DNA of 64,000 nt from Microbacterium sp. (GTDB lineage: Bacteria; Actinomycetota; Actinomycetes; Actinomycetales; Microbacteriaceae): positions 992,001 to 1,056,000 of the forward strand of contig JAFKIL010000001.1 in assembly GCA_017306415.1 (NCBI GenBank), given 5' to 3'. Positions 1-64,000 of the stretch are shown piece after piece. Position 1 is the stretch's first letter. The number at the start of each line of letters is the position of its first letter. Both the position numbers and the translations under genes were made by a program. A model generated the notes under the pieces. It worked only from the letters and a program-made list of their open reading frames with translations. It was not told where the DNA came from and did not search any database.

Positions 1-1568
1 CGCGGGTACGCGCCGATCCGGCCATCGCGCAGCGCATCGGATGGCTCGCCCCGGTTCTGGTGACGCTCCTGGCCGGCATCCTGCGCTTCTGGAACCTCGG
101 CGACCCGCACGCGATCGTCTTCGACGAGACCTACTACGTCAAGGACGCGTGGAGCCAGTGGAACCTCGGCTATCCGGCGAACTGGCCGGACGGCGCCGAC
201 CCCAAGTTCCTCGCCGGTCAGAGCGACATCTTCCTGAAGACCGGGAGCTTCGTCGTCCACCCGCCGCTGGGCAAGTGGATCATCGGGGCGGGGATGTGGC
301 TGTTCGGCCCCGACTCCACCGCCGGCTGGCGCTTCTCCGTCGCGCTGTTCGGCACGGCGACCGTGCTCGTGCTGTACCTGGTGGCCAAGAGCCTGACCCG
401 CTCGACCGTCTTCGCCACCGTCGCGGCGTTCCTCATGGCCATCGACGGCCTCGCGATCGTCCTCAGCCGCGTCGCGCTCCTCGACGGCATCCTCACCTTC
501 TTCCTGCTGCTGGCGTTCTGGTTCGCGATCCTCGACCGCGAACGTCACGTCGGGCGACTCGAACGCACCCTCGCGGCGCGCGCGGAGGGCGCCGAGCCGC
601 CGGCGTGGGGCCCGTTCCTGTGGGGCCGGCCCTGGCTGCTCGCGGCGGGGGCGGCGGCGGGGGCGGCGACCGCCGTGAAGTGGTCGGGCCTCTACGTCAT
701 CGCCGCCATCGGCATCTACGCCGTGGTCTCGGATGCGCTCGCCCGCCGGCGCGGCGGCGTGCGGCTGTGGCCGGCCGACGCGCTCCGTCAGGCGGTTCCC
801 GCCTTCCTCGCGCTCGTCCCGATCGCGCTCGTCGTGTACCTGTTCTCGTGGACGGGCTGGTTCCTCACGAGCGGCGGGTACGACCGCCATGCCGCCGATC
901 TGGCCCCCGCGACGGGCTTCTGGTCCTGGGTGCCGCGCTCCGTGCAGAGCCTGTGGATCTACCACCAGGCCATGTACCAGTTCCACATCGGACTCACCAC
1001 GCCGCACAGCTACGCGAGCCCGGCGTGGCAGTGGCCGATGCTGGTGCGTCCCACCTCGATGTACTGGCACCAGGACAAGCTCGGCGAGGCGGGGTGCACG
1101 GCGGTGAACAGCTGCGTGCAGGCGATCTCGAGCATCCCGAACCCGCTGATCTGGTGGGCCGGCATCGCCGCCGCGATCTATCTCGTCTACGCCTTCGCCG
1201 TCCGGCGCGACTGGCGGTACGCGATTGTACTGACCGGCGTCGCGGCGACCTACCTGCCGTGGCTCATGTATCCCGAGCGCACGATCTTTCAGTTCTACAC
1301 GGTCGCGATGCTGCCCTTCACGATCCTGGCGCTGGCGTTCGCGCTGCGCGAGATCGCACGGGGCGGTCACCCGCGCACGCCGCCCGACCTCGACGAGGAG
1401 ACGGTCGCGGAGCTGGCCGTCCGCCGGCGGACGACAGGACAGCGCGTCGTGCTGGTCTTCCTCGTCGTGGTGACGCTGCTCTCCGCGTTCTGGTACCCGG
1501 TGTGGACCGCGTGGGACGTGCCCTACGACTACTGGCGCCTGCACAACTGGGTTCCGACCTGGGTCTAG
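1..1568 (+). CDS. Protein O-mannosyltransferase (PMT/GT39), 5' end cut by window
   Basis: The reading frame is already open at position 3, so the true start lies upstream. The family transfers mannose from polyprenyl-phosphate-mannose to Ser/Thr of secreted proteins at the actinobacterial membrane. Visible family marks are the acidic FDETYYVKDAW loop after the first helix, the VHPPLGKW motif, and a conserved lumenal block with YHQAMYQFHIGLTTPHSY followed by WPMLVRPTSMYW. About ten hydrophobic helices can be picked out, and the protein ends in a short WVPTWV tail. The nearest relatives are the Rv1002c-type actinobacterial PMTs. The downstream gene starts 51 bases later and has its own promoter-like hexamer, so the two need not be an operon. 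Confidence 0.9.
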   Translation, partial: RVRADPAIAQRIGWLAPVLVTLLAGILRFWNLGDPHAIVFDETYYVKDAWSQWNLGYPANWPDGADPKFLAGQSDIFLKTGSFVVHPPLGKWIIGAGMWLFGPDSTAGWRFSVALFGTATVLVLYLVAKSLTRSTVFATVAAFLMAIDGLAIVLSRVALLDGILTFFLLLAFWFAILDRERHVGRLERTLAARAEGAEPPAWGPFLWGRPWLLAAGAAAGAATAVKWSGLYVIAAIGIYAVVSDALARRRGGVRLWPADALRQAVPAFLALVPIALVVYLFSWTGWFLTSGGYDRHAADLAPATGFWSWVPRSVQSLWIYHQAMYQFHIGLTTPHSYASPAWQWPMLVRPTSMYWHQDKLGEAGCTAVNSCVQAISSIPNPLIWWAGIAAAIYLVYAFAVRRDWRYAIVLTGVAATYLPWLMYPERTIFQFYTVAMLPFTILALAFALREIARGGHPRTPPDLDEETVAELAVRRRTTGQRVVLVFLVVVTLLSAFWYPVWTAWDVPYDYWRLHNWVPTWV

Positions 1569-1619
1569 TGCGGCACGGGACGACCCCGGTGGCCTCCCGA
1601 AGCGGTAATCTCGATTCCC

Positions 1620-2114
1620 GTGACGATCAGGATTGAGAAGGTCGACCTGCCGGGCATCGGCGTGCGTCACGACCTGGTCACCGAGAACGGACGCCGTCTC
1701 GGTGTCGTCTCATACCGCGACGGCGACCGCGAGCTGACGATCTCCGACGCCGACGATCCGGATGCCTGCGCTTACGCCCTCCCCATCAACGAGGACGAGG
1801 CCGAGGCGCTCGCCGACCTCTTCGGCGCCTCGGTCGCCATCAGCCGCCTCACGAAGCTGACCGACGAGACTGACGGGCTGTACACCGAGAAGATCGAGCT
1901 GCCCGCGGACTCCCCGTTCGTCGGCCGCACGCTCGGCGACACCAAGACGCGCACGCGCACGCACGTCTCGGTGGTCGCGATCATCCGGGATCGCAAGGTG
2001 ATCCCGTCCCCCACGCCGTCGCAGACACTTCGGGAAGGGGATGTCATCGTCACCGTCGGAACCCGTGAGGGTCTCGACGCCGCGGCGCGGCTCATCGCCG
2101 ACGGACCGGACTGA
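1620..2114 (+). CDS. khtT: KhtT-like regulatory subunit of a cation/proton antiporter
   Basis: A 164-residue soluble protein. The N-terminal half is a KhtT-type domain; the C-terminal part (about residues 88-160, from EKIELPADSPFVGRTLGD to TVGTREGL) is a TrkA-C/RCK_C ligand-binding domain. In Bacillus, KhtT gates the K+/H+ antiporter KhtU and responds to nucleotides and pH; some homologues bind c-di-AMP. The antiporter gene follows 16 bases downstream, which supports the assignment. The start is a GTG with a TAATCT hexamer eight bases upstream (1606-1611) and no ribosome-binding site, so the mRNA may be leaderless. Confidence 0.85.
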   Translation: MTIRIEKVDLPGIGVRHDLVTENGRRLGVVSYRDGDRELTISDADDPDACAYALPINEDEAEALADLFGASVAISRLTKLTDETDGLYTEKIELPADSPFVGRTLGDTKTRTRTHVSVVAIIRDRKVIPSPTPSQTLREGDVIVTVGTREGLDAAARLIADGPD

Positions 2115-2130
2115 TCCCGGGCCGCCGCCG

Positions 2131-3315
2131 ATGCACGATACGACAGTCATCCTCATCGAGGTCGGCGCCCTGCTCCTGGGCATGAGCCTGCTCGGCCGGC
2201 TCGCCGCCCGCATCGGGCTGTCCCCCATCCCGCTGTACCTGATCGCGGGGCTGGCGTTCGGCACGGGCGGTGTCATCCCGCTCGACGCGAGCGCGAGCTT
2301 CTTCGAGATCGGGTCGCAGATCGGCGTGATCCTGCTGCTCGCGCTGCTGGGGCTCGAGTACTCCGCCGATCAGCTGCTGAGCGGGCTGCGCCGCTCGCGC
2401 ATCGCGGGGCTCCTCGACGGCCTGCTCAACGCGCTCCCCGGGGCCGCGTTCGGCCTCATCCTCGGATGGGGTCCGGTGGCGGCGGTCGCCGTCGCCGGCA
2501 TCTGCTGGGTGACCTCGTCGGGTGTCGCCGCCAAGCTGCTGCGCGACCTCGGCCGCATCGGCAACCGGGAGACGCCCGTCATCCTCTCGATCCTCGTCAT
2601 CGAGGACCTCGCGATGGCGTTCTACCTCCCGACACTGTCGGCGCTCGTGATCGGAGTGAGCATCGCGCAGGGCGCGATCCGGGTCGCGATCGCGGTGGGA
2701 GTCGTCGTGCTGATCCTCTTCGTGGCGCTGCGCTTCGGCCACATCGTGTCGCGGCTGTTCACGCCCGATCACGCCGAGCCGCTGCTCCTCGGCGTGCTCG
2801 GGCTGACGATGCTCGTCGCCGGGCTCGCCGAGGAGGTGAGCGTGTCGTCGGCGGTCGGCGCCTTCCTCGTCGGCATCGCCCTCTCCGGACGCGTCGCCCA
2901 TACCGCCCAGGAGGTCCTGACTCCGCTCCGGGACCTGTTCGCCGCGTTCTTCTTCGTGTTCTTCGGACTGGCCACCGACGCGAGCAAGCTTCCGAGTGTC
3001 CTGCTGCCCGGAGCGATCCTGGCTGTCGTCACGATGGCGACGAAGATCCTCACCGGGTACCTCGCCGCGAAGCGCGCGGGCATCGGCATCCCGGGTCGGT
3101 GGCGCGCCGGCATCGCCCTGACGCCCCGCGGCGAGTTCTCGATCGTCATCGCGGGCCTCGCCGCCGGCACGGCGCCTGCGCTGGCGCCCCTCGCCGCCGT
3201 GTACGTGTTCCTCACGATCATCGGCGGCACGGTGCTCGCCCGCGTGCCGGACGCCGGCTGGTTCAAACGCCTCACCAAGCCCAAGCCCCGCCGAGCCTCT
3301 GTCGCGACGGGATAG
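2131..3315 (+). CDS. khtU: KhtU-like K+(cation)/H+ antiporter membrane subunit (CPA2)
   Basis: A 394-residue membrane protein starting MHDTTVILIEVGALLLG with about 12 hydrophobic segments, typical of the CPA2 monovalent cation:proton antiporter family that exports K+ (or NH4+) in exchange for protons. Features seen are LIAGLAFGTGGVIPL, the LLALLGLEYS helix, and ILSILVIEDLAMAFY, which holds the conserved acidic pair of the transport core. The ATG at 2131 was chosen over an in-frame ATG at 2041, because that extension lies inside khtT and encodes a low-complexity Ser/Arg/Pro tract. The pair with khtT points to a gated antiporter for potassium or alkali stress. Confidence 0.88.
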   Translation: MHDTTVILIEVGALLLGMSLLGRLAARIGLSPIPLYLIAGLAFGTGGVIPLDASASFFEIGSQIGVILLLALLGLEYSADQLLSGLRRSRIAGLLDGLLNALPGAAFGLILGWGPVAAVAVAGICWVTSSGVAAKLLRDLGRIGNRETPVILSILVIEDLAMAFYLPTLSALVIGVSIAQGAIRVAIAVGVVVLILFVALRFGHIVSRLFTPDHAEPLLLGVLGLTMLVAGLAEEVSVSSAVGAFLVGIALSGRVAHTAQEVLTPLRDLFAAFFFVFFGLATDASKLPSVLLPGAILAVVTMATKILTGYLAAKRAGIGIPGRWRAGIALTPRGEFSIVIAGLAAGTAPALAPLAAVYVFLTIIGGTVLARVPDAGWFKRLTKPKPRRASVATG

Positions 3316-3318
3316 CCC

Positions 3319-3483
3319 GTGTACGCGTGGAGCATCGTGCAGGCCTCCTGCCATACGGCGACGCTCGACTGTCAGGACACCTCCGCGACAGACGTCGGCT
3401 GGCTCGCCGTGCCGGGGCTCGTGATGGTCGTGCTGGTCGTCGCGGCGGGGTTCGCCGTCCGCCGCCGACGCAGAGGACGCTAG
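3319..3483 (+). CDS. Possible small single-span membrane protein (54 aa)
   Basis: A GTG-start frame opens three bases after the khtU stop, in the same frame. It encodes 54 residues: a short N-terminal part with two cysteines (Cys11 and Cys18), one clear hydrophobic helix (about residues 29-46, [14 protein letters not shown]) and a basic tail of Arg residues that would face the cytoplasm. Its stop codon interlocks with the stop of the opposing gene through the palindrome CTAG (3480-3483). No family is recognised. Position and topology suggest a small partner of the antiporter, but it could be a chance frame. Confidence 0.45.
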
Positions 3484-5330
3484 CGGGCCGACTGCAGCTC
3501 GGCGGGCGCGGCGGCGGGCAGCCGACACGCGAAGTCGCGGCAGTCGTACGCGAGCGGGCCATCCGCGGCCTTGCCGTCGAAGAGGGTGAACCCCGCGTCG
3601 GCGAACGCGTCGGCCTGTGCCGCGGTGGCCACGGCGAACACGTCGGCGGTGAGGGTCGCGGCCGCAGCGGCGAGAGCGTCGGCGTCCGGCCCGGCGCCGA
3701 CCACCACGACCTGCCGGGGCGGCACGGCGAGCTGCGCCGCGATCCTCAGCATCGCCCCGTTCGCGAGGGGTTCGGCGAGGGCTGCGGCGGCATGGTCGCG
3801 CACGACGGATGCCGCCGCCTCGCGGTACCGCTCCCCCGCGCCGAGCAGCCACAGGGAGAGCGCGGCCGCGGCGAACGCGGCGGGTCCCGACGGATGGTCG
3901 CCGTCCGACGCGGCGGGGGCCGATGGGATCCCGCGCGCGGCCAGAACGGGGTCGCCGCCGCCCGGCGGGAGCGGAGCGCCATCGCCGGTGAGGCATCCGT
4001 CGACGAGCTCCCGCGCGCGGTCGGCGTACGCGACCTCGCCGGTCGCGGCGGCGAGCGCGGCGAGTCCCTCGGCGAGCAGACCGTAGTCCTCGAGAGTGGC
4101 TGCCGCGCGCGACACGACCTCGTCGAGGGATGCGCGTGCGAGGCGTCCGTCGCCGCGCACGTTGGCCTCAAGCACAGCGTCGGCGGCCCATCGCGCCGCC
4201 TCGATCCAGCGTGGCTCGCCGCGGCGACGCCCCGCTCGGGCGAGGGCGGCGATCGCCATTCCGTTCCAGCCGGTGACGACCTTGCCGTCGATGTCCGGCG
4301 GCTCCAGCGCTGCACGGGCGGCCGCATCCCTCGCGTAGTAACCGCCCTCGCTGCGCGCGCCGTCGATCCACGACTCGGAGTCCTGCGCCGCGGCGAAACC
4401 GCCGTTCTCGCGCTGCAGCACGTCGAGGAGGAAGTTCGCGATGCCGCGGGCGACCTCGGTCGCTCCCGCGTCCAGGGCGACCTCGATCAGCCCCGCGTTG
4501 TCGGTGAGCATGCGTTCGTAGTGCGGTACCGTCCAGTCGCGGCGGGTGGCGTAGCGGAAGAATCCGCCGTCGACACCGTCGCGCAGCGGAGAGGCCGCCA
4601 TGGCGGCGACGGCGCGGGCGGCCACGGCTGCGGCATCCGGAACCTCCTCGGCGAGCGCGGGTGCCTGGAGGAACCGGAGCGCGGGCACGGTCGGGAACTT
4701 CGGCGTCGTCACGGACGCACCGGGCGGGGCGAACCCACCGTACTCGGGGTCCTCGCGCTCGAGGGCACGACGGGCGGCATCCGCCAGTCGCGCGAGCGCG
4801 GGGCTCTCGCCGACGGACCCCGCCCGCACGGTCGCGGCGGCCAGCGCGTCGGCGACGGCATCCGCCGTCGAGAGGAGCTCGTCGCGGCGCTCGCGCCACG
4901 CCTCGCTCACGGCGGCCAGCACCTGCCGGAACGCCGGCACGCCCCCGCGCGGCTCGGGCGGGAAGTACGTGCCCGCGAAGAAGGCACGGCCCTCGGGCGT
5001 CGTGAACACCGTCAGCGGCCACCCGAGATGCGGGGTGAACGCGCTCGCGGCGGCGAGGTACGCGTCATCGACCTCGGGATGCTCCTCCCGGTCGACCTTG
5101 ATCGCGACGAAGCCGTCGTTCAGCTCGCGGGCGGTCTGCGGGTCGTCGAAGGACTCGCGCGCCATCACATGGCACCAGTGGCAGGTCGAGTAGCCGATCG
5201 ACACCATCACCGGCACGTCGCGGCGCTCCGCCTCGGCGAAGGCGGCGGAGGCCCACGGGAACCACGCCACCGGGTTCCCGGCGTGCGCTCGCAGATACGG
5301 ACTGGCCGCGTCGGCGAGGCGGGAGTCCAT
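3480..5330 (-). CDS. YyaL-type thioredoxin-fold protein (DUF255/SSP411 family)
   Basis: 616 residues. The N-terminal ~160 residues form a thioredoxin-like domain whose opening is typical of the family ([14 protein letters not shown]) and whose redox motif is Cys50-His-Trp-Cys53 in STCHWCHVM. The rest is a six-hairpin-like alpha/alpha barrel resembling N-acylglucosamine epimerase/cellobiose-epimerase folds (for example [35 protein letters not shown]). The exact substrate of these proteins (Bacillus YyaL, human SPATA20) is not established. The start lies four bases beyond the stop of the upstream aldo/keto reductase gene, so the two are probably co-transcribed. Confidence 0.9.
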
Positions 5331-5334
5331 GGCG

Positions 5335-6180
<846 letters not shown>

Positions 6181-6226
6181 CTAGGAGGAGCGGCCGGCCG
6201 CGGCGCCGGGGTTGACAGCGGCGGGA

Positions 6227-6232
6227 TACGAT
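6227..6232 (+). promoter_or_regulatory. Candidate -10 hexamer of hrpA
   Basis: TACGAT ends eight bases before the hrpA GTG, consistent with a transcription start at or next to the start codon. A TTGACA at 6212-6217 is only nine bases away, too close to act as its -35 element. Confidence 0.4.
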
Positions 6233-6240
6233 CGAGGGCT

Positions 6241-9200
6241 GTGTCCACGCCGGAGCCCGTCATCTCGTACCCGCCGGAGCTGCCCGTCAGCGCCGCCCGG
6301 GACGAGATCGCGCGCGCCCTGAACGCGCACCAGGTCGTGATCGTGGCGGGTGCCACGGGCTCGGGCAAGACCACCCAACTGCCGAAGATCTGCCTCGAGC
6401 TCGGTCGCACGCGCATCGCGCACACCCAGCCGCGCCGGATCGCGGCCCGCACGATCGCCGAGCGCATCGCCGAGGAGCTCGCCGTCCCGCTCGGCACGAC
6501 CGTCGGCTACCGCGTGCGCTTCACCGACAAGGTCACGGACGACACCCGCATCGCGCTCATGACGGACGGCATCCTCCTCAACGAGATCCACCGCGACCGG
6601 CTGCTCCGCCGCTACGACACGATCATCGTCGACGAGGCGCACGAGCGGTCGCTCAACGTCGACTTCCTGATCGGCTACCTCCGCCGCATCCTCCCCCGCC
6701 GCCCGGACCTGAAGGTCATCGTGACCTCGGCGACGATCGACCCGGAGAGCTTCGCAGCGCACTTCGCGGACGCCGACGGCCGTCCCGCGCCCATCATCGA
6801 GGTGTCCGGACGGACCTATCCGGTGGACATCCGGTACCGCGCCCCGGTGGATGCCGCCGGCGACCGCGACGAGGGATCCCGCGACGACGGCGCCGACGAC
6901 GTCGAGGGCATCGTAGGCGCGCTGCGCGAGCTCGATCGCGAGGCGCCCGGCGACGTCCTGGTGTTCCTCCCGGGCGAGGCGGAGATCCGCGACGCGATGG
7001 ATGCCGTTCGCGGCATGTACGCGAAGGATGCGGCACCCACCGAGGTGCTCCCGCTCTACGGACGGCTCTCGGCCGCCGAACAGCACCGGGTCTTCGAACG
7101 CTCCACGGTGGCCGGCGTCCGGCGACGCGTGATCCTTGCGACGAACGTCGCGGAGACGAGCCTCACGGTCCCCGGCATCCGCTACGTCGTCGACACCGGC
7201 ACGGCCCGCATCTCGCGCTACAACAGCCGCAGCAAGATCCAGCGGCTGCCGATCGAGCCCATCTCTCAGGCGTCGGCGCAGCAGCGGTCGGGACGCGCCG
7301 GGCGCACGGCGCCGGGCATCGCGATCCGCCTCTACGCGGAGGACGACTTCGACCGTCGCGACGCCTTCACCGAACCGGAGATCCTGCGCACGAGTCTCGC
7401 CTCGGTGGTGCTGCAGATGCTGTCGCTCGGGTTCGGCGACGTCGCGGCGTTCCCGTTCCTCACCCCGCCCGACTCCCGGGGCGTGAAGGACGCCTTCGAT
7501 CTGCTCGTCGAGCTGGGCGCGGTGCGCCTCCCCCACCGTGACACCCGCGGCGGCCGGAGCGGCGACGGCCCGACCCTCACGGAGCTGGGTCGCGAGATCG
7601 CCCGGCTCCCGATCGATCCCCGCTTCGCACGCATGCTGCTCGAGGCGCGTCGGACGGGGGTCCTGCGCGAAGTGCTCGCGATCGTGGCGGGCATGTCGAT
7701 CCAGGACGTCCGCGAGCGGCCCGAGGAGCGCCGCGAGGAGGCCGACCGGCTGCACGCGCGATTCACCGACCCGTCGAGCGACTTCCTGAGTCTCCTCAAC
7801 CTCTGGAACCACCTGCAGGAGCAGCAGCGGGAGCTTGGATCCAGCGCGTTCCGCCGCACCTGTCGCGCGGAGCACCTGAACTACGTGCGCGTCAGGGAAT
7901 GGTTCGACGTGCACCGCCAGCTCGTGTCGCTCCTCGGCCGGGCGAAGGCGGAGCGCGGGAGCGGCGGCGAGGCGGCGGACCCGGATGCCGTGCACCGAGC
8001 CATCCTCTCGGGTCTCCTCTCCCACCTCGGCGTCCTGGACGAACGCGCCGGATCGCGCTCCGCCGGCCGCGGCACGGGCGGCCGCGGGGCGGAGTCCCGG
8101 CGCCCGGCGTCCGAATACCTGGGTGCGCGGGGGACGCGGTTCTCGATCTTCCCCGGCTCCGGCCTGCGCAAGAAGCGGCCGCAGGCGGTGATGGCGGCCG
8201 AGCTCGTGGAGACGTCCCGGCTGTTCGCCCGCACCGTCGCTGCGATCGACCCGGCGTGGGCGGAGCCGCTCGCCGGCGACCTCGCCAAGCGGCAGCTCAG
8301 CGACCCGCACTGGTCGAAGGATGCCGGGGCCGCCGTCGCGGCCGAGAAGGTGACGCTGTTCGGCGTCGAGATCGTCCCGCGGCGGCGCGTGCAGCTCGCC
8401 CGGTTCGACCGCCCGCTGGCGCGCGAGCTGTTCCTGCGTCACGCGCTCGTCGCGGGCGAGTGGGACCCCTCGTCGCTCGACAAGCGCCTCACCGCGTTCG
8501 ACCGCCGCAACCTGGAGCTGCGCCGGCGGCTGGAGAAGGTCGAGGAACGCGAGCGTCGGCGCGACATCCTCGCCGGCGACGAGGCCGTCTTCGCGTTCTA
8601 CGACGCGCGCGTGCCCCGCGACGTGTTCGACGTGCGCTCGTTCGAGACCTGGTGGCGGGACGCCTCCACGCGCACGCCGCGGCTCCTCGATCTGACGGAG
8701 GGCGACCTCGTCGACGATGCGTCCCGCGCCGACGAGCGCGACTTCCCGACCCGGTGGCGGCAGGGCGATCAGGTCCTGTCGCTCTCCTACCGCTTCGAAC
8801 CGGGCGCTCCGGACGACGGCGTCACGGTCGTCGTCCCGCTCATCCTGCTGCCGCAGCTGCGGCCGGACGGCTTCGACTGGCAGGTGCCCGGGATGCGCGA
8901 CGAGCTCATCGCGGCGCTCATCCGCTCGCTGCCGAAGGCGATCCGCCGCCATGTGGTGCCGGCGGCCGACTGGGCGGCGCGGCTCTCCGACGACCTCGAG
9001 GGGTTCGGGCCGGAGAGCTTCGAGGGACTCCCGGCCTCGAGCCTCGCTCAGGCGCTCGCCGCCCGCATCCAGCGCGTGGCCAACCAGCCGGTCCGTCCGG
9101 AGGACTTCGACGAGGACCGCGTCCCGGGCCACCTGCGCGTGTCCTTCCGCGCCGTCGACGAACGCGGGCGCACCGTGGGAACCGGCCGCGAGCTCGCGCC

Positions 9201-10218
9201 GCTCCAGCAACGGCTGGCCGACAGGGCGCGCTCCTCCGTGAGCCGCTCCCTCGGCGGGGCGGCGCCCGGCACGGCATCCGCTGCGGCATCCTCGCCGGAC
9301 CGCCGCGGACCGCGGCCGCCGCAGGCGGGTGCGGACGAGGGCACCGGCTTCGCCGCCCGTGCCGGCCTCACGACGTGGGACGTCGGCGACCTGCCGGACG
9401 TCGTCGACACGAAGGTCGCCGGAGGCGTCGTGCGCGGCTACCCCGCCCTCGTCGACGACGGCGACACGGTGTCGCTGCGGATCGAGTCGACGCCGGATGC
9501 CGCCGCCGCCCGCACGCGCGAGGGGGTGCGGCGGCTCGTGCTGCTGTCCTCCCCGAGCCCGGCCGCGTACGTCCTCGACCACCTCACCGCCGCCGAGAAG
9601 CTCGCCCTGGCCGCCTCCCCCTACCCGTCGGCGCGCGCCCTGGTGGAGGACTGCCGGGTCGCGGTGGCGGATGCCGTCATCGCCCGCGTGCGTCCCGACG
9701 GCGTCATCCGGACCGCGGTCGACTTCGCCGCCGTCCGCGAAGAGTTCGCCGGGCGGGTCGTCGACGAGCTCTTCGCGGCGGTCTCGCTGACCGCCCGCAT
9801 CCTGACCCTCGCGCGGGACGTCGAGCGCGCGGTCCGCGCGCACAACGCGCTCACACTCCTCGGCGCCCTGAACGACGTCAAGGCCCAGGTCGCAGCCCTG
9901 GTCTTCCCCGGCTTCGTCGCCCGCACCGGCATCGCGCGTCTCGTGCACCTGCCGCGATACCTGCAAGGCGCTGTGCTGCGGCTGCAGGGCCTCGCGGACA
10001 ACCCCGGACGCGACAGGCAGCGCATGAGCGAATTCGAGCGCGGCGCCGCGATCTACGCCGAGGCCGGCGGCGTCCTCCCGCCTCCGGCGGATGCGCCCGC
10101 GGCGCTCGTGCACGCGCGCTGGCTGCTCGAGGAGTACCGCATCAGTCTCTTCGCGCAGACGCTCGGCACGGCCGAGCCGGTGTCGCTGCAGCGCATCCAG
10201 CGCGCGGTGAAGGAATAG
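6241..10218 (+). CDS. hrpA: DEAH-box ATP-dependent RNA helicase HrpA
   Basis: 1,325 residues, close to the usual ~1,300 for HrpA. Domains in order: helicase core with Walker A GATGSGKT (residues 38-45), DEAH box (131-134), the SATIDP motif and the QQRSGRAGR motif VI; then HA2, OB-fold and the long DUF3418 C-terminal region that marks HrpA proper. It unwinds RNA in an NTP-dependent way; in other bacteria HrpA acts on mRNA processing and on stalled or collided ribosomes. The start was set at GTG 6241 because the MSTPEP-like N-terminus runs straight into the helicase core and a TACGAT hexamer sits just before it; the open frame upstream is antisense to the reductase gene. Confidence 0.95.
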   Translation: MSTPEPVISYPPELPVSAARDEIARALNAHQVVIVAGATGSGKTTQLPKICLELGRTRIAHTQPRRIAARTIAERIAEELAVPLGTTVGYRVRFTDKVTDDTRIALMTDGILLNEIHRDRLLRRYDTIIVDEAHERSLNVDFLIGYLRRILPRRPDLKVIVTSATIDPESFAAHFADADGRPAPIIEVSGRTYPVDIRYRAPVDAAGDRDEGSRDDGADDVEGIVGALRELDREAPGDVLVFLPGEAEIRDAMDAVRGMYAKDAAPTEVLPLYGRLSAAEQHRVFERSTVAGVRRRVILATNVAETSLTVPGIRYVVDTGTARISRYNSRSKIQRLPIEPISQASAQQRSGRAGRTAPGIAIRLYAEDDFDRRDAFTEPEILRTSLASVVLQMLSLGFGDVAAFPFLTPPDSRGVKDAFDLLVELGAVRLPHRDTRGGRSGDGPTLTELGREIARLPIDPRFARMLLEARRTGVLREVLAIVAGMSIQDVRERPEERREEADRLHARFTDPSSDFLSLLNLWNHLQEQQRELGSSAFRRTCRAEHLNYVRVREWFDVHRQLVSLLGRAKAERGSGGEAADPDAVHRAILSGLLSHLGVLDERAGSRSAGRGTGGRGAESRRPASEYLGARGTRFSIFPGSGLRKKRPQAVMAAELVETSRLFARTVAAIDPAWAEPLAGDLAKRQLSDPHWSKDAGAAVAAEKVTLFGVEIVPRRRVQLARFDRPLARELFLRHALVAGEWDPSSLDKRLTAFDRRNLELRRRLEKVEERERRRDILAGDEAVFAFYDARVPRDVFDVRSFETWWRDASTRTPRLLDLTEGDLVDDASRADERDFPTRWRQGDQVLSLSYRFEPGAPDDGVTVVVPLILLPQLRPDGFDWQVPGMRDELIAALIRSLPKAIRRHVVPAADWAARLSDDLEGFGPESFEGLPASSLAQALAARIQRVANQPVRPEDFDEDRVPGHLRVSFRAVDERGRTVGTGRELAPLQQRLADRARSSVSRSLGGAAPGTASAAASSPDRRGPRPPQAGADEGTGFAARAGLTTWDVGDLPDVVDTKVAGGVVRGYPALVDDGDTVSLRIESTPDAAAARTREGVRRLVLLSSPSPAAYVLDHLTAAEKLALAASPYPSARALVEDCRVAVADAVIARVRPDGVIRTAVDFAAVREEFAGRVVDELFAAVSLTARILTLARDVERAVRAHNALTLLGALNDVKAQVAALVFPGFVARTGIARLVHLPRYLQGAVLRLQGLADNPGRDRQRMSEFERGAAIYAEAGGVLPPPADAPAALVHARWLLEEYRISLFAQTLGTAEPVSLQRIQRAVKE

Positions 10219-10247
10219 CGGACCCGAGCAGAGAGGTTTCCCCCGGC

Positions 10248-11189
10248 ATGACCCAGGTGATCCAGTACACGGAGTTCGGCGGACCCGAGGTCCTCACGCC
10301 CGCGGAGGCCGCAGCGAGCGCGCCCGGCCCCGGCGAGGTCGCGGTCCGCGTCGAGGCGGTCGGCGTCAATCCGATCGACGCCAAGCTGAGGGCCGGACTG
10401 CGCGCCTCGGACCCGATCGTCGAGCCCCGCCGTGTGGGCAGCGATGCCGCGGGCACCGTCACCGCGGTGGGGGCGGACGTCGAGGGCATCCGCCCGGGCG
10501 ACGCCGTCGTCGTCTTCGGTGCCCAGGGTGCGTATGCGGACGAGCTGGTCGTCCCCGCCCGCCACGTCGAGCCGCGCACGCCGCGGGTCACCGCCGCGGA
10601 GGGCGCCGCGCTCGGCGTGCCCGCGGGCACCGCCTACCAGGCGCTCCGCTCGCTCGACGTCCGCGCGGGCGACACCCTCCTCATCCACGGCGGATCCGGC
10701 GCGGTCGGCCAGGCCGCGATCCAGTTCGCCGCGCTCTGGGGCGCCACGGTGGTCGCGACCGCGTCGCCGCGCCGCCACGAGCGGCTCCGTGAGCTGGGCG
10801 CGATCCCCGTCGCCTACGGAGACGGACTCGCGCAGCGCGTGCGGGAGGCCGCACCGCAGGGCGTGACGGTCATCCTCGATGCTGCCGGCACCGACGAGGC
10901 GCTCGATGTGTCGCTGGACCTCCTCGCCGACCGCTCACGGATCGCGACGATCGTGCGCGGGAGCGACGCGGACCGGCTCGGCATCCGGGGGTTCGCCGGC
11001 GGATCGCCGCACCCGCTCACGTCGCAGCAGCTGACGTGGCGGCGCGAGGCCCTGCCGGTCACGCTCGCGCTGATGGCCGCGGGTCGCTTCTCCGTCGAGC
11101 TGGGTCCGTCGTTCCCGTTGGCGGATGCCGCCGAGGCGCATCGCGCCCTCGCCGCCGGCGTCGACGGCAAGATCACCCTCGTGCCGTAG
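10248..11189 (+). CDS. Zinc-independent MDR-type NADP-dependent oxidoreductase (quinone reductase-like)
   Basis: 313 residues of the medium-chain dehydrogenase/reductase family. The N-terminal GroES-like domain has GPGEVAVRVEAVGVNPID; the Rossmann domain has the nucleotide-binding loop LLIHGGSGAVGQAA around residue 145. The zinc-ligand cysteines of alcohol dehydrogenases are absent, which fits the QOR/zeta-crystallin branch that reduces quinones or enones with NADPH. The ATG at 10248 has an AGAGAGG ribosome-binding site about ten bases upstream. It lies 29 bases after hrpA on the same strand. Confidence 0.85.
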   Translation: MTQVIQYTEFGGPEVLTPAEAAASAPGPGEVAVRVEAVGVNPIDAKLRAGLRASDPIVEPRRVGSDAAGTVTAVGADVEGIRPGDAVVVFGAQGAYADELVVPARHVEPRTPRVTAAEGAALGVPAGTAYQALRSLDVRAGDTLLIHGGSGAVGQAAIQFAALWGATVVATASPRRHERLRELGAIPVAYGDGLAQRVREAAPQGVTVILDAAGTDEALDVSLDLLADRSRIATIVRGSDADRLGIRGFAGGSPHPLTSQQLTWRREALPVTLALMAAGRFSVELGPSFPLADAAEAHRALAAGVDGKITLVP

Positions 11190-11210
11190 GGGATCTCCGC
11201 CGGCTGCCCG

Positions 11211-12044
11211 TCAGGGCTGCGGTCCGGTCGCGACCGGTCGCCCCGGCGTGTTCGACCACTGGCTCCACGATCCGGGGTAGACCGTGACGTCGATGCCGGC
11301 GAGCGCCCCGGCGAACGCGGTGTGCGCGGCCGTGACACCCGACCCGCAGTACGCGGCGACGGGCACGCCGGGCTCCGCGCCGGCCGCGACGAACGTCGCG
11401 CGGATCTCAGCCGCGTCGCGGAACCGACCGTCGTCGAGGTGGTCGGTGGTGGGCAGGCTCACGGCGCCCGGGATGTGCCCGGCGAGGGGATCGATCGGCT
11501 CCACCTCACCGCGGTAGCGTTCGGCGGCGCGCACGTCGAGGAGGACGCCGTGGCCGGGCCAGGCGGCCGCCTCGTCGATCAGCGCGACTCCGTCGACGAT
11601 CGGCTCCAGCGTGATCGTGCCGTGCCGCGGCCGCACGTCGCCGGTCTCGAGCGGCAGCCCGGCCGCCGCCCAGGCGGTCACGCCCCCGTCGAGCACACGG
11701 ACGTCGGCCACCCCGGAGCGGTGCAGGAGCCACCACGCGCGAGCTGCCGACAGTGCACCGCCCTCGTCGTAGACGACGACCGCGTCGCCGTCGTCGAGCC
11801 CCCACCGCCGTGCTGCGGCCTCCAGCTCCGCGCGGCCGGGCAGCGGGTGCCGGCCGTCGCCCGGATCGCCATGGCGCGCGAGCTCCGTCTCGAGGTCGAC
11901 GAAGACGGCGCCGGGGAGGTGGCCGGCGAGGTACTCGGGCCGGCCATCCGGGCGGTCGAGCCGCCACCGCACGTCCAGCACGCGCGGCGGCGCGTCGGCG
12001 CGCAGGGCGGCGGCGAGATCGTCGGGGGAGATCAGGAGAGCCAT
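11211..12044 (-). CDS. Two-domain sulfurtransferase (rhodanese/3-mercaptopyruvate type)
   Basis: 277 residues with two rhodanese domains. The N-terminal domain has VLDVRWRL and LAGHLPGAVFVDLE but no active cysteine, as usual; the C-terminal domain carries the catalytic loop AYCGSGVTA with Cys233. The enzyme transfers sulfane sulfur from thiosulfate or 3-mercaptopyruvate to a thiophilic acceptor; the loop CGSGVT is nearer the mercaptopyruvate type. The start at 12044 is supported by CACGAT exactly six bases before the ATG. It is divergent from a sulfhydrylase-like gene, which places both in sulfur metabolism. Confidence 0.88.
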   Translation of the reverse strand: MALLISPDDLAAALRADAPPRVLDVRWRLDRPDGRPEYLAGHLPGAVFVDLETELARHGDPGDGRHPLPGRAELEAAARRWGLDDGDAVVVYDEGGALSAARAWWLLHRSGVADVRVLDGGVTAWAAAGLPLETGDVRPRHGTITLEPIVDGVALIDEAAAWPGHGVLLDVRAAERYRGEVEPIDPLAGHIPGAVSLPTTDHLDDGRFRDAAEIRATFVAAGAEPGVPVAAYCGSGVTAAHTAFAGALAGIDVTVYPGSWSQWSNTPGRPVATGPQP

Positions 12045-12135
12045 CCCCCCATCGTGCCTCCTCCCCCGGGCGGCGCGGCGCAACAGAACGACACACGCCG
12101 GATGCCGCATCCCCCGCCGCCCGGAGAATGGACGC

Positions 12136-13458
12136 ATGCCCGCACCCGACGACCACGCCCGCGCGTCGTTCGCGACCGCGCAGGTGCAGGCGGGGTACGT
12201 CCCGGGGACGCGGACCGCGACCGCGGTGCCGCCCATCCACCAGTCCAACGCCTTCGAGTTCGCCTCCCTCGCGGAGGCACGCGACCTGTTCGCGCTGCGC
12301 CGGGACGGCGACATCTACAGCCGCGCCGCGAACCCGACGGTGCTCGTGCTGGAGCAGCGGGTGACCGCCCTCGAGGACGGCATCGCGGCGGCGGGCGTCG
12401 CATCCGGGCAGGCGGCGGTGGCGATCGCGCTCCTCGCGCTCGCCGGACGCGGCGGGCACATCGTCGCGGCGCGGCAGCTGTACGGCGGGACCATCGACCT
12501 GCTGGGCGACACGCTCGTCGACTGGGGCATCGAGACGACGTTCGTCGACCAGGACGACGCCGCGGCATGGCGCCGAGCCGCACGCCCGACCACGCGCGCA
12601 TTCTTCGCGGAGACGGTCGCCAATCCGATCGCCCAGGTGCTCGACGTGCGCGCGGTCGCCGACGCGGCGCACGAGGCCGGCGTGCCGCTCGTCGTCGACA
12701 ACACCGTCGCGACGCCCTACCTGCAGCGCCCCAAGGAGCACGGCGCCGACATCGTGGTGCACTCCGCGACCAAGTTCCTCGGCGGCCACGGCACGTCGCT
12801 GGGCGGTGTCGTCGTCGACCTCGGCACGTTCGACTTCGCCGCGGACGCCGCGCGCTGGCCGCAGCTCACCGAGCCCTACCGGCGCGTCCCCGGCGGCAGC
12901 CTGATCGATCGGTTCGGCGCCACCGGATCACCGTTCATCGCACTGGTGAAGACCAAGTACGTCCACGACCTGGGCCCGTCCCTCTCGGCGTTCAACGCCT
13001 TCCAGCTCCTCCAGGGGCTCGAGACGCTCGATCTGCGGATGACGCGGCACAGCGCCTCCGGCCAGCGGGTCGCCGAGCATCTCGGGGAGCATCCCGCCGT
13101 GGCACGGGTGCACCACCCCGGTCTCGCGTCGAGCCCGTGGCACGCCAGCGCTGCGACCTACCTCCCCCGTGGTGCCGCATCCGTCTTCTCCTTCGACCTG
13201 CCGTCCGCGGGAGACGCCGACGCGGACTTCGCCCTCGTCGAGCGGTTCATCGCCCGGCTGGGGGTCGTCCGGCTCGTCGCGAACATCGGCGATGCGCGCA
13301 GCCTCGTCGCCCATCCCGCGTCGATGACGCACAGCCATCTGACGCCGCAGCAGCTCGCGGATGCCGGCATCTCCGGGACGACCGTGCGGCTCTCGATCGG
13401 CCTGGAGGACGCCGACGACATCATCGCCGACCTCGATGCTGCACTGGCGGCCCTCTGA
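12136..13458 (+). CDS. O-acetylhomoserine sulfhydrylase-like Cys/Met-metabolism PLP enzyme
   Basis: 440 residues of the Cys/Met metabolism PLP-dependent family (cystathionine gamma-synthase fold). PLP lysine is Lys213 in [12 protein letters not shown]; Asp188 in [11 protein letters not shown] pairs with the pyridine nitrogen; YSRAANPT is the phosphate-proximal motif. Length, the [12 protein letters not shown] opening and the long C-terminal [16 protein letters not shown] block fit MetY, which makes homocysteine from O-acetylhomoserine and sulfide. A homocysteine/cysteine lyase role cannot be excluded. GAGAAT ends six bases before the ATG. Confidence 0.85.
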
Positions 13459-13483
13459 GACCGACCGCCCCTACGCTGAGATC

Positions 13484-14467
13484 ATGAGCGGACTCAGATG
13501 GGGCATCCTGGCCACCGGCGGCATCGCGCACGCCTTCACCCACGACCTGCAGACGGCGGGTCTCGACGTCGTGGCGGTCGGGTCGCGCCGCCCCGAGTCC
13601 GCGCAGGCGTTCGCAGCGGAGTTCGGCATCCCCCGCGCCCACGGCTCCTATGAGCAACTCGCCGCCGATCCCGACGTCGACATCGTGTACGTCGCGACGC
13701 CGCACCCGTCGCACGCCGAGAATGCGCTGCTGTGCCTGCACCAGGGAAAGCACGTCCTCGTCGAGAAGCCGTTCACGCTGAACGAGCGCGAAGCGGCCGC
13801 CGTCCGGGACGCCGCCGCCGCACGCGGACTGCTCGCCATGGAGGCGATGTGGACGCGGTACCTCCCGCACATGGTCCGCATCCGAGAGCTCCTCGCCGAC
13901 GGGGCGCTCGGCGAGGTGCGCACGGTCTTCGCCGACCACACCCAGCGGATATCGAGCGACCCGGCCCACCGACTGAACGCCCTCGAGCTCGGCGGCGGAG
14001 CGCTCCTCGACCTCGGCATCTACCCGATCTCGTTCGTCTGGGACGTGCTCGGCGCCCCTGTGGAGATCAGCGCCCGCGCGCGCCTGGGCGAGACCGGCGC
14101 CGACACCGAGGTGGCGACGATCTTCACCCACGCGAGCGGCGCGATCTCCACGACCGTGTCCTCGTCCCGCGCGGCGGGGCCCGACACGGCCCACATCGTC
14201 GGGACCGAGGGCCGGATCGACATCGACCGGGTCTGGTACACCCCCACCTCCTTCCGCCTCACGCGGCCCGACGGAACCGTCGTGGAGGAGTTCAGGTCCG
14301 ACGTGGCCGCGGGCGGCAAGCAGTACCAGGCCTTCGCCGCCCAGGAGCTCGTCGCCGCCGGCCGCATCGACGGCGACATCCTGCCGATCGATGAGACGGT
14401 CGCGATCATGGGCACGCTCGACGAGGTGCGCGCGCAGATCGGGCTGCGCTACCCCGGCGAGGACTGA
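13484..14467 (+). CDS. Gfo/Idh/MocA-family NAD(P)-dependent oxidoreductase
   Basis: 327 residues. The N-terminal Rossmann domain opens with WGILATGGIAHAF and carries the EKP signature in GKHVLVEKPFTLN; the C-terminal alpha/beta domain has GGGALLDLGIYPISF. These enzymes oxidise or reduce sugars and polyols (glucose-fructose oxidoreductase and trans-dihydrobenzenediol dehydrogenase are close types); the substrate here is unknown. TACGCT lies exactly six bases before the ATG (13472-13477), supporting this start over longer in-frame options that overlap the upstream gene. Confidence 0.88.
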   Translation: MSGLRWGILATGGIAHAFTHDLQTAGLDVVAVGSRRPESAQAFAAEFGIPRAHGSYEQLAADPDVDIVYVATPHPSHAENALLCLHQGKHVLVEKPFTLNEREAAAVRDAAAARGLLAMEAMWTRYLPHMVRIRELLADGALGEVRTVFADHTQRISSDPAHRLNALELGGGALLDLGIYPISFVWDVLGAPVEISARARLGETGADTEVATIFTHASGAISTTVSSSRAAGPDTAHIVGTEGRIDIDRVWYTPTSFRLTRPDGTVVEEFRSDVAAGGKQYQAFAAQELVAAGRIDGDILPIDETVAIMGTLDEVRAQIGLRYPGED

Positions 14468-14529
14468 CCGGGTCGCACCGGCACCCGTCCGCCTTCACGG
14501 CGGGCCCGCGCACCTGCGACACTGGGGGC

Positions 14530-15399
14530 ATGCCGGATGCACAGGATGCGCGCGTCGCCGTCTACCTCGACTTCGACAACATCGTCATGTCGTGGTACGA
14601 CCGCGTGCACGGAAGGAACGCCTACTCGCGGGACCGGCAGCGGATCGCCGCGGACGCCGCGGATCCGGAGATCGCCGAGCGACTGGCCGCGGCCACGATC
14701 GACGTCGGCGCGGTCATCGACTACGCGGCATCCTTCGGCACGCTCGTCCTGACGCGGGCGTACGCCGACTGGTCGTCGCCCGTGAACGCCGAGTACCGCT
14801 CGCAGCTCGTCGCCCGGGCCGTGGACCTCGTCCAGCTCTTCCCCGCCGCGGCGTACGCGAAGAACGGGGCCGACATCCGCCTGGCGGTCGACGTGGTCGA
14901 GGACATGTTCCGCCTGCCCGACCTCACCCACGTGGTGATCGTCGCGGGCGACTCCGACTACGTCCCGCTGGCCCAGCGCTGCAAGCGTCTCGGCCGCTTC
15001 GTCATCGGCGTGGGCGTCGCAGGCTCCACCGCGAAGGCCCTCGCGGCCGCCTGCGACCGATTCGACACCTACGACTCGCTCCCCGGCGTGACGCGTCCGA
15101 CGCCCTCGCAGACGGACGTCACGGCCTCGCCGACCCGCGCGCGCGGGCGCAAGCGCACGACCGAGCCGGGCGCCGACCTGCTCGAGCGCGCCCTGCGGCT
15201 GGAGAGCGAGCGCACGGACGACGAATGGGTGCACGCGTCGTCCCTCAAGGACCTGATGAAGCGGATGGACCCGTCCTTCAGCGAGAAGGCGCTCGGCTAC
15301 AAGACCTTCACCGACTTCCTCGGCTCGCGCCCGGAGCTCGCCGAGGTGAAGGAGTCCGGGAACATCCGCCTCGTGCGCCTCGCCCCCGCCCGCGCCTGA
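14530..15399 (+). CDS. NYN (PIN-like RNase) domain protein with C-terminal LOTUS/OST-HTH domain
   Basis: 289 residues. Residues ~8-180 form a NYN/LabA-type PIN-like nuclease domain with acidic site residues in VAVYLDFDNI, NGADIRLAVDVVEDM and VIVAGDSDYVPLAQ. After a basic, Pro/Thr-rich linker (~190-220) comes a winged-helix LOTUS domain (~222-285, from LLERALRLES to FTDFLGSRPE and VRL). In this family the NYN domain cleaves RNA and the LOTUS domain is thought to bind RNA, including G-quadruplexes. GACACT lies six bases before the ATG. It stands alone between a dehydrogenase and the ROK regulator. Confidence 0.85.
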   Translation: MPDAQDARVAVYLDFDNIVMSWYDRVHGRNAYSRDRQRIAADAADPEIAERLAAATIDVGAVIDYAASFGTLVLTRAYADWSSPVNAEYRSQLVARAVDLVQLFPAAAYAKNGADIRLAVDVVEDMFRLPDLTHVVIVAGDSDYVPLAQRCKRLGRFVIGVGVAGSTAKALAAACDRFDTYDSLPGVTRPTPSQTDVTASPTRARGRKRTTEPGADLLERALRLESERTDDEWVHASSLKDLMKRMDPSFSEKALGYKTFTDFLGSRPELAEVKESGNIRLVRLAPARA

Positions 15400-15446
15400 G
15401 CGCCGCGATCCGTGGCCCCGCGGGCATCGCAGGGTACAGTGTCAGT

Positions 15447-16634
15447 GTGGTACGCCGGAACACTCCACCCGGCTCGCAATCATCACTGCGCGAGGCGAAC
15501 CGGGCACGCCTGGTCGAGTCGCTCAAGCGACACGGCCGGCTCACACAGGTCGAGCTCGCGGGGAGCACGGGCCTGTCTCCGGCGACCGTGTCGAACATCG
15601 TCAAGGAGCTGACCGCCTCCGGACTCCTGCACACGTCCATCACCTCGCGCAGCGGACGACGGGCGACGCTGGTGTCGCTCGCCCGTCAGCTCGGGCTCGT
15701 CGCGGGCGTGCACTACAGCTCGCGGCAGCTGCACATCGCGATCGCGGATGCGACGCGCAACGTCGTGAGCCAGACTTCGCTGCCGCTCCCCCTCGACCAC
15801 CGCCACGACGCCGAGCTCGATCGCCTCAGCCTGCTGCTGAGCGACATGATGGAGTCGCTCGGCGGCACCGTGAACGACCTCCTCGCGGTCGGCCTCGCGC
15901 TGCCCGCGCCGATCGATCCGCGCACGGGGATGGTGTCGACGCCGGGGCTTCTGCGCGGATGGGAGGGCGTCGACGTCGCGGCCAGCCTCACCGCCCGGAT
16001 CGGGCGCCCGGTCTTCGCCGACAGCGAGGCGAACCTCGGCGGACTCGCGGAGGCGCGCGAGGGCACCGGCCGCTCCGCGGCATCATCCGTCTTCATCCGC
16101 GTCGGCCACAGCATCAGCGCGGGACTCATCGTCGGCGGCGACCTCTTCCGCGGCGGCAATGGCAAGGCCGGGCAGATCGGGCACGTCACGATCGACGAGA
16201 ACGGCCCGGTGTGCCGCTGCAGCAATCGCGGCTGCCTCGAGACGTTCGCCGCAGGCCCCGCCCTCCTGTCGCTCTTTCCGCCGAACTCCGGGATGCTGCG
16301 CCTGAGCGACCTCATCCAGGCCGCCGAAGCGGGCGACGGGCGGTCCCACCGCGTCATCGCGGACGCGGGCCGGCACATCGGCATCGCCGTCGCGAGCCTG
16401 TGCAACCTGTTCGACCCCGAGCTCATCGTGGTGGGCGGCGAGCTGGCCCAGGCCGGCGAGATCCTCATGGCGCCGATGCGCCACTCGCTCGAACGCACGG
16501 CGCTCTCGTCCGCGATGGGCCTTCCCGAGATCGTCGGCGCATCGTTCGGCGAATGGGCGGAGACGCGGGGGGCGATCGCGGTCGCCCTCGACCACGTCAC
16601 CGTCGACGCCGAGTCCCTGCCCGTGTCGGCGTGA
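15447..16634 (+). CDS. ROK-family transcriptional regulator (NagC/XylR type)
   Basis: 395 residues. An N-terminal winged HTH (~15-70, LREANRARLVESLKRHG to TGLSPATVSNIVKEL) is followed by a ROK sugar-kinase-like domain. The ROK zinc motif is present as CRCSNRGCLETFAAG, and the fold's glycine-rich stretches (GHVTIDENG) are seen. Such proteins repress sugar uptake genes and release DNA on binding the sugar. The GTG at 15447 was chosen because TACAGT lies exactly six bases upstream. Its stop overlaps the start of the first sugar-binding protein gene, so it probably regulates and is co-transcribed with that ABC operon; xylose is a plausible inducer given the XylF-like binding protein. Confidence 0.88.
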   Translation: MVRRNTPPGSQSSLREANRARLVESLKRHGRLTQVELAGSTGLSPATVSNIVKELTASGLLHTSITSRSGRRATLVSLARQLGLVAGVHYSSRQLHIAIADATRNVVSQTSLPLPLDHRHDAELDRLSLLLSDMMESLGGTVNDLLAVGLALPAPIDPRTGMVSTPGLLRGWEGVDVAASLTARIGRPVFADSEANLGGLAEAREGTGRSAASSVFIRVGHSISAGLIVGGDLFRGGNGKAGQIGHVTIDENGPVCRCSNRGCLETFAAGPALLSLFPPNSGMLRLSDLIQAAEAGDGRSHRVIADAGRHIGIAVASLCNLFDPELIVVGGELAQAGEILMAPMRHSLERTALSSAMGLPEIVGASFGEWAETRGAIAVALDHVTVDAESLPVSA

Positions 16635-17719
16635 CCCCGGTCTCCATGCGACGGACCGGTCGTCTCCGCTTCGGCGCGCGCGTCGCCGTGGCCGCGCTCC
16701 TGATCGCCGCGGGCATGTCGACGGCCGGCTGCGGCGCGCAGGGCGGGTCGGGCGGCGACAAGATCGCCCTGCTCCTCCCCGACGCCAAGACCGCCAGGTA
16801 CGAGACCTTCGACCGTCCCCTCTTCGAGAAGCGCATCCGGCAGCTCGGCGACTACCAGGTGCTGTATTCGAACGCGGATCAGGATGCCGCGACCCAGCAG
16901 CAGCAGGCCGAATCGGCGCTCGCGGCCGGCGCGAAGGTGCTCGTGCTCGACGCCGTCGACTCGAAGGCCGCCGCCAGCATCGTGAGCGCGGCGCACGCCC
17001 AGGACGTCCCGGTCATCGCGTACGACCGGCTGATCGCGGGCGGCGGGCTCGCCTACTACGTCTCGTTCGACGGGGAGAAGGTGGGCGAACTGCAGGGCGC
17101 CGCGCTGGTGCAGGCGCTGGCCGGCAAGAAGCTCCGCGCGGGCGACGGCATCCTGATGGTGAACGGCTCCCCCACGGACAGCAACTCGTCGGAGTTCGCG
17201 GCGGGCGCCCACCGGGCCATCGATGCCAGCGGACTCCCGGTGCTGGCGGAGTACAGCACACCGGACTGGAGCCCGGACAAGGCCCAGGACTGGGTGGCCG
17301 GGCAGATCGCGCAGTTCGGGGACCGCATCGTGGGCGTGTACGCGGCGAACGACGGCGTGGCCGGCGGTGCCGTGGCGGCGTTCAAGGCCGCCGACGTCTC
17401 ACCGGTGCCGCCGGTGACGGGCCAGGACGCCGAGCTGTCGGCCCTGCAGCGCATCGTCGCCGGCGACCAGTACATGACCGTGTACAAAGCCATCAAGCCG
17501 CAGGCGAACCGTGCCGCGGAGGTCGCCGTCGCCCTCATCCACGGCGAGAAGGTCACCGCGCCCACCACGACGGACGGCGTCCCGACGACGCTGCTGGAGC
17601 CGGTGGCGGTCACCGTCCACGACATCATGCGCACCGTCGTTGCAGACGGGTTCTGGACTGTGAAGGATATCTGTACCCCGGCGTACGTCACGGCCTGCGA
17701 CGCCGCCGGCATCCGCTAG
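16631..17719 (+). CDS. Sugar ABC transporter substrate-binding lipoprotein (XylF-like), system A
   Basis: 362 residues with the GTG start overlapping the ROK stop (GTGA), which implies translational coupling; ATG 16646 is the alternative. A basic N-terminus and hydrophobic stretch end at MSTAGC, a slightly atypical lipobox with Thr at -3, so the mature lipoprotein would be anchored by that Cys. The Peripla_BP_4 fold follows (IALLLPDAKTARYETFDRP, VPVIAYDRLI, YYVSFDGEKVGELQG, YAANDGVAGGAV). The motif ARYETFDRP resembles XylF of xylose uptake. It is followed by its ATPase and permease genes. Confidence 0.88.
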   Translation: MTPVSMRRTGRLRFGARVAVAALLIAAGMSTAGCGAQGGSGGDKIALLLPDAKTARYETFDRPLFEKRIRQLGDYQVLYSNADQDAATQQQQAESALAAGAKVLVLDAVDSKAAASIVSAAHAQDVPVIAYDRLIAGGGLAYYVSFDGEKVGELQGAALVQALAGKKLRAGDGILMVNGSPTDSNSSEFAAGAHRAIDASGLPVLAEYSTPDWSPDKAQDWVAGQIAQFGDRIVGVYAANDGVAGGAVAAFKAADVSPVPPVTGQDAELSALQRIVAGDQYMTVYKAIKPQANRAAEVAVALIHGEKVTAPTTTDGVPTTLLEPVAVTVHDIMRTVVADGFWTVKDICTPAYVTACDAAGIR

Positions 17720-17738
17720 ACGGGTGGGGAGTGTGGAC

Positions 17739-18623
17739 ATGACGGCGAATCAGGCCAGGGCGGGACGCCCCCGGGAGCGCGTCCTCACGATGCGCGGCAT
17801 CGACAAGCACTTCGGGGCGGTCAAGGCGCTCACCGACGTCGAGTTCTGGGTGAACGAGGGCGAGGTCGTCGCGCTCGTCGGCGACAACGGCGCTGGCAAG
17901 TCCACTCTCGTGAAAGTGCTCGCGGGCGTGCACACGCAGGATGCCGGGACCATCACGTTCGACGGCGAGGAGGTGGAGATCGCGAGCCCCGCCGACGCGC
18001 AGGACCTCGGCATCGCGACGGTGTTCCAGGACCTCGCGCTGTGCGACAACCTCGACGTCGTCGCGAACCTCTGGCTCGGCCGGGAGCTCGTGGACGGCCG
18101 GCTGCTCGACGAGGTGGAGATGGAGCAGCGCACGTGGGCGCTGCTGCGCGAGCTGTCGGCGAAGATCCCCTCGGTGCGCGTCCCGGTCGCCTCGCTCTCC
18201 GGGGGGCAGCGCCAGACCGTCGCCATCGCGCGCTCGCTCATCGGCGATCCCCGCATCGTGATCCTCGACGAGCCCACCGCCGCGCTCGGGGTCGCGCAGA
18301 CCGCCGAGGTGCTCAACCTCATCGAGCGCCTGCGCGAGCGGGGGCACGGGGTCATCCTCATCAGCCACAACATGGCGGACGTCCTCGCCGTCGCCGACCG
18401 CGTCGTGGTGCTGCGGCTGGGACGCAACAACGGGGACTACAACGTGGTGGACGTCACCAGCTCGACGCTCATCGCGGCGATCACCGGCGCCACGGACAAC
18501 GCGGTGAGCCGCCGGGCCGACCGCGACGCCGAGGAGGCGCCGCCGCTCCCACCGACAGACGGGAACATCATCGCCCTTCCGACCATCAGCACGCGCCGGC
18601 CTGACGATGCGGGCGGCCGATGA
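17739..18623 (+). CDS. Sugar ABC transporter ATP-binding protein, system A
   Basis: 294 residues with a single ABC domain, unlike the double-domain RbsA/XylG of enterobacteria. Walker A is VGDNGAGKST, the Q-loop region VFQDLALCDNL, the signature LSGGQRQTVAIA, Walker B IVILDEPTAALG, and the switch His is in LISHNMADV. A ~50-residue Asp/Glu/Pro-rich C-terminal tail follows the domain. The ATG at 17739 has a GGGGAG ribosome-binding site seven bases upstream; GTG codons at 17724 and 17733 are in frame but lack one. Its stop overlaps the permease start (ATGA). Confidence 0.9.
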   Translation: MTANQARAGRPRERVLTMRGIDKHFGAVKALTDVEFWVNEGEVVALVGDNGAGKSTLVKVLAGVHTQDAGTITFDGEEVEIASPADAQDLGIATVFQDLALCDNLDVVANLWLGRELVDGRLLDEVEMEQRTWALLRELSAKIPSVRVPVASLSGGQRQTVAIARSLIGDPRIVILDEPTAALGVAQTAEVLNLIERLRERGHGVILISHNMADVLAVADRVVVLRLGRNNGDYNVVDVTSSTLIAAITGATDNAVSRRADRDAEEAPPLPPTDGNIIALPTISTRRPDDAGGR

Positions 18624-19903
18624 CCGGCGCGTCGCAGGACCGCCTGACCTCTCCGGACCACCCCGAGCCGGACGGCCTCGACGCGGGCGGCGTGCGCGGC
18701 GCGATCGACCTCGTCACCGGGCGGGTGCGCGGCTCCGTCGAGCTGCTCGTCACCCGCGTGCGTGGCGGCGACCTCGGATCGCTCCCCGTCGTCATCGGGC
18801 TCGTGGTGATCTGGACGGTCTTCCAGTCGCTCAACCCTGTGTTCCTCTCGAGCACCAACCTCGTGAACCTCACGATGCAGTGCGCGGCCATCGGAACGAT
18901 CGCCCTGGGCGTGGTCGTCGTCCTCCTCGTGGGCGAGATCGACCTCTCCGTCGGGTCGGTCTCGGGCCTCGCCGCGGCGATCCTGGCGGTGACGCTCGTC
19001 CAGCTGGAGTGGAACCCCGTGTTCGCGCTGCTCGCGGCGGCCGCGGCCGGCGCGGCGGCCGGCCTGTTGTACGGCCTGCTGTACACGCGCTTCGGCGTCC
19101 CGAGCTTCGTGCTCACCCTCGCCGGGCTGCTCGGGTTCCTCGGGCTGCAGCTGAGCGTGCTCGGCGACACCGGGTCGATCAACCTCCCGTTCGACTCCGC
19201 GATCGTGCAGTTCGCGCAGCAGTTGTTCCTCCCGGCGTGGGTCTCGTACCTCTTCGTCGTCCTCACCGTGGCCGTCTACGCGTGGACCCGTGTGCGCGGC
19301 GCACGGCGCCGGGCGAGCGCGAACCTCGTGAGCCAGAGCTACCTCGAGATCGCGGTGCGCAGCGCGGGACTCCTCGCGTTCCTCGCGGTCGTGGCGTGGT
19401 ACCTCAACCTGTCGCGCGGCGTCGGCGTGATGTTCCTCTTCTTCCTCGCGCTCGTCGTGGCGATGAACATCCTCCTCACCCGCACGCGATGGGGCAGAGC
19501 GGTGTACGCGGTCGGCGGCTCGGGTGAGGCCGCGCGGCGGGCGGGCATCCGCGTGCGGGGCATCTACGTGTCGGTGTTCATGATCTGCTCGACGCTGGCG
19601 GCGGTCGGCGGCATCCTCGCCGCTGCACGCCTCGCCGCCGCGAATCAGAGCTCGGGCGTCGGCGACACGAACCTGAACGCCATCGCGGCGGCCGTGATCG
19701 GCGGCACCAGCCTCTTCGGCGGCCGCGGAACGGCGTTCTCGGCGCTGCTCGGGATCATCGTCATCCAGTCGATCTCCTCGGGGCTGACGCTGCTGAACCT
19801 GGATGCGTCGGTCCGCTATATGGTCACCGGCGTGGTGCTCGTGCTCGCGGTGATCGTCGACGCGATGTCACGTCGCACCCGCGCGGCCACCGGTCGCGCC
19901 TGA
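18620..19903 (+). CDS. Sugar ABC transporter permease (XylH/RbsC-like), system A
   Basis: 427 residues, about ten to eleven membrane helices of the BPD_transp_2 family. The long cytoplasmic N-terminus (~60 residues) and the extra-long central region between GDTGSINLPFD and RGVGVMFLFF are features of the XylH branch. Family motifs are LLVGEIDLSVGSVSGLAA, FVLTLAGLLGFLGLQL, YAVGGSGEAARRAGI (ATPase contact) and IGGTSLFGGRG. It forms the membrane channel with the preceding ATPase. Confidence 0.9.
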   Translation: MTGASQDRLTSPDHPEPDGLDAGGVRGAIDLVTGRVRGSVELLVTRVRGGDLGSLPVVIGLVVIWTVFQSLNPVFLSSTNLVNLTMQCAAIGTIALGVVVVLLVGEIDLSVGSVSGLAAAILAVTLVQLEWNPVFALLAAAAAGAAAGLLYGLLYTRFGVPSFVLTLAGLLGFLGLQLSVLGDTGSINLPFDSAIVQFAQQLFLPAWVSYLFVVLTVAVYAWTRVRGARRRASANLVSQSYLEIAVRSAGLLAFLAVVAWYLNLSRGVGVMFLFFLALVVAMNILLTRTRWGRAVYAVGGSGEAARRAGIRVRGIYVSVFMICSTLAAVGGILAAARLAAANQSSGVGDTNLNAIAAAVIGGTSLFGGRGTAFSALLGIIVIQSISSGLTLLNLDASVRYMVTGVVLVLAVIVDAMSRRTRAATGRA

Positions 19904-19980
19904 GTCCCCCGCGCATCCCACCCCGCGCGACCAGCCCGGCGCCCAGCCCAGCGCACCCCACCCCACGGGCCCCGGCCCCT

Positions 19981-20066
19981 GTGCAGGATCGCGGAGATGT
20001 GCGGGGATTCGGCGCGAATGGCGCCGAAGCGCCCGCGTTTCTGCACATCTCCGAAATCCTGCGCAC
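19981..20066. repeat. 86-bp two-level inverted-repeat (long hairpin) element
   Basis: Outer arms 19981-20002 and 20043-20066 pair as GTGC..AGGAT..CGGAGATGTGC and its complement, with two bases extra and two mismatches. Inside, TTCGGCGC (20008-20015) and GCGCCGAA (20021-20028) form a perfect eight-base stem around a five-base loop. The element could act as terminator of system A, but its length and two-level shape are more like a REP/MITE-type repeat. Confidence 0.6.
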
Positions 20067-20139
20067 CTCGCGTGCGTTCATTGGCCGAACCCGGCGGAGG
20101 CCCACTGACTTCACAAACTGATTGATTAGGCAGAATGCT

Positions 20140-20152
20140 CAGATCTGATCTG
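20140..20152. promoter_or_regulatory. Perfect 13-bp palindrome, candidate operator for ABC system B
   Basis: CAGATC-T-GATCTG lies about 195 bases upstream of the second sugar-binding protein start, in the AT-rich part of the gap. The ROK regulator encoded upstream is the natural candidate to bind it, but no second copy was found in front of system A. Confidence 0.3.
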
Positions 20153-20345
20153 TCGAATTGTTGATAGTGCGCAATGATCTTCTACCTTTCACCGGTGCAG
20201 CAGGACCGGGAACGTCATTCGTTCGGGCGTTGCGAAAGCGTTACGTTCAAGACTTGACGCCAGCCTCGCACTCGATGAGGATCGCAGAGAGCAGTCAACG
20301 ACCCGACCTCTGGGGCACCTGCAATTCAATGACGAAAGGCGAAAG

Positions 20346-21416
20346 ATGAAGAAGTCTTCCATCCTGATGGCCGCCGCGCTCGCCAGCGCCGGCGCCCTGC
20401 TGCTGGCCGGCTGTTCCGGCTCCGGCGGCGGCAACAGCAGCAGCGCCGGCGGCGACGCCAAGGGCAAGCGCGCGTGCGTGATCCTCCCCGACGCGGCATC
20501 CTCGCCCCGTTGGGAGAACTTCGACCGCAAGTACCTCGACGAGGGGCTCAAGGCGGCCGGGTTCGACGCGGACATCCAGAACGCGCAGGGCGACGTGAGC
20601 AAGTACTCGACGATCGCCGACCAGCAGCTCACCAAGGGCTGCGGCGTCATGCTCCTCGTGGACTACCAGGGCGCGGCCGAGGCCGTCGCCAAGAAGGCCA
20701 AGGCCCAGGGCATCCCGGTCATCGCGTACGACCGTCCGTTCACCGGCGCCGACTACTACGTGTCCTTCGACAACGTGAAGGTGGGCGAGCTCCAGGGCCA
20801 GACCATCGTCGACGGCCTGAAGGCGGAGAAGAAGGACCCGGCCACGGCCAAGGTCGTCTACATGGGCGGCGACCCGACCGACGGCAACGCCAAGATGTTC
20901 CACGACGGCGCCGTCAAGGTCATGGAGGCCGCGGGCATCAAGCCGGCCGCCGAGCCGACCGGTGTGTGGGACCAGGCAAAGTCGGCGACCAACTTCGAGC
21001 AGGCACTGACTGCGCTCGGCGGCAAGGTCGACGCGGTGTGGGTCGCCAACGACACCAACGCGGCGGGCGTCATCTCGATCCTGCAGAAGAACAACCTCAA
21101 GGGTGTTCCGGTGTCGGGTCAGGACGCGAACGTCGCGGGTCTGCAGAACATCCTCCTCGGCTGGCAGACCGCCACGGTCTACAAGCCGGTGAAGGAAGAG
21201 GCCGACGCCGCCGTCAAGGTCGCCGTCAGCCTGCTGAAGGGCGAGAAGGTCACGGCCGACCAGAAGCTGGACGACGGCACCCCGTACATCGCGGTGACGC
21301 CCCAGCTCGTGGGACCGGACCAGGTCAAGGATGTCGTCGCCGCGGGTGACGCGTCCGCGTCCGACATCTGCACCGGCGATGTCGCTGCCGCGTGCACGAA
21401 GTACGGCGTACAGTAA
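20346..21416 (+). CDS. Sugar ABC transporter substrate-binding lipoprotein, system B
   Basis: 356 residues. The signal peptide MKKSSILMAAALASAGALL ends at the canonical lipobox LLAGC (Cys23), followed by a Gly/Ser linker. The mature part is a Peripla_BP_4 domain (CVILPDAASSPRWENFDRK, IPVIAYDRPFTGADYYVSF, VGELQGQTIVDGL, WVANDTNAAGVI), paralogous to the binding protein of system A and related to XylF. The ATG has a GAAAGGCG site just upstream. Codon use is strongly biased to AAG/ATC/GTC, a sign of high expression. A long hairpin separates it from its ATPase gene. Confidence 0.9.
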   Translation: MKKSSILMAAALASAGALLLAGCSGSGGGNSSSAGGDAKGKRACVILPDAASSPRWENFDRKYLDEGLKAAGFDADIQNAQGDVSKYSTIADQQLTKGCGVMLLVDYQGAAEAVAKKAKAQGIPVIAYDRPFTGADYYVSFDNVKVGELQGQTIVDGLKAEKKDPATAKVVYMGGDPTDGNAKMFHDGAVKVMEAAGIKPAAEPTGVWDQAKSATNFEQALTALGGKVDAVWVANDTNAAGVISILQKNNLKGVPVSGQDANVAGLQNILLGWQTATVYKPVKEEADAAVKVAVSLLKGEKVTADQKLDDGTPYIAVTPQLVGPDQVKDVVAAGDASASDICTGDVAAACTKYGVQ

Positions 21417-21426
21417 CCACCACCAT

Positions 21427-21464
21427 CACGGGGGCGTCGCGTCAGCAGACGCGGCGCCCCCGTG
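21427..21464 (+). terminator. Intra-operon hairpin between binding protein and ATPase genes
   Basis: A 17-bp stem with one wobble pair (21427-21443 with 21448-21464) and the loop AGCA lies right after the binding-protein stop and has no T-run. In binding-protein operons such hairpins partly terminate transcription or protect the 5' message, so that the binding protein is made in excess over ATPase and permease. Confidence 0.7.
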
Positions 21465-21490
21465 TGTGACCCGATCGCAAGGAGGCGAGC

Positions 21491-22285
21491 ATGCCAGAAC
21501 CGATCATCGAACTCGTGGGCGTGAAGAAGTCGTTCGGCCCCGTCAGCGTCCTCAAGGGCGTCGACCTGAAGGTCTACCCCGGCCAGGTGACCGCCCTGGT
21601 GGGCGACAACGGCGCGGGCAAGTCCACCCTGATCAAGGGGCTCGCCGGCGTGCAGCCCTATGACGAGGGCAAGGTGCTCATCGACGGCGAGCACCGCGAC
21701 CTGCACACCCCGCGCGAGGCGGGCGCGCTCGGCATCGAGGTCGTGTACCAGGACCTCGCGCTGTGCGACAACCTCGACATCGTCCAGAACATGTTCCTCG
21801 GACGCGAAGAGCTCACCGCCGGCACGTTCGACGAGGGACGCATGGAGCGCGAGGCATCCGACACCCTGCGGTCCCTCTCGGTCCGCACCGTGAAGTCGGT
21901 CCGCCAGAAGGTGTCCAGCCTCTCCGGCGGCCAGCGCCAGACCGTCGCCATCGCGCGCGCGGTGCTCAAGAAGGCGCGCGTGGTCATCCTCGACGAGCCG
22001 ACGGCCGCCCTCGGCGTCGCGCAGACCGAGCAGGTCCTGAACCTGGTGAAGCGACTCTCCGAGCAGGGCGTCGGCGTCATCCTCATCTCCCACAACCTCG
22101 CCGACGTCTTCGAGGTGGCCGACCACATCGCCGTGCTGTACCTCGGCCAGCTGGTCGCTCAGCTCGACACCAAGGAGACCACCCGCGACGACGTCGTCGG
22201 GTACATCACCGGCACCAAGACCCAGGGCAACGTGGCGCTCATCGGCACGGAGACCATCGCGACCTCGGAAGGCGGCGCAGCATGA
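21491..22285 (+). CDS. Sugar ABC transporter ATP-binding protein, system B
   Basis: 264 residues, single ABC domain. Walker A VGDNGAGKST, Q-loop VVYQDLALCDNL, signature LSGGQRQTVAIA, Walker B VVILDEPTAALG, switch His in LISHNLADVF. The sequence is clearly paralogous to the ATPase of system A, sharing the unusual DLALCDNLD stretch. AAGGAGG (21479-21485) is a strong ribosome-binding site. The stop overlaps the permease start by ATGA. Confidence 0.92.
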   Translation: MPEPIIELVGVKKSFGPVSVLKGVDLKVYPGQVTALVGDNGAGKSTLIKGLAGVQPYDEGKVLIDGEHRDLHTPREAGALGIEVVYQDLALCDNLDIVQNMFLGREELTAGTFDEGRMEREASDTLRSLSVRTVKSVRQKVSSLSGGQRQTVAIARAVLKKARVVILDEPTAALGVAQTEQVLNLVKRLSEQGVGVILISHNLADVFEVADHIAVLYLGQLVAQLDTKETTRDDVVGYITGTKTQGNVALIGTETIATSEGGAA

Positions 22286-23553
22286 GCACGATCGAGCGGA
22301 CCAACGCCTCCCCCGACCCGGTGAGCGGAGACCTCATCGGGAGCGGCGTCGAGGGCGGCCTGCGCGACCAGATCGACGCATGGTGGCAGCGGGTGCGCGG
22401 CGGCGAGATGGGTGCCCTCCCGGCCGTCGGCGGCCTCGTCGTCCTCACGATCCTGTTCGCGATCCTGAGCCCGTACTTCCTCACGGCCGGGAACTTCGCG
22501 AACCTGCTGAACCAGGCCGCGAGCCTCGTCATGCTCGGCATGGCGCTGGTGTTCGTGCTGCTCCTCGGCGAGATCGACCTGTCCGCCGGCGTCACCGGCG
22601 GCGTCGCGATGGCGATCTTCGTCGTGCTCGCCGACACCCTGCACTGGCCGTGGATCCCGGCGCTCCTCGTCGGGTTCGTCGCGGGCATCGCGACCGGCGC
22701 GCTCATCGGCTTCTTCGTGTCGCGGGTGGGGATCCCGTCGTTCGTAGTGACGCTGGGTCTGTTCCTCGGCTATCAGGGCCTCGCGCTCATGATCATCGGC
22801 CCCGGCGGTCTGTTCCAGGTGCAGGTCCCCGAGCTGATCGCCATCCAGAACAACAACCTCCCGGACTGGGGCGGCTGGGTGATGCTCGTCGTCATGCTGC
22901 TGGTCTCGGCCGGAACCGCGTTCTGGGACCGCCGCCGTCGCACCCGCGCCGGCGTGCCGAACCGTGCGATCCAGCTGGTCTGGATCAAGCTCGCCGTCAT
23001 CGCCGTGCTCGGCGGGGTGGTCGTGTACTTCCTGAACCTCGACCGCTCGCAGTCGGTCATCCCGGTCCACGGCGTGCCGATCATCGTCCCGGTCGTGCTG
23101 GTGATCCTGTGGATCGGCACGTTCGTCCTCGACCGGACCAAGTTCGGCCGCTACGTCTACGCGATCGGCGGCAACGCCGAGGCGGCACGCCGGTCGGGTG
23201 TGAAGGTCCGCTGGGTGAAGTGGTGGGCGTTCGTCATCTGCTCGACGCTCGCCGTCGTCTCGGCGCTGTTCTCGGTCGCCCGCATCGGATCCGTGGACGC
23301 CACGGTCGGGCGCGACATCGTGCTGAGCGGTGTGGCAGCGGCGGTGGTCGGCGGGGTGAGCCTCTTCGGCGGCCGCGGGCGTCTCATCCACGCCGCGATC
23401 GGCGCCGTGGTGATCGCTGCGATCACGAACGGACTGGGACTGCTCAACCTGCCGGCGGGCATCAACCTTCTGGTCACCGGCGGGGTCCTGATCCTCGCCG
23501 CGACGGTGGACGCGGTCTCGCGACTGCGCTCGGGCGGCAACTCGCGAGGGTGA
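22282..23553 (+). CDS. Sugar ABC transporter permease (XylH/RbsC-like), system B
   Basis: 423 residues, about ten membrane helices, BPD_transp_2 family. It shares with the system A permease a long cytoplasmic N-terminus containing WWQRVRGGEMGALPAV, LLLGEIDLSAGVTGG, a long central insertion, YAIGGNAEAARRSGV and GGVSLFGGRGR. This supports duplication of a whole binding-protein/ATPase/permease set. A perfect terminator follows. Confidence 0.9.
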   Translation: MSTIERTNASPDPVSGDLIGSGVEGGLRDQIDAWWQRVRGGEMGALPAVGGLVVLTILFAILSPYFLTAGNFANLLNQAASLVMLGMALVFVLLLGEIDLSAGVTGGVAMAIFVVLADTLHWPWIPALLVGFVAGIATGALIGFFVSRVGIPSFVVTLGLFLGYQGLALMIIGPGGLFQVQVPELIAIQNNNLPDWGGWVMLVVMLLVSAGTAFWDRRRRTRAGVPNRAIQLVWIKLAVIAVLGGVVVYFLNLDRSQSVIPVHGVPIIVPVVLVILWIGTFVLDRTKFGRYVYAIGGNAEAARRSGVKVRWVKWWAFVICSTLAVVSALFSVARIGSVDATVGRDIVLSGVAAAVVGGVSLFGGRGRLIHAAIGAVVIAAITNGLGLLNLPAGINLLVTGGVLILAATVDAVSRLRSGGNSRG

Positions 23554-23564
23554 CGCACGGCGAC

Positions 23565-23602
23565 GCACGAGGGGCGGATGCTGCGGCATCCGCCCCTCGT
23601 GC
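23565..23602 (+). terminator. Terminator of ABC system B
   Basis: A perfect 16-bp stem (GCACGAGGGGCGGATG, 23565-23580, with 23587-23602) around the loop CTGCGG, beginning 11 bases after the permease stop. Confidence 0.8.
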
Positions 23603-23667
23603 ATTCTCCGACCGCGTGTCGCGGACAGGGAGCGCGGCGGAGGTCGTGTGCGTCCTACGCTGAGGCC

Positions 23668-24687
23668 ATGCGCGAGAGCGAACTCCACGTCGCGGACGTC
23701 CCCCAGTCGGCCGGCACGGGAGCGGTGCCCGCGCCGGCCAGGATCGACGAACTCGTCGCCGCGGCGCACGCCCGCGGCATCGAGGATCGCACCGGTACCG
23801 TCGCCGACTACATCCCCGTCCTCGCGGAGGCGGACCCCGAGTCGTTCGGACTGTGCGTGGCGGATGTCGACGGCGGGCTGCACGAGATCGGCGACAGCCG
23901 CATCCGGTTCTCGATCCAGTCGATCTCGAAGGCGTTCGTATACGCCCTTCTGTGCGAGGAGATCGGCCACGCCGAGGTGCGCGAGACCGTCGGGGTCGAC
24001 AACACCGGCCTCGCCTTCAACTCGGTCGTCGCGATCGAGCTGAACGACGGACACCCGATGAATCCGATGGTGAACGCCGGCGCCCTGGCCACCACCGCGC
24101 TGGTCCCGGGTGCGACACCCGAGGCGCAGTGGGACAGGATCCGCGACGGCCTGTCCCGATTCGCGGGACGGCCCCTCGAGCTCGACGACGACGTCTACCG
24201 ATCCGAGACCGCGACGAACCAGCGCAACCGCGCCATCGCGCAGCTGCTGGAGAGCTACGGGCGCATCCGGCGCGACCCGGCCGGGGTCGTCGACGTCTAC
24301 ACGCGTCAGTGCTCCCTCCTGGTCGACGCCCACGACCTCGCGATCATGGGGGCGACCCTCGCCGACGGCGGCGTGAACCCGCTGACGGGCGAGCAGGTCG
24401 TCTCGGCGGCGGTCTGCCGGGACACGCTCGCTGTCCTCGCGGCGAGCGGTCTCTACGAGCGCTCCGGCGAGTGGCTGTTCGAGATCGGCCTGCCCGGCAA
24501 GTCCGGAGTGGCGGGCGGCCTCGTCACCGTGGCGCCCGGCAAGGCCGGCATCGCCGCGTACGCGCCGCGGCTGGATGCCGCCGGCAACAGCGTCCGCGGC
24601 CAGGTCGCGACGGCCTATCTCTCCCGTGCGCTGGGACTCAACATCTTCGCGTCCGATTCGCACTACCTCCGGAAGGACCAGCCATGA
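23668..24687 (+). CDS. glsA: Glutaminase (GlsA/YbaS type)
   Basis: 339 residues of the serine-dependent beta-lactamase-fold glutaminase family that hydrolyses glutamine to glutamate and ammonia. The catalytic Ser85-x-x-Lys88 lies in RFSIQSISKAF; other family motifs are NPMVNAGAL, ETATNQRNRAIAQLL, VYTRQCSLLV and GLPGKSGVAGG. The N-terminal ~25 residues are an extra tail. TACGCT lies exactly six bases before the ATG (23656-23661), so the message is likely leaderless. It overlaps the following MFS gene by ATGA, so the two products are made together. Confidence 0.93.
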   Translation: MRESELHVADVPQSAGTGAVPAPARIDELVAAAHARGIEDRTGTVADYIPVLAEADPESFGLCVADVDGGLHEIGDSRIRFSIQSISKAFVYALLCEEIGHAEVRETVGVDNTGLAFNSVVAIELNDGHPMNPMVNAGALATTALVPGATPEAQWDRIRDGLSRFAGRPLELDDDVYRSETATNQRNRAIAQLLESYGRIRRDPAGVVDVYTRQCSLLVDAHDLAIMGATLADGGVNPLTGEQVVSAAVCRDTLAVLAASGLYERSGEWLFEIGLPGKSGVAGGLVTVAPGKAGIAAYAPRLDAAGNSVRGQVATAYLSRALGLNIFASDSHYLRKDQP

Positions 24688-26321
24688 CCGACACCTCCGC
24701 GCCGGCGACCGCCCGCGCCTCGTGGGTCCCGATGATCGGGCTCTTCCTCGCGCAGATCCTGATGTCGTACAACGTGTCCGCGCTGCCGGTGTCGCTCGGC
24801 GGCATGGTGCACGACTTCGGCGTCCCGCCGACCGATGTCTCGACCGCGATCGTCACCTACGGGCTGGTCGTGGCTGCGCTCGTCATGGTGGGCGCGAAGA
24901 TCGGCCAGCGGGTCGGCTGGATCCTGATGTTCCGGATCGTCGTGGCGCTGTTCGCCGTCTCCGCCCTGACGATGATCCTGGCCCCCTCGGTCGGGTGGGT
25001 CATCGTGGCACAGGCCCTGGCCGGCGCCTCCGCTGCGATCATCGTCCCGTCGCTCGTCGCGCTGATCGCGGAGAACTACCACGGACGGCAGCAGGAGACC
25101 GCGATCGGGTCCCTCGGATCCGCGCGCGCCCTCGCCGGCGTGAGCGCGTTCCTCATCGGGGGGACGCTCGCCACCCTCGTCGGATGGCGCCAGGTGTTCG
25201 TGGTGGTCCTCGTGCTCGCGGTCGCCGTCTTCCTGCTCAGCTTCCGCGTCCGCAGCGCGCCGGGCAACCCGGCGGTGAAGATCGACGTGGTCGCGGCGAT
25301 CATCATCGGCCTCGGCATCGTCTCCCTGACCTTCGGGGTGAACAACCTCAACCGGTGGGGGCTGCTCCAGGCCGGACCCGGCGCGCCGTTCGACATCCTC
25401 GGGCTCTCGCCCGCGCCGGTGCTCATCCTGATCGGTGTCGTGCTCGTCCAGCTGTTCTTCCTGTGGACGCGTCGTCGCACGCGGCGCGGGCAGGTGCCGC
25501 TGGTGAGCCTTTCCGTCTTCGGGTCGTCCCGCGAGCGCGCCGCGGTCTACGCGATGTTCATCGTGGTCGCACTGGAGGCGGGGTTGAATTTCACCGTCCC
25601 GCTGTACATCCAGATCGTGCAGGGCCGCACCCCGTTCGACACGTCTCTGGCGATGCTGCCGTTCAACCTCACGGTCTTCTTCGCCGCGATGCTCGTCGTG
25701 CGCTTCTACCGCCGCTTCAGCCCGCGCACGATCGGCGTGTTCGGGTTCATCCTCACCACGGTCGCGCAGGTATGGCTGTCGATCGTGGTCGACAACAACT
25801 GGGAGACGCTGCCGACGATCCTCGGCCTGTTCGTCTTCGGCGTCGGCCAGGGGGCCCTCGTGACCCTCGTGTTCAACGTGCTCGTCACCGCCTCCCCCAA
25901 GCACCTGGCCGGCGACGTCGGATCGGTGCGCGGGACGACGCAGAACCTGGCATCCGCGGTCGGGACCGCCGTCGCCGGCGCCCTGTTGGTCGGCATCCTG
26001 GCCGCCAATGTGTCGACCGCGCTCGCCGACCACACCGAGCTCCCGCCGAGTCTGGTGTCCCAGGTGGACCTCGGGAGCGTCAACTTCGTGAGCAACGAAC
26101 GGCTCACCGAGGTGCTCGCTGAGACGGACGCGACCGACGCCCAGGTGACCGCGGCCGTGGCCGTGAACGAGGAGGCCCGTCTGCGCGCCCTCCGGCTGGG
26201 CCTGCTGATCCTCGCGGGCGTGAGCGCCCTCGCCATCGTGCCCGCGAGCCGGCTCCCCCGGTTCCGACCGGGCGAGATCCCCGAGTCGGTCGCGACCGGC
26301 AGCGAGCCCGATCCCGAATAG
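24684..26321 (+). CDS. MFS transporter translationally coupled to glutaminase
   Basis: 545 residues with about 14 hydrophobic helices; the first halves show MFS features (LFLAQILMSYNVSALPVSL, VAALVMVGAKIGQRVGW, WVIVAQALAGASAAIIVPS). It resembles the DHA2-like 14-helix exporters. The ATG at 24684 overlaps the glutaminase stop. The coupling suggests a link to glutamine/glutamate (import of substrate or export of product), but the family gives no substrate and this is inference only. Confidence 0.85.
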   Translation: MTDTSAPATARASWVPMIGLFLAQILMSYNVSALPVSLGGMVHDFGVPPTDVSTAIVTYGLVVAALVMVGAKIGQRVGWILMFRIVVALFAVSALTMILAPSVGWVIVAQALAGASAAIIVPSLVALIAENYHGRQQETAIGSLGSARALAGVSAFLIGGTLATLVGWRQVFVVVLVLAVAVFLLSFRVRSAPGNPAVKIDVVAAIIIGLGIVSLTFGVNNLNRWGLLQAGPGAPFDILGLSPAPVLILIGVVLVQLFFLWTRRRTRRGQVPLVSLSVFGSSRERAAVYAMFIVVALEAGLNFTVPLYIQIVQGRTPFDTSLAMLPFNLTVFFAAMLVVRFYRRFSPRTIGVFGFILTTVAQVWLSIVVDNNWETLPTILGLFVFGVGQGALVTLVFNVLVTASPKHLAGDVGSVRGTTQNLASAVGTAVAGALLVGILAANVSTALADHTELPPSLVSQVDLGSVNFVSNERLTEVLAETDATDAQVTAAVAVNEEARLRALRLGLLILAGVSALAIVPASRLPRFRPGEIPESVATGSEPDPE

Positions 26322-26348
26322 CGGCAGCCCGGTGCGCCGCGGAACGGG

Positions 26349-27872
26349 TCAAGCGCGCAGCAGCGCGCGCAGCGTCTGGATGGTGTCCGCCTCGGCGGCC
26401 GTCTTGTCGGGTCGATAGGCCTTCACCCGGGCGAACCGCAGCGCGACGCCGCCCGGATAGCGCGAGGACCGCTGCACGCCGTCCACGGCGATCTCGACGA
26501 CCGTCACGGGCTCGACGAACACCGTCGAGGCGGTCCGTCGCGTCTCGATCTCGGGGAAGTGCGCCGTCTGCCAGCGCAGCAGCTCGTCGGTGAGGCCCTT
26601 GAAGGTCTTGCCGACCATCACGAACCCGCCGGCCGGACCGAACTCGCCGTCGGGGTCGCGTGCACCGAGATGCAGGTTCGACAGCCAGCCCTGCCTCCGC
26701 CCCGACCCCCACTCGCATGCGAGCACGACGAGGTCGTAGGTCAGCACGGGCTTCACCTTGATCCAGCTCTTGCCGCGCCGGCCGGCCGCGTACGGCGCAT
26801 CGAGACCCTTGACCACGACGCCCTCGTGACCCGCGGCGAGGGCATCGCGGGACAGTCGCTCGGCCTCCACCGGGTCGGCCGTGACGATGCCGGGCATGCG
26901 GAGCGGCCCGGCCACCCGCGCGAGCTCGGCGACCCTGACGCGCAGCGGCTCGTCGATGAGATCGCGCCCGTCGACGTGCAGGATGTCGAAGAACCACGGA
27001 CGCAGCAGCACGTCGCTCGGCGCATCGGCCCCGAAGCGGGACATCGTCTCCTGGAAGGGACGCGGCGCACCGTCCTCGTCGAGCGACAGCGTCTCGCCGT
27101 CGAGGATGACGTCGGTCGCGTCGAGACCGCGGGCGGCATCGACGATCTCGGGCACACGATGCGTGATGTCGGCCAGCGTGCGGGTGAAGATCCGGACATC
27201 GTCGCCCCGGCGGTGCACCTGGATGCGGGCGCCGTCGAGCTTGTACTCGACCGATGCCTCACCCGCGATCTCCAGGGCGTCGGCGACCGATGCCGCCGTC
27301 GAGGCGAGCATCGGCAGCACGGGACGACCCACGACGAGCCCCACCGCGTCCAGCTCGTCGGTCGACCTCGTCAGCGCGATCGCGGCGGTGTCGCCGAGGT
27401 CGCCCGAGAGCATCGCCGCCCGGCGCACCGCAGCCGGTGCCCGGTCGGACGCCGCAGCGATCGCGTCGAGCAGGACCCCCTCCAGCGCCCCCGTGCGCAG
27501 CTCGCCGAGCATCGCCCGCGCCAGGAAGTCCCATTCGTCGGCTGTGGCCCGCGCGGCGAGCGCGGTCAATGCCGTCGTCCGCCGCAGCGACGATCCGTCA
27601 CCGGATGCCGCAGCCACCGCGCCGAGCGCGTCGTCGACGTCGGCCAGGGTCAGTGTGGGCGCCGCGGCGTGGACCGCCTCGATCGACGACATGCCACGCC
27701 AGCCGACGCCCAGGCGGCCCTGGCGCGGGCTCGCGGTGAGCAGCCCGATCGCCACCGCGATCTCCTCGGGGCGGAGCCGCGCCAGGAGCCCGGCGAGCGC
27801 ATCGGTCTTCGCCCGGCGGGAGGGCGTGGCCGCGACCCGCGCGGTGGTGGCGACGACCTCGGCGAGCAGCAT
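26349..27872 (-). CDS. ATP-dependent DNA ligase (LigB-like, actinobacterial/archaeal type)
   Basis: 507 residues: N-terminal DNA-binding domain (~1-170), adenylation domain with motif I EYKLDGARIQ (nucleophile Lys211), motif III-like WFFDILHVDG, motif IV EGVVVKG, motif V WIKVKP, and a C-terminal OB-fold. This layout matches ATP-dependent ligases of the Mycobacterium LigB type, accessory to the NAD-dependent LigA. The start at 27872 follows GACAAT by exactly six bases. Divergent from the exporter gene at 27942. Confidence 0.92.
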   Translation of the reverse strand: MLLAEVVATTARVAATPSRRAKTDALAGLLARLRPEEIAVAIGLLTASPRQGRLGVGWRGMSSIEAVHAAAPTLTLADVDDALGAVAAASGDGSSLRRTTALTALAARATADEWDFLARAMLGELRTGALEGVLLDAIAAASDRAPAAVRRAAMLSGDLGDTAAIALTRSTDELDAVGLVVGRPVLPMLASTAASVADALEIAGEASVEYKLDGARIQVHRRGDDVRIFTRTLADITHRVPEIVDAARGLDATDVILDGETLSLDEDGAPRPFQETMSRFGADAPSDVLLRPWFFDILHVDGRDLIDEPLRVRVAELARVAGPLRMPGIVTADPVEAERLSRDALAAGHEGVVVKGLDAPYAAGRRGKSWIKVKPVLTYDLVVLACEWGSGRRQGWLSNLHLGARDPDGEFGPAGGFVMVGKTFKGLTDELLRWQTAHFPEIETRRTASTVFVEPVTVVEIAVDGVQRSSRYPGGVALRFARVKAYRPDKTAAEADTIQTLRALLRA

Positions 27873-27941
27873 CCTCGCATTGTCGCACCCGCCCCCGACG
27901 TCGCCGGGAATGTCTCGCGCCGCAGCGGGTTGACTCTCTGT

Positions 27942-29408
27942 ATGGCGAACGAGGTGGGCCTGCGGTCCGAGCGCGGCCCGATCCTCCTCGCGCTGATGCT
28001 GTCGACGTTCCTCATCGCGATCGACTCGACGATCCTGTCGACGGCGGTGCCCACGATCGTGCGGGACCTCGGCGGGTTCGACCAGTTCCCGTGGCTGTTC
28101 TCGATCTACCTGCTGGCGCAGGCCGCCTCGGTGCCCGTGTACGCGAAACTCGCCGACACCTTCGGCCGCAAGCCCGTGATGATGTTCGGCATCGGACTCT
28201 TCCTCCTCGGCTCGATCCTCAGCGCGCTGTCCTGGAACATGACGGCCCTGATCGTCTTCCGCGCGGTGCAGGGCCTCGGTGCGGGGGCGATCATGCCCAT
28301 CAGCATGACCATCGCCGGCGACATCTACACCGTCCGCGAGCGCGCAAAGGCGCAGGCCTACATCGCGAGCGTGTGGGCGATCTCGTCCGTGGCCGGCCCG
28401 ACCCTCGGCGGCGTGTTCTCGCAGTTCGTGTCCTGGCGGTGGATCTTCTGGATCAACGTACCGCTGTGCCTCATCGCCGCGTTCATCCTGCGGCGCAACT
28501 ACCGCGAGCGGTTCGAGCGCCACCGCCGCCGCATCGACATAGCCGGCGCCTCGCTGCTGACGGCCGCGCTCGTGCTCATCGTCCTCGGTACGCTCGAGGG
28601 TGGCCAGGCCTGGGCCTGGGGATCGTGGCAGAGCATCGGATGCTTCGGCCTGGGCGCCGCGCTCCTCGTGACGTTCGTCTTCGTGGAGCGCCGCGCGGAG
28701 GATCCGGTCCTCGCGCCGTGGGTCTTCAGCAGCCGCATCCTGGTCACGACGTCGATCGCGTCGATGGTGATCGGCGTCGTCCTGATCGGCCTGACGTCGT
28801 TCGTCCCGACGTTCCTGGAGATCACGGCGGGCGCGGCGCCGGTGCTCTCCGGGCTGGCGGTGGCCGCGCTCACGCTCGGGTGGCCGATCAGCGGATCGCT
28901 CGCCGGCCGCGTCTACCTCCGGATCGGATTCCGGGCCACCGCGATGATCGGGAGCCTCGTCACGCTCGCGGGCGCGGCTCTGCTGGTGTGGTTCGCCCTC
29001 ACCCCCTCGATCCCGCTCACCGCGCTCGCGTGCTTCGTGGTGGGCCTCGGCCTCGGCCTCGTCGCGAATCCGACGCTCATCGCCGCCCAGTCCTCGGTCG
29101 GCACGCGCCGACGCGGGGTCGCCTCGGGGACGAACATGCTCGCGCGATCGATCGGCAGCTCGGTCGGCGTCGCCGTCTTCGGCGCCGTCGCGAACACCAT
29201 CATCGCGTCGCGCGGCGGCTCGTCCGACCCCGGAGCCATCCAGGCGGGCACGATCGCGGTCTTCGTCGGCGTCGCCCTCGGCGCACTCGTGCTGATCCTC
29301 GCGACGCTCCTGATCCCGCGCGTCACCATCGCCGACGAGGAGCCGTCGACCGAGCCCGCAGCTGCTCCGTCCGCCTCGGACGCCGATTCTGCGGCGGCCG
29401 GCGCCTGA
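27942..29408 (+). CDS. MFS drug:H+ antiporter, DHA2 (EmrB/QacA) type
   Basis: 488 residues, about 14 helices. The motif-A-like loop AKLADTFGRKPVM after helix 2, the helix-1 motif AIDSTILSTAVPTIVRDLGG and motif C in ISSVAGPTLGGVFS are those of proton-driven multidrug exporters of the DHA2 family. The C-terminal ~25 residues are an Ala/Glu/Ser-rich tail. The ATG at 27942 was chosen because the MANEVGLRSERGPILLALMLS N-terminus precedes helix 1; the longer open frame is antisense to the ligase. Confidence 0.9.
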   Translation: MANEVGLRSERGPILLALMLSTFLIAIDSTILSTAVPTIVRDLGGFDQFPWLFSIYLLAQAASVPVYAKLADTFGRKPVMMFGIGLFLLGSILSALSWNMTALIVFRAVQGLGAGAIMPISMTIAGDIYTVRERAKAQAYIASVWAISSVAGPTLGGVFSQFVSWRWIFWINVPLCLIAAFILRRNYRERFERHRRRIDIAGASLLTAALVLIVLGTLEGGQAWAWGSWQSIGCFGLGAALLVTFVFVERRAEDPVLAPWVFSSRILVTTSIASMVIGVVLIGLTSFVPTFLEITAGAAPVLSGLAVAALTLGWPISGSLAGRVYLRIGFRATAMIGSLVTLAGAALLVWFALTPSIPLTALACFVVGLGLGLVANPTLIAAQSSVGTRRRGVASGTNMLARSIGSSVGVAVFGAVANTIIASRGGSSDPGAIQAGTIAVFVGVALGALVLILATLLIPRVTIADEEPSTEPAAAPSASDADSAAAGA

Positions 29409-29421
29409 ACGCGCGGCCGCC

Positions 29422-30294
29422 TCAGAGGCCCGCGACCAGCCGACCCGCCTCGGCCGCGCTCGCGTAGAACGCCGCCAGGTCGGGCTCTCCCGCCGCGGGC
29501 AGCAGCGCGACCGCGTCGACGCCGGCGTCCGCGAACGCGGAGAGTCCCGTCGCGACGTCCTCGACGGAGCCCCACACCGCGCGGCCGGCATCGGAGCCCC
29601 GTCGTCCCGGATCGGCGCGCACGCGCTCGCCGGCACCCATGCCGAACGCCGCCAGCACGTAGGCCACGATCTCGTGGCTGCCCGGACGCCCGGCCTCCGC
29701 ACGCGCGGCGCGGATCGCCCGCACCGACGCTTCCACCTCGGCCGGCGTGTACCTGCTGTCGAGCACGGTGCCATCGGCGACCTCACCGCTCAGTCGCAGC
29801 GTCTTCGGCCCCTCCGCCGCCGCGAACACGGGAGGCGGTGACACGGGCGGCCAGTCGAGGCGGACGCCGTCGAGGGACACATACCGCCCGGACACGGTGA
29901 CCTCCTCACCCGCGAGGAGTCCTCGCAGCGCGGGCACGTACTCCCGCATCAGGGTGAGCGGCGAGGCCGCGCGCGACCCGACCTGCGCCATCCACGACTG
30001 CACGCCGTGCCCGACGCCGGGCAGGAGGCGCCCGGGGAACAGTCGCTCCAGCGTCGCGATCTCCATCGCCGTCACCGCGACGTTGCGCAGCGGCATGGGG
30101 GCGATGCCGATGCCGACACGCAGTCGCCGTGTCCACGCGAGGGCGGCCGCCGCCTGCGCGAAGCCCGCCTGACGGAAGCAGTCCTCCCAGACCCACAGCT
30201 CGGCGAGACCGGCCTCCTCGGCGGCGTCGACCGCCGCGTGGAAAGACTCGGGGGGATTCGGGTAGGGACTGAAGATCGCACCGACACGCACCAT
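29422..30294 (-). CDS. LLM-class flavin/F420-dependent oxidoreductase
   Basis: 290 residues of the bacterial luciferase-like monooxygenase fold (TIM barrel). Typical parts are GAIFSPYPNPPESF, LAELWVWEDCF, LRVGIGIAPMPLRN, LFPGRLLPGVGHGV and the late APPVFAAAEGPKTLRL-like block, which resemble F420-dependent methylene-tetrahydromethanopterin reductase homologues. Substrate unknown. CAGAGT lies six bases before the ATG. The next gene upstream on this strand is another LLM protein. Confidence 0.85.
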   Translation of the reverse strand: MVRVGAIFSPYPNPPESFHAAVDAAEEAGLAELWVWEDCFRQAGFAQAAAALAWTRRLRVGIGIAPMPLRNVAVTAMEIATLERLFPGRLLPGVGHGVQSWMAQVGSRAASPLTLMREYVPALRGLLAGEEVTVSGRYVSLDGVRLDWPPVSPPPVFAAAEGPKTLRLSGEVADGTVLDSRYTPAEVEASVRAIRAARAEAGRPGSHEIVAYVLAAFGMGAGERVRADPGRRGSDAGRAVWGSVEDVATGLSAFADAGVDAVALLPAAGEPDLAAFYASAAEAGRLVAGL

Positions 30295-30337
30295 GCCCCC
30301 ACTCTGTCAGCACCTGCCGACAGTGCGGGGAGCGCGC

Positions 30338-31117
30338 TCAGCCGGCGGCGAGGGCTTCGGCGACGACGTCCATGAACTGGCCGTAGTCGTCGACCTCATC
30401 GCCGACCGGGATGGCGCGCAGCACCACCTCGTCCACCGCTGCGCGGTAGGCGCCGATCCCACTCGCGAAGCCGTCCGCGTCGAGGACCGTCTGCCGCGGC
30501 CCGACGCCGAGCCGGGCGAAGTTCGCCCGGTACGCCGGATAGCTCCCGTAGCGGTCCGCCTCCTCGTGGAGTCGCGCGGATGCCGCGGGGTCGACCGCCG
30601 TGCGCACGTAGAGGGCGACGTGCGTGTGCGGAGCGAGCGCGTGCGCCTCGGCCGCCTGCCCGGCCGCGGCATCCGGCGTCAGCCAGCTCAGCAACGGCCC
30701 GTCGGCCTCCGTCGCGGCGAGCCTCCGCATCCGCGGACCGAGCGCGCCGACGAGCACGCGCGCGGACAGTTCGCCGCGGAGCGTACCCGCGGCATCCCGC
30801 ACCATCGCGAGCGCGCCGACGCGCGCGCCGCCGGCTCCGATCCCGAGCGTGAGGCGGCCTTCGGGGATGCCGCCGTCGCGCACGGCCCGCACGATCTCCG
30901 CAGCGGGGCGGCGATCGACGGGGAGGACGCCGGTCGACAGGCCGAGCGTCGTGGTCTCGAGCGCCGCGGCCGCGAGGGCGGCGATCGCGTCCCCCGACGG
31001 CGTGTCGTTGACCCAGAGGGCGTGGAACCCCGCTCCTTCCGCGGCGGCCGCGATGCGCGCGACACGTGCCGGACCGAGCGTTCCTGCGACACCGAGGGAG
31101 AGCTGCGCCTGCGTCAT
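30338..31117 (-). CDS. LLM-class flavin/F420-dependent oxidoreductase, second copy
   Basis: 259 residues, luciferase-like monooxygenase fold: FHALWVNDTPSGDAI, TTLGLSTGVLPVDRRPA, GRLTLGIGAGGARVGAL. Shorter than the neighbour at 29422-30294 and only distantly similar, so not a recent duplicate. The ATG at 31117 is preferred over upstream in-frame ATGs because CAGGCT ends exactly six bases before it and the family fold begins right there. Substrate unknown. Confidence 0.8.
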   Translation of the reverse strand: MTQAQLSLGVAGTLGPARVARIAAAAEGAGFHALWVNDTPSGDAIAALAAAALETTTLGLSTGVLPVDRRPAAEIVRAVRDGGIPEGRLTLGIGAGGARVGALAMVRDAAGTLRGELSARVLVGALGPRMRRLAATEADGPLLSWLTPDAAAGQAAEAHALAPHTHVALYVRTAVDPAASARLHEEADRYGSYPAYRANFARLGVGPRQTVLDADGFASGIGAYRAAVDEVVLRAIPVGDEVDDYGQFMDVVAEALAAG

Positions 31118-31278
31118 GATCCGAGCCTGCCTCACCAGCGACCGCGCGGCCAAGTCCGCACGCATCGGCATCACGGCGCATGACCTCGCGCGACACGCCA
31201 GATGCACAATCCTTCACGGCGGACACTCAGGTTCAGTACACTGGCGGCCGTCCCCCACAACTGAATCAGGAGACAACC

Positions 31279-31725
31279 GTGTCCAACACCGCGTCCGCAC
31301 CCCTCTATCCGCCTCTGTACGGCGCCAGCTTCGGCCAGGCGATCGCGAGGTTCTTCAAGAAGTACGCCACGTTCAGCGGCCGTGCCAGCCGCAGCGAGTA
31401 CTGGTGGTGGTTCCTCTTCAACGCCATCATCGGCGTCATCCTGTACATCATCGGCGGGATCCTCGGCCTCATTCAGGTGGATGCCGCGACGGGCGCGGTC
31501 ACTCTCGGCCCGGGCTACGTGTTCGTCGCCGTCGTGGGCGGACTCTGGGGCCTCGCGACACTCGTCCCCAACCTCGCCGTCGTCTGGCGCCGGCTGCACG
31601 ACACCAACCGTCCCGGTCCGTTCTACTTCCTGGCGTTCATTCCGTTCGTCGGCGGGATCATCCTGATCATCCTGCTCGCCCTCGACACCAACCCCGCGGG
31701 CGCGCGCTTCGACCAGGCCGCCTGA
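31279..31725 (+). CDS. DUF805 membrane protein
   Basis: 148 residues. DUF805 marks are FSGRASRSEYWWWFLFN, where the paired aromatics start the first helix, and AVVWRRLHDTNRPG before the last helices. Four membrane segments are visible. The function of the family is unknown. GTG start at 31279 with an AGGAGA ribosome-binding site (31268-31273); this is one of the few genes here with a classic leader. Confidence 0.88.
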   Translation: MSNTASAPLYPPLYGASFGQAIARFFKKYATFSGRASRSEYWWWFLFNAIIGVILYIIGGILGLIQVDAATGAVTLGPGYVFVAVVGGLWGLATLVPNLAVVWRRLHDTNRPGPFYFLAFIPFVGGIILIILLALDTNPAGARFDQAA

Positions 31726-31739
31726 CCCCCTGCACGCGA

Positions 31740-31774
31740 GAAGGCCGCCGCTCCGGATCGGGGCGGCGGCCTTC
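31740..31774. terminator. Bidirectional terminator between DUF805 gene and Clp ATPase gene
   Basis: A 15-bp stem (31740-31754 with 31760-31774, one G-U pair) with a five-base loop lies between two converging genes and can serve both strands. Confidence 0.85.
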
Positions 31775-31785
31775 CTGCATCTCTC

Positions 31786-34344
<2,559 letters not shown>

Positions 34345-34362
34345 TCCCGGATCTCCTATGAA

Positions 34363-34412
34363 GGTGAGTCGATGTGTATCAAGTTTAGGAACTTGAGCAC
34401 AGTGGTATCAAC
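34363..34412 (-). promoter_or_regulatory. Clp promoter with two HAIR-like HspR operator sites
   Basis: Two 21-bp sites match the HspR inverted repeat CTTGAGT-N7-ACTCAAG. Read on the minus strand, site 1 (34392-34412) is GTTGATA-N7-GCTCAAG and site 2 (34363-34383) is CTTGATA-N7-ACTCACC; both keep the TTGA-N11-TCA core. A promoter-like pair, TTGATA and TAAACT with 18 bases between, overlaps site 1. HspR represses clpB/dnaK-type genes in actinobacteria. Confidence 0.6.
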
Positions 34413-34451
34413 TTCAACGCGGAAACGCCCGGCGTATTCCGAGCTCGTGGA

Positions 34452-35303
34452 TCAGGGCAGAATCGCCGGATTCGCATCGTCCCAGAACTGCACGGTCTGG
34501 GCGACCCAGTACACGGCGAAGAGCACGACGACAGCCAATTCCCCGAGAAGGACGAGCGGGATGCCGGTCACGGCCACGAGATCCACTCCCCCCAGTCTCA
34601 GGGCGAGCACCGCCACCAGGCCGACCAGGACGACGGCGATCCCGATCGCCACGACGCGGTAGATCCCGCGCCAGGGAGCCGCCGACGTGATCGCGGCGAT
34701 CGTCGACACGACGGCGACGATCCCGAAGAACACGCCCGTCGCCACGAGGTGGCCGAGCGCCACGAAGGATGCCGGACCGAGGAGCGCCCACGCGGCGGCC
34801 GCGACCACGATGGCGGCCGCCACGACCAGCGTGACCGCGACGCCCGCACTCAGCGTCCCCTGGACGCGCGCGAGCACGAGGGCCGTCATCACGCCGAGGG
34901 CTCCGACGACCGCGAGCGACAGCATCCCGTTCTGCACCGCGGGGAGCTCGCCGGCCGGAACGCACGGGCCGGGCGCGGGGCACGTGACCGCGTAGCCGGC
35001 GACATCTCCCGCGAGGATGGGCGTCGGCACGATCGCGATCAGCGGCGCGAACAGCGCCGCGATGTCGAGGAGCGCCTGCTCGACGCTGTGGCCGGACAGC
35101 GCGATCAGTGCGAGCGCGATGGCGAAGAGCGCGCCGGTGAAGACCCCGCGCGCGGGCGTGTAGTACATCGCGCTGATCGAGCTGACCGGGCCGTCGGACA
35201 CCACGACGGCCGCGAGCGACACCAGCAGCAGGACGACGGCGCCGACGATCGCGATGCGGACGTAGCGGTACGTGCGCTGGGTCGACGTGCCGATGAGTCG
35301 CAT
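34452..35303 (-). CDS. Multi-span membrane protein of unknown function
   Basis: 283 residues with about eight hydrophobic helices. The motif SISAMYYTPARGVFTGALF, just after the first helix, recalls membrane proteins of the DUF998/Frag1-like kind, but the match is weak. An extracytoplasmic loop holds two cysteines (CPAPGPC) that could form a disulfide. The ATG at 35303 rather than 35318 is chosen since CAGGAT ends exactly six bases before it. No function is proposed. Confidence 0.75.
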   Translation of the reverse strand: MRLIGTSTQRTYRYVRIAIVGAVVLLLVSLAAVVVSDGPVSSISAMYYTPARGVFTGALFAIALALIALSGHSVEQALLDIAALFAPLIAIVPTPILAGDVAGYAVTCPAPGPCVPAGELPAVQNGMLSLAVVGALGVMTALVLARVQGTLSAGVAVTLVVAAAIVVAAAAWALLGPASFVALGHLVATGVFFGIVAVVSTIAAITSAAPWRGIYRVVAIGIAVVLVGLVAVLALRLGGVDLVAVTGIPLVLLGELAVVVLFAVYWVAQTVQFWDDANPAILP

Positions 35304-35407
35304 GACGCCATCCTGCACCCCGGCACCGACGTGGTCGGCCGACGCGATCGGGTCCGGACGATGTCGGGGGGTCTCGGTACCGTGACGGGAACACCCGAGG
35401 AGGAGTC

Positions 35408-35791
35408 ATGGACTGGAAGATCGAGCTGATCCACGTGCCGGTGAGCGACGTCGACCGCGCGAAGGAGTTCTACACGCGGATCGGCTTCCACCCCGACCAC
35501 GATCAGACGCCCTACGAGGGGCTGCGCTTCGTGCAGATGACCCCGCCCGGGTCGGCGTGCTCCATCGCGTTCGGCACGAACCTGGGCGGCACCCTCGCTC
35601 CGGGCACGCTCGACGTCATCCAGGTGGTCGTGCCCGACGCCGACGCCGCGCTCGCCCAGCTGCGCGATGCGGGCGTCGAGGCCGAGGGGGTGGACGAGCA
35701 GGCGTGGGGCCGGTTCGTGACCTTCGCCGACCCCGACGGCAACCGCTGGACGCTGCAGCAGCTGCCCTCCTGGGCGGCCGGCGCCGCCTGA
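35408..35791 (+). CDS. VOC-superfamily (glyoxalase/dioxygenase-like) protein
   Basis: 127 residues, one VOC module pair: IELIHVPVSDVDRAKEFYTRIGFHPD, FVQMTPPGSACSIAFG, then LDVIQVVVPDADAALAQLRDAGV and RFVTFADPDGNRWTLQQLP. This pattern fits small glyoxalase/bleomycin-resistance-like proteins; metal ligands include an early His (residue 10). Substrate unknown. GAGGAGG lies about six bases before the ATG, a clear ribosome-binding site. Confidence 0.85.
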   Translation: MDWKIELIHVPVSDVDRAKEFYTRIGFHPDHDQTPYEGLRFVQMTPPGSACSIAFGTNLGGTLAPGTLDVIQVVVPDADAALAQLRDAGVEAEGVDEQAWGRFVTFADPDGNRWTLQQLPSWAAGAA

Positions 35792-35848
35792 CCGCGTCCG
35801 CGCGCCGGGGCATCGTCGGGCATCGCGCCGTGCTGGCAGAATGCCGTG

Positions 35849-38734
35849 GTGACCCATGATGAGGACGCCGTCGTCCAGGCCCCGCCCCCCGCTGTGACCC
35901 CGCAGGAGGCGACGGCCATCGCCCGCGAGCTGTTCGCCGTGGACGGAGAGGCACACTCCCTCGGGAGCAACCAGGACCTCAACTTCGTGCTGCGCGGCGC
36001 AGGCGAGCCGACCCTGCTGAAGATCGCGAATCCGGACACCACGGCGGCAGAGCTGGAGGCGCAGTCGCGCGCCGCGCGGATCGTGGGCGAAACCACGAGC
36101 ATCCGTGTCCCGCTCGCGAGAGAGCTGACCGACGGCGGAACCGTTCGGCCTGTCGAGGTCGAGGGACAGACGATGCATGCGCGACTGCTCGACTTCCTCG
36201 AGGGTCGCACGCTCTCCGGCAGCGACTACCTCCCGCCACGATCGGTGCGTGCCCTGGGTCGGCTCGCCGCGGACTTCGACCTCGCGCTGGCGGACTTCGC
36301 CGATCCCGGCGCGGAGCGCGCGAGTCAGTGGGACCTCCGTCGCACGCCGTCGGTCATGGCCGAACTCCTGCCTTCGATCGACGACCCGGCTCTGCGAGCT
36401 CGCCTCGAGACCGCACTCTCGGCGGCATGGCGCGCCGTCGCGAGCGTTGCGGACGACCTGCCGCTGCAGGTGATCCACGGCGACCTGACGGACGACAACG
36501 TGGTGGCGGGCGACGCCCGGAGCGGCCTCCCCGACGGCGTGATCGACCTGGGTGACCTGAACCGCTCCTGGCGGGTCGGCGAGCTCGCGATCACGCTGTC
36601 CTCGCTGCTCCACCACGACGGCGTCGACCTCGTCGCCGCGCTCGAGGCGGCGCGGGCGTACCACGACCGAGCCCCCCTGACCGCGGCCGAGGCGGACGCG
36701 GTGTGGCCGCTCGTCGTCGGCCGCGCGGTCGTCCTGGTAGCCAGCGCCCACCACGTGCTGCGGACCGACCCGGGCAACGACTACGCGGCGGAGAACCTCG
36801 TCCACGAACAGGCGATCCTGGAGGCGGCGACGGCGTTGCCTCTCGCCGTCGCGGGCCGGCTCGTGCGGACCGCGCTCGGCTTCCCCGCCCCCGTCCTCAC
36901 CCTCCCCTCCGGGTACGGGAGCCTCGTGAGAGACGCCGCGGCGGCGACGACGCTCGACCTCTCCGCGATGAGTCCGCTGCTCGACGAGGGCCGATGGCTC
37001 ACGCCGGACATCGAAGCGACCCTGACCGCCGCGGCGCCGCGCGACGGCGGGATCGTCCTCACACGATTCGGCGAAGCGCGGCTGACACGCTCCCGCCCGC
37101 ACTCGCAGGATGCCCCGGCGAACGTCGCCACCGGCGTCGACGTGACGGTCGATGCCCCGACCGACCTCGTCGCCCCGTGGGACGGCGATCTCGCGGCGAC
37201 CGCCGACGGCTGGGAACTGCGGGGGCCCGGGCTCCGGCTCCGCGTCACGGGTTCCGACCCGGTGCGCGGCGACGGGCCGATCCGCCGGGGCGCTACGATC
37301 GCGAGCCTGCGCGGCACCGCGCGGATCGCGGTGTCCGCCGCCGACGTCGATCCGCCCGCGTTCGTCACGGCAGCCCTGCGCGACGCCTGGCGGGCCGCGA
37401 TCGCCGACCCGACGCCCCTGCTCAGCCGAGACGAGCGCCCCTCCCCCGACGAGGACGCTGCCGAACTGCTGGCCCGCCGGGCCGCGGCTCTCGCGGGGGT
37501 GCAGGAGCACTACTTCGACGCACCGCCGGTGATCGCACGTGGCTGGCGCGAGCACCTCGTCGACACCGAGGGTCGCGTCTACCTCGACACGCTCAACAAC
37601 GTGACCTCGATCGGCCACGCGCATCCGCGCCTCGTCGAGGCGATCGCGGCGCAGTGGCGCCTCATCAACACCAACTCGCGATTCCACTACCCGGCCATCG
37701 TCGAATTCGCCGAGCGCCTGGCCGCCCTCCTCCCGGACGGACTCGACCGCGTCTTCCTGGTCAACAGCGGCTCGGAGGCCGTCGACCTCGCGCTGCGCCT
37801 CGCCCAGGCCCACACCGGCCGACCGGACATCGTGGCCCTCAGGGAGGCGTACCACGGGTGGACCTCCCTCGCCGACGCCGTGTCGACGTCGGTGGCCGAC
37901 AACCCGCACGCCCTCGCCACGCGGCCCCCCTGGGTGCACACCGTGGCCGCGCCGAACACCTACCGCGGAATGCACAGCGACGAGCCCTCCGCCTATGCGC
38001 GAGACGCCGTGGCCGAGGTCGACCGCCTCGCCGCGGAAGGGACGCCGCCGGGCGCGTTCATCGCCGAGAGCATCGCAGGGAACTCCGGAGGGATCGTCTT
38101 CCCCGACGGCTACCTCTCGGCCGTCTACACCGCGGTTCGATCGCACGGCGGTTTGGCGGTGGCGGACGAGGTCCAGGTCGGATACGGACGCCTCGGTCAA
38201 TGGTTCTGGGGCTTCGAGCAGCAGGGCGTCGTCCCCGACATCGTCGCGGTGGCGAAGGCGATGGGCAACGGCCACCCGCTCGGCGCGGTGATCACATCAC
38301 CGGAGATCGCCGAGAGCTACCGCACCTCGGGCTACTTCTTCTCGTCCGCCGGGGGCAGTCAGGTGTCATCCGTGGCCGGCATGACCGTCCTCGACGTCAT
38401 CCGCGACGAGCGCCTGCAGGAGAACGCACGCGACGTGGGCGCATACCTCAAGGGCCGCATCGAACAGCTCGCGCAGCGGCATCCGATCATCGGGACCGTG
38501 CACGGCTTCGGACTCTACCTGGGTCCCGAACTCGTGCGCGACCCCGCCACGCGGGAGCCGGCCGGTGAGGAGGCGGCGGCGATCAGCGAGCGGCTGCGGA
38601 TCCTGGGGGTCATCGCGCAGCCGACCGGCGATCACGGGAACGTGCTCAAGATCAAGCCGCCGCTGTGCATCACCCGGGAGAGCGCCGACGCCCTGGTCGA
38701 CGCTCTCGACCGGGTGCTCACCACGGGGTGGTGA
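35849..38734 (+). CDS. Three-part fusion: APH-type kinase, M23-like domain, class III aminotransferase/phospho-lyase
   Basis: 961 residues. Residues ~20-340 are an aminoglycoside-phosphotransferase/hydroxylysine-kinase fold with the catalytic loop VIHGDLTDDN near 210 and VIDLGDLNRS. Residues ~390-510 resemble an M23/LytM beta domain but lack the zinc-binding histidines, so this part is probably non-catalytic. Residues ~550-961 are a class III aminotransferase with VNSGSEAVDLALRLA, ADEVQVGYGR and PLP lysine ~803 in AVAKAMGNGHPLGAV, a motif shared with ethanolamine-phosphate and phosphohydroxylysine phospho-lyases. A kinase-plus-phospho-lyase pair would degrade an amino alcohol or hydroxy-amino acid. 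GTG start; CAGAAT lies six bases upstream. Confidence 0.85.
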   Translation: MTHDEDAVVQAPPPAVTPQEATAIARELFAVDGEAHSLGSNQDLNFVLRGAGEPTLLKIANPDTTAAELEAQSRAARIVGETTSIRVPLARELTDGGTVRPVEVEGQTMHARLLDFLEGRTLSGSDYLPPRSVRALGRLAADFDLALADFADPGAERASQWDLRRTPSVMAELLPSIDDPALRARLETALSAAWRAVASVADDLPLQVIHGDLTDDNVVAGDARSGLPDGVIDLGDLNRSWRVGELAITLSSLLHHDGVDLVAALEAARAYHDRAPLTAAEADAVWPLVVGRAVVLVASAHHVLRTDPGNDYAAENLVHEQAILEAATALPLAVAGRLVRTALGFPAPVLTLPSGYGSLVRDAAAATTLDLSAMSPLLDEGRWLTPDIEATLTAAAPRDGGIVLTRFGEARLTRSRPHSQDAPANVATGVDVTVDAPTDLVAPWDGDLAATADGWELRGPGLRLRVTGSDPVRGDGPIRRGATIASLRGTARIAVSAADVDPPAFVTAALRDAWRAAIADPTPLLSRDERPSPDEDAAELLARRAAALAGVQEHYFDAPPVIARGWREHLVDTEGRVYLDTLNNVTSIGHAHPRLVEAIAAQWRLINTNSRFHYPAIVEFAERLAALLPDGLDRVFLVNSGSEAVDLALRLAQAHTGRPDIVALREAYHGWTSLADAVSTSVADNPHALATRPPWVHTVAAPNTYRGMHSDEPSAYARDAVAEVDRLAAEGTPPGAFIAESIAGNSGGIVFPDGYLSAVYTAVRSHGGLAVADEVQVGYGRLGQWFWGFEQQGVVPDIVAVAKAMGNGHPLGAVITSPEIAESYRTSGYFFSSAGGSQVSSVAGMTVLDVIRDERLQENARDVGAYLKGRIEQLAQRHPIIGTVHGFGLYLGPELVRDPATREPAGEEAAAISERLRILGVIAQPTGDHGNVLKIKPPLCITRESADALVDALDRVLTTGW

Positions 38735-38752
38735 GCAGACGCGTCAGGCCCT

Positions 38753-39217
38753 TCAGGCCCGTCCGCCCGGAGGACCGATGACGAGCAGCACGCTGAAGAC
38801 CACCACGATGGATGCCGCGGCGATGCCGGCGAACGTGCGGGGATGACGCAGCAGCACTCGCATCAGTCGATCGTGCCAGCGGTGGTCACGCGGGTCGTCG
38901 GTGCCCCGCAGCCGCCAGTCCCCCGCGAGGCGCCCACGGCGGTGCAGCACGATCTCGACGGGGATGGTGGCGTACGGCACGATCGCTGCGGCGATCGCGA
39001 CGGCCGTCGACGTCGCGCGCCACCTGTTGTTCTTGGCGACGAGGATCGACGTGGCCACGTAGCAGAGGAAGACGAAGCCGTGGATGCCGCCGGCGATCGT
39101 GACGAGGAGCGCCAGGTCGGTGGTGGCCCGCAGGACGAGCGCCGCGATCAGCAGCGTCCAGGAGACGGCCTCGGCGATGGCGAATGTACGGAAGAGGAGC
39201 GAAGGTCGGGAGAACAC
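38753..39217 (-). CDS. DUF3817 membrane protein
   Basis: 154 residues. DUF3817 motif RTFAIAEAVSWTLL at the start of helix 1, GGIHGFVFLCYV in helix 3, then a basic cytoplasmic loop and a final helix near the C-terminus. Function of the family unknown. GTG start at 39217 with TACACT exactly six bases upstream; that hexamer lies inside a perfect palindrome (39221-39235), suggesting repression by the neighbouring MarR protein. Confidence 0.82.
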   Translation of the reverse strand: MFSRPSLLFRTFAIAEAVSWTLLIAALVLRATTDLALLVTIAGGIHGFVFLCYVATSILVAKNNRWRATSTAVAIAAAIVPYATIPVEIVLHRRGRLAGDWRLRGTDDPRDHRWHDRLMRVLLRHPRTFAGIAAASIVVVFSVLLVIGPPGGRA

Positions 39218-39220
39218 GCC

Positions 39221-39235
39221 TTCAGTGTAACTGAA
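39221..39235. promoter_or_regulatory. Palindromic candidate operator over the DUF3817 promoter
   Basis: TTCAGT-GTA-ACTGAA is a perfect inverted repeat covering the TACACT hexamer (39224-39229, minus strand) of the DUF3817 gene and lying 21 bases downstream of the marR stop. It is well placed for the MarR-family regulator encoded next door. Confidence 0.5.
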
Positions 39236-39256
39236 ACCTATCAGTCATGCTGAAGG

Positions 39257-39667
39257 TCACCCGAACGGCTCCTCGTGCAGTCCCTCGAGCGCGCGCGTGA
39301 GCTCCGGGCCGCCGCCCGCGAACGTCGCGTCCAGGCGGGCGAGGCCCGCGTCTGCAGCATCGAGCGCGGCCTCCCCCTTGGCCGTCACGCGCAGGTCGGA
39401 CGCGGCGCCGGCGTGGGCGGTGGCATCCGACGCAAAACCGTCATCGACCAGCGACCGCACCGCCGTGTGCGCGGTCTGCACCGTGATCTGCGACCGGCGC
39501 GCGAGCTCGGAGAACGAGATCCCGGGCGTCGCGCGGATGTGCGCGAGCAGGGCGTACTTGCGCGTCGTCAGGCCGACGTGCTTCAGCTCCGCGCTGAGCC
39601 GGGCATCCCACACCGCCGCGACCGTCAGCAGGGCGATGACGGGGCTGAACGGGGGGCGTTCGGGCAT
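39257..39667 (-). CDS. MarR-family transcriptional regulator
   Basis: 136 residues, dimeric winged-helix type: LKHVGLTTRKYALLAHI, then the HTH FSELARRSQITVQTAHTAVRSLVDDGF and the wing DLRVTAKGEAALDAA. The last ~25 residues form a short helix. TAGCAT ends six bases before the ATG. It lies head-to-tail with the DUF3817 gene, whose promoter carries a perfect palindrome. Confidence 0.85.
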   Translation of the reverse strand: MPERPPFSPVIALLTVAAVWDARLSAELKHVGLTTRKYALLAHIRATPGISFSELARRSQITVQTAHTAVRSLVDDGFASDATAHAGAASDLRVTAKGEAALDAADAGLARLDATFAGGGPELTRALEGLHEEPFG

Positions 39668-39772
39668 GGGTCCATGCTAGTGACGGGGCGTCGGGGGCAG
39701 GGCGGACGCCCGGGCGCGCCGCCGGCATCAGCCCGGATCGGGCACCGGCGCGAGGGCTCAGACTCGGGAGTG
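39668..39772. other. Gap between marR and the Dam-ParB cassette
   Basis: About 105 bases without a gene. It contains short GC hairpins, such as GCCCG-GAT-CGGGC (39731-39743), and marks the change from ~70% GC to the lower GC of the cassette, which begins near 39775. Confidence 0.5.
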
Positions 39773-40603
39773 CTACTGCCCCAGCAGTTTCATCGCATTG
39801 ACGATCACAATCAGCTCTTTTCCAACTGTTGATCGCAACTCAGATTCGCGTGCTCCCGACTCGTGCTTAAAGTGCGCAACTGTTACGCGATGAGGGTTAA
39901 CTCGGCGAAGCGATTGAGCCACGCGCGACTCCGCCTGGGTGGGTTGAGCAAGCTCGTCATAGACGCCGGCCAACTGCCCGAGGGTCTTCTTCATGATCTG
40001 CTCTTCGGTGTAGTTGGCCGTCGAGCCATTGTCCCGAACGAATCGAACACGCTTCGCCCGGACCGCCTTCGCCATATAGATGCGCGCGGCAGTCTCAAGC
40101 GCCAAGCACGCATCTTCAAAGGCCTCCTTCCAATGCCCCTGCTCGAGAAGATCGCGAGCCGAACCCAGGCTCACCACGAGCCGGCCCGTTAGCTCCGGAA
40201 ACTCAGCGTCCAGAGACAAGTCATGTGGCGCAATCAGGGACTGCACACTGCGCCCATCGACAATGTCTAGGCCCACTCCAAGCTGTCGGAGTTTCATGAG
40301 CGTTCTTTGCGGGATGTCGCTGTCCGTCGACACCGCGGCCACGTAGCGAACTTCCGCCTTCGAGGCGCGGCCATACTTAACCCAGTCTTCGGCGCGGCTG
40401 AGATCGACAGCCGAGGACACCTCGTGGAAATATGACGCCATACCGCGCGTAGCTTTCAAGAGTGGAGTGTTCGGAAACTCGAGATCGTAAGGCTCGATCT
40501 CAATGCTGAACCCACGGGCCGCGATCCACTCGCCGTAAATGATCGCTGCATCCAAGAGGTCTACCGGGACCAGTTCGAAGTCGACCGGTCGCAACTGGGT
40601 CAC
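39773..40603 (-). CDS. Unknown protein, restriction-like N-terminus and HEPN-like C-terminus, last gene of cassette
   Basis: 276 residues, not recognised as a named family. Residues ~10-120 show an alternating alpha/beta pattern with TPLLKATRGMASYFHEVSS, reminiscent of a PD-(D/E)XK core but with Ser where the catalytic Lys would be, and LMKLRQLGVGLDIVD. Residues ~145-275 are helical (HWKEAFEDACLALETAARIY) and contain R233-x4-H238 in RRVNPH, which fits the R-x4-6-H motif of HEPN RNases. The base composition is low for the window (27 of 60 G+C in 39781-39840). The start overlaps the ParB-like gene stop by ATGA. Domain calls are inference. Confidence 0.7.
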   Translation of the reverse strand: MTQLRPVDFELVPVDLLDAAIIYGEWIAARGFSIEIEPYDLEFPNTPLLKATRGMASYFHEVSSAVDLSRAEDWVKYGRASKAEVRYVAAVSTDSDIPQRTLMKLRQLGVGLDIVDGRSVQSLIAPHDLSLDAEFPELTGRLVVSLGSARDLLEQGHWKEAFEDACLALETAARIYMAKAVRAKRVRFVRDNGSTANYTEEQIMKKTLGQLAGVYDELAQPTQAESRVAQSLRRVNPHRVTVAHFKHESGARESELRSTVGKELIVIVNAMKLLGQ

Positions 40604-41550
40604 GATTGTCCAAGAATCCGAGCGATCGTGCCCTGGAGGCTCTCCAGGGCCTCGCGCAACGTGGCGCTAACCTGGCCGCTCATGCTTAGTTCAGACACAC
40701 TAGCCTCGAGTCGCTGAACTGACATCTCGACTGTGTGTTCTCGGTCAACTCGTTCAACCGAGGTGGCAAACGCGTCTCGCACCGTAGTGTTCGGATTGTC
40801 GACTAGCTCGGTAATACTTGCCCGCACCGCGGCCCGAGAGACATCGTGTCGTTCGACCGCTCGCGCCATTCGCGCCAAGAGCCTCGGCTCCACTGTGCTC
40901 GTCAAGGTCTTGGACCGGAACTTATCGATTAGCACGGTCTCAAGTCGTATCCGCTCGCCGGAGGCGATCACGTCTTGCTTTTCCAACGCGGCTGCGCCCC
41001 GAGTCACCTCGAGCAGGTGATCAACAGTGAGAGTCTGCTCCGACCTAGGGCGATCCTGTTCGCTCTCAACAAGCGCGAGGTGCTGAGGCGGGAGTTTCAA
41101 GATGTTCTTCAGTCGCCTCACTTCGCCGCGAGACAGGCTTGCGAGCTGCGCCAGCTGGCTCTCGGTTGGTGGTTGGCCTTCCGTCTCGGCGTAGAGGTGC
41201 TCGAGCTTCTGGAGCTTCATCGCGGTCGGGAGCGGATCCCAATCTGAGCGAGCATTGTGAATTGCGAACATCATCATGATGTTCTGTATCAGGGTCGGCT
41301 CCGGCTGGACGATAATCGGCACCCGATGCAAACCAAGTTTGCGTGCAGACCGCCAGCGGCGCTCCCCGTCAAGCAGGACATAACCTCCCTCCCGCGAACT
41401 GAACACAGTGAGGGGGACCAAGATCCCGTTTGCAGCGATACTGTCCTGAAGTTCGATCAGTTCCTTCTCGTGGAACACGAGCCTGGGGTTCTCGGGATTC
41501 TGTCGAATCTCCGAGGGAGACGCCACCCGCACATTAGACGACTCGGCCAT
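40600..41550 (-). CDS. ParB/Srx-fold family protein (cassette)
   Basis: 316 residues. The N-terminal ParB/sulfiredoxin-like domain (~8-100) carries NPENPRLVF and DGERRWRSARKLG (GERRWRSA at 62-69), the nucleotide-binding signature of ParB-type CTPases. A central helical part with an HTH-like stretch (PTESQLAQLASLSRGEVRRLKNIL) follows, then a long helical C-terminal region. No ParA gene is nearby, so a partition role is unlikely; such ParB-like proteins also accompany phage or island methylases. It overlaps both cassette neighbours by four bases. Confidence 0.85.
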   Translation of the reverse strand: MAESSNVRVASPSEIRQNPENPRLVFHEKELIELQDSIAANGILVPLTVFSSREGGYVLLDGERRWRSARKLGLHRVPIIVQPEPTLIQNIMMMFAIHNARSDWDPLPTAMKLQKLEHLYAETEGQPPTESQLAQLASLSRGEVRRLKNILKLPPQHLALVESEQDRPRSEQTLTVDHLLEVTRGAAALEKQDVIASGERIRLETVLIDKFRSKTLTSTVEPRLLARMARAVERHDVSRAAVRASITELVDNPNTTVRDAFATSVERVDREHTVEMSVQRLEASVSELSMSGQVSATLREALESLQGTIARILGQS

Positions 41551-42473
41551 CAGTGCTCCTTCGCAATGACCAACAGCTCTTCCACCCGACCCCGCTTCCC
41601 CGGGGCGGCGGCAATGGTAGATGGGCGCTCCAGCACGACGGTCTCGAACCCCGCGTATAGATCGCTAATGCTGGAATGACGGGCGTTAGTGACCAACAGT
41701 GTCGCTCCTCGCCTGGCGGCTGCTCGCACACTTGCCGCTAACCGAATTTGATCATGCCACGAGAAGATCTTCTCGTTGTATTCGATGAAACCGTTGTTGT
41801 TGTGAGATGTGACGTAGGGCGGATCAACGAACACGAAATCACCATCCCCCGCGACATCCATCGCCGCTTGAAAGTCGCCGTGCATCAACTCGACCCGTTC
41901 AGTACTCGCAATCTCGGATATCGCGCGGAGATTATCAAGGTCGGCAATGAACGATGACTTCGGTGCGCCCCAAGGGACGTTAAACTCCCCCTTGAGATTC
42001 ACGCGATAGAGACCGTTAAAGGCGCCCTTGTTGAGGTAGATGAAGCGGCCCCCGCGCTCTGAGGCGCTGCCACCGCGTTCAGCCCTCGCTGCGTAGTAGG
42101 CCTCCTTTGCAAGCGGGCGTCGCGTTGCTTCGGCATATACTCCATCAGGATCGTCTCGGACCGCTCGCCATACTTCAACTAAGGGGATGCACGCGTCGTT
42201 CAGGACGGCCTGTACGGGTTGAAGATGCAGGAAAAGGGAGCCCCCACCAACGAACGGTTCCACGTATGTACGGAAGCGGCGTGGCACATACGGCTCGATC
42301 TGGCTCAATAAGCGTCGCTTCGATCCTGCCCATTTGATGAAGGGCTTCGTCTCGCAATTGATCGAGGATAACGCGGGCGTACTCGCCCCTGGATTCGCGA
42401 TCAAGCTTGAACTAGCGCCGGTACTGGCCGCATCCGGGTGGCTCCGGATGGCTGCCGCAACTTCGAGAGTCAT
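41550..42473 (-). CDS. Dam-type DNA adenine-N6 methyltransferase (D12 class), first gene of cassette
   Basis: 307 residues. The D12 class order is seen: SAM-binding FIKWAGSKRRLL (~45) and EPFVGGGSLFLHL, then the catalytic motif IV DPPY in FVFVDPPYVTSHNN (~218), plus RFIYLNKGAFNGLYRVN. It methylates adenine at N6; the site could be GATC but cannot be read from sequence. The N-terminal ~40 residues are a Ser/Ala-rich extension. Low G+C and codon use unlike the flanking genes indicate transfer. It begins 28 bases after the nrdF stop on the same strand and may be read through from the nrd promoter. Confidence 0.9.
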   Translation of the reverse strand: MTLEVAAAIRSHPDAASTGASSSLIANPGASTPALSSINCETKPFIKWAGSKRRLLSQIEPYVPRRFRTYVEPFVGGGSLFLHLQPVQAVLNDACIPLVEVWRAVRDDPDGVYAEATRRPLAKEAYYAARAERGGSASERGGRFIYLNKGAFNGLYRVNLKGEFNVPWGAPKSSFIADLDNLRAISEIASTERVELMHGDFQAAMDVAGDGDFVFVDPPYVTSHNNNGFIEYNEKIFSWHDQIRLAASVRAAARRGATLLVTNARHSSISDLYAGFETVVLERPSTIAAAPGKRGRVEELLVIAKEH

Positions 42474-42500
42474 CAGGATGTGAAACCGCGCTGAGACACC

Positions 42501-43508
<1,008 letters not shown>

Positions 43509-45665
43509 TCACAGCGTGCAGCTGACGCATTCCGTCATGTCGGTGCCCTCGAGCGCCATCTGACGCAGGCGGATGTAGTAGATCGTCTTGATGCTCTTGC
43601 GCCACGCGTAGATCTGCGCCTTGTTGATGTCGCGCGTGGTCGCGGTGTCCTTGAAGAACAGCGTCAGCGACAGGCCCTGGTCCACGTGCTGCGTTGCGGC
43701 GGCATACGTGTCGATGACCTTCTCGTAGCCGATCTCGTACGCGTCCTGGTAGTACTCCAGGTTGTCGTTCGTCATGAACGCCGCCGGGTAGTACACGCGG
43801 CCGAGCTTGCCCTCCTTGCGGATCTCGATCTTGGCCGCGATCGGGTGGATCGACGAGGTCGAGTTGTTGATGTACGAGATCGAGCCGGTCGGGGGCACCG
43901 CCTGCAGGTTCTGGTTGTAGATGCCGTGCTGCTGGATCGACGCCTTCAGCGCGCGCCAGTCGTCCTGCGTCGGGATGTGGTGGCCCGCGAACATCTCGGC
44001 CACCTTGGCCGTCGCCGGCACCCACTCCTGTTCGATGTACTTGTCGAAGAATTCGCCCGATGCGTACGTCGAGTCCGCGAACCCGTCGAAGGTCTCCCCG
44101 CGCTCGATCGCGATCCGGTTCGAGGCGGTCAGCGCGTGGAACAGCACCGAGTAGAAGTAGATGTTCGTGAAGTCGACACCCTCTTCGGAGCCGTAGTAGA
44201 CGTGCTCGCGCGCGAGGTAGCCGTGCAGGTTCATCTGCCCCAGGCCGATCGCGTGCGACCGGTCGTTGCCGTCCTCGATCGAGCGCACCGAGGCGATGTG
44301 ACTCTGCTGGCTGACCGCGGTGAGCGCACGGATGCTGGTCTCCACCGTCTTCGCGAGGTCGCCGCCGTCCATCGCCAGGGCGATGTTGAGCGAGCCCAGG
44401 TTGCACGAGATGTCCTTGCCGATCCGGTCGTAGGACAGGTCCTCGTTGAACGTCGTGGGCGTGTTGACCTGCAGGATCTCGGAGCACAGGTTCGACATGT
44501 TGATCCGGCCCTTGATCGGGTTGGCCTTGTTCACCGTGTCTTCGAACATGATGTACGGGTAGCCGGACTCGAACTGGATCTCGGCGAGCGTCTGGAAGAA
44601 CTCGCGCGCGTTGATCTTGGTCTTCTTGATGCGCGGGTCGTCGACCATCTCGCGGTACTTCTCGGTGACCGAGATGTCGCCGAAGGGGACGCCGTAGACA
44701 TGCTCGACGTCGTACGGCGAGAAGAGATACATGTCCTCGTCGTTCTTGGCGAGCTCGAACGTGATGTCGGGCACGACGACGCCGAGGGACAGCGTCTTGA
44801 TGCGGATCTTCTCGTCGGCGTTCTCACGCTTGGTGTCGAGGAAGCGCATGATGTCGGGGTGGTGCGCCGAGAGGTACACGGCGCCCGCCCCCTGACGCGC
44901 ACCGAGCTGGTTCGCGTAGCTGAAGCTGTCTTCGAGCAGCTTCATGACCGGGATGATGCCGCTGGACTGGTTCTCGATCTGCTTGATCGGCGCGCCGGCC
45001 TCGCGGATGTTCGAGAGGAGCAGCGCGACGCCGCCGCCGCGCTTGGACAGCTGCAGCGACGAGTTGATGCCGCGCGAGATGGACTCCATGTTGTCTTCGA
45101 TGCGCAGCAGGAAGCACGACACGAGCTCGCCGCGCTGCGCCTTGCCGGCGTTGAGGAACGTGGGGGTCGCGGGCTGGAAGCGACCCGAGATGATCTCGTC
45201 GACGAGGTCGGTGGCGAGCTTCTCGTCGCCGTCCGCCAGTGCGAGGGCGGTCATGACCACGCGGTCCTCGAACCGCTCGAGGTAGCGCTTGCCGTCGAAC
45301 GTCTTGAGCGTGTAGCTCGTGTAGTACTTGAACGCGCCGAGGAAGGTCTCGAAGCGGAACTTCTTCGAGTAGGCGAAGTCGTTGAGCCGCTGGATGAACT
45401 CGAACGAGTACTTCGCGAGCACCTGGGGCTCGTAGTACTCCTTCTCGACCAGGTAGTCGAGCCGCTCCTTGAGGGAGTGGAAGAAGACGGTGTTCTGGTT
45501 CACGTGCTGCAGGAAGTACTCCCGCGCGGCACGCTTGTCGGCGTCGAACTGGATCTTCCCGTTCGCGTCGTACAGGTTCAGCATCGCGTTCAGGGCGTGG
45601 TAGTCCATGCCCTCGAAGCGCACCTCGGTCTTGAAGTCCTTCTCGGTCACTGCAATGTCTGCCAT
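43509..45665 (-). CDS. nrdE: Class Ib ribonucleotide reductase alpha subunit NrdE
   Basis: 718 residues, the usual NrdE length. It holds the catalytic site for NDP reduction: NLCSEI with an active cysteine, the [17 protein letters not shown] loop, and the C-terminal redox pair in ECVSCTL. An N-terminal ATP-cone activity domain is lacking, as normal for class Ib. The ATG at 45665 ([11 protein letters not shown]) was chosen; the longer frame lies inside nrdI. It overlaps nrdI by 19 bases, consistent with coupling. Confidence 0.97.
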
Positions 45666-46111
45666 CGTTCCAATCCCTCGCTCACGCGATCCACATCTTC
45701 CGGCGTGCCGAACAGCTCGAGCCGATACAAGTGCGGCACGTGGCACTTGCGGCTGATGATGTCACCGGCGATGCAGAACGCTTCGCCGAAGTTGGTGTTG
45801 CCCGCGGAGATGACTCCGCGGATCAGGGTGCGGTTTCGCTCATCGTTGAGGAATCGGATGACCTGGCGGGGAACCGCGCCCTTCTCCTCGCCCCGGCCCT
45901 GGCCACCGCCATACGTGGGGGTGACCAGGACGAAGGGCTCATCGACGATGAGAGGCGCGTCGCCCGCGTGGAGCGGGATGCGCAGCGCCCGCACGCCCAG
46001 CTTCTCGACGAACCGCGCCGTGTTGCCGGACGTGCTCGAGAAGTAGACGATGAGCGGTGACGCCGTCGCCCTGCCGGCAACCGCGCCACCTGTCGCGATC
46101 GCGGTTGCCAT
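45647..46111 (-). CDS. nrdI: Flavodoxin-like NrdI, activator of class Ib reductase
   Basis: 154 residues. FMN-binding flavodoxin-like fold: [18 protein letters not shown] phosphate loop, [21 protein letters not shown], and [20 protein letters not shown]. NrdI supplies superoxide to assemble the Mn2-Tyr cofactor of NrdF. An ~18-residue Ala/Thr/Gly-rich N-terminal extension precedes the fold, so a later start is possible, but no better start codon is obvious. Confidence 0.95.
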
Positions 46112-46116
46112 GACTG

Positions 46117-46350
46117 CTACGCGAGACGGGCGGCGAGCTCGTCGATCTTGTCGGGGCGGAAGCCCGACCAGTGGTCCTCATCGGTGATGACGACCGGCGC
46201 CTGCAGGTAGCCGAGCGCCTTCACCTGCTCGAGGGCCGCGGGGTCCTGAGAGAGGTCGTGGACCTCGTATTCGATGCCCTTCGAGTCCAGTGCGCGATAC
46301 GTCGCGTTGCACTGCACGCATGAAGGCTTTGTGTAGACCGTGATCGCCAT
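46117..46350 (-). CDS. nrdH: Glutaredoxin-like NrdH redoxin
   Basis: 77 residues. The redox motif CVQC lies in [17 protein letters not shown], with the later [19 protein letters not shown] block typical of NrdH. It delivers electrons from thioredoxin reductase to NrdE. First gene of nrdHIEF; five bases separate it from nrdI. The upstream 360 bp hold candidate NrdR and DnaA sites. Confidence 0.96.
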
Positions 46351-46411
46351 GTCGACCCGCTTCTCCCGTCATTCCCGTCTGATTTCCCGGTCGTCCCCCG
46401 CCGGAGCTCCA

Positions 46412-46459
46412 ATACTACATATGGGTGCCGACATCAGGAAGCACCACAAGGGGTAGTAG
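46412..46459 (-). promoter_or_regulatory. nrdR box: Candidate NrdR box pair upstream of nrdHIEF
   Basis: Two related sites sharing ACYACA, ACTACATATGGGTG (about 46414-46427) and ACCACAAGGGGTAGT (about 46443-46457), have centres about 30-31 bp apart, the three-helix-turn spacing typical of paired NrdR boxes. The match to the consensus is partial. Confidence 0.45.
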
Positions 46460-46473
46460 TTACATCCGTGTAG

Positions 46474-46602
46474 TTTTCCACCGCTCTCCCCATGTACAAC
46501 ACAGGTTGTCCACCGTTTCATCCACAGGCGGCGCACCCCGCGCCAACCTGGAAAAAGCCTGAATGCCGCGGTTTTCGGAGCCCCGTCGAGGATCCATCCA
46601 CA
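46474..46602 (+). promoter_or_regulatory. Cluster of four DnaA-box-like 9-mers
   Basis: TTTTCCACC (46474-46482), TTGTCCACC (46506-46514), TCATCCACA (46518-46526) and CCATCCACA (46594-46602) each match seven or eight of nine bases of the box TT(G/A)TCCACA, all in one orientation within 130 bp. Confidence 0.4.
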
Positions 46603-46710
46603 GGGGCCACGCTACGCACGGCCTCCGACATCGGATCCGCTGTGGAATCACGCGCACCGGCGTGTCGCGGCGTGTCGCGGGACGCCCGCCCGGGTCGATA
46701 CCGTGGAGGC

Positions 46711-47916
46711 GTGGCGGGATACCGGGATCTACTGCGCACGCCGGGCGTGGGGCGCATCATCGCCGCGCAGCTGACGGCACGCTTCCCCAACGGGATGACG
46801 AGCATCGCGATCCTGCTGCACATCCAGGCCGTCACCCACTCCTACGGCGCGGCGGGCCTCGTGCTCGCGGCGACCTCGGTCGGTCAGGCGATCGCCGGCC
46901 CCGTGACCAGCCGCTGGATGGGCCGCTGGGGGATGCGCCCCGTCCTCACTCTGACCACGCTCGTGTGCGCGGCATCCCTCACCGCCCTCGCGCTGCTCCA
47001 GGTTCCCGTGCCGGTGTACATGGCGCTCGGGCTCGTGGCGGGGCTCTCCACGCCGCCCGTGCAGTCGGCCGTGCGCACGATCTACCCCAAGATGGTGAAC
47101 TCCCGCCAGCTCACCCCGCTCTTCTCGCTCGACGCGTCGCTCCAGGAGATCATCTGGATCATCGCGCCGGTACTGGTGACGTTCGTCTCGACGCAGATCA
47201 GCACCGTCGTCGGCATGCTGCTGATCGTCGTCATCCTCCTCGGCGGGTGCGCGTGGTTCATCCTCTCGCCCGAGGTCGGGCGCGTGCGGATCCCGCGCAG
47301 CCGCCGCAGCTTCGGCACCGTGCTGACCCGCCCCGCGGTGCTGCTCGCCACGATCGTCGGCTTCCTCCTCATCGGGGCGTGCTCGGCCGTCGAGGCCGGC
47401 GTCGTCGCCGCGTTCGGCCACGGCGGCCTCGAGGCGGGCATCGTGCTCGCGCTCTTCTCCGTGGGGAGCCTCGGCGGCGGCCTGCTGTCGGGCAGCATCC
47501 CGATCGGCCGCTGGGCGATGGCCCGACGCCTCGCGATCGTCACCGCGGGTCTCGCCCTCACGATGTTCTCGCTCCAGGTGTGGTGGATCGGCGGATCGCT
47601 GGTCCTCGCCGGCATCGGCGTGGCGCCGGCCCTCGCCGTGCTGTTCGCCATGACGTCCGCCAGCGTCAAGTTCAGCGACACCGCCGAGGCGTTCGGCTGG
47701 GTCGGCACGGGGCAGCTGATCGGCGCGGCCGCAGGTTCCGCCATCGCCGGCTTCCTCATCGACGGGGTCGGCGCCCCGGGCGCCTACGGGACGGCGGTCG
47801 CCTTCGCGATCGTCGGGCTGCTCGTGTCCGTCGTGTTCGTCCGGGGGTTCCCCGACCTCCGCCATCGCGACGCGAGCCCCATCCCGGACACCGAGCCGGT
47901 CCGCACGATCACCTGA
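46711..47916 (+). CDS. MFS transporter
   Basis: 401 residues, about 12 hydrophobic helices, single MFS_1 domain. Helix-1 region RIIAAQLTARFPNGMTSIAI, loop TSRWMGRWGMRPVL in the motif-A position and a second-half SLGGGLLSGSIPIGRW. Substrate unknown; it resembles the actinobacterial efflux-like MFS group. GTG start at 46711 chosen from TACCGT exactly six bases upstream (46699-46704); a longer frame runs back into the nrd control region and was rejected. Confidence 0.85.
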   Translation: MAGYRDLLRTPGVGRIIAAQLTARFPNGMTSIAILLHIQAVTHSYGAAGLVLAATSVGQAIAGPVTSRWMGRWGMRPVLTLTTLVCAASLTALALLQVPVPVYMALGLVAGLSTPPVQSAVRTIYPKMVNSRQLTPLFSLDASLQEIIWIIAPVLVTFVSTQISTVVGMLLIVVILLGGCAWFILSPEVGRVRIPRSRRSFGTVLTRPAVLLATIVGFLLIGACSAVEAGVVAAFGHGGLEAGIVLALFSVGSLGGGLLSGSIPIGRWAMARRLAIVTAGLALTMFSLQVWWIGGSLVLAGIGVAPALAVLFAMTSASVKFSDTAEAFGWVGTGQLIGAAAGSAIAGFLIDGVGAPGAYGTAVAFAIVGLLVSVVFVRGFPDLRHRDASPIPDTEPVRTIT

Positions 47917-47937
47917 CGCCCGGCCCGTCCGCGCCGC

Positions 47938-48342
47938 TCACGCGATCCGGCGCAGCAGCTCCCGCACGGCCAGGGCGTAGGCGTCCGCGGGCTCCGGATG
48001 CTCGAACACGAGCCGTTCACCGGCGACCTCGATCTCGACCTCGTGCGTGTCGGCGAGCCGTCGCAGCGACCGGAAGCTCGCGCGGAGCATCTCGCGCAGC
48101 TGATGCTCGAGCGGCAGCCACAGCGCGTCCTCGAGGGCGACGGAGTCCAGCGCCCATTCGGTCGTCCCGTTGAAGGCGAGGATGCGCCCGGTCGGGTAGT
48201 CGCGCGGCTCCACGGTCATCTCACTCACCGTGAACACGTCGGCCTCGAACTCCGGCTCGTCGAGCTGGAAGCGGTCGCCGGATCGCGGGTGCCACACGAG
48301 CCCCTCTTCACGCAGCGCGCGCGCCAGCTCGGTGGAGATCAT
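47938..48342 (-). CDS. Conserved actinobacterial protein of unknown function
   Basis: 134 residues, mixed alpha/beta, no signal peptide or membrane helix. Recognisable conserved blocks are LVWHPRSGDRFQLDEP, FTVSEMT and FNGTTEWALDSVALEDALWLP. Homologues are sometimes labelled as CpaE-like pilus proteins, but no ATPase motif is present and that label is not supported here. TAGTCT lies exactly six bases before the ATG, overlapping the start codon of the divergent hydrolase gene. Confidence 0.7.
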   Translation of the reverse strand: MISTELARALREEGLVWHPRSGDRFQLDEPEFEADVFTVSEMTVEPRDYPTGRILAFNGTTEWALDSVALEDALWLPLEHQLREMLRASFRSLRRLADTHEVEIEVAGERLVFEHPEPADAYALAVRELLRRIA

Positions 48343-48356
48343 AGGCTCAGACTATG
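48340..48356. promoter_or_regulatory. Back-to-back divergent leaderless promoter (17 bp)
   Basis: CAT, eleven bases, ATG: the two start codons face away from each other. The plus -10 TAGGCT (48342-48347) touches the minus start codon and the minus -10 TAGTCT (48349-48354) touches the plus start codon. The 17 bases are themselves nearly palindromic (CATAG...CTATG). Confidence 0.6.
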
Positions 48357-49109
48357 CCCGCATCCGTCACCCTCCCCCGGCTGACATGGGGTGATCCCGC
48401 GTCCGGCCGACGCGCCCTCCTCGTGCACGGACTCGGCTCCACCGCGGCCCTGATGTGGCGCTTCGGCGTCGCCCTCGCCGCCGAGGGGTGGTGCGCCCAG
48501 GCCGTCGACCTGCGCGGCCACGGGCGGGCGCCGCGCGCACTGGACTACTCGATCCCGGCCTACGCGGCCGACGTCGCCGCCACCCATCCGCCGGCCGGCG
48601 GCGCGTGGGACCTGGTGATCGGCCACTCCCTGGGCGGTGCTGCCGTCGTCCTGGCGAGCGCGCGCCACCCGCGCTGGGCACGCCGCCTCGTCCTCGTCGA
48701 CCCCGCCATCCACCTGTCCGATCACGATCGCGACGTCGTACGGCGCAGTCAGGAGGAGTCGTTCGCCGATCCGACCGTCGACGCCGTCCGCGCCGGGCAT
48801 CCGCACTGGCATCCGCAGGACATCGAGCTCAAGGCGCTCTCGGCGCAGCAGGCCAGCCGGTGGGCGGTCGAGCAGACGAGCGCGCAGAACCCGGAGTGGG
48901 ACGTACGGGATGCCGCAGCCGCGCTCTCGACGCCGACCCACATCATCGGCGCCGACCCGGCGGTGTACTCGATCTTCACGGGGGCTCTCGCCGCGGAGGT
49001 GCTCGCCAACCCCGTCATCACGATGTCGGTGGTCGCGGGTGCGGGCCACTCCCCCCATCGCGACAAGCCGGATGACACGATGGCCCGGCTGAAGGAGGCT
49101 CTCGCATGA
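48354..49109 (+). CDS. Alpha/beta hydrolase
   Basis: 251 residues. Alpha/beta-hydrolase fold with nucleophile motif GHSLGG in WDLVIGHSLGGAAVVL, oxyanion-type LVHGLGSTA near the start, the acid in IIGADPAVYSIF, and the late catalytic His in VAGAGHSPHRDKPD. Substrate unknown (esterase or lipase-like). TAGGCT lies six bases before the ATG. It overlaps the acyl-CoA dehydrogenase gene by ATGA, so the two products are coupled; a thioester or ester substrate shared with that enzyme is possible. Confidence 0.85.
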   Translation: MPASVTLPRLTWGDPASGRRALLVHGLGSTAALMWRFGVALAAEGWCAQAVDLRGHGRAPRALDYSIPAYAADVAATHPPAGGAWDLVIGHSLGGAAVVLASARHPRWARRLVLVDPAIHLSDHDRDVVRRSQEESFADPTVDAVRAGHPHWHPQDIELKALSAQQASRWAVEQTSAQNPEWDVRDAAAALSTPTHIIGADPAVYSIFTGALAAEVLANPVITMSVVAGAGHSPHRDKPDDTMARLKEALA

Positions 49110-50266
49110 CCGCGTTCGATCCCGCCCTCGTCCTCCCCGACGATCTCCTGGAGCGGTTCCGCGAGCGCGCCGCCGTGCACGACCGTGAGAACACGTTCCC
49201 CGACGACGACCTGGCCGAGCTGAAGGACGCGGGCTACCTGGCGATCCTCGTGCCGACCGAGCTGGGCGGCGCGGGCCTCGGACTCGCCGAGGCATCCGTC
49301 CTGCAGCAGCGGCTCGCCACGGCGGCCCCGGCCACGGCCCTCGCCGTCAACATGCATCTGGTCTGGACCGGCGTGGCGAAGGTGCTGGCCGATCGCGGCC
49401 TCGACGCGCTGCGGTTCGTGCAGGAGGGCGCCGCGGCGGGCGAGGTGTTCGCGTTCGGGATCAGCGAGGCCGGCAACGACCTCGTGCTGTTCGGGAGCGA
49501 CACACGCGCGGAACCCCTCGACGACGGCTCGTACGCGTTCACCGGCACCAAGATCTTCACCTCGCTCGCCCCGGTGTGGACCCAGCTCGGTCTGCACGGC
49601 CTCGACACCACGTCGCCCGACGCGCCGAAGCTCGTCTACGCGTTCGTCCCGAGGAGCGACGCCGTCGTCACGCGGGATGACTGGGACACGCTCGGGATGC
49701 GCGCCACGCAGTCCCGCACCACCGAGCTGCACGGCGCGACGGCCCCGGCCGACCGCATCGTGCGACGGGTCGACCCGGGCCCGCAGCCCGACCCCATCGT
49801 CTTCGGCATCTTCAGCGTGTTCGAGCTGCTGCTCGCGAGCGTCTACACGGGCATCGCCCGCCGCGCGCTCGACCTCGCGGTGACGACGGCGCGGCGGCGC
49901 ACGTCGAAGCGGACGGGCACGACCTACGCGCAGGATCCCGACATCCGCTGGCGCATCGCCGACATGGGGCTCGCGTACGACGCGCTGCCGGCGCAGCTGC
50001 AGTCCCTCGCGACGGACGTCGACCGGCGCGTGGATCACGGCCCGCTCTGGTTCGCGAAGCTGTCCGGCATCAAGCACCGCGCGGTGACGATGGCGAAGCA
50101 GGTCGTCGACGACGCCGTGCTCGTGGCGGGCGGATCGTCCTACGCGGCCGGGTCCGAGTTGAGCCGGCTGTATCGCGACGTGCTGGCCGGTCTGTTCCAT
50201 CCGTCCGACCCGGAGTCCGCCCACGCGACGGTCGCCACGGCCTGGCTCGGTCCGCTCGAGACGTGA
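49106..50266 (+). CDS. Acyl-CoA dehydrogenase family flavoprotein
   Basis: 386 residues. N-terminal helical domain (AELKDAGYLAILVPTELGGAGLGLAEA), middle beta domain (FAFGISEAGNDLVLFG and FTGTKIFTSLAPVW), LGMRATQSRTTELHG, and a C-terminal helical domain. It binds FAD and oxidises acyl-CoA thioesters or acts as a flavin monooxygenase-like relative; the general base Glu of classic enzymes is not obvious in the helical C-terminus. Translationally coupled to the preceding hydrolase gene. Confidence 0.85.
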   Translation: MTAFDPALVLPDDLLERFRERAAVHDRENTFPDDDLAELKDAGYLAILVPTELGGAGLGLAEASVLQQRLATAAPATALAVNMHLVWTGVAKVLADRGLDALRFVQEGAAAGEVFAFGISEAGNDLVLFGSDTRAEPLDDGSYAFTGTKIFTSLAPVWTQLGLHGLDTTSPDAPKLVYAFVPRSDAVVTRDDWDTLGMRATQSRTTELHGATAPADRIVRRVDPGPQPDPIVFGIFSVFELLLASVYTGIARRALDLAVTTARRRTSKRTGTTYAQDPDIRWRIADMGLAYDALPAQLQSLATDVDRRVDHGPLWFAKLSGIKHRAVTMAKQVVDDAVLVAGGSSYAAGSELSRLYRDVLAGLFHPSDPESAHATVATAWLGPLET

Positions 50267-50273
50267 GGGCGGC

Positions 50274-50546
50274 TCAGCGCTCCTGCACGTCGTATGCCTT
50301 GAGGAGCTCGGCGACCGCCTGCTCGCGCTCCGCGCCGCCGTGCTCGAACATGTCGGTGACGTGCGTGCGCAGGTGGTTCTCCAGCAGGAGCCGGTCGAGC
50401 GACTCGAGCGCCTTCCGGATCGCGCGGGACTGGCCGATGATGTCCATGCAGTAGTCCTCGCTCTCGATCATCTTCGCGAGCCCGCGCAGCTGTCCCTCGA
50501 GGATCGCGGTCCGATGCAGCGCCCGCTTCTTGATGTCGTCGATCAC
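50274..50546 (-). CDS. CsoR/RcnR-family metal- or stress-sensing repressor
   Basis: 90 residues, all-helical DUF156 fold. The ligand positions read Cys33 (DYCMDII), His58 and His62 (ENHLRTHV), i.e. a Cys-His-His set rather than the Cys-His-Cys of copper-sensing CsoR, so nickel/cobalt or formaldehyde-type sensing is as likely as copper. No metal transporter gene is next to it. GTG start, with TAGCCT exactly six bases upstream. Confidence 0.85.
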   Translation of the reverse strand: MIDDIKKRALHRTAILEGQLRGLAKMIESEDYCMDIIGQSRAIRKALESLDRLLLENHLRTHVTDMFEHGGAEREQAVAELLKAYDVQER

Positions 50547-50609
50547 CCCGCCAGGCTACGCGCCCGCAGGACCCGAGTGCCGCACAGCGGGCCGTGCGAG
50601 TATGGCCGG

Positions 50610-51884
50610 ATGGCGCGCACACCGACGGCTCTGCTGAGCCCCGCGGATCAGGAGCGCCGTCGCGCCCTGCGCACGATGAAGACGATCGCACTCTCGGCCC
50701 TGCTCGTCCTCGCGGCCGTGTTCGTCGTCTCGTTCGCGCTCCAGGGCCGGTATCCGTGGCTCGCGTACGTCCGCGCCGCCGCCGAGGGCGGAATGGTCGG
50801 CGCGCTCGCGGACTGGTTCGCGGTGACGGCGCTGTTCCGGCGGCCCCTGGGGCTGCCGATCCCGCACACCGCGATCATCCCGAACCGCAAGGACGAGATC
50901 GGCCGCACGCTGGGTGAGTTCGTCGAGACGAACTTCCTCTCCGGGGACGTCGTCCGCACGAAGCTCGAGTCGACCGAGATCGCGTCGCGGCTGGGCGCCT
51001 GGCTGGCGGACCCGGCACACGCCGAGCGGGTCACGGTCGAGGCATCCGCCATGGCGTCGGGGGTGCTGCGCGCACTCAGCGACGACGACGTCCGGTCGGT
51101 GCTCGAGGACCTGGCGCGCGAGCATCTGATCGCCCCCGCCTGGGGCCCGCCCCTCGGCGGCTGGCTGACGCGGGTGGTCGCCTCCGGCGCCCACCACCAC
51201 GCGGTCGACCTCGCTGCCGACAGCATCGCCGCGTGGCTCGAGGGCAACCGCGCGTCGTTCGAGGGGCTCGTGTCGCGCCGCCTGCCGTCGTGGGTTCCCC
51301 GCGTCGCCCACCGCTTCGTCGACGACACCGTCTACAAGGAGGCCGTGACCTTCGTCGCGGCGGTGCGCGCGGACCCGGATCATCCCGCCCGCCACGCGAT
51401 CGACGGGTATCTCGCGCGCCTGGCCGAGAACCTGCAGCACGACCCGGCGACCATCGGACGACTCGAAGATGCGAAGGTCGCCGTCTTCGACAGCCCGCGC
51501 GTCCGGGAACTGGCCGGCGAGGCCTGGAACACCGTGAAGACGGGACTGCTCGCGGCCCTCGGCGACCCCGACAGCGGCCTGCGGCGGCGGGCGTCGAGCG
51601 CACTCTCCGAGATCGGCGAGCGGCTCACGACGGATGCCGCGCTGCAGCGCCGCGTCGACACGTGGGTGAGCGACGCCGCGGTCTTCCTCGTCGACCGCTA
51701 CCGGCACGACATCGCCTCGATCATCACCGACACCGTGGAGCGGTGGGACCCGGCCGAGACCACCGAGAAGATCGAGCTCATGGTCGGGCGCGACCTGCAG
51801 TACATCCGCCTCAACGGCACGATCGTCGGCGCGCTCGCGGGTCTCGCGATCTTCTCGATCGCCACGGCTCTGCTCGGCACCTGA
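50610..51884 (+). CDS. DUF445 membrane-anchored protein
   Basis: 424 residues. N-terminal membrane helix (~23-45, MKTIALSALLVLAAVFVVSF), then the DUF445 signature GGMVGALADWFAVTALFRRPLGLPIPHTAIIPNRKD, a long helical region and a C-terminal helix (IVGALAGLAIFSIATALLG). The family is widespread and its function is unknown. GAGTAT lies exactly six bases before the ATG. The divergent CsoR-like gene starts 64 bases away. Confidence 0.88.
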   Translation: MARTPTALLSPADQERRRALRTMKTIALSALLVLAAVFVVSFALQGRYPWLAYVRAAAEGGMVGALADWFAVTALFRRPLGLPIPHTAIIPNRKDEIGRTLGEFVETNFLSGDVVRTKLESTEIASRLGAWLADPAHAERVTVEASAMASGVLRALSDDDVRSVLEDLAREHLIAPAWGPPLGGWLTRVVASGAHHHAVDLAADSIAAWLEGNRASFEGLVSRRLPSWVPRVAHRFVDDTVYKEAVTFVAAVRADPDHPARHAIDGYLARLAENLQHDPATIGRLEDAKVAVFDSPRVRELAGEAWNTVKTGLLAALGDPDSGLRRRASSALSEIGERLTTDAALQRRVDTWVSDAAVFLVDRYRHDIASIITDTVERWDPAETTEKIELMVGRDLQYIRLNGTIVGALAGLAIFSIATALLGT

Positions 51885-51911
51885 GCGGGGGCGCGCCGGT
51901 ACTCTGATCGC

Positions 51912-52262
51912 GTGGCCGACTCCCCCGCGGACCAGATCCTGTTCACCTACGGCACGCTCCAGCAGCCGGAGGTCCAGCTCGACACGTTCGGGCGCCTCGT
52001 GGCGGGCGAGGACGACTCGCTCCCGGGGTACACCGTGGACTACGTCGAGATCGACGACCAGCGGGTGGTGGACCTCTCCGGGCTGGGTGTCCACCCGATC
52101 GTGCGGCCCACGGGGAGCCCGCGCGATCGCGTGGTCGGCAGGGCGCTGCACATCACGGAGGACGAGCTGGAGGCGGCGGACGAGTACGAGGTCGCGCTGT
52201 ACCGGCGCGCCGCGGTGACGCTCGCGAGCGGTCGCCCCGCGTGGGTGTACGTGTCCGTGTGA
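51912..52262 (+). CDS. Gamma-glutamylcyclotransferase-like (AIG2/GGCT fold) protein
   Basis: 116 residues. The fold's opening motif FTYGTLQQPEVQLDTFGR is clear, as is the later acidic residue in EADEYEVALYRR that acts as the general acid/base. Members cleave gamma-glutamyl peptides or gamma-glutamylamines to pyroglutamate; which substrate applies here is unknown. GTG start with TACTCT exactly six bases upstream (51900-51905). Confidence 0.85.
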   Translation: MADSPADQILFTYGTLQQPEVQLDTFGRLVAGEDDSLPGYTVDYVEIDDQRVVDLSGLGVHPIVRPTGSPRDRVVGRALHITEDELEAADEYEVALYRRAAVTLASGRPAWVYVSV

Positions 52263-52322
52263 CCCGGGCGCCGGTGGAGAGCAGGACTACCCAGCCACCG
52301 GCCGGCGCGCCATGCTGGGGGG

Positions 52323-52811
52323 ATGATCCGGCTCGCGCTCGTCCGTCACGCCAAGTCCGACTGGTCCGAGGAGGGGATCGCCGACCACGATCGGCCGCTC
52401 AACGCCCGGGGTGAGCGCGACGCCCCCGCGATGGCGAGGCGGCTGGCCGTCACCGGATTCGCGCCCGACGTCATCGTGTCCTCGACGGCGACGCGCGCGC
52501 AGTCGACCGCGCTCGCCTTCGGCGCCGTGTTCGGGATCATGCCGCGTCCCGTGCGCCGGCTCTACGCGGCCTCGGCGACGACCCTCCTCGACGCGGTCGA
52601 GGAGGCCGGCGCGGCAGGCGCCTCCTCCGTCCTCCTCGTGGCGCACAATCCGGGCATCGCGGACCTCGCCGCGACGCTCTCGCGAGGCCGGATCGCGCAC
52701 ATGCCGACCTGCGCGGTGGCGACGTTCTCGTGGGCGGACGACGACTGGGGCATCGTGGACGCCGTCGACCCTCTCGGATGGGACCTCGACGTGCCACGCG
52801 GGGACAGCTAG
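52323..52811 (+). CDS. SixA-like phosphohistidine phosphatase (histidine phosphatase superfamily)
   Basis: 162 residues. Catalytic RHG-type motif as VRHAKSDW (Arg8-His9), second arginine in [11 protein letters not shown], and late His in [12 protein letters not shown]. Such enzymes remove phosphate from histidine of phosphorelay proteins. CATGCT lies six bases before the ATG. Its stop codon interlocks with that of the converging hutI gene by CTAG (52808-52811). Confidence 0.88.
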
Positions 52812-53980
52812 CCGACAGCGGCGGCCGGAACGGGCCGTCCGTCCTTGACGACGGACGACACGAGCGGTACACCCGGCCGGTAGGCGAGATGCACGCGCGT
52901 GGGGGCATCCAGGATGACCAGGTCCGCACGCATCCCCGGCGCGATCGCCCCTACGTCCTCCCGGCGCAGGGCACGTGCTCCACCGGCTGTCGCCGCCCAG
53001 ATCGCCTCCCCGGGTGTCATGCCCATCTCGCGCACGGCGAGGGCGACCATGAGAGGCATCGAGCTCGTGAAGCACGAGCCGGGGTTGCAGTCGCTCGCGA
53101 TCGCGACCGTGACGCCCGCATCGATCAGACGCCGCGCATCCGGATACGGCTGCCGCGTCGAGAACTCCACCCCGGGCAGGAGCGTGGCGACGGTGCGGCT
53201 GCCGGCGAGCGCGGCCACGTCGTCGTCGGAGAGGTACGTGCAGTGGTCGACCGACGCGGCATCCATCTCGACCGCCACGCGCACGCCGTCGCCCGGGCCG
53301 AGCTGGTTGCCGTGCATGCGTGGCGTGAGGCCGTGCGCGGCTCCGGCGGCGAGGACGCGACGGGCTTCGTCCGCGGTGAACGCCCCCCGCTCGCAGAACA
53401 CGTCGATGAACCGCGCGTGCGGCGCGACGGCGCGCAGCATCGGCCCGCAGACGAGCTCGACGTACTCGTCGCGCGCGTCGGCGTATTCGGCGGGGACGAC
53501 GTGCGCGCCGAGGAAAGTGACCTCGGGGGTGACCTCGGCCGCGATCCGCGCAGCGCGCGCCTCGTCGTGCACGGTCAGCCCGTAGCCCGTCTTGACCTCC
53601 AGCGTGGTCGTCCCCTGCCGGGCGCACTCGGCGACGAGCCGGGCGAGCCCGCGACGCAGCTCGTCGTCGGATGCCGCGCGGGTGGCGGCCACCGTGCGCC
53701 GTATGCCGCCCGCAGCATACGGCGTGCCCGCCATCCGCGCCTCGAACTCGTCGGCGCGATCGCCCGCGAAGACGAGGTGGGTGTGACTGTCGACGAAGCC
53801 GGGGATCACCGCCCGTCCCCCGGCGTCGACCGTGTCCGGGAGGCGGGGCGCGTCCCCGGCCGCTCCGACCCACGCGATGCGGCCGCCTTCGACCACGACC
53901 GCGGCATCGTGCAGGGTTCCGGTGCGGTCGTCGTCCCGCGCGACGTTCGTGGTCAGTTCGCCGATGTTCGTGATCAGCAC
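52808..53980 (-). CDS. hutI: Imidazolonepropionase
   Basis: 390 residues, amidohydrolase superfamily. Zinc ligands in [16 protein letters not shown], then [18 protein letters not shown] and [17 protein letters not shown]; these are HutI signatures. It opens the ring of imidazolonepropionate to N-formimino-L-glutamate. GTG start overlapping the hutF stop by seven bases. Last gene of the hut operon. Confidence 0.95.
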
Positions 53981-55230
53981 GACACCCCTCCTCCGCTCGC
54001 AACGCCGGGCCGCGTCATCCGCCCCCCGACGATCGTGGCCGTGACGTCCTCACCCCGAGCGACGAGCGGCAGCTGCAGTGGATCGGCCCCGGCGGTGCGC
54101 GGCGTCCCGGACGCCACCTCGAGCGCGTCGAAGGGACGCCCGACCCTGATCCCGTCCGTGCCCGACCCGGCCGCCCACAGCTGGCGCGGGGTGAAGACGC
54201 CGCGCCGCCCGAGGCGCAGACGCTGGTCGAGCTCGAGCCGAGCCGTCTCCTCCCACGGGTCGACCACGGCGTTCTGGTCGGAGCCGATCGCGAGTCGCGC
54301 GCCGGCGGCGAGGAGCTCGGGGGCCGGCCCGATGCCGTCGCCGAGATCGGCTTCCGTCGTCGGGCACATCACGACGGTGACACCGGCCCCGCCGAGGAGA
54401 TCGATGTCCTCAGGGGTGAGGTGCGTGGCGTGCACGGCCGACAGGCGCGGGGACAGCAGTCCGCTCGCGGCCAGGAGCGCGGTCGGCGTCAGGCCGGTCT
54501 CCGCGATGCACTGCTCGTTCTCGGCCGGCTGCTCGGAGACGTGGACGTGCAGGGGCACATCGGACGGCAGCCCGTCGGCCACCGCGACGAGGTCCGCGGG
54601 TGCGACCGCCCGCACCGAGTGCACCGCCGCGCCCAGGCTGACGAGCGGCGACGCGAGGGCGCCGAGGGCGTCCCGCAGGCCGTGCCATCGGGCCAGCCAC
54701 CCGTGGACGTCGTGGTCGCCGAACCGGAGCTGCTCCGCGGCGAGCGGCACCCCCGGTCCCCCGCGCAGGTACAGCGTGTCCAGCAGGAGCAGCCGGATGC
54801 CGACGGATGCGGCGGCCTCCGCAACCGCGAGCTCCATGTCGTGGTGCGGGTAGGACGTGCCGTCGGACCGGTGATGCACGTAGTGGAACTCGCTCACGGT
54901 CGTGCAGCCCGCATCCCGCATCTCGGTGAAGACCCGGGTCGCGAGCGTCCGGTAGCCGTCGGGCGTCAGCCCGGCGGCTTCCTCGTACATGCGCGTCCGC
55001 CACCGCCAGAAGTCGCCGCCGGCGTCGTGGGTGCGGCCGCGCAGGGCGCGGTGGAAGGCGTGCGAGTGGGCATTGACGAAGCCCGGGACCACGGTGCCGA
55101 GCGACACGTCCTCGGCCGTAGGTGCGCTGTCCGCACTGAGGTCCACGATCACACCGTCGTCGACCTCCACCCGCACGTCGGCGGCGAAGTGGCCGTCGAC
55201 GAGGGCTGCCGCGCAGTGGAACGTGCTCAT
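53974..55230 (-). CDS. hutF: Formimidoylglutamate deiminase
   Basis: 418 residues, amidohydrolase superfamily. [20 protein letters not shown] with the zinc Hx[31 protein letters not shown] and [14 protein letters not shown] are HutF features. It converts N-formimino-L-glutamate to N-formyl-L-glutamate and ammonia, so this is the five-step hut pathway rather than the HutG formimidase route. ATG at 55230 overlaps the preceding M20 hydrolase stop (ATGA). Confidence 0.93.
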
Positions 55231-56438
55231 GCGGACGCTCCCGCGAGGTCGCGCAGGACCGCCGCGAGCGCGACCGCACCCGCCTCGGCGTCCTCGTCGC
55301 GCGCACCCTCGCCCGGAGCATGGGACACGCCGGTGGGGTTGCGCACGAAGATCATGGCCGTCGGCACGAGCGGCGCGAGGATGCCCGCGTCGTGTCCCGC
55401 GCCGGTGGGGATCGTCGGCACGCCGCCGAGCACGTCCCCGATCCGCGCGGTGAGTGCCTGGTCGAAGTCCACGCGGGGGGAGAACGACTCCTCCGCGACC
55501 GACAGCGTGCAGCCCTCCGCCGCGACTCCCTCCGCGGCCCGCGCGATGGTCGCGGCGAGCTGGGTGCGGACCGCGTCGTCGGTCGCGGCGCGGATGTCGA
55601 GCCATGCCTCGACCCGGGAGGCGATCACGTTCGTCCCGTTCGGGGTCACCGCGAGTCTGCCCACCGTGGCGCGGGCCGACGGTCCCGCGGCCACCGCGGT
55701 CGCGCGCGCGGCGGTGACGACGGCCGCGAGAGCCACGACGGGGTCCCGACGGTCGGCGGTCGGGGTCGTGCCGGCGTGGTTCCCCTCGCCGTCGATCGTC
55801 AGGCGCCACCGTCCGTGCGGGATGATCGCCGACGCCGTGCCGAGCGGGGCGCCCCGATCCTCGAGGTCGCGACCCTGCTCGACGTGCAGTTCGACGAAGG
55901 CGCCCAGCCGGGCGACGCGATCCGGATCGGGTCCGATCCCCCGAGGATCCCAGCCTGCGGCGGACCACACGTCCTCGAGCGTCCCCCCGTCGCCGTCGGC
56001 CAGAGCCCGCACCGTGGCTGCGGACGCTGCGCCCACCATGAGTCGCGTCCCGAGGCACGGCAGCCCGAACCGGCTGCCCTCCTCCTCGCTGAACGCCACG
56101 ACGGCGATCGGGCGGCTGGGCGTCCATCCGGATGCCTGCAGCTGCGCGACCGCCTCGAACGCGCTCGCGACACCCAGGGGCCCGTCGTAGGCGCCACCCC
56201 CCGGCACGGAGTCGAGGTGGCTGCCGGTGGACACCGCATCCGGACCCTGCGGACCCCACCACGCCCAGAGATTGCCGTTCCCGTCGCGCTCGACGTCGAG
56301 ACCCAGCTCGACCGCCGAACGGTGGAACCACGCGCGCAGGGCGAGATCGGCGTCGTCGAGCAGGTGCCGCGAGTAGCCGCCGCGCACCGGGTCGCGCCCG
56401 ATGCCGGCGATCTCGTCCAGCCTCGCGCGGACCGTCAC
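55227..56438 (-). CDS. M20-family amidohydrolase in hut operon (allantoate amidohydrolase-like; likely N-formylglutamate deformylase role)
   Basis: 403 residues. Di-zinc M20 signatures: VSTGSHLDSVPGGGAYDGPLG, AFSEEEGSRF, and the late GAGHDAGILAPLVPTAMIFV. By family it is closest to allantoate amidohydrolase / N-carbamoyl-amino-acid hydrolase. Position between hutU and hutF, with overlaps, argues that it hydrolyses N-formyl-L-glutamate to glutamate and formate, the step otherwise lacking here. GTG start at 56438, one base beyond the hutU stop. The role is inference from context. Confidence 0.85.
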   Translation of the reverse strand: MTVRARLDEIAGIGRDPVRGGYSRHLLDDADLALRAWFHRSAVELGLDVERDGNGNLWAWWGPQGPDAVSTGSHLDSVPGGGAYDGPLGVASAFEAVAQLQASGWTPSRPIAVVAFSEEEGSRFGLPCLGTRLMVGAASAATVRALADGDGGTLEDVWSAAGWDPRGIGPDPDRVARLGAFVELHVEQGRDLEDRGAPLGTASAIIPHGRWRLTIDGEGNHAGTTPTADRRDPVVALAAVVTAARATAVAAGPSARATVGRLAVTPNGTNVIASRVEAWLDIRAATDDAVRTQLAATIARAAEGVAAEGCTLSVAEESFSPRVDFDQALTARIGDVLGGVPTIPTGAGHDAGILAPLVPTAMIFVRNPTGVSHAPGEGARDEDAEAGAVALAAVLRDLAGASA

Positions 56439-56439
56439 G

Positions 56440-58092
56440 TCAGCGGTCCAGCATCGGGATGGTGAGGCCCCGCTCGCGGGCGACGTCGGCGGCCCGCTCG
56501 TAGCCGGCGTCCACATGCCGCATGACGCCGGAGCCCGGGTCGTTGACGAGCACGCGCGCGAGCTTCTCCGCCGCGAGCGCCGACCCGTCGGCGACGGTCA
56601 CCTGGCCGGCGTGGATGCTGCGGCCGATGCCGACGCCGCCGCCGTGGTGGATCGAGACCCACGAGGCACCGCTCGCGGTGTTGAGGAGGGCGTTCAGCAG
56701 CGGCCAGTCGGCGATCGCGTCCGATCCGTCCGCCATCGCCTCGGTCTCCCGGTACGGCGACGCGACGGACCCGGAGTCCAGGTGGTCCCGGCCGATCACG
56801 ATCGGGGCGGACAGCTCCCCCGACGCGACCATCTCGTTGAACCGGAGCCCCGCGAGATGGCGCTCCTGGTACCCGAGCCAGCAGATCCGGGCAGGGAGCC
56901 CCTCGAAGTGGACCGCCGAGGCCGCCTTGTCGAGCCAGCGGTGCAGCGCGACGTCATCGGGGAAGAGCTCCTTCACGGCGCGATCCGTCTTGGCGATGTC
57001 CTCGGGATCCCCGGAGAGCGCGACCCAGCGGAACGGCCCCTTCCCCTCGGCGAAGAGCGGGCGGATGTAGGCGGGGACGAATCCGGGGAACTCGAACGCG
57101 CGACCGAATCCGCCGAGCTCGGCCTCCCGCCGGATGGAGTTGCCGTAGTCGAAGACGGCGGCCCCGGCATCCTGGAATCCCACCATCGCCGCGACCTGCT
57201 TGGCCATGCTGCCGCGCGCGCGGGCGGTGAAGCCCTCGGGGTCGCGCTCGGCCTCCTCCCGCCAGCGGTCGAACGGCACGCCCACCGGGAGGTAGGCGAG
57301 CGGATCGTGCGCGCTGGTCTGGTCGGTCACGATGTCGATCGGCACGCCGCGGGCGAGGAGCTCGGGGAACACCTCCGCCGCGTTGCCCACGGCACCCACG
57401 GAGAGCGCGGCGCCGGCGTCCTTCGCGGCGAGGACGCGCGTGACGGCCGCGTCGAGATCGGTCGTGTACTCGTCGAGATAGCCGTGCGCGACCCGTCGTG
57501 CGAGGCGCGACTCGTCCACGTCGACGATGAGCACCGCCCCCTCGTTCAGGGTGACGGCGAGCGGCTGCGCGCCGCCCATGCCGCCGCATCCGCCGGTGAG
57601 GGTGAGCGTCCCTGCGAGCGAGGTGCGACCCAGCGACCGCGCGACCGCCGCGAACGTCTCGTAGGTGCCCTGGAGGATGCCCTGCGTGCCGATGTAGATC
57701 CACGAGCCGGCCGTCATCTGGCCGTACATGGTCAGCCCGAGCGCCTCGAGACGCCGGAACTCGGGCCACGTCGCCCAGTCCCCCACGAGGTTCGAGTTCG
57801 CGATGAGCACACGCGGCGCCCATTCGTGGGTGCGGAAGACGCCGACGGGCTTGCCGGACTGCACGAGGAGCGTCTCGTCCGGCTCCAGCTCGTCGAGCGT
57901 GCGGACGATCGCGTCGAACGCCTCCCAGGAGCGCGCCGCCCGGCCCGTCCCGCCGTAGACGACGAGGTCCTCCGGATGCTCGGCGACCTCCGGATCGAGG
58001 TTGTTCATCAGCATCCGCTTGGCCGCCTCGGCGCCCCAGCTCTTCGCGGTGCGCTCGGCGCCGCGCGGGGCGCGGATCGGGTCATGGCTCAT
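56440..58092 (-). CDS. hutU: Urocanate hydratase
   Basis: 550 residues, the standard length. NAD-binding urocanase with [64 protein letters not shown] and the catalytic-region [15 protein letters not shown]. It hydrates urocanate to imidazolonepropionate. The ATG overlaps the hutH stop by ATGA. Confidence 0.97.
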
Positions 58093-59699
58093 GGGGTGCC
58101 TCCCTGATGGGTCGGTGGTGGTGTCGTATCTCCTCGCGATGCAGCGCCCAGCGCGGCATCCCGGACGGCGCCAGACACGACGAGCGCCGTCACGGCCTCG
58201 ATGTCCGGACTCACGAAGTGGTCGGGTCCCGGACCCGCCGCGACCGTGCGGATCAGGTCCCGCGCTGCCCCGGTGGCCGGGCCTGCGGACAGCGGCGCGC
58301 GCAGATCGAGCGCGCGAGCCCCGGTGATCAGCTCGATCGCCAGCACGCGGGCGAGTCCGTCGACGGCCCGGCGGAGCTTGCGCGCCGCCGCCCACCCCAT
58401 CGACACGTGGTCCTCCTGCATCGCGGAGGACGGGATCGAGTCGACGGATGCCGGGACCGCGAGCCGCTTCAGCTCGGAGACGATCCCGGCCGCGGCGTAC
58501 TGCGCGATCATCAGCCCGGAGTCGACCCCGACCTCGTCGGCGAGGAAGGGCGGCAGCCCGTGGCTGCGCGCGACGTCAAGCGCGCGGTCGGTGCGCCGCT
58601 CGGAGATCGATGCCAGGTCGGCCGTCGCGATGGCCAGGAAGTCGAGTACGTAGGCGATCGGCGCGCCGTGGAAGTTGCCGTTCGACCGGACCCGGCCGTC
58701 GGCCGTGATGACCGGATTGTCGACGGCCGCGGCGAGCTCGCGCGCGGCGACCAGGCGTGCGTGGTCGACCGTGTCCCGGGCCGCACCGTGCACCTGGGGC
58801 GTGCAGCGCAGCGAGTAGGCGTCCTGCACGCGCTTGTCCTCGGGACCCTTGTGGCTGGCGACCATCGGGGAGCCGGCGAGGAAGGCGCGGAGGTGGCCGG
58901 CGGACGCCGCCTGCCCGACCTGGGGGCGCAGCGCCATCAGGTCGGCGGCGAAGACGGCGTCGGTCCCCAGCTGGCTCTCGATCGACATCGCCGCCGCCAG
59001 GTCGGCCGTGGTGAGCAGCACGTCCAGGTCGTGGATGGCGAGCAGCAGCATCCCGAGCATGCCGTCCGTGCCGTTGATGAGCGCGAGCCCCTCCTTCTCG
59101 ACGAGCTCGAGGGGCGGGATGGATGCCGCGGCCAGCGCGTCCGCGGCCGGGATCGGCTCCGACGCGACACCCGTGACCGGATCGACGACCCGCACCTCCC
59201 CCTCGCCCATCGCCGCGAGGGCGAGGTGGGCGAGCGGCGCGAGATCCCCCGAGCAGCCGAGAGAGCCGTACTCGCGCACGATCGGCGTGATTCCGGCATC
59301 GAGCATCGCGGCGTACGTCTCCACGACCACCGGACGCACCCCGGTATGACCGGTCGCGAGGGTCTGGAGCCGCAGGAGCTGGAGGGCGCGCACGACCTCG
59401 GTCTCCACCTCGGCACCCGTGCCCGCGGCGTGCGAGCGGATCAGGCTCGCCTGGAGCTGCCTGCGGCGCTCGGGCGCGATGAACGTCGTCGCCAGCGCGC
59501 CGAAGCCGGTCGAGATCCCGTAGTGCGGGACCGGGTCGTCGGCGAGCGCCTCGACCAGTGCGCGCGTCCGTGCGACGCGGTCCAGGGCGCCGGGATCGAT
59601 CGCCACGGTCGCACCGTGCCGGGCGACGGCGACGACCTCGTCGGGACCGAGAGGGGCCGCACCGAGGACGACGGGCGCGGGGCGGTCTGCGGTGGTCAT
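58089..59699 (-). CDS. hutH: Histidine ammonia-lyase with Cys-Ser-Gly MIO triad
   Basis: 536 residues. Family marks: [27 protein letters not shown]-forming segment [18 protein letters not shown], and [24 protein letters not shown]. It deaminates histidine to urocanate, the first hut step. The MIO cofactor normally arises from Ala-Ser-Gly; here residue 149 is Cys (TGC, 59253-59255). Ser150-Gly151 are kept, so cyclisation should still be possible. First gene of the operon; GGAA about ten bases upstream is a weak ribosome-binding site. Confidence 0.96.
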
Positions 59700-59742
59700 G
59701 CGTCGATTCCACACCCCGCCCCTCGTGCGCGACAGGGGTTCG

Positions 59743-59766
59743 TGGCATCCTGTGTCTGATATGCCA
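59743..59766. promoter_or_regulatory. Candidate operator between hutH and its IclR regulator
   Basis: TGGCAT (59743-59748) and ATGCCA (59761-59766) form a six-base inverted repeat with 12 bases between, overlapping the start codon of the IclR gene, inside the 61-bp divergent gap. Weak evidence. Confidence 0.3.
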
Positions 59767-60525
59767 GACAAACCTCAGGTGCCGGCCGCCGATCAGACGC
59801 TGCGGATTCTGGGCTACCTCGCCCGCCAGCCCGGGCCCGTCGCCGCGGGCACGCTCGCGACCCAGCTCGGCATCCCCCGCTCGACGGTGTACTTCCTCCT
59901 CGCCGCCCTGCAGGAGCACGGTTTCGCGGTGCACGTCCCGGGCGAGCGCCGCTGGGGGCTCGGAACGGCGGCCTTCGAGCTGGCGGGCGGATACGCGCGT
60001 CAGCAGCCGCTCGCCCGCGTCGGCCGTCCGCTCGTGGCCGCCCTCGCCGATCGCACCGGCGAGAGCGCGCACCTCGCGGTGATGGCGGGGCGCGACGTGC
60101 TGTACATCGTGGAGGAGCGCGCGCCCCGCCGTCCCGCGCTCGTCACGGAGGTCGGGGTCCGGCTGCCCGCGCACCTCACGGCGACCGGGCGCGCGATGCT
60201 CGCCGCGCTCCCGCGGGAGCAGGTGCGCGCCCTGTATCCGGATGCCGCGGCCTTCGCCGATCGCACCGGTCGCGGTCCGCGCCGCCCGGCCGAGCTGCGC
60301 GAAGTCCTGCGGGAGACGCGCGCGAACGACCACGCCGCCGAGGACGGGGAGGTGAGCCCGGGCCTCCGCTCCGTCGCGGTGGCCGTCCGCGACCACGCGG
60401 GCTGGCCGGTCGCCGCGATCGCGGTGACCTGGCCCGAGGACGACCCGGTGGATCGCGTGCGGCTCGTCGACGTCGTGCGGCGGACGGCCGTCGAGTTGGA
60501 GCGCCGGATCCGCGGCGGCCGTTAG
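59761..60525 (+). CDS. IclR-family transcriptional regulator of hut genes
   Basis: 254 residues. N-terminal winged HTH (~10-75: QTLRILGYLARQPGPVAAG, TQLGIPRSTVYFLLAALQEHGF) and the IclR effector domain with GESAHLAVMAGRDVLYIVEE, LPAHLTATGRAMLA and GLRSVAVAVRDHAGWPVAAI. It is divergent from hutH and close to it, so it very probably controls the operon, with urocanate the likely effector by analogy. The ATG at 59761 is preferred to ATG/GTG codons at 59692-59700 because the extra residues overlap hutH and lack family similarity. Confidence 0.9.
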   Translation: MPDKPQVPAADQTLRILGYLARQPGPVAAGTLATQLGIPRSTVYFLLAALQEHGFAVHVPGERRWGLGTAAFELAGGYARQQPLARVGRPLVAALADRTGESAHLAVMAGRDVLYIVEERAPRRPALVTEVGVRLPAHLTATGRAMLAALPREQVRALYPDAAAFADRTGRGPRRPAELREVLRETRANDHAAEDGEVSPGLRSVAVAVRDHAGWPVAAIAVTWPEDDPVDRVRLVDVVRRTAVELERRIRGGR

Positions 60526-60534
60526 CGGACGACC

Positions 60535-60871
60535 GGACCGTCGATGAGCTCGGGCTTCGGCGTGCGGACCACGTCGACGGATGCCGGGGGCTCCCGGCCC
60601 CTCGGCTGCCATCGCGGCGCGGTGTGGGCGCACGACTCCGCGATCGTGACGCACGGGATGGCGCGAGCGGGGCTGCGCGACGCCGCTCTGATGTCGTCGG
60701 GCTGCTGTCGGCCGCCGAGGTGTTCGACTTCCGCATGCCCGGGCTGCACTCCGGCGATGCGCGGCGCACGGGGGGGCGCGCGGAGCGGGGATCCGACAGA
60801 CGGTTGCCCACGACCGGCCCGTACCCCGCGGCGTGTCGTCCGCAGGCTGGCTCGCCGCCACCGTCTCGTGA
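60535..60871 (+). pseudogene. Frameshifted remnant of a glycogen-debranching (amylo-alpha-1,6-glucosidase) gene
   Basis: Three pieces of one protein lie in successive frames. Frame from 60535: MSSGFGVRTTSTDAGG, then HRGAVWAHDSAIVTHGMARAGL. After a shift near 60690: GLLSAAEVFDFRMPGLHSGD and GPYPAACRPQA. After a second shift near 60852: WLAATVS then a stop. These are the well-known C-terminal motifs of bacterial amylo-alpha-1,6-glucosidases (SSGFG.RT.S, HxGxVWxHD, LxSGD, PYPAACRPQAW). The 5' two thirds are missing and IclR abuts it. Not functional. Confidence 0.8.
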
Positions 60872-60898
60872 CTCGAGATCGCGCGCGGCTGGGGTCTC

Positions 60899-61375
60899 TC
60901 AGTCGACCTTGGCGACCGTGCCCGAGGTGAGGCGCACGAGCTCGTCGTACGACAACGGGAAGACCGTGTGCGGCGTGCCCCCGGCCGCCCACAGCTCGGG
61001 GTAGACGGCGAGTGCCTCGTCGACGATCGTGGTCAGCGGCGCGGGATGGCCGGTCGGCGCCACGCCGCCGATCGCCTGCCCCGTGGCATCCCGGACCTGC
61101 TCCGGCGTCGCGCGGCGGATGGACGTGCGACCCAGTCGTTCGGCCAGCGCCGCCGTGTCGACGCGGTGAGCCCCGCTCGTCATGACGAGCAGCGGCTCGT
61201 CGTCGCTCCAGAACACGAGGCTGTTCGCGATCGCCCCCACCTCGACGCCGAGCGCCGCCGCCGCGAGCGCGGCCGTGGATGCCGCATCCGGGAGCACGAC
61301 GATCTCGCCGCCGATCCCCGCCGCACGCAGAGCGTCGTGGACGAGGCGGCTGCGGGCGGGGAGGTTCTCGCTCAT
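60899..61375 (-). CDS. YbaK/EbsC-type aminoacyl-tRNA deacylase
   Basis: 158 residues, YbaK/ProX-like editing fold. Motifs: ANSLVFWSDDEPLLVMTSGAHRVD with the family's central strand, and GQAIGGVAPTGHPAPLTTIVDEAL, which forms the substrate loop. Such enzymes hydrolyse mischarged tRNAs (Cys-tRNAPro and relatives). TAGGCT lies exactly six bases before the ATG. Confidence 0.9.
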   Translation of the reverse strand: MSENLPARSRLVHDALRAAGIGGEIVVLPDAASTAALAAAALGVEVGAIANSLVFWSDDEPLLVMTSGAHRVDTAALAERLGRTSIRRATPEQVRDATGQAIGGVAPTGHPAPLTTIVDEALAVYPELWAAGGTPHTVFPLSYDELVRLTSGTVAKVD

Positions 61376-61411
61376 GTTCCCAGCCTACGGGCGGGCGTCT
61401 CGCCGCTGACA

Positions 61412-61487
61412 GTCGGAAAAGCAGGCTGAACGGTCGCAACAGCTGCCCGCGACACCGCTCTCAGCCGATCGAGCCTGCTTCCCCGAC
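61412..61487. repeat. 76-bp palindromic element, copy 1 (3' of nuclease gene)
   Basis: Arms 61412-61427 (GTCGGAAAAGCAGGCT) and 61472-61487 pair over 16 bases with two mismatches. The inner 44 bases differ from copy 2. It lies eight bases beyond the stop codon of the DUF559 nuclease gene. Confidence 0.7.
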
Positions 61488-61495
61488 GATCCGCG

Positions 61496-62314
61496 TCAGC
61501 GAGTCGACCGGAGACCGAAGACCGCAGCCCGCACGAGTTCGGGCCGCCACATGATGTCCTCCGCGATGGGACGGTATGTGGCGTAGCCGAGCGACGCCGC
61601 GGCTTGATCCCGCCGACGATCACGGCGCTGCTCATCCCAACTCGAATGGTGCTCCCTGCTGTCGCATTCGATGATGAGCCATCCCTCGACCAGGAAGTCG
61701 ACTCGTCCCACTCCCTCGATCGGCACCTGCACCTCGAACGAGCAGCCCAGCGAACGAAGTATCAATCGCATCAACGACTCCGGACCCGACTCGGCGCGCG
61801 AGTCCAGAAGACCTCGGAGCCGGCGGTACCGGCGTGGAAGTGCAGCGAAGAGTTCGTCGAGGTCATCGCGATGAATGGCGTTGAGGTGCAGCGCTGAATC
61901 GATCGTCGCGACCGAGGCACGCGGATCCTGGCACAGCACCGCGTGGACCAGCGCATCGAGCACCTCGACCGAGAGCGCCTCGGGATGCGGACGACGCCGC
62001 AGCACATCGCGATGTACACGATGTCGGACGTGGATGTCAGGAAGACGGGCGGCGGTCCGTTCGATGTGAACATGGAGAGTCTGCACATCTCGTACGAAGA
62101 CCCCCAGGCGCCGGAGTTCTGACACACACGTGAGGCGGCCACGCAGTCGACCCGCCTCGATGCACGACTGGTCGGTTCCCGCCGGACAGAACGCACCGGC
62201 GCGAAGACGGACGAGGCGCCCCTCGCCGACCGCCGCGCGGACCTGTCGCTCGGTCAGTCCCCGCGTGCGGAGGTGTCGGGTTCTTATCAATGAGGGAATC
62301 GGCGCGGAGTTCAC
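61496..62314 (-). CDS. AbiEi-like winged-helix plus DUF559 (VSR-like) endonuclease protein
   Basis: 272 residues. The N-terminus (~1-90, RTRHLRTRGLTERQVRAAVGEGRLVRLRAGAF) is the AbiEi-type antitoxin wHTH. The C-terminus (~175-270) is a DUF559/VSR PD-(D/E)XK nuclease: Glu175/179, Asp206 in GRVDFLVEG, Glu216-x-Asp218 in IIECDSREHH, then a DRRRD helix. The GTG at 62314 is chosen since CACGAT lies exactly six bases upstream and inside a 19-bp perfect palindrome; the longer frame runs into a palindromic element. No AbiEii toxin gene is adjacent. G+C is lower than in neighbours. Function unknown; nuclease activity is inferred. Confidence 0.8.
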   Translation of the reverse strand: MNSAPIPSLIRTRHLRTRGLTERQVRAAVGEGRLVRLRAGAFCPAGTDQSCIEAGRLRGRLTCVSELRRLGVFVRDVQTLHVHIERTAARLPDIHVRHRVHRDVLRRRPHPEALSVEVLDALVHAVLCQDPRASVATIDSALHLNAIHRDDLDELFAALPRRYRRLRGLLDSRAESGPESLMRLILRSLGCSFEVQVPIEGVGRVDFLVEGWLIIECDSREHHSSWDEQRRDRRRDQAAASLGYATYRPIAEDIMWRPELVRAAVFGLRSTR

Positions 62315-62328
62315 GATTGAATCGTGAA
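62310..62328. promoter_or_regulatory. Perfect 19-bp palindrome over the nuclease start codon
   Basis: TTCACGATT-G-AATCGTGAA covers the start codon (62312-62314) and the CACGAT hexamer (62321-62326, minus strand). AbiEi antitoxins repress their own promoters through inverted repeats, so autoregulation by the encoded wHTH is likely. Confidence 0.6.
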
Positions 62329-62638
62329 CGCGCGTGCCGCGACCCCCGCCCGCCCTCTGAACATCCGTGGATCGCCGCGCCCATGGCGTCCCTGCGGAGG
62401 AGACGGTCGTTCGCGGCACCGGTCGGAAGAGCAGGCTGAAACGCATCCGAACGCCGTTCGAGCGCCCATCACTTCCGCCTCAGCCTGCTTTTCCGACAAG
62501 AGCGACCCCGCACGTACCGCGAACAGGCCGGCGGCCGGGTGGCCGCAGCCGGGCGGCGGGGGCACAATGGACGGTGGACGCAGCAAAGCCGCGGCGTCCA
62601 CCGAGCACAGCCCACAAGGCCAGCCGAAAGAGGTCGCG
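62315..62638. other. Gap between nuclease gene and amino-acid dehydrogenase gene
   Basis: 324 bp without a gene. It holds the palindrome at the nuclease start, the second 76-bp element (62422-62497), and a promoter-like CACAAT (62563-62568) for the dehydrogenase gene. Confidence 0.6.
62422..62497. repeat. 76-bp palindromic element, copy 2 (5' of nuclease gene)
   Basis: Arms 62422-62439 (GTCGGAAGAGCAGGCTGA) and 62480-62497 pair over 18 bases with one mismatch. Inside is a second perfect palindrome, CGAACG-C-CGTTCG (62448-62460). It has exactly the length of copy 1 and the same outer arms. Confidence 0.75.
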
Positions 62639-63706
62639 ATGACGCACACCCTGCCCCTGCCCGAATTCACCCACGAACGCGTGGAGGTGATCACGGGCTC
62701 GCGCAGCGGCCTGTTCCTCACCGTCGCGCTGCACTCCTCGGTGCTCGGCCCCGCTCTCGGCGGCGCTCGCCTGTGGACCTACGCGCACTGGAGCGACGCC
62801 CTGGGAGACGCACTGCGTCTGTCGGCGGCGATGACGCTCAAGAACGCCACGGCGGGCCTGGACGCCGGCGGTGGCAAGGCGGTCATCCGCCTGGCCCCGG
62901 ACACGGTGCTGGATGCCGAGTGGCGCCGCGCGGCATTCCTCGATCTCGGTGACGCGGTCGAGTCCCTCGGGGGCCTCTACCGCACCGCCGAGGACGTCGG
63001 CTCCACCACGGAGGACATGCTCGTCGTGAGCGAGCGCACCGCCCACGTCGTCGGGCTCCCCGACGCGGTCGGCGGCTCCGGCGAGCCGGCGGGTCCGACG
63101 AGTCTCGGCGTGTACGAGTCGCTCCGCGCGACGCTCGAGCGCGTCACCGGCTCCCCCGATGTCGCCGGGCGCCGCATCACGATCTCCGGCATGGGCCAGG
63201 TCGGCAGCCGCCTCGCGGTGCGCCTCGCGGCCGAGGGCGCGGTGCTCACCGTGACGGACGTGAACCCCGCCAAGCGCGACGTCGCCGTCCAGCTCGAGGC
63301 GTCGTGGGTCGACCCCGGCACAGAGCATCTCGTCGAGGCGGATGTCTTCGTGCCCGCCGGGATCGGCGGCATCCTCGACGACGAGGTCATCGCCGCCCTC
63401 GACGCGAAGGCGGTGTGCGGACCGGCCAACAACCCGCTCGCCGAGCGGGCAGGGGCGGAGCGGCTCGCGGAGCGCGGCATCCTGTACGCCCCCGACTTCG
63501 TCGTCAACGCCGGCGGCGTGATCTACCTCGACCTCGAGGCGAAGCGCATCGGCACCCGGGCCGAGATCATGGACCGCGTCGCACACATCGGCGACACGCT
63601 CCGCCGGATCTACGATGAGGCCGAGCGGCGCTCCGTCACACCGCTCGAGGCGGCCGAGAGCCTCGCCGCCGAGCGGCTGCGCAGCGGCTCCGGCATCCTC
63701 GCGTGA
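62639..63706 (+). CDS. Leu/Val/Phe dehydrogenase-like NAD-dependent enzyme
   Basis: 355 residues of the Glu/Leu/Phe/Val dehydrogenase family. Substrate-binding domain with GPALGGARLWTY and MTLKNATAGLDAGGGKAVI, where the catalytic Lys lies in the GGGKAV loop; NAD domain with ITISGMGQVGSRLAVRLA and the late CGPANNPLAE, GILYAPDFVVNAGGVIYL. It deaminates branched-chain amino acids to 2-oxo acids reversibly; size and motifs fit leucine/valine dehydrogenase. The ATG has AAAGAGG seven bases upstream. The following gene looks like an acyl-CoA synthetase. Confidence 0.9.
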   Translation: MTHTLPLPEFTHERVEVITGSRSGLFLTVALHSSVLGPALGGARLWTYAHWSDALGDALRLSAAMTLKNATAGLDAGGGKAVIRLAPDTVLDAEWRRAAFLDLGDAVESLGGLYRTAEDVGSTTEDMLVVSERTAHVVGLPDAVGGSGEPAGPTSLGVYESLRATLERVTGSPDVAGRRITISGMGQVGSRLAVRLAAEGAVLTVTDVNPAKRDVAVQLEASWVDPGTEHLVEADVFVPAGIGGILDDEVIAALDAKAVCGPANNPLAERAGAERLAERGILYAPDFVVNAGGVIYLDLEAKRIGTRAEIMDRVAHIGDTLRRIYDEAERRSVTPLEAAESLAAERLRSGSGILA

Positions 63707-63710
63707 CGGA

Positions 63711-63748
63711 TGCTGGGCCCGCGCCCGCTCGTGGCGCGGGCCGCAGCA
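63711..63748 (+). terminator. Terminator after the amino-acid dehydrogenase gene
   Basis: A perfect ten-base stem GGCCCGCGCC (63716-63725) with 63733-63742 around a seven-base loop, extended by CTG/CAG pairing across a one-base bulge. Confidence 0.7.
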
Positions 63749-63894
63749 CCGTGCCCGCCACCCTTCGGACTGAGTTCCACCGCGACTGACACCGACTCCC
63801 ACCTATCAGTGGACCCAGTCGTGGCATGATGGGGGCGAACGGCGACGGCGCCGGACCCGCGGCGTCGGTGCACGGAGAATCAAGGGAGAGCCTC

Positions 63895-64000
63895 GTGTTC
63901 CACAGTTTGCTGCCCGACGTCGAGATCCCGGACGTCAGCGTCTACGACTACCTGTTCGGCACGCTCACGGAGGAGGATCTGGCGCGGGTGGCGCTGATCG
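63895..64000 (+). CDS. Acyl-CoA synthetase / AMP-dependent ligase-like, 3' part outside window
   Basis: Only 35 codons are present. GTG at 63895 follows AAGGGAGAG (63881-63889). The start, LLPDVEIPDVSVYDYLFG, resembles the N-terminus of 4-coumarate:CoA ligase-like acyl-CoA synthetases (DVEIP...VYDYLF). Too little is visible for a firm call. Confidence 0.55.
   Translation, partial: MFHSLLPDVEIPDVSVYDYLFGTLTEEDLARVALI

Follow-up and report, generated by a model that had tools for sequence, protein, structure and literature searches.

The window, a stretch of 64,000 nucleotides from the genome of a Microbacterium species, contains a nuclease gene (61496..62314, minus strand) that lies between two palindromic elements, one downstream of the gene at 61412..61487 and the other upstream at 62422..62497, neither of which is assigned to a strand. 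The original prediction, made from the sequence of the window, held that both elements are exactly 76 bp long with common outer arms and differing middles, and that they bracket the gene with its stop codon eight bases and its start about 110 bases away; both descriptions are borne out. The stop codon, on the minus strand, ends at 61496 and leaves a gap of 8 bases to the downstream element. The longest reading frame begins at an ATG at 62446, within the upstream element, and a GTG at 62314, 107 bp from that element, is the likelier start because residues 1-46 of the longer product are predicted to be disordered and matches to homologs reach only so far. The palindromes are imperfect, with inverted arms of approximately 19-22 bp (about 22 bp around a variable middle of about 32 nt in the downstream element), and the middles of the two elements are unlike. 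On the left, the arms read GTCGGAAAAGCAGGCTGAA and GTCGGAAGAGCAGGCTGAA. Pairing extends over 18 of 18 bp for the outermost arms of the two elements and over 17 of 18 for those of the upstream element. On one side, the locus is adjoined by a gene for a protein with an aminoacyl-tRNA editing domain (YbaK-like by Pfam; 60899..61375, minus strand), and on the other by a gene (62642..63706, plus strand) that we take, on reading its sequence, to encode an amino-acid dehydrogenase of the Glu/Leu type; these two genes served as the anchors of a conserved locus for empty-site comparison. When up to three mismatches are allowed, a 16-mer of the arm has five matches in the window against 0.92 expected, a number reached by 1 of 100 shuffles, and four of the five are the arms of the two elements themselves. 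Both elements are recovered with E-values of 3.1e-12 or better in a whole-genome search with a covariance model that was built partly from them. A weak match to the covariance model also occurs on both strands at 37046-37097 (19 and 16.5 bits), too weak to call.

The protein encoded between the elements appears to be composed of an AbiEi-like winged helix-turn-helix, a middle domain and a C-terminal nuclease domain resembling the Vsr/EDxHD type. Its identification as an AbiEi-wHTH/DUF559 nuclease, also part of the original prediction, holds: DUF559 scores above its Pfam cut-off, accompanied by weak AbiEi matches and by MTES_1575 at an E-value of 7.5e-8, under the cut-off of that family. The predicted structural model is confident from residue 47 onward (mean pLDDT 84.4), and its Foldseek matches are the AbiEi antitoxin 6y8q (E 6e-4), the catalytic domain of I-Bth0305I (3.2e-3) and Vsr (1.1e-2), weak scores of which one is below 1e-3. 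Taken with a modest match to 3hrl (1.1e-4) in a PDB profile search, these results point, with modest scores, to a catalytic fold of the Vsr/EDxHD type, for which we use the family name given in PMC3943268. Residues E223, D250, H267 and D276 are invariant across 31 aligned homologs and would suit an EDxHD-type active site. PADLOC returned only weak AbiEi and homing-endonuclease matches, and NCBIfam had no match for five proteins. No AbiEii toxin gene adjoins the nuclease among its identified neighbours, the tRNA-editing-domain gene and the dehydrogenase-like gene. The Y1 (RAYT-type) transposase family, PF01797, is absent from this genome and present in 5 of 14 control genomes, and none of 30 pattern matches in viral contigs encodes a relative of the nuclease. 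Protein searches place its closest relatives in Microbacterium species. Homologs are encoded by 230 of 366 genomes of the genus at E <= 1e-40, and in an order-wide sample, which includes members of this genus, the nuclease profile is matched by 62 of 149 genomes at E <= 1e-20.

A search for further 76-bp copies, suggested along with the original prediction, was productive both here and across the genus. In this genome there are 11 close copies, the window pair among them, each with a length of exactly 76 bp, and four more divergent copies at E <= 0.05 (76, 76, 86 and 98 bp); the covariance model was built from the 11 close copies, and their recovery is by construction. With the same model, 24 of 366 genus genomes have element matches at E <= 1e-3, and since 13 candidates were scored per genome under strict filters, this number of genomes and the number of matches are lower bounds. 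Among the copies, GTCG and GCAGGC, together with their complements, vary little or not at all, and the middle is variable. We considered a structured middle and rejected it, as folding of nucleotides 20-57 in the 11 copies is no stronger than that of shuffled sequences (z from -1.0 to +1.7). Allowing up to two mismatches, the 16-nt arm has 26 matches in the 3.76-Mb genome, 23 of which lie within palindromes of 76 or 86 bp; at three mismatches, the genome count of the 16-mer arm alone is not above that of a reversed control (31+37 versus 61+52). The genomic signal resides in arm pairs, not in single arms. By a crude, composition-based gene prediction, seven of ten dispersed copies fall outside predicted genes, three overlap the edge region of a predicted reading frame, and five lie within 40 bp of the predicted stop codon of ordinary, unrelated genes. 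A scan of 400 kb of contig 4 at >=17/20 arm pairs found 12, compared with 2 in one shuffled copy, and two of the 12 flank a nuclease gene, leaving ten without an assigned nuclease. On the same contig (G000:C4), palindromes of 63-64 bp at about 16989 (L168) and 346527 (L185) have GCGTTCACGTCG.TGGG in common and no known adjoining nuclease gene, and are perhaps another palindrome family.

We compared 98 nuclease loci with 220 predicted genes taken as controls from 400 kb of this genome. The loci are the window and its four paralogs, the 29 matches ranking next, 40 picked from lower ranks, and 24 from twelve element-bearing genomes, for which 30 were fetched and five repeats and one short locus were dropped. 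Scored at >=15 of 18 arm pairs and a length of 58-104 bp, with a widened upstream window, palindromes are found upstream of 65 nuclease genes versus 23 control genes, downstream of 45 versus 18, and on both sides of 33 versus 1 (Fisher p 4e-18, a value that overstates independence because the loci share descent). Since all control genes come from this one genome, outer windows at the same 98 loci were scanned as well, and these contain palindromes upstream in 8 cases, downstream in 8 and on both sides in 1. Raising the threshold to >=16/18 gives 46 upstream, 30 downstream and 16 on both sides of 98, against 6, 4 and 0 of 220; an earlier set of 74 loci, scanned at 58-90 bp, gave 42, 30 and 19, against 9, 7 and 0 of 150 genes. 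A looser criterion, >=14/18 at 58-104 bp, finds palindromes on at least one side of 94 of the 98 loci, with controls high too, and on both sides of 53 versus 25 of 220, or 34 versus 2 when matched arms are required on both sides. This criterion blurs the contrast and misses the upstream element of the window, as the longest reading frame starts inside it. The two flanks of a nuclease gene also tend to resemble each other, with a common 18-mer (at least 17 matches) at 31 of 74 loci compared with 4 of 300 pairs drawn from different loci and 1 of 150 control genes.

The pattern extends to other samples. In named GTDB genomes, whose species overlap with the main set, 75 loci remained of 80 after five were dropped for short flanks; 53 have a palindrome on either side and 31 a common 18-mer. 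Outside the genus, 24 loci remained of 30 fetched once six of the same genus were removed, and 9 of them have palindromes on both sides, 12 upstream and 13 downstream, with 3 and 0 in the outer windows. Some nuclease genes have no detectable palindromes, for example that of genome G105 at the window's own locus. No fixed orientation of the two flanking copies is seen across 33 loci, which divide into 16 ties, 10 inverted and 7 direct pairs. A nuclease homolog from another family of the order (L392; G024:C1, 1876175-1876939) has 72-bp palindromes on both sides that are almost the same along their whole length (alignment score 68/72), a clean and possibly recent case. The association between palindromes and this nuclease family is well supported. 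Homologs that mostly lack flanking elements, an outcome named in advance as counting against the original prediction, are not what we observe, as tested, with 65 of 98 loci flanked upstream and 45 downstream at >=15/18. The analogy drawn there to REP-associated transposase genes is strongly supported as a description of the arrangement, given palindromes on both sides of 33 of 98 loci and 1 of 220 control genes; the interpretation as a whole is partly supported.

Each nuclease gene appears to have arms of its own. This genome has four other nuclease genes, flanked by palindromes whose arms, compared by eye, are unlike those of the window, and at all four the flanks have common 18-mers at 17-18 matches. 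For 34 dispersed elements from 17 genomes, ranked against nuclease flanks from 19 genomes, flanks from the element's own genome come first in 17 cases, and the summed own-genome arm similarity is reached in 0 of 20000 label permutations; in G137, G160 and G046, own flanks rank 12th-14th. A check of twelve element-bearing genomes, covering 30 of their 60 nuclease places, found a good arm match (>=16/18) in five (G018, G349, G374, G310 and G298) and none (<=13) in the other seven among the nuclease flanks fetched. In those seven, the cognate gene may have been lost or may lie among the unfetched places, or the link may be looser than we propose; remnants are expected of a mobile element. Over 71 loci, the distance between arms correlates with the distance between proteins (Mantel r 0.30), more so for the N-terminal part (0.33) than for the nuclease part (0.23), each with 0 of 2000 permutations as high. 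No nuclease match was found near dispersed copies in nine regions of 9-18.5 kb each in this genome. Copies far from any DUF559 gene in genomes that lack one, which had been listed as evidence against a link, are seen in part: a matching nuclease is missing from what was fetched in 7 of 12 genomes, and all 12 hold nucleases of the family.

Arm sequences vary among genomes yet remain palindromic. In a set of 36 elements from 15 genomes, selected for a length of exactly 76 bp, the arm covariation score is 0.319, as opposed to 0.151 for shuffles and no more than 0.150 when partners are slid, and two-sided changes occur in 15 of 22 arm pairs versus 12.0 after shuffling (10 of 500 shuffles reach 15). 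All 36 elements of this length-selected set have standard pairs at columns 1-76 and 2-75. Covariation of this kind fits a hairpin or two identical half-sites alike. In another genome, three element copies lie within 390 bp (G106:C1:1792491-1792879, L369), two of them with near-identical visible arms and a spacing of 140 bp.

Several comparisons bear on mobility. A dispersed copy at G000:C13:16188-16263 matches the upstream element of the window at 61 of 76 positions, including 25 of 38 in the middle (the median of all pairs is 16), and the flanks of the two are unrelated, with 11/60 and 20/60 identical positions. Of 38 loci examined for the tRNA-editing and dehydrogenase-like genes, 22 have both, two of these being from the same genome. 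Six have gaps of 97-245 bp with neither element nor nuclease, six hold 654-1032 bp of other sequence, two genomes (G054 and G018) have a solo element, and seven, including this one, have a nuclease. Empty sites, whose existence the original prediction had proposed as a test, therefore occur at the window locus alongside solo-element and full states. Next to ackA, this genome has an element that by eye is present at none of 25 other loci holding both neighbours (30 loci were compared, four of which are without one neighbour). In one genome (L326, G021), the intergenic gap beside ackA that in this genome contains the element holds a different palindrome with arms GCACTTTGTCGGGAGAAG.. / ..CTTCTCCCGACAAAGCGC, as if two palindrome families used one site. 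Beside the dehydrogenase-like gene, nuclease homologs recur in several species with differing arms (L145, L146, L152, L154, L159 and L162), so that different pairs of nuclease and palindrome seem to have a hot spot on this side of the locus. A single nuclease was matched as two adjoining pieces, as if frame-shifted, in G298, G374 and G255, and the flanks of the split genes in G298 and G374 match dispersed elements; such genes suit a selfish element, and neutral loss would lead to the same picture. In G349, G287 and G017 the genes had seemed broken, an idea that we rejected since their stop codons all come within 23 codons of the start of the match. Inspection of the copies by eye turned up no target-site duplication. 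Mobility is indicated by the copy pair that is alike over 76 bp and no further, and by the loci that differ between species in presence or absence.

We propose that the gene and its two palindromes belong together as a single unit, one example of a nuclease-palindrome system whose nuclease cuts its own palindromes and thereby drives their spread, a reading that we regard as somewhat probable. An AbiEi-type winged-helix protein with a Vsr/EDxHD-like nuclease domain would recognise its own family of palindromes by their inverted arms of approximately 22 bp, probably by means of the AbiEi-like part, and would bind either as a dimer on the duplex of about 76 bp or on an extruded hairpin. A double half-site of 76 bp is plausible because I-Bth0305I dimerises on nearly 60 bp, as described in the excerpted text of PMC3943268. 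The nuclease would then cut at its palindromes, and repair of the break, or capture of the released fragment, could copy the palindrome to new and mostly intergenic places. The bracketed gene may move or be lost together with its palindromes, leaving solo and dispersed elements behind. Nucleases of the PD-(D/E)XK type hydrolyse DNA and do not join it, and therefore mobilisation would need host repair. Arm binding, cleavage, and cleavage as the driver of spread are steps that we infer from the bracketing, the arm matching and the distribution of the copies. A wider proposition, that actinobacteria harbour a widespread class of mobile repeats in which a hydrolytic AbiEi-Vsr nuclease, with no transposase, maintains and spreads its cognate palindromes, the two co-diversifying as several independent pairs per genome, is more tentative, and we would put it a little short of even.

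Other explanations account for parts of the evidence. AbiEi antitoxins bind inverted repeats in their own promoters, and the palindromes could be nothing more than sites of autoregulation by the AbiEi-like domain, the nuclease moving none of them and the dispersed copies being old duplications or further sites under regulation. In its favour, the N-terminal part matches AbiEi in fold, arms co-vary most strongly with the N-terminal part of the protein, and the upstream element lies near the start, where an operator might be expected, upstream palindromes being commoner than downstream ones (65 versus 45 of 98 loci). Operators alone would not lead us to expect the downstream palindromes, at 45 of 98 loci and 18 of 220 control genes at >=15/18, or copies within 40 bp of the predicted stop codons of unrelated genes, as is the case for 5 of 10, and the signs of mobility given by 76-bp-limited duplication and presence/absence between species also speak against this explanation, which we consider unlikely. 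It is also conceivable, if fairly unlikely, that solo palindromes are targets for homing, in which cleavage and break repair insert the nuclease gene and duplicate the palindrome, the palindromes themselves being spread by another enzyme. Homing would explain why G054 and G018 have a solo element where the window has the full unit, and why nuclease genes recur beside the dehydrogenase-like gene with differing arms; it would also accord with the predicted resemblance of the nuclease domain to I-Bth0305I, whose family is described as dimerising on a target of nearly 60 bp in the portion of PMC3943268 cited above. However, a resident gene would then stay between two target sites that are still intact, there would be no explanation for the dispersal of the 76-bp element, and solo elements could equally be remnants after recombination.

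Two further readings separate the palindromes from the nuclease. As with MITEs, they might be moved by an unrelated DDE transposase, with nuclease genes bracketed merely because such intergenic regions attract them. Terminal inverted repeats, a mostly intergenic dispersal and a variable middle would all be in keeping with this; nevertheless, bracketing is specific to nuclease genes (both sides at 33 of 98 loci, versus 1 of 220 genes and 1 of 98 outer windows), the arms are cognate to the adjoining nuclease, and the pattern is seen again in other genera, with different arms, all of which make this origin very improbable. Alternatively, the palindromes could be transcribed as terminators or mRNA stabilisers and selected in place, their link to the nuclease being indirect. 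We consider this hardly probable at all: five of ten dispersed copies do have a predicted stop codon no more than 40 bp away and the arms do covary, but the T-run is unconserved and the loop long, no Rfam family reaches its gathering score (only miRNA families match, far below their cut-offs), and arms differ according to the nuclease that they flank.

AbiEi-Vsr-type nucleases are common in the order (62 of 149 sampled genomes), and in the literature examined no role involving palindromes was found for them; at the level of titles and abstracts, no link of DUF559 or MTES_1575 nucleases with flanking palindromes came up. Should each nuclease prove to act on a palindrome family of its own, a large group of enzymes would acquire a defined substrate that lends itself to direct tests. 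The catalytic fold predicted here resembles that of I-Bth0305I, and the cited text of PMC3943268 describes the EDxHD/Vsr-like homing endonucleases as intron- or phage-encoded, whereas the genes considered here are free-standing chromosomal genes with an AbiEi-like domain and flanking palindromes. VsrA of Caulobacter, like our protein a DUF559-type PD-(D/E)XK nuclease of a bacterial chromosome, is linked in the excerpts of PMC12907096 to a solitary cytosine methyltransferase or cytosine methylation and to mismatch repair, and the string 'palindrom' does not occur in that text. The MTES_1575 domain is named a Vsr-type REase in the HEPN survey (PMC3710099, in the part cited), and the extracted text of PMC11037411, which treats nucleases with a winged-helix fusion as restriction enzymes that depend on methyladenine, is without Vsr, DUF559 and AbiEi. 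AbiEi of the type IV AbiE system has the same predicted N-terminal winged-helix fold, which here is fused to a nuclease and has no adjoining AbiEii among the identified neighbours. In Neisseria, the GIY-YIG Ssn nucleases are tied to dispersed short repeats, and their nuclease fold is unrelated to the Vsr type.

The closest known system is that of RAYT genes flanked by inverted REPs, in which protein and repeat trees match according to the excerpted text of PMC2817692. As in the REPtrons described there, a gene lies between two palindromes that are also dispersed intergenically, and the repeats are gene-specific. The enzyme is different, a winged helix-turn-helix joined to a Vsr-like nuclease and no HUH/Y1 transposase between the palindromes. 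REPs are 20-40 bp long with an unpaired GTAG/CGTC tag (PMC3733652, passages available), and the palindromes studied here are about 58-104 bp, the range scanned; in the 76-bp family the middle is long and variable, the GT..AC ends pair, and the copy number found is about 15. Because the flanking copies have no constant orientation, and are not consistently inverted as REPs are, the single-strand model for RAYTs cannot simply be transferred. CGTC-tagged REPs offer a second comparison, as small intergenic palindromes that lie mostly 3′ of genes; they differ in being short stem-loops with an unpaired tag in other phyla, all as given in the excerpts of PMC3733652, which contain neither 'DUF559' nor 'actinobacteri'. 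The same excerpts report these repeats as lacking a dedicated transposase, and the enzyme behind them is still open in print. Our results suggest that nuclease-palindrome pairs are an undescribed kind of mobile repeat system and, if our proposal is correct, a second and unrelated type of enzyme would stand behind REP-like repeats.
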